Below, piece by piece: positions 1 to 20,972 of a stretch of 20,972 bases of DNA; the first letter of the stretch is position 1, and every line of letters starts with the position of its first letter. The notes beneath the pieces were generated by a model. The model did no database searches, was not told the DNA's origin, and saw only the letters and a list, made by a program, of their open reading frames with translations. Position numbers and translations under genes: made by a program. The DNA is from a virus. The stretch covers positions 1 through 20,972 of IMG/VR virus record IMGVR_UViG_3300002141_000126, one strand, 5' to 3'.

Positions 1-61
1 AATGGCATTGTAAGTGGTAATATATAAAAGTAATCAAATAAAGAGAAGAAGGATGTTTATT

Positions 62-781
62 ATGAAAATTGAAACACAGGTAATCGAGGTAAGAGTGACA
101 GACGAGAGCAGGGAACTATTTGAATCGGCAAATTCCGTCTCTAAGGAGGTATTATCCCTCACAATTGAGAATGATGAGCAATACTCAAACGCGGCGGAAC
201 TCACAAAGAAAATACGCGTTGTTTCAAAAGATTTAAATGCTTCAAGGGTATCTATCACGGCCCCGCTAGACGAAGCTAAGAAAAAGATCATGGATTTATT
301 CCGTGAACCACTAAGTGCCCTAGAATCGGCTCAGAAAACACTAGATTTTGGAATCAGAGACTACCACACCAAAAAAGAAAACGAACGTCGTGAGGCTGAA
401 AGAAAAGCAGAGGCTGTGGCCAAGGCTGAGGAAGAACGCAAAAAGAAGTTGTTAGAAGAGCAGGCACGGAAAGCAGAGGCGGCAGGCAGAGAAGCCCGCG
501 CAGAGGCACTCAGAGAAAAAGCAGAAGTTGTGCATGTTCCTATCATCTCCAAGCCAGTCGCAGAGGCCCCAAAAGTCGCTGGGATATCATTTAGGACAAC
601 GTGGAAGGCCAAGGTGTCGGATTACAAGAAAATCCCGCAAAACTTTTACATAAATGACCCAAAAGTGCAGGCAGCGATTCTGTCAGTAATGGACGGATAC
701 GCGAAGAACAGCAAAGGTGGTTTGGAAATTGCAGGGGTTGAATTTTACGATGAAAAAACAGTCGCAGGGAGGTCATTTTAA
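62..781 (+). CDS. DUF1351-like phage coiled-coil protein
   Basis: A 239-residue protein with a helical N-terminal half, a strongly charged Ala/Glu/Lys/Arg-rich coiled coil at about residues 95-155, and a compact C-terminal module starting WKAKVSDYKK and containing GVEFYDE. That layout (coiled coil, then a W..KV.D...IP segment and a GV motif) is what I know from DUF1351-type phage proteins, which usually lie beside RecT/exonuclease recombination genes and SSB. The exact biochemical role of the family is not settled. I chose the ATG at 62 because AGAAGGA lies about 8 bases upstream. A GTG at 14 and an ATG at 53 are in frame but lack a properly spaced ribosome-binding site. The stop overlaps the SSB start (TAATG), so the two are probably translationally coupled. 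The first 13 bases may be the last codons of an upstream gene. Family assignment is moderate. Confidence 0.65.
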   Translation: MKIETQVIEVRVTDESRELFESANSVSKEVLSLTIENDEQYSNAAELTKKIRVVSKDLNASRVSITAPLDEAKKKIMDLFREPLSALESAQKTLDFGIRDYHTKKENERREAERKAEAVAKAEEERKKKLLEEQARKAEAAGREARAEALREKAEVVHVPIISKPVAEAPKVAGISFRTTWKAKVSDYKKIPQNFYINDPKVQAAILSVMDGYAKNSKGGLEIAGVEFYDEKTVAGRSF

Positions 782-1149
782 TGAACAGATTATTGGTAAC
801 GGGTAGATTGGTTGCGGATCCAGAAGTAAAGCAAGCAGCGTCCGGGGTTTTGATGGCTAATATTATTGTAGCCGTTCGGCGGGACTTCAAGGACAAAAAA
901 ACGGGTAAGTATGAGTCTGATTTTTTACGCTTCAAAGCTTTTGATAAAACAGCAAACTTTTTAGATAGCTATCTAAAAAAGGGAGATCAAATTGAGATTG
1001 AAGGGTCTATTAGCAATAACAACTATGAAAAAGAAGGGAAAATGGTATATCAGAACGATTTTGTTGCGAACCGAGTTTCCCCGCTTGGTTCTGCAAAAAA
1101 GACAACAGAATTAAATACAAATTTAGATACATACGAGCTTCACTTTTGA
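781..1149 (+). CDS. ssb: single-stranded DNA-binding protein (SSB)
   Basis: A 122-residue OB-fold SSB. The N-terminus MNRLLVTGRLVADPEVK, the following ANIIVAVRR strand and the later DFLRFKAFDKTANFLDSYLKKGDQIEIEG stretch, split by the usual KKTGKYES loop, are diagnostic of the bacterial/phage SSB family. It coats single-stranded DNA during replication and recombination. The protein is shorter than cellular SSBs: the OB fold ends near residue 98 and the tail is only about 24 residues. The C-terminus, DTYELHF, ends in Phe like canonical SSB tips but lacks the run of acidic residues (DDDIPF type) that binds partner proteins. It directly follows the DUF1351-like gene, which supports a recombination/replication module. 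The stop codon overlaps the start of a possible 19-codon ORF (TGATG). Confidence 0.95.
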   Translation: MNRLLVTGRLVADPEVKQAASGVLMANIIVAVRRDFKDKKTGKYESDFLRFKAFDKTANFLDSYLKKGDQIEIEGSISNNNYEKEGKMVYQNDFVANRVSPLGSAKKTTELNTNLDTYELHF

Positions 1150-1208
1150 TGACATACGAACTAGATTTTGGCGTCGTAATACTCATAGCTGTTATGAGTT
1201 TGAATTGA
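1149..1208 (+). CDS. possible 19-aa hydrophobic mini-protein after ssb
   Basis: A very short ORF whose ATG overlaps the ssb stop (TGATG), so it could be translated by re-initiation. It reads MTYELDFGVVILIAVMSLN: a short acidic head and a hydrophobic stretch long enough to dip into a membrane. Its first residues (MTYELDF) closely resemble the SSB C-terminus (DTYELHF), and the DNA shows a matching partial repeat, so it may be a leftover of a small duplication rather than a gene. It contains an RNA hairpin. There is no independent Shine-Dalgarno site. Confidence 0.25.
   Translation: MTYELDFGVVILIAVMSLN
1181..1199 (+). promoter_or_regulatory. 7-bp stem hairpin upstream of the 77-aa gene
   Basis: ACTCATA, a five-base loop, then TATGAGT form a perfect 7-bp stem. 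It lies between ssb and the next gene, about 22 bases before its ATG and just ahead of its AAGGAAG ribosome-binding site. No T-run follows, so it is not a typical intrinsic terminator. It could be an mRNA processing or stability element, or chance. Confidence 0.3.
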
Positions 1209-1221
1209 AAAGGAAGAAATA

Positions 1222-1455
1222 ATGGGAATTGAAAAGACTTTAACATTCGACGATGTAAGAAATGGAGATCAATACAAAAAAATAAAAGGGGGAATAGCTG
1301 CACATGGGCTATCAAAACGAGAATGGTTTGCAGGTATGGCGTTAATTGCTCTGGCTGGAAAAATAAAGTTAAGCGATGAAATCATAGCCAGATACTCTGT
1401 GGATGTCGCCGATGCAGTCATGGCAGAATTAGATAAAAAAAAGGAAGAAAAATGA
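1222..1455 (+). CDS. small conserved phage protein of unknown function
   Basis: A 77-residue soluble protein. The central segment GLSKREWFAGMALIALAGK followed by a C-terminal VADAVMAELDKKKEEK helix is a pattern I associate with small proteins of many phage early regions (G-[LIM]-[ST]-KREYFA-[GA]-A, then an A.AD..L.EL helix). Their function is unknown. The start at 1222 is preceded by AAGGAAG at a good distance. The last bases overlap the next gene (ATGA). It sits in the replication operon between ssb and the initiator-like gene, so an early accessory role is likely, but nothing in the sequence names a reaction or binding partner. Confidence 0.75.
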   Translation: MGIEKTLTFDDVRNGDQYKKIKGGIAAHGLSKREWFAGMALIALAGKIKLSDEIIARYSVDVADAVMAELDKKKEEK

Positions 1456-1637
1456 ACACATTACCAACAACGTACAGCCTATCTCTTGGGGTATCTGTAG
1501 CAAACACAACGGGGGGTCTAAAATATAGCCCGATTGGGAATATTATTCGGACATTATGGGTATTTTTATCCATTGTCCTTATTGACATCCCAACGACTAT
1601 TTATTATTATACAAAAGAACTAATTCAAAGGAGATAA
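1452..1637 (+). CDS. small single-pass membrane protein
   Basis: A 61-residue protein with one clear hydrophobic segment at about residues 31-52 (NIIRTLWVFLSIVLIDIPTT) and a short basic C-terminal tail (KELIQRR). The start is supported by AAAGGAAG upstream and by an ATGA overlap with the preceding gene. No family recognised. Small early phage membrane proteins can act in superinfection exclusion or host takeover, but nothing here proves such a role. Confidence 0.6.
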   Translation: MNTLPTTYSLSLGVSVANTTGGLKYSPIGNIIRTLWVFLSIVLIDIPTTIYYYTKELIQRR

Positions 1638-1638
1638 A

Positions 1639-1845
1639 ATGAGCATTTTAGAACACGTTAATAAATCTTCAAAGGATAGCCTAAAACGGCATGCCGAAAG
1701 ACAGTCTGAGATATTGAAAACAAAGTACGCAGAGCTTCGATTTCTTGGCTTGTCAGCGTCACAAGCTGGCGTTGGCAGTAAGTTAGGGGCAAAGAAATAT
1801 AGCGCATTACTGGAAGAATTGAAGGCCGGTGGCAATAAATCGTGA
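1639..1845 (+). CDS. small helical protein, unknown function
   Basis: A 68-residue basic, mostly helical protein. The middle, KYAELRFLGLSASQAGVGSKLGAKKYSALLEELK, has a pattern (helix, then LGLSASQAG, then helix) that could be a small helix-turn-helix DNA-binding unit, as in many phage regulators, but it is too short to assign. The start at 1639 follows AAAGGAG at the correct distance, one base after the previous stop. It lies immediately upstream of the replication initiator-like gene, so a regulatory role would fit. I do not recognise the family. Confidence 0.6.
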   Translation: MSILEHVNKSSKDSLKRHAERQSEILKTKYAELRFLGLSASQAGVGSKLGAKKYSALLEELKAGGNKS

Positions 1846-1877
1846 TTTGATGTGTTCGGTAGTTAGGGGACTGTAAG

Positions 1878-2555
1878 ATGGATTGGATAAAAATAAAAAC
1901 ACATCACATGTTGTTCTCGGAGCTCTCAATGACAGATCGAGGAATGCTTGTTTCTATACAATCCCTCACGGCTCACCTAGAGAGATTTCCGACAGATAAA
2001 GAGATCGCGATGCTTCCGGGAATCGGTCGGAAGGCTCTCGCAACACTGTCGGATAACGTTCGCAATACAGGCGCAACACTGTCGGACATCATTCACAAAG
2101 TCCTCGAAGACGTTTCGGAACTCAATAGCAACAGGATTAGCAGTCGAGAAAGAAAAAGGATTTCACGCTCAAAAAAACAAGATGTCACGCGTGACATTGA
2201 TGTGACGTCACAGGGACAAGCCGATACAGGTCACGCTATAAGAGAAGAGAAGAGAATAGAAGAGAAGAATATCTTATCAGATAGTGAAAAAAAATCTGTG
2301 ACTAGGTTTGTTAAGCCGGCGTTATCGGAGGTAGAGGATTTTATTGGGACGATAGATAATTGTCATGCCGCTGACAGAATGAAAGAGGCTGAATCATTTT
2401 TTGATTTTTACGAATCGAAGGGGTGGGTTGTTGGTAAGTCTGGAATGAAGGACTGGAGGGCCGCTGTAAGAAATTGGGTCAGGAACTCGGATAAATTCAA
2501 AGGGAAAAACAATGTTCAAAAGAAAGGTTTGAGGGAGATATGGGATGCAATCTAG
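1878..2555 (+). CDS. phage replication initiator-like protein (O-type)
   Basis: A 225-residue protein in two parts. Residues 1-85 (MDWIKIKTHH...LTDRGML...) look like the winged-helix N-terminal domain of phage replication initiators: W-I-K-I start, a hydrophobic helix, then a recognition-helix-like stretch. Residues 95-140 are a polar, charged linker. Residues 150-210 contain ESFFDFYESKGWVVGKSGMKDWRAAVRNW, a motif common at the C-terminus of phage replication proteins and primosome-related HTH proteins. AGGGGA precedes the ATG at 1878. The next gene overlaps by 11 bases and is helicase-loader-like, giving an O/P-style pair that would open the origin and load the replicative helicase. The linker-coding DNA carries palindromes and a purine tract that may be the origin itself. 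The role is inferred from layout and motif, not from an exact family match. Confidence 0.65.
   Translation: MDWIKIKTHHMLFSELSMTDRGMLVSIQSLTAHLERFPTDKEIAMLPGIGRKALATLSDNVRNTGATLSDIIHKVLEDVSELNSNRISSRERKRISRSKKQDVTRDIDVTSQGQADTGHAIREEKRIEEKNILSDSEKKSVTRFVKPALSEVEDFIGTIDNCHAADRMKEAESFFDFYESKGWVVGKSGMKDWRAAVRNWVRNSDKFKGKNNVQKKGLREIWDAI
2039..2086 (+). repeat. 15-bp direct repeat pair inside the initiator-like gene
   Basis: CGCAACACTGTCGGA occurs at 2039-2053 and again, identically, at 2072-2086, exactly 33 bases (11 codons) apart. Both copies are in the same reading frame and encode (L/G)ATLSD. This may be an internal duplication or an initiator-binding repeat (iteron). Confidence 0.6.
2163..2302. 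other. candidate replication origin within the initiator-like gene
   Basis: The segment has a 16-bp perfect palindrome at 2182-2197 (ATGTCACGCGTGACAT), a 12-bp perfect palindrome at 2201-2212 (TGTGACGTCACA), and further TCACGCT copies at 2163-2169 and 2231-2237, with a TGTGAC at 2297. It is followed by a purine-rich tract of repeating AGAAGAG units at 2240-2269 with one interrupting T, and then an AT-rich stretch. Clustered inverted repeats next to an asymmetric purine/AT-rich region inside an initiator gene is the arrangement of the lambda origin. The encoded protein segment is a low-complexity linker, so it could tolerate such DNA. The assignment is inference. Confidence 0.4.
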
Positions 2556-3117
2556 TCAGTATCGTGATGAAGTTAAATCGTTGGTTTTAAAGTCATTCTT
2601 GAGGTGTGGACAGGAAGAGAAGGTGCAGAGAATGACTATTTTGACTGATGATTTAGTTGAGAAGAATATTCCAATTGATGATTTAAGGATTGCATTTGAT
2701 TTGCACGCTCAAAAGTCCTCTTTTGTTCCTACGATGTCTGATATTTTGACCCTTTTTCAATCTAAAATGGAAGATGAAATGCAGCGTGAAATAGCAGAGA
2801 AATGGGTTTATTTCCTTGAGAATGCGCTTCACCCTCTTTCTAAAATTGATGATTGGGCATTCAGCGCTAGGCAGGAGATAGGCGACTCTAGGTGTTACTC
2901 GGCAACTGCCGCTGATATCCCTTGGATCAAAAAAGAATTTGTGGAGATAGTTAAAATGCAGATAACCGGAAAGCTTAAAATAAGCGGAGATGATCGGAAC
3001 TGGGTAAGAATTGGGGGATCTTGGGCAATAATGCCAGGCAATGCCGCCTCTGGGATAGATTTTAAAAAATTACTTGGCGGAAATAACATTTCAAAAATAG
3101 GAGGATCTTTATCGTGA
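2545..3117 (+). CDS. helicase-loader/inhibitor-like protein (P-type)
   Basis: A 190-residue protein. Residues 30-75 (DDLVEKNIPIDDLRIAFDLHAQKSSFVPTMSDILTLFQ) are an all-helical unit ending in F-x-P-[TS]-x-x-[DE]-[IL], the pattern seen at the N-terminus of phage helicase loaders or inhibitors such as the G39P group and in other replication accessory proteins. The remainder is a mixed domain with no motif I can name. No Walker A box is present, so it is not a DnaC-type AAA+ loader. The position directly after, and overlapping, the initiator-like gene is the strongest support. GAGGGAGAT precedes the start. The assignment is moderate to low. Confidence 0.5.
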   Translation: MQSSQYRDEVKSLVLKSFLRCGQEEKVQRMTILTDDLVEKNIPIDDLRIAFDLHAQKSSFVPTMSDILTLFQSKMEDEMQREIAEKWVYFLENALHPLSKIDDWAFSARQEIGDSRCYSATAADIPWIKKEFVEIVKMQITGKLKISGDDRNWVRIGGSWAIMPGNAASGIDFKKLLGGNNISKIGGSLS

Positions 3118-3368
3118 TTAATGAGAAGGATAAGGAAAAAATAAAAAGACCACACAGGACGAGCGGTAAGGCTGATGAATATTACTCATTATCATCAAAA
3201 GGAGTGGCCATATTGTCCGGTAAATTTTCAGGACGGTGTCTTTTGAAAAATGCCATTTATTGCAGGAACCATCCAAAGGTATTGGCAGAGTATGTTGATT
3301 TAGATAGACCGAAAGATGGGCCTGGTACGCTTTGCACTCGGTGTAAGTATGGGAGGGGTGATTTATGA
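3114..3368 (+). CDS. small Cys-cluster (zinc-ribbon-like) protein
   Basis: An 84-residue protein starting at a GTG that sits 9 bases after AGGAGG and overlaps the previous stop. The N-terminus is lysine-rich (EKDKEKIKRPHRTSGK). The C-terminal half has C42, C50, H53, then C74-x-x-C77, which could bind one zinc ion. No family was recognised. The following gene is also cysteine-rich and overlaps by 4 bases, so the two may work together or may be relics of one zinc protein family in the early region. Confidence 0.65.
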   Translation: MINEKDKEKIKRPHRTSGKADEYYSLSSKGVAILSGKFSGRCLLKNAIYCRNHPKVLAEYVDLDRPKDGPGTLCTRCKYGRGDL

Positions 3369-3637
3369 GCATATTGCCGAGCGATATCTCGAGATGTCAG
3401 GGAGAAGAAAATGCAAAATGCTGCCAGAATTGCAGGCGTAGAGAACCTGGTGTAGGAACTTATCAAGTCTATGCCGATATAGAGCCAGATTCTAACGGGA
3501 ATTGTGAACATCAAATTAAAAAAACAGGAAGAATTCATGTAAGAGTTACTAAATCAGAACTTCGTGTAATAGTTACTAAATCAGAACGTGGACGGCCTTC
3601 TGTTTCTAATGATGATGAAGTTGAGGTTTTGTTATGA
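3365..3637 (+). CDS. small Cys-rich phage protein with internal tandem duplication
   Basis: A 90-residue protein beginning MSILPSDISRCQG. Cysteines at 11, 19, 20, 23 and 47 (C-x7-CC-x-x-C, later CEH) resemble a group of small phage proteins with an LP-S-D...C.G....C..C..C.R signature of unknown function, presumably zinc-binding. The C-terminal half contains two near-identical nonapeptides, HVRVTKSEL and RVIVTKSER, caused by a 27-bp tandem duplication. GGGAGGGG provides a strong ribosome-binding site, and both ends overlap neighbours by ATGA. Function unknown. Confidence 0.65.
   Translation: MSILPSDISRCQGEENAKCCQNCRRREPGVGTYQVYADIEPDSNGNCEHQIKKTGRIHVRVTKSELRVIVTKSERGRPSVSNDDEVEVLL
3534..3587 (+). 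repeat. 27-bp tandem duplication (two units)
   Basis: Units at 3534-3560 and 3561-3587 match at 25 of 27 positions. The last 17 bases of each unit are identical (AGTTACTAAATCAGAAC). The unit is nine codons, so the reading frame of the host gene is kept. Confidence 0.85.
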
Positions 3638-3921
3638 ACAAAATAATAGCCATTAAAAAAATACTTGATTCACACACCCCATTTCCGGGGGTGGCCATGG
3701 TATCGGAATTTAAAGCAGGCCCAAATGTTGTGAAAATAGTTAAATGCCCGTTCAGTTTTTCGTATTTGGTTACTGTTGATTTTGATACAGATGATGTCTC
3801 TAAAATTGTTTTTAACGATAACGGGAAAAAATTTACATTCTCTAGTGTCGCAGAGTTTAATCGTCACTTTACAAGAGAGAAGCAGCCAAATTTGAGGAAA
3901 GTTTACCCGGAGCCAAAATGA
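3634..3921 (+). CDS. hypothetical early protein, 95 aa
   Basis: A soluble 95-residue protein with alternating hydrophobic strands in the middle (YLVTVDFDTDDVSKIVFND) and a helical, basic C-terminus. The start overlaps the previous stop (TTATGA) and is preceded by GAGG at about 7 bases. No motif or family recognised. Codon use and tight overlaps on both sides (ATGA at 3918) support it as a real member of the operon. Confidence 0.6.
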   Translation: MNKIIAIKKILDSHTPFPGVAMVSEFKAGPNVVKIVKCPFSFSYLVTVDFDTDDVSKIVFNDNGKKFTFSSVAEFNRHFTREKQPNLRKVYPEPK

Positions 3922-4139
3922 ATGAAATCAAACTAAACCTGCCGGAGACGGCCCCCAGGGACTGTACTGAGTTCATAGCTTTTTATGCATTTGGGGTGAT
4001 GACAGTGTCGTGGTGGGGTTGGGATCAGGTTTTTATTCCAACGTGTCGCGGGATATGTGACATGGATTCCACGGGGTGTTGCTCACCGATAAGAGACAAA
4101 ATGATTGGTTGGATTGAGAAAGAAAGGTTTGAGGTATGA
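3918..4139 (+). CDS. small phage protein (TAPRDxTEF family-like)
   Basis: A 73-residue protein. LPETAPRDCTEFIAFY near the N-terminus followed by VSWWGWDQ resembles the widespread small phage proteins with a D-T-A-P-[KR]-D-G-T-E-[FI] start and a W...W core; function unknown. It is unusual in having several cysteines (C16, C43, C47, C54, C55) in the C-terminal half (CRGICDMDSTGCC), which could form a metal site. GGAG lies 6 bases before the ATG. Overlaps both neighbours by four bases. Confidence 0.65.
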   Translation: MNEIKLNLPETAPRDCTEFIAFYAFGVMTVSWWGWDQVFIPTCRGICDMDSTGCCSPIRDKMIGWIEKERFEV

Positions 4140-4408
4140 AAATTGAAATTGAGATATCAGAGAAAAACGAATGCACAAGCGCCCCCTATTGGCTGATTAT
4201 TGACCCGCGACAGAATCTCGCCGTGAGCGATGATGGAGTTGAGAATATTGGTTTCATGGTAACAGGTCCATTTTTTAGTCGCGATGAGGCAAATAAAGTT
4301 CTTAAATCGCATCAGTACAGGTATTCTAAAAATGCCCGTATCTACTGCAATTCCACGCACCATAGGGGAAGTGTCAATTCCCATTACATGAGAAAGGTTG
4401 ATTTTTAG
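4136..4408 (+). CDS. hypothetical early protein, 90 aa
   Basis: A 90-residue soluble protein with a two-strand N-terminus (MKIEIEIS, YWLIIDPRQNLAVSDDG) and a central GPFFSRDEANKVLKSHQYRYSKNARIYC segment. The G-P-F-x-S-x-x-[ED]-A-...-L pattern with a following V/I-Y-C strand recurs in small phage proteins of unknown function, so this is probably a conserved accessory protein. AAAGG lies about 9 bases upstream of the start. Confidence 0.6.
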   Translation: MKIEIEISEKNECTSAPYWLIIDPRQNLAVSDDGVENIGFMVTGPFFSRDEANKVLKSHQYRYSKNARIYCNSTHHRGSVNSHYMRKVDF

Positions 4409-4410
4409 TC

Positions 4411-4860
4411 ATGAACACACAAAAGTCATTAAATGCAAATGCAGCTTATTCCGAATCGGAAAAGTATGTACGGACAATTAAAAATTATATTCACGAAAAG
4501 ATAGAACTGGCTAGCTCAGAAGGAAAAACGAGTATTGTCCTGGACCTATCAGACTACTCACCGTCCCTGATAAAGAATTCACTCGCCTATTTTAAAGATC
4601 AGGGATACTACGTAAATAAAAAAACAATACGTGACTTTCTCGTAGATCCATACGTTGTTTTTATTATTTCATGGGAACCTCAGATAACGCCAGTTTATCG
4701 CGTTCGTGGTTTTTTTAAAAAGGATTTCATTAGTAAAAAGATCATAATTTTGAGTGTTATAGCAGGCATATTGTTTGTAGGCGCCATGCATGTTGCCCGT
4801 TCCGGGTATCCTTTGCCAGGTTGCCTTTTGGCATATATCGTTGGGTTTTGGTGTGCGTGA
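4411..4860 (+). CDS. membrane-anchored protein with soluble N-terminal domain
   Basis: A 149-residue protein. Residues 15-95 form a soluble domain (helix TIKNYIHEKIELASSEGKTSI, then alternating strands including VVFIISWEP). It ends with two hydrophobic segments, about residues 111-129 (IIILSVIAGILFVGAMHVA) and 135-149 (LPGCLLAYIVGFWCA), so the C-terminus is probably anchored in the inner membrane with the N-terminal domain in the cytoplasm. Similar helix plus ISW-type soluble units occur in small phage proteins of unknown role. The ribosome-binding site is weak. It starts three bases after the previous stop. Confidence 0.55.
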   Translation: MNTQKSLNANAAYSESEKYVRTIKNYIHEKIELASSEGKTSIVLDLSDYSPSLIKNSLAYFKDQGYYVNKKTIRDFLVDPYVVFIISWEPQITPVYRVRGFFKKDFISKKIIILSVIAGILFVGAMHVARSGYPLPGCLLAYIVGFWCA

Positions 4861-4878
4861 TGTTGTGAGGAGGGAGTT

Positions 4879-5202
4879 TTGAATACACAAACAGTCTACA
4901 AGGCAACCTTTAAATACGAAAGTTTTCCTACATTCGGAGTTGTGAGTATGGGGGTCACTATACCCAGAACAACAGCACACATCACTATGGATTTTGGGTA
5001 TGGTTCTTCGATTAAAGGTGAAGATGTACGAGAAACTTTAGTGAAACGAGCGGAGCATATACTGAATGAAAAAATACACCCCTTGGAACTCGAACTACAG
5101 ATGCATTCGTTCATGATGGAGCCACACCTACAGAAAAAATTTATGCAGGCAGTGCGTCCGCTATTAGATGATTTATACATAAAGCTGGAGGTGGAAAAAT
5201 GA
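4879..5202 (+). CDS. hypothetical early protein with TTG start, 107 aa
   Basis: A 107-residue protein starting at TTG, chosen because GAGGAGGGAG lies just upstream at the usual distance and no better in-frame start exists. The N-terminal half is strand-rich (KATFKYESFPTFGVVSMGVTIP). The C-terminal half is helical with ELELQMHSFMMEPHLQKKFMQAVRPLLDDLYIKLE. No family recognised. It overlaps the next start by four bases. Confidence 0.6.
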   Translation: MNTQTVYKATFKYESFPTFGVVSMGVTIPRTTAHITMDFGYGSSIKGEDVRETLVKRAEHILNEKIHPLELELQMHSFMMEPHLQKKFMQAVRPLLDDLYIKLEVEK

Positions 5203-5510
5203 GCACACAAAATGAACTATTTTCAGAATTGGTGAAGCTAAAATCAGAGAACCCGCATTTGGACGTGGCTTTTATGGCCGATGGAGAGGAGACTCTCTCG
5301 GGATATCGAAGGAACGCGCACAAAATAAAATCGGTAGGTGTTGACTATATGATGGAAAGCAGCGGTTGGGATTATACTGTTGGAGAAATGGGCATTCTGG
5401 ACGAGATAGAGCATTCAACTGGTACTCGGTTCGTCGACGTAACAGCCGCAATTAGAGAAATACCAAACCGTATAAAAAAAGCGATAATCGTCTACACGGG
5501 GGCGTTATGA
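5199..5510 (+). CDS. hypothetical phage protein, 103 aa
   Basis: A 103-residue acidic protein. The N-terminal stretch LFSELVKLKSENPHLDVAFMADGEE resembles a small phage protein family of unknown function (F..L..L..ENP.L.V..M.D.E). A strong GGAGGTGG ribosome-binding site precedes the ATG and the neighbours overlap by ATGA. It immediately precedes the predicted endonuclease, but nothing in the sequence links it to DNA cleavage. Confidence 0.6.
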   Translation: MSTQNELFSELVKLKSENPHLDVAFMADGEETLSGYRRNAHKIKSVGVDYMMESSGWDYTVGEMGILDEIEHSTGTRFVDVTAAIREIPNRIKKAIIVYTGAL

Positions 5511-5875
5511 AAATAGATAAAGCCGATGATTTTATGCAGTATATCCATATCCTAAAGCCCTCCCTTAAAAAGGGAATGTTTCGGGAATACAGATTTTGCG
5601 CCGCAATTGTTGGCGACGGACCAGGGATACGCGGAAGACTAAAAAAAGCAGGTTTGCAAGACTGGCGTTTTGATTTTGCTTGGCCTGATTCAAAACTTGC
5701 GGTTGAAATTGACGGCGGCCAATGGATGGCTGGCGGTGGACGTCACAATTCCGACGGGGACCGGCTAAAACTAAACACAGCCGCAACTCTTGGGTGGAGG
5801 ATCATTCGGTTCTCTGTAAAGACCATGACGGATGACCCTATCGGGTGTTTAAAGAAAGTTGAGGGGGCTTTATGA
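5507..5875 (+). CDS. DUF559/Vsr-like PD-(D/E)XK endonuclease
   Basis: A 122-residue protein with the core of a small restriction-endonuclease-fold nuclease: D56 in WRFDFAWP, E67 and D69 in LAVEIDGGQW, a histidine-containing GGGRHNSDGDRLKLN helix, and GWRIIRFSVKTM near the end. The order (DF..., vEiDGg, H, D..K, GW..iRf) is that of DUF559/Vsr-type nucleases. Catalysis would use D56 and E67 with a divalent metal. Phage members could nick mismatched or modified DNA, resolve junctions, or degrade foreign DNA; the sequence does not say which. It has only a weak ribosome-binding site, but ATGA overlaps on both sides suggest translational coupling with the next, Lar-like gene. Confidence 0.8.
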   Translation: MKIDKADDFMQYIHILKPSLKKGMFREYRFCAAIVGDGPGIRGRLKKAGLQDWRFDFAWPDSKLAVEIDGGQWMAGGGRHNSDGDRLKLNTAATLGWRIIRFSVKTMTDDPIGCLKKVEGAL

Positions 5876-6306
5876 GTAAAGAAAAAAAATCGCCCGAAAT
5901 GCGGGCAGCGGTATTGGAAGGTGGAGAGATGAAACAGGAAATTAAACCGTGCCCATTTTGTGGGTGTAATGATTTGGCCAAAAAGATAGGGTACTTTAGC
6001 AGTATTCATTGTAATGGGTGCGATGCGATAGGGCCTATGACAAAAAATAAAGATGAACACATAGAAAAATGGAACACCCGCCACACACCATGTCAACCTA
6101 TCCAAACACTAAAAAAAGAACATGTCCGTGTATTAACCTATAATGGGGTACGGATTGGGCGTCTTGTGGATGCTAATGGTTTGGTAATTCCCGTATGGGA
6201 GGTTGAGCTATCTATAGTGAAAAAAATAAGAAAAGACACAATGCCGCATAGATGTGTTTCGCTCACCGCCGCGACATATATTGACGGCGGGGAGAGTAGT
6301 TTATGA
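5872..6306 (+). CDS. Lar-like zinc-ribbon protein
   Basis: A 144-residue protein. Residues 25-70 carry KPCPFCG (C27, C30), HCNGC (C47, C50), D-A-I-G-P and a closing EKWNTR. This is the signature of the Lar family (restriction alleviation) and related phage zinc ribbons. Lar of Rac modulates the host type I restriction-modification system by enhancing methylation. The C-terminal half (from about residue 80, with VRIGRLVDANGLVIPVWEVEL) is an extra domain longer than the usual small Lar proteins and is unassigned. An internal ATG at 5929 could also start translation just before the ribbon, giving a 125-residue form. Many phage zinc ribbons of this type have no tested function, so restriction alleviation is a family-based guess. 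Confidence 0.7.
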   Translation: MSKEKKSPEMRAAVLEGGEMKQEIKPCPFCGCNDLAKKIGYFSSIHCNGCDAIGPMTKNKDEHIEKWNTRHTPCQPIQTLKKEHVRVLTYNGVRIGRLVDANGLVIPVWEVELSIVKKIRKDTMPHRCVSLTAATYIDGGESSL

Positions 6307-6815
6307 ATCATATTTTCGAGCAATCTTTTATAAAAAAGCTTGATTGTGGACTGATAAAAGCCACGCCCCTGGATGTTTTGAGATGGAATAAAGATGTCGG
6401 GAAATTCGTTATGGATTTTATTTCGACTCTACCAAAGAAACATTGGACGGTTGATATTAAGGTCCACATGTTGATGCCAGGCCAATACCCATGTATCCCT
6501 GGGTGGCACGTTGATTTGGTACCAAGATCGGCGGACGGTAAGCAGGATTTTTATAGAGTAGACACATCTCAAAAAATGTATCTCCTTGTATCTGGACCAC
6601 CATTTACTGAATTCAGAGATGGCCGAAAGATTAACCCGGGACGGTTTACAGAGTTCACACAGGAAGATGAGCATCGCGGGACGATAAGCCGTGAACACTG
6701 TTGGCGGATGTTCATTCGTATAGCCCCTAGCGAAATTTACCCGCAAAATCCACCTGGGCTAATAAATAGGCGCCATTGTCAGATTTATTTAGATTCGGAA
6801 AGGTTTAAGTGGTGA
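6303..6815 (+). CDS. putative 2-oxoglutarate/Fe(II) oxygenase-like protein
   Basis: A 170-residue protein with a striking central motif MLMPGQYPCIPGWHVDLVPR. It contains H69-x-D71, a later H124 and R135 (11 residues on), and R139. The 2-oxoglutarate/Fe(II) dioxygenase signature is HxD, then a distal H some 50 residues on, then R or K about 10 residues after it, which this sequence fits. I recall phage homologues sharing the PCIP-x-WHxD and WR-[MI]-F-[IV]-R motifs without known function, so the oxygenase call is a pattern inference. GGGGAG precedes the start. It overlaps the Lar-like gene by ATGA. Substrates could be DNA bases, proteins or small molecules. Confidence 0.45.
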   Translation: MNHIFEQSFIKKLDCGLIKATPLDVLRWNKDVGKFVMDFISTLPKKHWTVDIKVHMLMPGQYPCIPGWHVDLVPRSADGKQDFYRVDTSQKMYLLVSGPPFTEFRDGRKINPGRFTEFTQEDEHRGTISREHCWRMFIRIAPSEIYPQNPPGLINRRHCQIYLDSERFKW

Positions 6816-6886
6816 TTGAAATGAACGCAGTACAAAAAATAACCCTCAAAGGCGCAGCAATGCGCATACAGGAGTTAAAAATATGA
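6812..6886 (+). CDS. possible 24-aa mini-ORF before the 72-aa gene
   Basis: A 24-codon ORF from GTG 6812 (or 21 codons from ATG 6821), ending in a TGA that overlaps the ATG of the following gene (ATGA). AAAGG lies about 8 bases before the GTG. It encodes a short basic peptide ending GAAMRIQELKI. It bridges an otherwise 67-base gap with the same overlap style as the rest of the operon, but is too short to be sure. Confidence 0.3.
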   Translation: MIEMNAVQKITLKGAAMRIQELKI

Positions 6887-7101
6887 AGTTTGGAGATAAT
6901 GTAACAAGCCCATTTGCACATGACACAAAATCGCGTAAGAATGGTTTCTTTGTAAGATGGGTTTATAGAAAAGGAATTGTAAATACTGGGAAATTAGCCG
7001 AATTAACAGATGGGAATGGTGCGTTTTGGCAGGCCCCGGTTGGAACGTACCAAAAAGTAGTAGATGGCGGGGAGGATAATGTGAGGGAGGTTTTACAGTG
7101 A
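6883..7101 (+). CDS. small conserved phage protein, 72 aa
   Basis: A 72-residue protein. It begins MKFGDNVTSPFAHDTKSRKNGFFVRW and contains LTDGNGAFWQ, a pattern (GD.V...NP.....GFFV, then LtdG.G.FW) seen in small phage proteins of unknown function. CAGGAG lies 8 bases upstream. The stop overlaps the next start (GTGA). Probably a beta-rich accessory protein. Nothing in it indicates a catalytic role. Confidence 0.65.
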   Translation: MKFGDNVTSPFAHDTKSRKNGFFVRWVYRKGIVNTGKLAELTDGNGAFWQAPVGTYQKVVDGGEDNVREVLQ

Positions 7102-7346
7102 TTCTTACAATGCGACAGCAGGTAATAGGTCTTTTAATTGTCTTGAAGGATTCAAACGCAAATGTTGTTCATCGCGACTACGTAGAAGAGAAGCTAGTCG
7201 AGATGCTATCCCCGGAAGGCATAACTTTCCATAAGAAAATTGTAGATTACTTACTAGAAAATCATAGTGAAGGTGATGTGTTAGGATTACACCCATACCC
7301 GAATGAAGGGGGTATGGGGTGTGTTTATCATAGGGATAGTTTGTGA
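7098..7346 (+). CDS. hypothetical early protein, 82 aa (GTG start)
   Basis: An 82-residue mostly helical protein with an N-terminal half (MRQQVIGLLIVLKDSNANVVHRDYVEEKLVEML) that could be a small helix-turn-helix-like unit. The GTG at 7098 is preceded by GGGAGG at about 7 bases. An in-frame ATG at 7110 lacks a well spaced site. The 3' part of the gene contains a GC-rich inverted repeat. No family recognised. Confidence 0.55.
   Translation: MILTMRQQVIGLLIVLKDSNANVVHRDYVEEKLVEMLSPEGITFHKKIVDYLLENHSEGDVLGLHPYPNEGGMGCVYHRDSL
7290..7322 (+). repeat. GC-rich hairpin near the 3' end of the early operon
   Basis: CACCCATACCC at 7290-7300 pairs with GGGTATGGGGTG starting at 7310, giving an 11-bp stem with one bulged G and a 9-base loop. 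It lies inside the 82-aa gene. No T-run follows, so it is not a standard terminator. Confidence 0.45.
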
Positions 7347-7372
7347 AAATTATAGAGAAAAGAAGGACTTTA

Positions 7373-7570
7373 ATGGATAACGAAAACATAACATACAGGC
7401 ACGAAACAAACGCGCCCGATACTGCCCAGAAGGATGTTAGAGATTTCATTTTTTTTGGTGTAGATTGGGCTTTTACCCCGATAATGGATTCAAAGGAGTG
7501 TCGATCCACGCAGTGGTACAAAATGCGCAGTTGGGTAGAAAACAGGCCAAGAAGCCCTTTTTATACTTAG
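7373..7570 (+). CDS. last gene of the early operon, hypothetical
   Basis: A 65-residue protein from the ATG at 7373, which has AGAAGGA 5 bases upstream. A GTG at 7343 overlapping the previous stop would add ten residues. It contains DFIFFGVDWAFTPIMDSKE and WYKMRSWVENRP. The aromatic-rich core gives no family I recognise. It is the last + strand gene before the convergent late operon, and its stop overlaps the end of a - strand mini-ORF by four bases. Whether it is a real gene or a remnant cannot be decided from this sequence. Confidence 0.5.
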   Translation: MDNENITYRHETNAPDTAQKDVRDFIFFGVDWAFTPIMDSKECRSTQWYKMRSWVENRPRSPFYT

Positions 7571-7659
7571 ATATACGTGTCAGGGATAGAGGCAAACGAT
7601 ACCGACGCATACAGAAAGCAAAATGCAAATCCAAAAAATGTTTGCTTCATCCATGTCAT
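7567..7659 (-). CDS. possible 30-aa secreted mini-protein at the late operon end
   Basis: A 30-codon ORF starting just after the previous mini-ORF, with GGGTGG about 6 bases upstream of the ATG. The peptide begins MTWMKQ, has a hydrophobic core FFGFAFCFLYA and a plausible signal-peptidase site (VSFA before SIPDTYI). It looks like an almost bare signal peptide: only about seven residues would remain after cleavage. The place at the end of the lysis cassette is where an outer-membrane spanin would be expected, but there is no lipobox cysteine in the correct position. Treat as a candidate. Confidence 0.35.
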   Translation of the reverse strand: MTWMKQTFFGFAFCFLYASVSFASIPDTYI

Positions 7660-7660
7660 T

Positions 7661-7702
7661 CTAATCCACCCAGTCTTCCTGGTCTGTCCAGTCGTCGTTC
7701 AT
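7661..7702 (-). CDS. possible 13-aa acidic Trp-rich mini-protein
   Basis: An ORF of 13 codons plus stop whose ATG overlaps the stop of the upstream gene (ATGA). It reads MNDDWTDQEDWVD. It resembles in composition and ending a second mini-ORF at 19394-19441. The nearest Shine-Dalgarno-like sequence (GGGGA) is rather far, so translation would rely on coupling. Confidence 0.35.
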   Translation of the reverse strand: MNDDWTDQEDWVD

Positions 7703-8055
7703 TTTTTAATATTAGTCCCCAGGAATGGGATATTGTGCAAAATATCAGACAATAGCCCCACCGGCGCTTGAATGATCCCTTTTGCGATGTCTGGCACTGA
7801 CATGTTGATGAGCGGTAGTTTTGTGTTCACCACTGGAACCGCATTCAGAATATCAAAGATAACCGTCACCGGCTTGGTAACATCATCCACAGCAACACCT
7901 TTGGCCGATTCTGGCTTAATAAGCCCCTTATACTTCATCTGCTCCGCTACGAATTGCCCACGGGTGATGCGCCCCGTGATGTATAGAAAACCGATCACTA
8001 CCGTGACGATAATCTCCAACATTTCTGGTTCTAGAAGTTTGTTTAAAATATCCAT
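7699..8055 (-). CDS. single-TM protein of the lysis cassette (holin-like candidate)
   Basis: A 118-residue protein with one hydrophobic segment at residues 12-28 (MLEIIVTVVIGFLYITG) and a longer soluble remainder containing VFDILNAVPVVNTKLPLINM and a repeated hydrophobic/glycine pattern near the C-terminus (APVGLLSDILHNIPFLG). AAGGAG lies 9 bases upstream and the start overlaps the preceding stop (TAATG). Small single-TM proteins next to an endolysin are often holins or anti-holins, but no holin family is recognisable, and the C-terminal part could also be amphipathic. The role is inferred from context. Confidence 0.5.
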   Translation of the reverse strand: MDILNKLLEPEMLEIIVTVVIGFLYITGRITRGQFVAEQMKYKGLIKPESAKGVAVDDVTKPVTVIFDILNAVPVVNTKLPLINMSVPDIAKGIIQAPVGLLSDILHNIPFLGTNIKK

Positions 8056-8288
8056 TACAAAAAACTCCTTATTTCCTCTATAGTTTTCAAAACACGGCTA
8101 ACTTCCGATATTGTTCTCTCTGTTTGCACTTTTTGACTAACCGTAATAGCCTCAAGCTGGCCAACTTTCCTATGTAGACTGTCTATTTTTTTGTCAATTT
8201 CCTCATTAACTTGAAATACATGAAAAATCATCTCGTGCATCGAATGAAAAAGCTCAATTTCCTCTTCTGTTATCCCCTCCTGTAACAT
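8055..8288 (-). CDS. small coiled-coil protein of the lysis cassette
   Basis: A 77-residue, Glu/Lys/Val-rich protein. Nearly all of it has heptad-like spacing (VNEEIDKKIDSLHRKVGQLEAITVSQKVQTERTISEVSRVLKTIEEI), so it is probably one long helix that forms a coiled coil. There is no membrane segment or signal peptide. The first 35 bases overlap the preceding gene, an unusual depth in this window; a downstream in-frame ATG at 8240 would avoid the overlap but has a poorly spaced ribosome-binding site. It could pair with the coiled-coil region of the neighbouring TM protein. Confidence 0.55.
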   Translation of the reverse strand: MLQEGITEEEIELFHSMHEMIFHVFQVNEEIDKKIDSLHRKVGQLEAITVSQKVQTERTISEVSRVLKTIEEIRSFL

Positions 8289-8619
8289 ATTTTTCCAACA
8301 TCTCCTTTATACTCGATAAACTGTCATGTATTGGTTTTAGAACATCGGATAACTTTTCCTTCGATACATACTCAGACTTTATCGACTGAACATCATTTTC
8401 AAGTTTTGATATCCTTCGTTCAGCATCTAATGAAAGCTGCCGCCTCTCAATCTCAGACGTGTGCTCCTTTATGCTCTCTAGCGTGCTCTCGAGCGCCTTA
8501 CGGTATGTGTGTGCCGCCTCTTTTGTTAGGTAGTTTCGGATAATATAGATGACCAAAGACGCTACAGCCGCGAAGATAGCCGGGTCTCTTATTGAGTTTA
8601 ATATCCCAACGATATCCAT
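8254..8619 (-). CDS. TM plus coiled-coil protein, i-spanin-like
   Basis: A 121-residue protein. Residues 13-28 (PAIFAAVASLVIYIIR) form one N-terminal membrane segment, followed by a long charged coiled coil at about 40-110 (ESTLESIKEHTSEIERRQLSLDAERRISKLENDVQSIK). This topology, one TM then a long helical soluble part, is the one of phage i-spanins (Rz-type), which bridge the periplasm in the last step of Gram-negative lysis. It follows the endolysin-like gene by a TAATG overlap. Holins can share this architecture in part, and no o-spanin partner with a lipobox was found, so this is a topology-based call. Confidence 0.5.
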   Translation of the reverse strand: MDIVGILNSIRDPAIFAAVASLVIYIIRNYLTKEAAHTYRKALESTLESIKEHTSEIERRQLSLDAERRISKLENDVQSIKSEYVSKEKLSDVLKPIHDSLSSIKEMLEKYVTGGDNRRGN

Positions 8620-9161
8620 TATTTAGGGATCGCAATCATAATAGGCCCCTCGATATAGGACTCCAGAGGTGCCGGTCTGCAATCGAGATGTGTCCATCCG
8701 ATCGTTCCGTTTTCCATCGCCGTAAAGAATTTTCTAAGTTCTCCCCATACACTAGGGCGCTTTATAAAACGCTGAACCTCTAGGCTATAAATGATTTCTC
8801 TCATTCCGTCTTCGTATTCAATTATTACGTCAAAATCAACCGCTTTGCAAATGTTTTTTGTTCTACCTGGGCCGCCTTTGTGGTAGCTATTCTTCGCCCC
8901 AACCTTGCAGTTATCAGGGCGTAACCCACGAAAACAAAAATCGCCACCATTTTTCCATGTGTTTATCTGGATTATTACCCGCTTTACAATTTTACCGTTA
9001 CGCTCTGTGCCAACGAGTTCTTTGTTATATATGTCGCGTAGGCATTGCATACCCTTGTAAACAGTTGGATAAATGAGTTCCAATATCTCTAAATTCGTTA
9101 ATTTACTTGCAATGTAAGGAGGAAGAAATTCGTCTGAATCGAAGTTTTTCGTGAGTTTCAT
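8619..9161 (-). CDS. M15-type D-Ala-D-Ala peptidase, probable endolysin
   Basis: A 180-residue protein. The sequence WKNGGDFCFRGLRPDNCKVGAK, then SYHKGG (H94), AVDFDV (D109 or D111) and GWTHLD (H158, D160) follow the zinc peptidase M15/VanY-like order: S-x-H...D...W-x-H-x-D. It would cleave peptide cross-links of peptidoglycan. Between the zinc ligand H94 and D109 there is an extra run of about 8 residues (PGRTKNIC) compared with the usual S-x-H-x-x-G-x-A-x-D. There is no signal peptide or extra binding domain. The position directly after the second fibre and before the TM/coiled-coil genes fits a lysis endolysin rather than a virion-associated enzyme. The ribosome-binding site is weak. Confidence 0.8.
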   Translation of the reverse strand: MKLTKNFDSDEFLPPYIASKLTNLEILELIYPTVYKGMQCLRDIYNKELVGTERNGKIVKRVIIQINTWKNGGDFCFRGLRPDNCKVGAKNSYHKGGPGRTKNICKAVDFDVIIEYEDGMREIIYSLEVQRFIKRPSVWGELRKFFTAMENGTIGWTHLDCRPAPLESYIEGPIMIAIPK

Positions 9162-9167
9162 TTATGT

Positions 9168-10223
9168 TTAACCCAGCCTGAACGCAGAAACTACCACACT
9201 GCCGGCGCTTGCTCCACCTGATGTTTCAACATAGGTTGCATAAAAGTAATCCCCCTCTGAAAATTGCAGAGTTACGGCCCCAGCACCGCCCATTGCGTAA
9301 TCGTCTCCTCTTGTTTGTGCGCTTATGATTGGAGTTGTAATAATCAAAGAATCACCAGAATCATACGTGCTAACAGACACTTGATTAATTACCCCTGCGG
9401 CATCAACAGAAAGAATTCCGCTTAGGGTTATTAAATAGGTTCCTGGAGCTGGTGGAGTCACCTTCCCGGATTCTACAGTAAACCCCCCCACATTTGTCGT
9501 AGTTACGAAATTTGTAATATTTCCATTACTTGCAGTGCTACCATCGGTTAATAGTAGATACGGCTGTGCCGGGGAACCTATTACCCCAGCAACATCAAAA
9601 TCACCGGCTATATCTGTGTTGCCTGTTGCCCCATCTACTGTGAATTTGTCGGTGTTTACAGATAAATTACCGCCTATAGATGCGCCCCCAGTTACATTTA
9701 CTTCTGAGAATGTCGTGTTTGCTTCTGAATTTGGAGAAAGTATCAATTCCGTATCTGATATAGCAAACCCTATTGGTTTGGCGTATGTCCCCGGCTTTGT
9801 GTTTGTTATGGCGCCATCTGTACTTATGTAATAAGTATCATCTGTAACAAGGCTTATGTATTCGCTATATGCATACCTAGAAATAGAAACCGTTTGACCA
9901 GTAGATGCATTGTTTGTGGCGATACCAATAAAATTGGTAATACCTGCGGATGATGTCGTACACAGAAACGCCGCTCCGGAATCGATTCGTACAGCGTCCC
10001 CAGCAACAATACCCTCTCCAGCAACAACATCCACATTAAGATTTGGGAAGCCCGTGCAATTCGAGATGTCCCCAAAAAATTGAGTCGCGGTTATGTTGTT
10101 ACCCGCCAAATCATAGTTTGTTGTCAAAAACGCAACTATCTGGGAAAGGTTATAATTCCATGGAGCAGACCCAAGTATTACCCCTATGTATTTCCGTAAA
10201 TCATTTATCGATGGGGCGGCCAT
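9168..10223 (-). CDS. tail fibre/appendage protein with C1q/TNF-like C-terminus
   Basis: A 351-residue protein rich in Ser, Thr, Gly and Val with almost no Lys. Residues 55-150 resemble capsid-decoration or fibre-base strands (VVAGEGIVAGDAVRIDSG). Residues 165-220 are fibre-type repeats (VNVTGGASIGGNLSVNTDKFTVD and GNTDIAGDFDVAG). The last 100 residues (TPPAPGTYLITLSGIL, then GGAGAVTLQFSEGDYFYATYVETSGG) have the PxxGxYxxx and closing strand pattern of C1q/TNF-like jelly rolls, which often form receptor-binding tips. The N-terminal 40 residues (DLRKYIGVILGSAPWNYNLSQIVAFL) would attach it to the virion. GAAGGGAAAG precedes the start. It follows the large internal proteins, the usual place for a gp17-like fibre. 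Confidence 0.7.
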   Translation of the reverse strand: MAAPSINDLRKYIGVILGSAPWNYNLSQIVAFLTTNYDLAGNNITATQFFGDISNCTGFPNLNVDVVAGEGIVAGDAVRIDSGAAFLCTTSSAGITNFIGIATNNASTGQTVSISRYAYSEYISLVTDDTYYISTDGAITNTKPGTYAKPIGFAISDTELILSPNSEANTTFSEVNVTGGASIGGNLSVNTDKFTVDGATGNTDIAGDFDVAGVIGSPAQPYLLLTDGSTASNGNITNFVTTTNVGGFTVESGKVTPPAPGTYLITLSGILSVDAAGVINQVSVSTYDSGDSLIITTPIISAQTRGDDYAMGGAGAVTLQFSEGDYFYATYVETSGGASAGSVVVSAFRLG

Positions 10224-12226
10224 TATCTTTCCCTTCTACTTTTTTGGTATTCTTCATAAATATTTGATGACATACTACCATCTGCTTTCCGGGATGCAAT
10301 AGGGGCCGCCATTTTAGATCCTTTTGATATCAAATTAACACCGGCCTTAGTATATGGTAATGATCTCACAATATATGAGTTTACGCGTGGGGATGTAGCC
10401 CCGACAGCGCCTAAAGTGGCGGCTATCGCCAAAGGCTTTGATGCGTTACCTAGTGCAATCACAGGCGCAGCAGAGCCTACGGCTCCGTACAACGAAGGCC
10501 GCTTCCTTATAAAATCTTTTGCAATATCAAGATCCTTTATTTTTGACAGTAAAGCATCGCCTTCTTCTCCAAGAAGAGATTTTATACCGGATGCCTCTTC
10601 TGGTGTCATTTTAGAGAAGTTTTGCATCATACCTCTTGCGCCTCTTTGCGTTGAAAGGCTAGACAATGAAGATAGCAGGTCTTTTTGTGATTTTATTGCA
10701 TCTGGTATCTGTTTTTGTATCAAAAAATCTGCTTGCTTTGGTATAGATTGCTCTAAAAAATTAACCCCAGAAATTTCCTGAAGTTTCTCTAATGCCTCTT
10801 TTTGACGTGGGAATATATTCCCATTGTGGTAGTCCTTTATAAGCCCAGATATGCTTTTATCAGTTCTGCTTTGTAAAGATGATTTAATTTCTTTAACTAA
10901 AAAAGAATTGTCATTTGCCTGTGCAATTTCAGGAGACAACGCGCGTAATTTTTCATTAAGTACATTTCTTGCTTTCTTTAAAAGAAATTCACCCTCACTT
11001 GTAACAACGTCGGATGAATATTTTGGTCCATAAGTAACAAAATTATCTATTTTACCTATGATTGTTGATATCCGAGCAGGAGATATTGGCGCTCTGGACA
11101 TTGTTTCTTTTGTTGTAATCATTGGCCCAAATATAGGGTCTAATACAGAAGACTTTGCTTGTCCTCTCTCTATATTCCCCAGCAACTCTTTCTTGATATC
11201 CTTTAAAAAAGAAATCTCAGATGGCGACATATACGAAGTCTCTCCAGACGGGTCTACTATTGTCCCCTCTTTCAATATAGAATCTACTTCTTTTGCCATA
11301 TCATCGCCATATAATGTGCTTTCTTTGGCGCCTTCTTTTAATGCTTTCCTTGCATCTCCAACAACAGATCCCGCTTTGGATTCAATGTCTTTCATAACAT
11401 TGTTCGCAGCTATCCCAGATTGATTTGCTAGATCACTATTAGATTTTTTAACTTGCTCCGCAATAAGTTTGTTTTTCTCCTTCGATGCAATATTTGAGGC
11501 GGCTATATCAGATATTTCTTTTTCAGCAGCATTTTTTATATTTTTTACCTTAGAAGAAAGAATGTCCGCAAGTTCATCAATCTTTGAGCCTGCCCTCGTC
11601 CATCCCTTTTGAAAGATATCTTTAGGCCTAGCTACGGCTTCGTATATTTTCCCCTCTGGAATAGGGCTTATTCCGGCAAGCCCTCTGCCTGCGCCTTTTA
11701 CAATAGGCTTTAAAATCTTTCCCCCTACTCCAAGCCCCCCAGTAATTAAGCTAGACAAAACGCCTTCGTCTCCACCCTCTGTCAATGCCCCGTTTAAGCT
11801 ATTCCCTCCTAGTAACTCTCTAGCGATTCCGCTTAATCCTGTAGCGGTGCCTTGAACCGCCATTTGCGCTGGAATTGATTGTCCGCCAGTGGCCAACATT
11901 GGGGCCGTCTCAACAATGGCAGACAAGGCCCCTTTGGGGTTGTTATATGCGCCTTCAATAGTTGGAGAAACTCCACCTAGGCCTTTAAGTAATGCGGCGT
12001 CCCTTTTTGATTTTGTAGCATTTTTTGGGGTCCCTGTTTTCTTCGTTGAAAAAATTTCAGAAAGCCCTTGTATAAACCCAGTTTTTTCATTCTTCTTAGG
12101 AGATGAAATGTAATCATCTGGATTTTCTCCAATAGAGGATATATACCCTCTAATCTCTTCGGGCTCAGCCCCTTGGGAGGCCATGGCTTGAATGTTTTCA
12201 AATAAAATCCCTTTATCAATAGCCAT
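10223..12226 (-). CDS. large internal virion/DNA-ejection-type protein
   Basis: A 667-residue protein. The N-terminus (residues 1-40: helical, EPEEIRGYISSIGENPDDY) is followed by a Gly/Ala-rich region (about 75-215), long charged coiled coils (about 215-320 and 420-520), and hydrophobic Gly/Ala-rich segments near the end (residues 590-640, VGSAAPVIALGNASKPLAIAA). No enzymatic motif such as a transglycosylase E..S was seen. Large helical proteins with membrane-active Gly/Ala segments placed between tail genes and the fibre are typical of podoviral ejection proteins (gp15/gp16-like) that enter the cell with the DNA. It overlaps its neighbours on both sides by TAATG. The family is unrecognised and the role is positional inference. 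Confidence 0.6.
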   Translation of the reverse strand: MAIDKGILFENIQAMASQGAEPEEIRGYISSIGENPDDYISSPKKNEKTGFIQGLSEIFSTKKTGTPKNATKSKRDAALLKGLGGVSPTIEGAYNNPKGALSAIVETAPMLATGGQSIPAQMAVQGTATGLSGIARELLGGNSLNGALTEGGDEGVLSSLITGGLGVGGKILKPIVKGAGRGLAGISPIPEGKIYEAVARPKDIFQKGWTRAGSKIDELADILSSKVKNIKNAAEKEISDIAASNIASKEKNKLIAEQVKKSNSDLANQSGIAANNVMKDIESKAGSVVGDARKALKEGAKESTLYGDDMAKEVDSILKEGTIVDPSGETSYMSPSEISFLKDIKKELLGNIERGQAKSSVLDPIFGPMITTKETMSRAPISPARISTIIGKIDNFVTYGPKYSSDVVTSEGEFLLKKARNVLNEKLRALSPEIAQANDNSFLVKEIKSSLQSRTDKSISGLIKDYHNGNIFPRQKEALEKLQEISGVNFLEQSIPKQADFLIQKQIPDAIKSQKDLLSSLSSLSTQRGARGMMQNFSKMTPEEASGIKSLLGEEGDALLSKIKDLDIAKDFIRKRPSLYGAVGSAAPVIALGNASKPLAIAATLGAVGATSPRVNSYIVRSLPYTKAGVNLISKGSKMAAPIASRKADGSMSSNIYEEYQKSRRER

Positions 12227-13644
12227 TATTTAGTCCTAGGGTCTTTCAATGTATAAGTCTTCCCTTTATTTGAAGTAAATTCATTCGATTGCTTAGACAC
12301 CCCCGATTTTTTATTATCAGGTTTACTTGTAGTTGGAGGGGTTTTTGCTGGAGGGTTGCCCTTTGCCTTGGCTATAGCTTTTCTATTCCTTTCGGTTATA
12401 TCTGAAATTTGGGATGCGACTATATCCTTAAAGTGTTTATCTACAGCCGCTTTATCAGCATTCGGGTATAAACTTAAGAATGCTTGTTTATTAATCTCAA
12501 CCTGGGCATCAATATTCTTTATTGCCGACTGCTCATATTTTTGAAGCAAATCATTCACGTATTCTTGCCCCTCTGGTGGTAATACCCCTTTTACTTTCAT
12601 AGAGAAATAGTTTCTTACTTTTTTCATAATAGCATTAGGGCCAACAACACCTTCTCTGTCCGCTACGGATTTATTCCCAGGGTCTCCAGCCGCCGTAGAA
12701 AGCATATTCTCAAGACTCACAAGCCCGTGGTCAGCACCAACAAGCCCACGAGCATTATTTATTGACCCTAAAATCTCTAAAGTTTTAGCTTGACTTGAAA
12801 TTAATGAGTTTGTTCTATCAGTAAGGTCTTTTCTTTCATTTGGCGTGAAAGCCCCTTCTTGAGGCGTTATAGTTGTAGTTTTACCTGTCCCTTTACCAAA
12901 GGAGTAGGTTTCCCCAGTATAATTATTTTCCCCGATATACACATCTTCTGGCCTAACTTTTATCTTAGTTCTTATAAAGGCCTCTTCTGGGTTAGGGGAT
13001 CTTGTGTTAACAAACCCAAGATTATAGTCCCCGGTGGCTTCATCTACATATGTTCTAGGAACAAGATACTGGCCTTTATCTCCCTCCCCAGTAATACTCG
13101 CCAGCGTCTTGTAATAATCTAATGCATTTTTCGCAGAGTTCATAGAATCTTCATCGTTGAGTTGAGAGTATTGAGATTCATCTGAAAGCTTCTTGAGACC
13201 AGAATCTATCATCCCACGGTTACCAGTTATGGCCCCAAGCAAAGAAGTCCCTTGGCCGCTTGATGCATACCCTCCTATCTTATCAAGAGTATCCATTATG
13301 CCACCTAAAAAGTCTTTCCCACCGCTATCCGTCGTTTTCCCACCTCCAACAACTTGAGAAAGAGAATTTACAACGTCCATTATACTTGTTGGGCGTCTAG
13401 GGGTTGGTTTTCTTGTAAAATCTGTTTCTAGCGACTTTATCTTTGATAGAATGTCAGACTCATTACCTACTTGAGGGGTTTGTTGCAAAGATATTGGAGA
13501 TTCTGAACTCATAACATCTTTTAGAGGGATATTTCTATTCTCATTTAACTGCATAACAGACTGGACGAACTGGTCCATGGTTAATGGATCCACTTCACCA
13601 AAATCTATTTCGTTATATTCTTTATACCTTGGTTTAGCGGGCAT
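12226..13644 (-). CDS. internal virion protein, gp15-like by position
   Basis: A 472-residue protein starting at ATG 13644, which has GGGAG 9 bases upstream and leaves only an 11-base overlap with the previous gene; an in-frame ATG at 13725 would force a long overlap. The N-terminus is MPAKPRYKEYNEIDFGEVDPL. The middle contains Ser/Gly-rich loops and an LTDRTNSLISSQAKTLEILGSINNARG helix. Residues 360-430 are helical (VLPPEGQEYVNDLLQKYEQSAIKNIDAQVEIN). The C-terminus is Lys/Pro/Ser-rich and probably disordered. No catalytic motif was found. The position between small helical virion proteins and the 667-residue protein supports an internal or ejection role. Confidence 0.6.
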   Translation of the reverse strand: MPAKPRYKEYNEIDFGEVDPLTMDQFVQSVMQLNENRNIPLKDVMSSESPISLQQTPQVGNESDILSKIKSLETDFTRKPTPRRPTSIMDVVNSLSQVVGGGKTTDSGGKDFLGGIMDTLDKIGGYASSGQGTSLLGAITGNRGMIDSGLKKLSDESQYSQLNDEDSMNSAKNALDYYKTLASITGEGDKGQYLVPRTYVDEATGDYNLGFVNTRSPNPEEAFIRTKIKVRPEDVYIGENNYTGETYSFGKGTGKTTTITPQEGAFTPNERKDLTDRTNSLISSQAKTLEILGSINNARGLVGADHGLVSLENMLSTAAGDPGNKSVADREGVVGPNAIMKKVRNYFSMKVKGVLPPEGQEYVNDLLQKYEQSAIKNIDAQVEINKQAFLSLYPNADKAAVDKHFKDIVASQISDITERNRKAIAKAKGNPPAKTPPTTSKPDNKKSGVSKQSNEFTSNKGKTYTLKDPRTK

Positions 13645-14080
13645 ACCCAGCCGCTCCCATAGCTGCCTTGTCCGAAGCGTATTTATTTCGCTCTGACCTT
13701 CTCGCAACAGCATCATCGTATGCAAGTTTGTTTATATCAGAAGAAAGCCCTCTGTTTACATCTCCGGAAGCTCTATTCTTTAGTGTAGCGGCTTGCCCAC
13801 CGCGAACGCCTGAATTTTCTAGGTTTAAATCAAAAGCTCTACGCCCTTCTTGTTGCCCAAGGAGGTTCTCCGCTGCATAATCGCTCATTATTTGTTGAAG
13901 TTCATCTGGAGCGCTTTCGGTGCCCTCCATTAACTGCTTTTCACCAGAGGCCATGAGCTCTTCGCCCTTTTGTCTTCCAAGTGTGTCTAATGCTTTTTGG
14001 TACGCAAGCTGCGTATCAAACATTTTTTCTTGCGATTTTCTATTTTCACTAGACTCCATTACGGATGGATCAGACCCCAT
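13634..14080 (-). CDS. Ala/Gly/Gln-rich helical virion protein (gp14-like by position)
   Basis: A 148-residue protein, almost wholly helical, rich in Ala, Glu, Arg and Gln (EELMASGEKQLMEG, YAAENLLGQQEGRRAFDLNLENSGVRGGQAATLKNRASGDVNRGL). The central L...SGVRGGQ.A.L..R...D.NRGL pattern, with repeated small residues and regular hydrophobics, is typical of short internal core or ejection proteins of podoviruses. GAGGT lies about 8 bases upstream of the start. It ends inside the start of the next gene. No family match is claimed. Confidence 0.6.
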   Translation of the reverse strand: MGSDPSVMESSENRKSQEKMFDTQLAYQKALDTLGRQKGEELMASGEKQLMEGTESAPDELQQIMSDYAAENLLGQQEGRRAFDLNLENSGVRGGQAATLKNRASGDVNRGLSSDINKLAYDDAVARRSERNKYASDKAAMGAAGYAR

Positions 14081-14083
14081 AGT

Positions 14084-14362
14084 TTATACCTCTTTTTTCC
14101 GTCTTCCCATATAAAGATCATAAAGATTGTTACCCATTTTTTCATCGCCAATAAGTCCGCCAATAGCTTTATTGGGATTTTTAAACATATCATAAGCTTT
14201 TAACGCAGACGCCCCAGCTCCACCTATAAATGTCATAGGATCTTTTGCGTCTACCATAGAACCAAATACGTTTTTGGTTGAATCTCCAGGAGATGATCCG
14301 TCCTTTTTTGAGAAAAGGTCTTTGGCCACATTTGCAATCGCTAACATTGTTGCTGGATCCAT
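14084..14362 (-). CDS. small virion-operon protein, 92 aa
   Basis: A 92-residue protein. The start MDPATMLAIANVAKDLFSKK is an amphipathic helix. A middle part with PMTFIGGAGASALKAYDMFKNPNKAIGGLIGDEKMG is Gly/Ala-rich and could be membrane-interacting. The basic end is GRRKKEV. Such short proteins with hydrophobic Gly/Ala stretches occur among ejection proteins. It follows the GNAT-like gene by 3 bases and is followed by the next gene after 3 bases. No family recognised. Confidence 0.55.
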   Translation of the reverse strand: MDPATMLAIANVAKDLFSKKDGSSPGDSTKNVFGSMVDAKDPMTFIGGAGASALKAYDMFKNPNKAIGGLIGDEKMGNNLYDLYMGRRKKEV

Positions 14363-14365
14363 ATT

Positions 14366-14755
14366 TTATCTTTCTATAATGCAGTAGCACCAACCATCGC
14401 CGGGATATTGCATGGAACATTTTATTTTAGTACAGAATCTAATCATTCTCTTATTGGTATTTTTTACCTTAAAAATGATTTTTTTTCTATTCCGAACTAT
14501 TCCGATTACCTTAGATAAATAAAGCATTTTATTTTCTGATAAAAGGAAAGCCTCAACGATAATTACAGTTGTTTCGTCTGGGTAGAAATAGAATATAGAG
14601 CCACAAAGCTCACCGTTTTCATATATTTTTAGGCATTCATACATCTTTAAAAGATGCTCTATATATGAATGGTGCGCTTCTTTTTGAGAACTTAGAATAC
14701 CTTCCTCATATAGAGAAAGAAGATCCTCTACTCCTTGTTTTTCACTTCTTGCCAT
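14366..14755 (-). CDS. small GNAT-like protein, possible virion core component
   Basis: A 129-residue protein from ATG 14755, which has AGGGGGA about 10 bases upstream and overlaps the preceding gene by 28 bases; an in-frame ATG at 14827 would overlap by 100 bases. Residues 35-110 (LKIYENGELCGSIFYFYPDETTVIIVEAFLLSENK...LSKVIGIVRNRKKIIFKVKNTNKRMIRF) follow the GNAT acetyltransferase beta-alpha pattern: a strand carrying NGEL-x-G, a strand with acidic tip, a helix, then a strand and helix. The canonical R/Q-x-x-G-x-G/A acetyl-CoA loop is not evident, so it may be inactive. Several podoviruses encode a small protein at this position (T7 gp13). The GNAT call is low confidence. Confidence 0.45.
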   Translation of the reverse strand: MARSEKQGVEDLLSLYEEGILSSQKEAHHSYIEHLLKMYECLKIYENGELCGSIFYFYPDETTVIIVEAFLLSENKMLYLSKVIGIVRNRKKIIFKVKNTNKRMIRFCTKIKCSMQYPGDGWCYCIIER

Positions 14756-16509
14756 TTTATAGACATCCCCCTGAATGATATATTCCCTTTTATAACTCGT
14801 ATTTCGTACTGTATCCATCTTGCCCAAAGGTTCAAGTGGACTACCCTATAGTCCTCTGAATTTTCTACTACATCATACACCTGCCCAGAATATATATCTT
14901 CATCATAAACCCCAGCGGATAGTGTAATTGGGAAAACCATTCTTTGCCTAGAATTACCATCTAAAGTAATAGAAACCTCTAATTGAGCATCGTTGCTATT
15001 TGTGAAAAAGAACTCAAAAAGCTCTATGTACTTCACAATATCGCTTGTAAGTAATTGCCCAGATGCGATCACAGAGGGAACGTCTTCCTCTCTATATGTA
15101 ATATCTGAATAAAAAAGCTCCACCCTAGTATCCCCCAAAAGGCCCGCATATAGCCTTTGGTTTATAACACTCATGAAATTATATAAAGGGGAATAATTTT
15201 CTGTCCGAATATTATAAACCGACCAACCTTGCACACGGATATCAAAAATAAGTACAGCATCCCCACAAATTAGGTGGTACTTATAATCAAAAAAGCAAGC
15301 ATAGATATTTGCGTTTGGAATGCTGTAGTTTTCCAATGTCGGCTTTATTGGCTGGCTTATATTGTCTGCCTTTAGGTTATCTAACGAAGTAGCCACCGGC
15401 TGGTTGAAGTTACCATTGAATATCCTGATATCATTTATAGAGCTCAAGAAAACAACTCCACCAAAAAAATCCCCATGAGCTGGAACACTTACCATAGAGT
15501 ATCCATCTTTTACCCCAACGTTTGATCGAGTAGCGGATACCGTGGGGATCTCTGTGGACGCATCTAGTACATAGATTGTCTTCTGTGATCCTATAATCAC
15601 CTTTGAATAATCTTGCGCCATACCCACCAATGGGGTTCCATCATTATTGATATTTGTGATGTTTAAGAAGTTTGCGCCATCAAAAACTTCTATTTCTGGC
15701 TCAGTCACCCAAGCATAATTAGGATAAACTCGATCAACAACCCCAATAAGTCTTTCATGATTTGTCTGTATAAACTTCACTTTTGGCAAAAAGTTATTTA
15801 TTTGTGGGAGTGGAGTAGTTAGGCTCCCATCTGCAATATTATCGATATAAGTAAGTGTCGTATTGTCCCCTATAGTTGCGACAAGAAAATACGTCGATCC
15901 GTTGGCCATTGTACGATACAATTTCCTAGAGGTAGTGCTTGCGTACCCTATGGGCAAATTTAATAATGTCCTATCATTCAAAAGTGTTATTGGTTGCGAG
16001 TAAGACCCTATTATTTCTTCCCCACCGGACGTCTCATAGGTCATTGCATATTTATAATTCCCAGTAAGTACCCCCGGAGAAAATATACGTGCAGCTGGCG
16101 CCCCCATTTCTGCGGATGTAACACCATTATAATAAGCTACGTTGTTTATCCCATTCGAGAAGAATAATTTATTATTCATAATGCAAAATGACAGCTTCCC
16201 AACTGTCATCCCAGAATATATGGCCGTCAATGAGGATGGCCATCCTTTGTATACCGTACCTCCAAATGCCACAATATTCTCTATTTGAGCAAATCCATTT
16301 TCATCAACATACTGGAACTCAAATATCCCATCTATATTTGAAGTAGATTCTTGTTCAAACTCAAGACTTGGGAGAAGTATCTTATCTGCGCCAATTATAT
16401 TGTCAAAATTGACATTTTCAGATACAAAAAAATAGTCTTGCCCCATAAATTTTGGGCCAACATCTGTACGAAGCCCTTTGAAATATATTTGGGCAATCTC
16501 TTTTTTCAT
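14728..16509 (-). CDS. beta-propeller-like tail protein (tubular B / P22 gp10-like)
   Basis: A 593-residue protein from ATG 16509, which overlaps the preceding stop by TAATG; an earlier in-frame ATG at 16548 would overlap more. It is almost all beta: repeated short blades with small turns and many aromatic/hydroxyl strands, e.g. IENIVAFGGTVYKGWPS, IMNNKLFFSNGINNVAYYNG, GNYKYAMTYETSGGEEIIGS, RKLYRTMANGSTYFLVATI, KVIIGSQKTIYVLDAST and GGVVFLSSINDIRIFNGNF. This is the pattern of podoviral tail nozzle or stabilising proteins with a propeller (T7 gp12 and P22 gp10 types). The position right after the adaptor protein agrees. The closest family is not certain. Confidence 0.65.
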   Translation of the reverse strand: MKKEIAQIYFKGLRTDVGPKFMGQDYFFVSENVNFDNIIGADKILLPSLEFEQESTSNIDGIFEFQYVDENGFAQIENIVAFGGTVYKGWPSSLTAIYSGMTVGKLSFCIMNNKLFFSNGINNVAYYNGVTSAEMGAPAARIFSPGVLTGNYKYAMTYETSGGEEIIGSYSQPITLLNDRTLLNLPIGYASTTSRKLYRTMANGSTYFLVATIGDNTTLTYIDNIADGSLTTPLPQINNFLPKVKFIQTNHERLIGVVDRVYPNYAWVTEPEIEVFDGANFLNITNINNDGTPLVGMAQDYSKVIIGSQKTIYVLDASTEIPTVSATRSNVGVKDGYSMVSVPAHGDFFGGVVFLSSINDIRIFNGNFNQPVATSLDNLKADNISQPIKPTLENYSIPNANIYACFFDYKYHLICGDAVLIFDIRVQGWSVYNIRTENYSPLYNFMSVINQRLYAGLLGDTRVELFYSDITYREEDVPSVIASGQLLTSDIVKYIELFEFFFTNSNDAQLEVSITLDGNSRQRMVFPITLSAGVYDEDIYSGQVYDVVENSEDYRVVHLNLWARWIQYEIRVIKGNISFRGMSIKWQEVKNKE

Positions 16510-17435
16510 TAAACGAAGTAAATCCCAGAGTTTTGAGTCTCTGCCCAAAATGGGGCACGTATAGCCCCTCCATTGTTGGTCATTTTACGCCCACGGAATA
16601 CCTCGGCCTTTATTTTTTCTAGTTGCTCTATAAATCTCTTCTCATAGACACCCATACGGGTTGGATCCACCTTTGCCAGCAAAGATCCGGCTGTATATGC
16701 CGTAATAGCTTCCATGTGCTCATCAGGGACTTCCATCTCTCTGTCCAATATTTCATTTGGGATAACGTTATTGGTTACGGGGATGTTAAAATGCCGTTTA
16801 AAATAGAAAATCCATAGATTTGTTTCTAAAACATCGGAATCTTTTAAATGGCTTGCCGCCACTGTATTTTGCACACCGCGTGTACACCCATAAAGCTTTG
16901 TCGCGTCACGGTAAATATATTGTATCTTTTCTCCACCAATTTGAAAGTACCCATTATTAAGCAAGAAACCGCTAGCATCATGAACTTCTATTTCGGTTTC
17001 TGTTTTATTTATTTGTTTTGATAGATATGTAGAATACCCGGCCGTTACAGATGTAGGGTAAACCCTTAGCTTGTTTTGCCATGGGACTAACCATCTGGGG
17101 ATCCCCTTCCACTGATAAACAAAGTTGTTTTCGCTTTGATTTAATTCAGTAATATCTACCATGTACTTAATGCCTTGGATATAAACCTCGCAATACCTAT
17201 AGCACATAGAACGAAGCGCATCTTCTGGCGCATCTATTTCCATAGTAGAGGTTGGCAGCCTAAAAGTGTAAATACCCTCTATTGCCCTTGTCTCTTTTGC
17301 GTATTTATCAAGCGCATACCGTAGCTTCAAAACTATGTTATTGTTATTAAATAGTGTGTTTATAGACTTTCCAGAAAGATCGTCTAGAGTTGAGGTATCA
17401 AACCTTATTTGGTCTATACATTCTTGTACCTTCAT
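16509..17435 (-). CDS. head-tail adaptor-like protein (tubular A-like)
   Basis: A 308-residue protein. Residues 1-75 are helical (KVQECIDQIRFDTSTLDDLSG, NIVLKLRYALDKYAKETRA). Residues 60-150 hold beta strands and a PRWLVPWQNKLRVYP segment. Residues 155-210 form a small beta domain ending LYGCTRGVQNTVAASHLKDSDVL. The C-terminal part is helical (PDEHMEAITAYTAGSLLAKVDPTRMGVYEKRFIEQLEKIKAEVFRGR). A helical bundle with an inserted beta domain and a CTRG...T.AASH motif is a recurrent theme of phage adaptor proteins that bind the portal and hold the tail. The next gene is the propeller-like tail protein, as expected for adaptor then nozzle. Confidence 0.65.
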   Translation of the reverse strand: MKVQECIDQIRFDTSTLDDLSGKSINTLFNNNNIVLKLRYALDKYAKETRAIEGIYTFRLPTSTMEIDAPEDALRSMCYRYCEVYIQGIKYMVDITELNQSENNFVYQWKGIPRWLVPWQNKLRVYPTSVTAGYSTYLSKQINKTETEIEVHDASGFLLNNGYFQIGGEKIQYIYRDATKLYGCTRGVQNTVAASHLKDSDVLETNLWIFYFKRHFNIPVTNNVIPNEILDREMEVPDEHMEAITAYTAGSLLAKVDPTRMGVYEKRFIEQLEKIKAEVFRGRKMTNNGGAIRAPFWAETQNSGIYFV

Positions 17436-17929
17436 TACTCGCCCAATATGTACATCAAAAATGAGGTAGATGATGCAGACGCATCGATGTTTATAAGTCT
17501 ATGGGTAGAATCTATAGAAAGTGGAGTTGTAAACGAAAACATATAAGAAGCGCCTGGTGGGATAACTATCCCATTATCAACATCATTCCAGTAAAATGCA
17601 TTGTTTGCGCTAGCCGCCCCTAGAATTAGGTCATTTGCGGAACTTGTATTGTATAATACAAATGACTTCAACCCACTTAGATCTCCGTCATTATTACGAA
17701 CGACCGTTGTGCTATATCCGGTTCCAGACTGATTGTTTATATCAGTAAAATCAAAATCAAAAGCAGTTGTCCCAACTGTCCCAGATACAGAATAAACAAG
17801 GTCGTCCTCTGCTATTGTCAAATCATTAATAGCATCAGGCGTTTTGTGCTGCTGGGTTATCTCCCCGGTGGAGGTCTCAATGTATTCTACAATATCAAAT
17901 TTCTGACCTGAAAACCCTGTAATACTCAT
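17435..17929 (-). CDS. beta-rich structural protein, 164 aa
   Basis: A 164-residue acidic protein rich in Thr, Ser, Asn and Asp with alternating strands (VYSVSGTVGTTAFDFDFTDINNQ, GLKSFVLYNTSSANDLILGAASANNAFYWND, GIVIPPGASYMFSFTTPLSI). A C-terminal PPGASYMFSF strand after a loop resembles jelly-roll decoration or baseplate-type virion proteins. No family recognised. GGGGTGA precedes the previous gene's junction, and the start overlaps the upstream stop by TAATG-style packing. A virion location is inferred from composition and the structural operon. Confidence 0.5.
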   Translation of the reverse strand: MSITGFSGQKFDIVEYIETSTGEITQQHKTPDAINDLTIAEDDLVYSVSGTVGTTAFDFDFTDINNQSGTGYSTTVVRNNDGDLSGLKSFVLYNTSSANDLILGAASANNAFYWNDVDNGIVIPPGASYMFSFTTPLSIDSTHRLINIDASASSTSFLMYILGE

Positions 17930-18288
17930 TATTCACCCCAAACCGTTATGGTTATTTCGGCATCTGTGCCGCTATCGTTTTTTGCCCATATATTATCAAC
18001 ACTTCCAGTAAATAGCATATACTTACATAAAAGGCCAACTTCATCACTAGACATCGTTTTTATATAAAGATCTTGGCTGGATTGTAATTGTATTGCAGAT
18101 ATGTTGCCTATCCCCATTTGGGAGTATTTTTGTTTAGAGAAAATACTCTCAAAGTCTCCCCCATCATAGATAACTTTAAAAGTTCTTTTCCCCTCATAAA
18201 ATGCGGACTCTGCCTCTACATTAGACTCGGAAATAACTTCCGAATTTTCATTTGAAATAACTTTATTTATCTGAAATAGAATCTGCAT
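17929..18288 (-). CDS. beta-rich structural protein, 119 aa
   Basis: A 119-residue protein from ATG 18288, overlapping the upstream stop (TAATG); an in-frame ATG at 18468 would overlap by 180 bases and reads through Arg/Gly/His-rich sequence that does not look coding. It starts MQILFQINKVISNENSEVIS and contains strands such as RTFKVIYDGGDFESIF, AIQLQSSQDLYIKTMSSDEVG and the end DAEITITVWGE. It resembles the neighbouring 164-residue protein in composition, and both end in an acidic xxGE, so they may be related virion proteins. No family recognised. Confidence 0.5.
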   Translation of the reverse strand: MQILFQINKVISNENSEVISESNVEAESAFYEGKRTFKVIYDGGDFESIFSKQKYSQMGIGNISAIQLQSSQDLYIKTMSSDEVGLLCKYMLFTGSVDNIWAKNDSGTDAEITITVWGE

Positions 18289-19394
18289 TATGCGTCTACC
18301 AAATAACCCAAGACATCGATAACCGCTGTGGCTGTCAGCGTGTTTGCCCCTCCCATGAGAAAGGTGAGAACGTCGGCGGCGATGCCCTCCGCATGTGGCC
18401 CATTCTTCAAATACCCTGTCTGTCCCCCGCTTCCAGCTACAAATGGAGACAGAGCCAGCAAGAAACAATCCCCTACACCAAAACCTGATGGAAATGTTCC
18501 AAAGCTGGCAAATACGTCATTAAACGTAGCCGAATTAAAACCAATCGTGAACGACTGGTCTATGTTCGCAGTAAACCCACGCACAACGATATCAGTCACG
18601 ATCAATATTTTCGATGCTGGAACAGTATAAAGTACCTGGCCTGTAAGTGTTTGCAAATTTACCGTTGTTCTTGATATTAACTGTATCAATCCTGTATCTC
18701 CTGATCCTGAAAATTCCCATGTTCCTGTATTGCTTGTAAACCAACTTGATTTTGACTGAAATGTTATCTCAGACACCGCCAATATCTCCGTGGATTCAAT
18801 ATATCCGCCTTCGTCAGTTGTAGTGGTGCCATTTGTTATAAACACGTCATACGGCGCTATAAGTCTCATCCCATCGGCATCTGTTATGTTAAACGTAAAA
18901 TCTAGCCCCGATTTTGGCTTAGGGAGATTAACATATGACAAAGCAGCTGCCCCTGTATTGATAAATGATGCCCCAGACATTGAATTGTATACCTGGAATT
19001 TATACAATTCAGAGTTTTCTTCATATGAACCACTAAACTCTACCAATACCGTATTATCATAGTCAGAGTAATTTTTTATCTCTAAAAACTCCACTATGCC
19101 ATAAAACACAAATTTATCAGTTACAACGATCTCATTCTGGTAGTTTATCCTTATGGCCAATGGCTCAGAACATTGTATATAAATAACCCTTATGGCCGAT
19201 ACTGTCGTAACATTAATAGTCCCATCGCCAAATACATTCATATCAACATCATTCCAAGAATTTGACGGCGATAATTTCACAAGCTTATAGGAAGAGAAGT
19301 CATATTCTTGTGCAATATAGGATGCATCTTTTGATAGAACAAAAGTTCCATTTTTTTCTATCGTTGTTACATTATACGTTATTGATCTTGCCAT
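18288..19394 (-). CDS. beta-rich structural protein, 368 aa
   Basis: A 368-residue protein with almost continuous beta-strand composition rich in Thr, Ser, Val and Phe. Strand-like pieces include TVSAIRVIYIQCSEPLAIRINYQ, KFVFYGIVEFLEIKNYSDYDN and ILIVTDIVVRGFTANIDQSFTIG. The C-terminal 90 residues (DVFASFGTFPSGFGVGDCFLLALSPFVAGSGGQ, then GIAADVLTFLMGGANTLTATAVIDVLGYL) look like a jelly-roll or fibre-type end. No family recognised. The start has no Shine-Dalgarno site of its own; its ATG overlaps the TAA of a well-supported mini-ORF, so it is probably translated by coupling. Likely a virion surface or tail accessory protein. Confidence 0.55.
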   Translation of the reverse strand: MARSITYNVTTIEKNGTFVLSKDASYIAQEYDFSSYKLVKLSPSNSWNDVDMNVFGDGTINVTTVSAIRVIYIQCSEPLAIRINYQNEIVVTDKFVFYGIVEFLEIKNYSDYDNTVLVEFSGSYEENSELYKFQVYNSMSGASFINTGAAALSYVNLPKPKSGLDFTFNITDADGMRLIAPYDVFITNGTTTTDEGGYIESTEILAVSEITFQSKSSWFTSNTGTWEFSGSGDTGLIQLISRTTVNLQTLTGQVLYTVPASKILIVTDIVVRGFTANIDQSFTIGFNSATFNDVFASFGTFPSGFGVGDCFLLALSPFVAGSGGQTGYLKNGPHAEGIAADVLTFLMGGANTLTATAVIDVLGYLVDA

Positions 19395-19441
19395 TAATCA
19401 ATCCAATCAGGATCTCCAAGATCCCATGGGTCAAATTTCAT
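19394..19441 (-). CDS. 15-aa acidic Trp-rich mini-protein / leader peptide
   Basis: A 15-codon ORF reading MKFDPWDLGDPDWID. AGGGAG lies 8 bases before its ATG, a textbook ribosome-binding site. Its start overlaps the upstream mini-ORF stop (TGATG) and its stop overlaps the start of the 368-residue gene (TAATG). It may serve as a leader that couples translation of the structural protein, or as a mini-protein. It shares the ending D-W-(V/I)-D with the mini-ORF at 7661-7702. Confidence 0.5.
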   Translation of the reverse strand: MKFDPWDLGDPDWID

Positions 19442-19566
19442 CAATAAAACTCCCTAAGGAACATAATGGCAATTCCTCCTAATTTTACGTCGCATATGGA
19501 ACGGTCGCTATTTTGCGAAATCCACTGTTTTTGGCCTAGAATCACGCACTTTATTCTCATAATCAT
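19441..19566 (-). CDS. 41-aa unannotated small protein
   Basis: An ORF of 41 codons from an ATG that overlaps the TGA of the 125-residue gene (ATGA), or 39 codons from an in-frame ATG at 19560. It has a mixed hydrophobic/charged composition: an N-terminal RIKCVILGQKQWISQN segment, two cysteines, and an end LGGIAIMFLREFY that could be a short amphipathic or membrane segment. Its stop overlaps the next mini-ORF start (TGATG). It fills the gap between two genes exactly, which supports it as real. The ribosome-binding site is weak, and no family recognised. Confidence 0.5.
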   Translation of the reverse strand: MIMRIKCVILGQKQWISQNSDRSICDVKLGGIAIMFLREFY

Positions 19567-19940
19567 AAGTCGTTTACTTTTCTGGGTTCCCCATTTTTAA
19601 CCGTATCCGCGTTATTGATTACCTCGGTCAAGTTGGCCAGCAACCCCTTTTCGCCTTCACCAACCACACGCCCATTACTAACGACCGTAAAGAAAACGGT
19701 CTTCGGCATAGAATAACGAATGCACAACTTTTCAAATTCGGTATTAAAAGCCTTGAAATTCAAGGCCTCAACTTGCAGGGGATACGATTTGTTCAAATAG
19801 CTCAAAACGTCGGTCATTTTCTCCACCGGAATCGTTATCTTTTCGCCAGCACACGTAATATCCAGATTGCCGTCATCAGACACTTTCATATCCACAGGCT
19901 TGAATTCTTCTACTTTTTCTACAACTTTGGGATTAGACAT
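19563..19940 (-). CDS. hypothetical protein, 125 aa
   Basis: A 125-residue soluble protein. It begins MSNPKVVEKVEEFKPVDMKVSDDGNLDITCAGEKITIPVEKM, with a central LQVEALNFKAFNTEFEKLCIRYSMPKTVFFTVVSNGRVVGEGEKGLL and a short helical end. The predicted content is alpha/beta; no motif or family recognised. TTCAGGAG lies 7-8 bases before the ATG. Its base composition appears somewhat less AT-rich than its neighbours, but I did not compute it. It sits between the S74 fibre and the mini-ORF/structural block, so a fibre assembly or virion accessory role is possible. Confidence 0.55.
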   Translation of the reverse strand: MSNPKVVEKVEEFKPVDMKVSDDGNLDITCAGEKITIPVEKMTDVLSYLNKSYPLQVEALNFKAFNTEFEKLCIRYSMPKTVFFTVVSNGRVVGEGEKGLLANLTEVINNADTVKNGEPRKVNDL

Positions 19941-20058
19941 GTTTTTCTCCTGAATTTTATTTAATCTGAAAAATTCTCGAATAGGGCGCCCATATAGCCA
20001 TTAGTCTTCTATCTCGTGATCCTTTCTCATTTAACCTAGTCTTTACTACACCTAGCCT
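19941..20058 (-). other. 118-base non-coding gap with ribosome-binding site
   Basis: The gap between the S74 fibre stop and the 125-residue gene contains the AGGAG site of the latter and, on the - strand, two ORFs of only 9 and 14 codons that I do not consider genes. An 8-bp palindrome GGGCGCCC lies at 19984-19991. No T-run terminator or clear promoter was found. Confidence 0.5.
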
Positions 20059-20972
20059 TCACTTCAAGAGATCAAGCTTTCTTTGGTGCTCCTCTACTTT
20101 CTTTTTCATCTTCTTGATTTCAGCCAAGATTGAATAAATTAAAATAGAATGATTGATTGAGTAAGGGGCTCCATTACTGTCTAGGTTAACAAGTTCGGGA
20201 AATACGTCATAAACTTCCTCCGCTATAACACCTATAGGTATCGAAATCGTTGATTCTGTTGCGACCTTTACTTCTTCTGTACTGACAACAACCCCGTTCT
20301 CATCCACTGTTGACTGTGTTCGCATTATTTGCGGTGTGAGATAGTTGAATTTTTTTAATTTTAGCAACATCACACGCGATGTATCAATGTTGGTTGTAGC
20401 TATATCTGTTTTAAATCTAGAGCTTGATGTCTCAGGTCGAATATCCCCATTTACGTCTATGATCAAATTGGTTCCTGTGCTCGCGGTTGCGCCAGCTATA
20501 CGAACTGTCCCGGTACCTCCGATGTCGAGAGAGGCCGCTGGGTTTGTTTTCCCAATCCCCACATTACCCGCGCTATCGATACGCATGCGTTCCGCCAGGG
20601 TGCCTGACGACGCGGTATGAAGCGCAATAATCCCCGAGTTCTCACTCGATCCGAAAATATTCACCCCTATTTTAGCAACTAAATTTTTAGCCGAACCGGC
20701 ATAGAACATGTGCGAAACAAACTCACTACCAGAACTCAGCCCGTTACTAATACATGACATTTCAAATGCATTTACTCCAGAACTCTCGAGTGTTAACGCC
20801 ACACCAGATGGTGCTGAGATCCCAGGGCTCGTCGTCCCAATCCCCACATTACCAGCGCTAGTGATACGCATGCGCTCGGCTGCCGCAGCCCCTGAACCAG
20901 CCCCCAGTGCCGTTTTGAAAATCAACACACCGGACGGAACGGACGATCCAGCGTCGTTGTAACACTCTATTT
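20059..20972 (-). CDS. tail fibre C-terminal part with Peptidase_S74 chaperone domain (5' truncated)
   Basis: The reading frame is open to the right edge of the window, so the start and N-terminal part are missing; 303 residues are visible. It has two copies of a fibre motif, MRI(T/D)SAGNVGIG(T/K)T, 95 residues apart, then SSSRFKTDI, FNYLTPQ, IPIGVIAEEVYDVFPELV and a C-terminal coiled coil (AEIKKMKKKVEEHQRKLDLL). This is the Peptidase_S74 intramolecular chaperone, which trimerises fibres and cleaves itself off. The serine 5 residues before the lysine in SSSRFK (codon at 20425-20427) corresponds to the catalytic Ser-Lys pair, so self-cleavage is expected just before that serine. The usual Asp after the serine (S-D-x-R-L-K) is Ser here. 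Fibre function in host recognition is family knowledge. Confidence 0.92.
   Translation of the reverse strand, partial: IECYNDAGSSVPSGVLIFKTALGAGSGAAAAERMRITSAGNVGIGTTSPGISAPSGVALTLESSGVNAFEMSCISNGLSSGSEFVSHMFYAGSAKNLVAKIGVNIFGSSENSGIIALHTASSGTLAERMRIDSAGNVGIGKTNPAASLDIGGTGTVRIAGATASTGTNLIIDVNGDIRPETSSSRFKTDIATTNIDTSRVMLLKLKKFNYLTPQIMRTQSTVDENGVVVSTEEVKVATESTISIPIGVIAEEVYDVFPELVNLDSNGAPYSINHSILIYSILAEIKKMKKKVEEHQRKLDLLK
20551..20590 (-). repeat. fibre motif repeat, copy nearer the C-terminus
   Basis: A 40-base segment matching 20836-20875 at 36 of 40 positions, spaced 285 bases (95 codons) apart. It encodes RMRIDSAGNVGIG of the S74 fibre. Confidence 0.85.
20836..20875 (-). repeat. fibre motif repeat, copy nearer the N-terminus
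   Basis: The partner of the 20551-20590 copy. It encodes RMRITSAGNVGIG. The stretch between copies shows no other close repeat, so the unit is a motif-level rather than whole-domain duplication. Confidence 0.85.

Follow-up and report, generated by a model that had tools for sequence, protein, structure and literature searches.

Does the gene at positions 1878 to 2555 of this viral DNA encode a replication initiator that acts at an origin within its own coding sequence? The window analyzed here, meaning the whole stretch of DNA, is an entire IMG/VR-type virus record, 20,972 bp long, that is classed as linear and is probably a fragment rather than a complete genome. For most uncultured phages, to our knowledge, no origin has been identified. 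Judging from the sequence features described below, the product of this gene is very probably a phage replication initiator whose origin lies within the gene itself, arranged on the lambda plan with an unrelated N-terminal domain and with iterons spaced one helical turn apart.

Genes occupy the plus strand up to about 7.6 kb, and structural-type genes lie on the minus strand. The plus-strand genes that frame the locus are as follows.

62 to 781, plus strand: recombination-type gene upstream of the locus (phrog_10477 'exonuclease', 8e-33)
781 to 1149, plus strand: single-strand DNA-binding protein (SSB) gene of the same module (Pfam SSB, 1.8e-21; phrog_44)
1878 to 2555, plus strand: initiator-like gene, an open reading frame of 225 amino acids whose C-terminal half matches replication-type phage proteins
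2545 to 3117, plus strand: next gene, sharing 11 bp with the initiator-like gene; may encode a P-like helicase loader

Small plus-strand genes separate the SSB gene from the initiator-like gene. The presence of SSB and recombination genes nearby also favors the origin reading. The C-terminal half of the initiator-like protein matches phage proteins labelled 'replication initiation protein' or DUF4373, and the protein matches phrog_15768 (1e-19). The first-pass annotation had proposed an O-like and P-like gene pair as in lambda, and this proposal stands in part. The C-termini of two sister genes match O-like families, but the window protein itself has no match to lambda O or O-like initiators in Pfam or PHROGs (nor to DnaD in Pfam), and the P-like label is backed by one weak profile match of the 2545–3117 gene to a helicase loader family (phrog_2289, E = 0.014). 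No relatives of this gene were found in IMG/VR. The next gene in relatives of the initiator is a 'DnaC-like helicase loader' or a 'DNA helicase', and a P-like helicase loader is a weakly supported candidate identity for the product encoded here.

GC skew, which had been suggested as an independent marker of the origin, is positive over the plus-strand genes and negative over the minus-strand genes. It tracks gene direction, turning at a peak near 7.5 kb where that direction flips and not at the candidate origin, and is uninformative here.

Within and around the interval originally flagged (2163–2302), the initiator-like gene contains the following elements.

1878 to 2180, plus strand: N-terminal domain (MDWIKIK...), predicted to be helical and helix-turn-helix (HTH)-like, ending in a long helix (residues 68–101)
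2024 to 2133, plus strand: about ten 11-bp direct repeats with consensus CnnTCGnAAnn, the proposed iterons (autocorrelation and synonymous shuffle)
2163 to 2169, plus strand: TCACGCT, a partial half-site
2182 to 2197, no strand: perfect 16-bp palindrome ATGTCACGCGTGACAT (GTCAC-N2-GTGAC)
2201 to 2212, no strand: perfect 12-bp palindrome TGTGACGTCACA, with the same half-sites in inverted order
2230 to 2237, plus strand: GTCACGCT half-site
2236 to 2297, no strand: proposed DNA unwinding element of low duplex stability, consisting of a purine tract (2240–2269) and an AT-rich stretch
2298 to 2302, plus strand: GTGAC half-site beyond the purine/AT-rich tract
2301 to 2519, plus strand: C-terminal domain with K-M-K-D-W-[KR]-A-A-V-R-x-W

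No other repeat signal in the gene is as strong as the array at 2024–2133, which was overlooked in the earlier annotation. Its units are CGGTCGGAAGG, CTCTCGCAACA, CTGTCGGATAA, CGTTCGCAATA, CAGGCGCAACA, CTGTCGGACAT, CATTCACAAAG, TCCTCGAAGAC, GTTTCGGAACT, and CAATAGCAACA. A scan of the whole record for an 11-bp period, prompted by the 11-bp spacing seen in sister genes, gave a combined 11/22/33 autocorrelation of 148 at this site, compared with 97 at the next best place, 107 as the top score in the record for the remaining base lags between 7 and 15, and a maximum of 108 among 300 Markov-2 null records. Chance was also assessed by shuffling synonymous codons within the gene, which keeps both protein and codon usage. 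By this test lag 11 is significant (P = 0.001) and lags 10, 12, and 13 are not. When the window gene is taken by itself, its linker shows no excess of exact 8-mer direct repeats (P = 0.22, and 0.10 in a second run of the test). Because 11 is not a multiple of three, the reading frame shifts from one unit to the next, and therefore neither protein selection nor in-frame duplication alone suffices to explain the array. Three units correspond to an 11-residue protein repeat, which falls on the predicted long helix. The repeats had originally been placed over the low-complexity linker of the protein, but the main array lies upstream of the flagged interval, where the N-terminal domain ends in its long helix, and the repeats are not confined to the linker.

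Both palindromes, as well as the TCACGCT copies at 2163 and 2231, are located exactly where they had been reported. Synonymous-codon shuffles of the window gene seldom reproduce GTCACNNGTGAC (P = 0.003), a pair of palindromes 12 bp or longer (P = 0.0055), or the six GTCAC/GTGAC half-sites (2.3 expected, P = 0.005). The segment 2184–2302 holds 6 of the 19 such half-sites in the record. Palindromes per se are not unique to the candidate origin: a 22-bp perfect palindrome (TTTTTAGATAGCTATCTAAAAA, 958–979) that exceeds the flagged 16-bp one in length lies within the SSB gene, and a second 16-bp perfect palindrome (TGGGAATATATTCCCA, 10808–10823) lies in the structural-type gene region. The exact 16-mer palindrome occurs in 21 IMG/VR contigs, which by a rough estimate is about the number expected by chance for a collection of this size. 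A search of the window gene for DnaA boxes returned no perfect match and a single site with one mismatch, at 2089.

The position and composition of the purine tract and the AT-rich stretch that follows it also agree with the original description. The tract comprises 30 bases with a single T, more than any other purine run in the record (the next is 22), and A+T reaches 71% across 2238–2300. Within the gene, duplex stability over 60 bp is lowest at 2236–2295, and the 60 bp from 2238 rank within the least stable 0.4% of the record. The first part of the array ranks at the 98th percentile for stability.

The N-terminal domain is presumed to be the origin-binding part, and the C-terminal domain is presumed to recruit the helicase or its loader (AF2 pLDDT 75, as a mean, and 78, respectively). 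PDB matches to the N-terminal domain are weak and are mostly HTH domains (best Z 4.9). Its similarity to the DnaD N-terminal domain is likewise weak (Z 4.6, 3.0 Å over 69 residues) and tied with that to unrelated HTH domains, and Foldseek returned no match below E 0.5 in PDB or BFVD. A fold search with the C-terminal domain against PDB gave no confident match. Its best match, to sigma factors (Z 5.1), is not credible as a function.

Relatives of the N-terminal domain were found in five other genes, all from IMG/VR (L002, L003, L026, L029, and L030), and none were found in phage, plasmid, and GTDB collections. These genes are diverged, with 30 to 53% identity to the window, and yet the 11-bp period occupies the same part of the gene in all six. 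By synonymous shuffle, P is at most 0.002 in five of the genes and 0.044 in L003, and lags 10, 12, and 13 are not significant in this set. The test is not independent for L029 and L030 because the period was spotted there by eye before testing; the record-wide scan of the window is unaffected. The repeat units themselves differ, being TCGnAA-type in the window and L026, TCnAG-type in L002, CAAGAG-like in L003, CAAAAA-type in L029, and TCAATA in L030. The clearest array of the set is at L030:4180–4256, where seven 11-bp TCAATA-type units (one TTAATA, one TCAATC) follow one another.

The palindrome recurs among the sister genes, once in another reading frame. L002 carries GTCAC-N2-GTGAC read as TCA CCG GTG ACT, compared with GTC ACG CGT GAC in the window, and L029 has the same arms as CGTCACCGGTGACG. 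L026 has GTAACGCGTGAC (GTAAC-GC-GTGAC) together with GTAACGTCAC, a near-equivalent of the 12-bp palindrome of the window. In all four genes the arms lie immediately 5′ of a purine-rich tract. The GTCAC-N2-GTGAC palindrome is absent from L003 and L030. A comparison of synonymous sites between the window and L026, its closest relative, of the kind proposed at the outset as a check for conservation, gave no significant excess (16 of 29 codons identical over the array and palindromes versus 13 of 29 over residues 1–48, p = 0.6). Because the units change between relatives, repeats within a gene provide a better test than conservation between genes.

The N-terminal domain is fused to at least four different C-termini, two of which match replication-initiator PHROGs, and these matches support the lambda-like plan first proposed. 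The C-terminus of L029 matches 'DnaD-like helicase loader' (4e-19) and 'replication initiation O-like' phrog_345 (8e-13), and that of L030 matches 'replication initiation O-like' phrog_678 (1.5e-16). The window and L002 share the KDWKAAVRNW domain, and the C-terminus of L026 has no family match. The L026 locus also has a phrog_10477-type gene upstream of its initiator. Downstream of that initiator is a homologue of the MTES_1575/DUF559-like nuclease gene found at 5507–5875 of the window. The L003 initiator gene ends directly after its purine tract. The tract is followed (L003:6343–6495) by three TGTGGATA words that resemble DnaA boxes and a perfect DnaA box, TTATCCACA (minus strand, 6486), as if DnaA boxes had replaced the C-terminal domain.

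One could instead attribute the 11-bp period to intrinsic curvature, with phased short A-runs wrapping or bending the origin and the palindromes serving as the true binding sites. Runs of AA or longer do recur at the same phase in the units (CAAAAA in L029, GGAAA in L026, GnAA in the window), and the lambda iteron region is intrinsically curved (PMC7466680). The conserved part of the window unit, however, is TCGnAA rather than an A-tract, and L030 keeps its TCAATA word in most units, beyond what curvature needs. We consider this explanation unlikely, though not negligible, and it would modify the origin reading rather than compete with it.

The case for an in-gene origin can be extended to genes that share only the C-terminal domain, which is encoded at 592 or more IMG/VR loci. 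We aligned 67 non-redundant genes at this domain; these are the best-scoring among the matches listed and not a random sample. Relative to synonymous shuffles, direct repeats are in excess from −120 to −30 relative to the domain (z 11–12) and in the −150 bin (7.7), with none in the domain itself and little in the more upstream part. For inverted repeats the excess spans −120 to 0 (z 2.6–4). At spacings not divisible by three there are 496 direct repeats where 67 are expected, and 0 of 200 shuffles reached the observed count; in-frame repeats number 897 against 182 expected. Prominent spacings are 10, 11, 20, 22, and 23 bp. Lag spectra of individual genes peak at 11, with 18 of the 67 genes at P ≤ 0.01 (0.7 expected). 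Outside the linker, lag 11 is significant in no gene for the C-terminal zone and in 5 for the N-terminal zone. In 50 of the 67 genes (10.5 expected), the least stable 40 bp fall within the 110 bp that precede the domain, this tract is weaker than in synonymous shuffles by z 10, and the repeats are upstream of it in 28 of the 38 genes with helically spaced repeats. Dozens of relatives share the layout with different repeat words. Applied to lambda O as a positive control, the same test recovered lags 20, 23, 24, and 44, all confined to the annotated iteron zone. The concentration of repeats and a weak tract in the linker of the 67 genes also supports the lambda-like plan.

Lambda provides the closest model. 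At oriLambda, where O and P act, the central part of the initiator gene carries iterons and an AT-rich tract (PMC7466680). The window has the same mid-gene order of repeats and then a weak AT-rich tract, possibly with a loader gene next, and the same statistical signature under synonymous shuffles. The two differ in that lambda has four 18-bp iterons 20 to 24 bp apart, whereas the window combines some ten direct 11-bp units with GTCAC palindromes that stand apart from them, and membership of the O-like families is seen in sister C-termini rather than in the window protein. Tandem 11-bp direct repeats form the high-affinity initiator site for RepB of pMV158 (PMC4753449). Such repeats are shared with the window, where an initiator site is proposed, but the pMV158 initiator nicks DNA for rolling-circle replication, and repeat number, gene placement, and protein all differ. 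No sequence relation between the two was found, and none is expected. Initiators with Lin1244_N (DUF4373) or HTH N-terminal domains (Vibrio, Porphyromonas, and gut phages) share the C-terminal domain, linker repeats, and low-stability tract, with a loader or helicase gene next in some, but have unrelated N-terminal domains and different repeat words. The candidate origin would work like an in-gene origin of the lambda type, with an iteron spacing of 11 bp instead of 20 to 24 bp. Our literature search found nothing on 11-bp iterons in phage initiator genes, although subscription journals were mostly outside its coverage and absence is unproven.

An operator function is less probable than curvature, and we regard it as improbable. 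In such a scheme the protein would bind its own gene for transcription control (or the sites would serve packaging or partition), with the origin elsewhere. Repressor and centromere sites are also typically palindromes or direct repeats, and the weak fold matches of the N-terminal domain are mostly to HTH domains of transcription factors. However, the site is in the middle of the gene instead of at a promoter, it is paired with the weakest duplex in the gene, the sister C-termini belong to replication-initiator families, and the lambda control shows the same statistical signature. The two functions are not exclusive because an initiator may also autoregulate. Least probable, and very much so, is that slippage or duplication in a tolerant linker produced repeats and purine runs with no function at the DNA level: linkers are low in complexity and in-frame repeats are also in large excess, but the out-of-frame spacings listed above are the most enriched relative to expectation, inverted repeats exceed expectation as well, six diverged genes hold the 11-bp period in place with mostly different units, the array stretch is predicted to be ordered helix rather than tolerant linker, and the palindrome recurs in another frame.

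Returning to the reading of an origin inside the initiator gene, several copies of the N-terminal domain would bind the 11-bp iterons (2024–2133), the GTCAC palindromes (2182–2212), or both. Because there is one iteron per helical turn, all would lie on one face of the DNA. The resulting complex would open the adjacent weak purine/AT-rich tract (2236–2297), and the C-terminal domain would bring in the replicative helicase, directly or via a loader that may be the product of the next gene. Binding of the repeats by the protein, this order of events, and the start of replication at this site are what we infer from an arrangement in which multiple repeats inside the initiator gene exceed synonymous expectation and adjoin a low-stability tract.

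More tentatively, and at somewhat less than even confidence, we suggest that there is a large class of phages with in-gene origins, in which a swappable DNA-binding N-terminal domain travels with its own fast-changing iterons, which share its stretch of DNA and are typically spaced by one or two turns, and helicase-recruiting C-terminal domains are interchangeable. As part of the same suggestion, the iterons of the MDWIKIK subfamily, lying in code for an ordered helix, would impose the 11-residue repeat, so that DNA code and protein fold are jointly constrained. If linker repeats do mark origins in this initiator class, then the sequence would reveal where origins lie in many phages, given the 592 or more IMG/VR loci that encode the C-terminal domain. 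Moreover, the specificity of N-terminal domains for their iterons is open to swap tests, and a single DNA segment that is at once a proposed binding-site array and the code for a protein helix offers a clean case.

Some further loci are worth recording. Vibrio phage 1.061 (L038:2375–2460) has GTGACA/TGTCA(C) linker repeats, which contain the half-site word of the window, beside an unrelated N-terminal domain (HTH_36). At L093:5064–5184, strong 11-bp periodicity (score 151) occurs outside the initiator gene. Finally, L110 encodes a short protein in which an N-terminal domain that by eye is of the ribbon-helix-helix type is joined to the same C-terminal domain.
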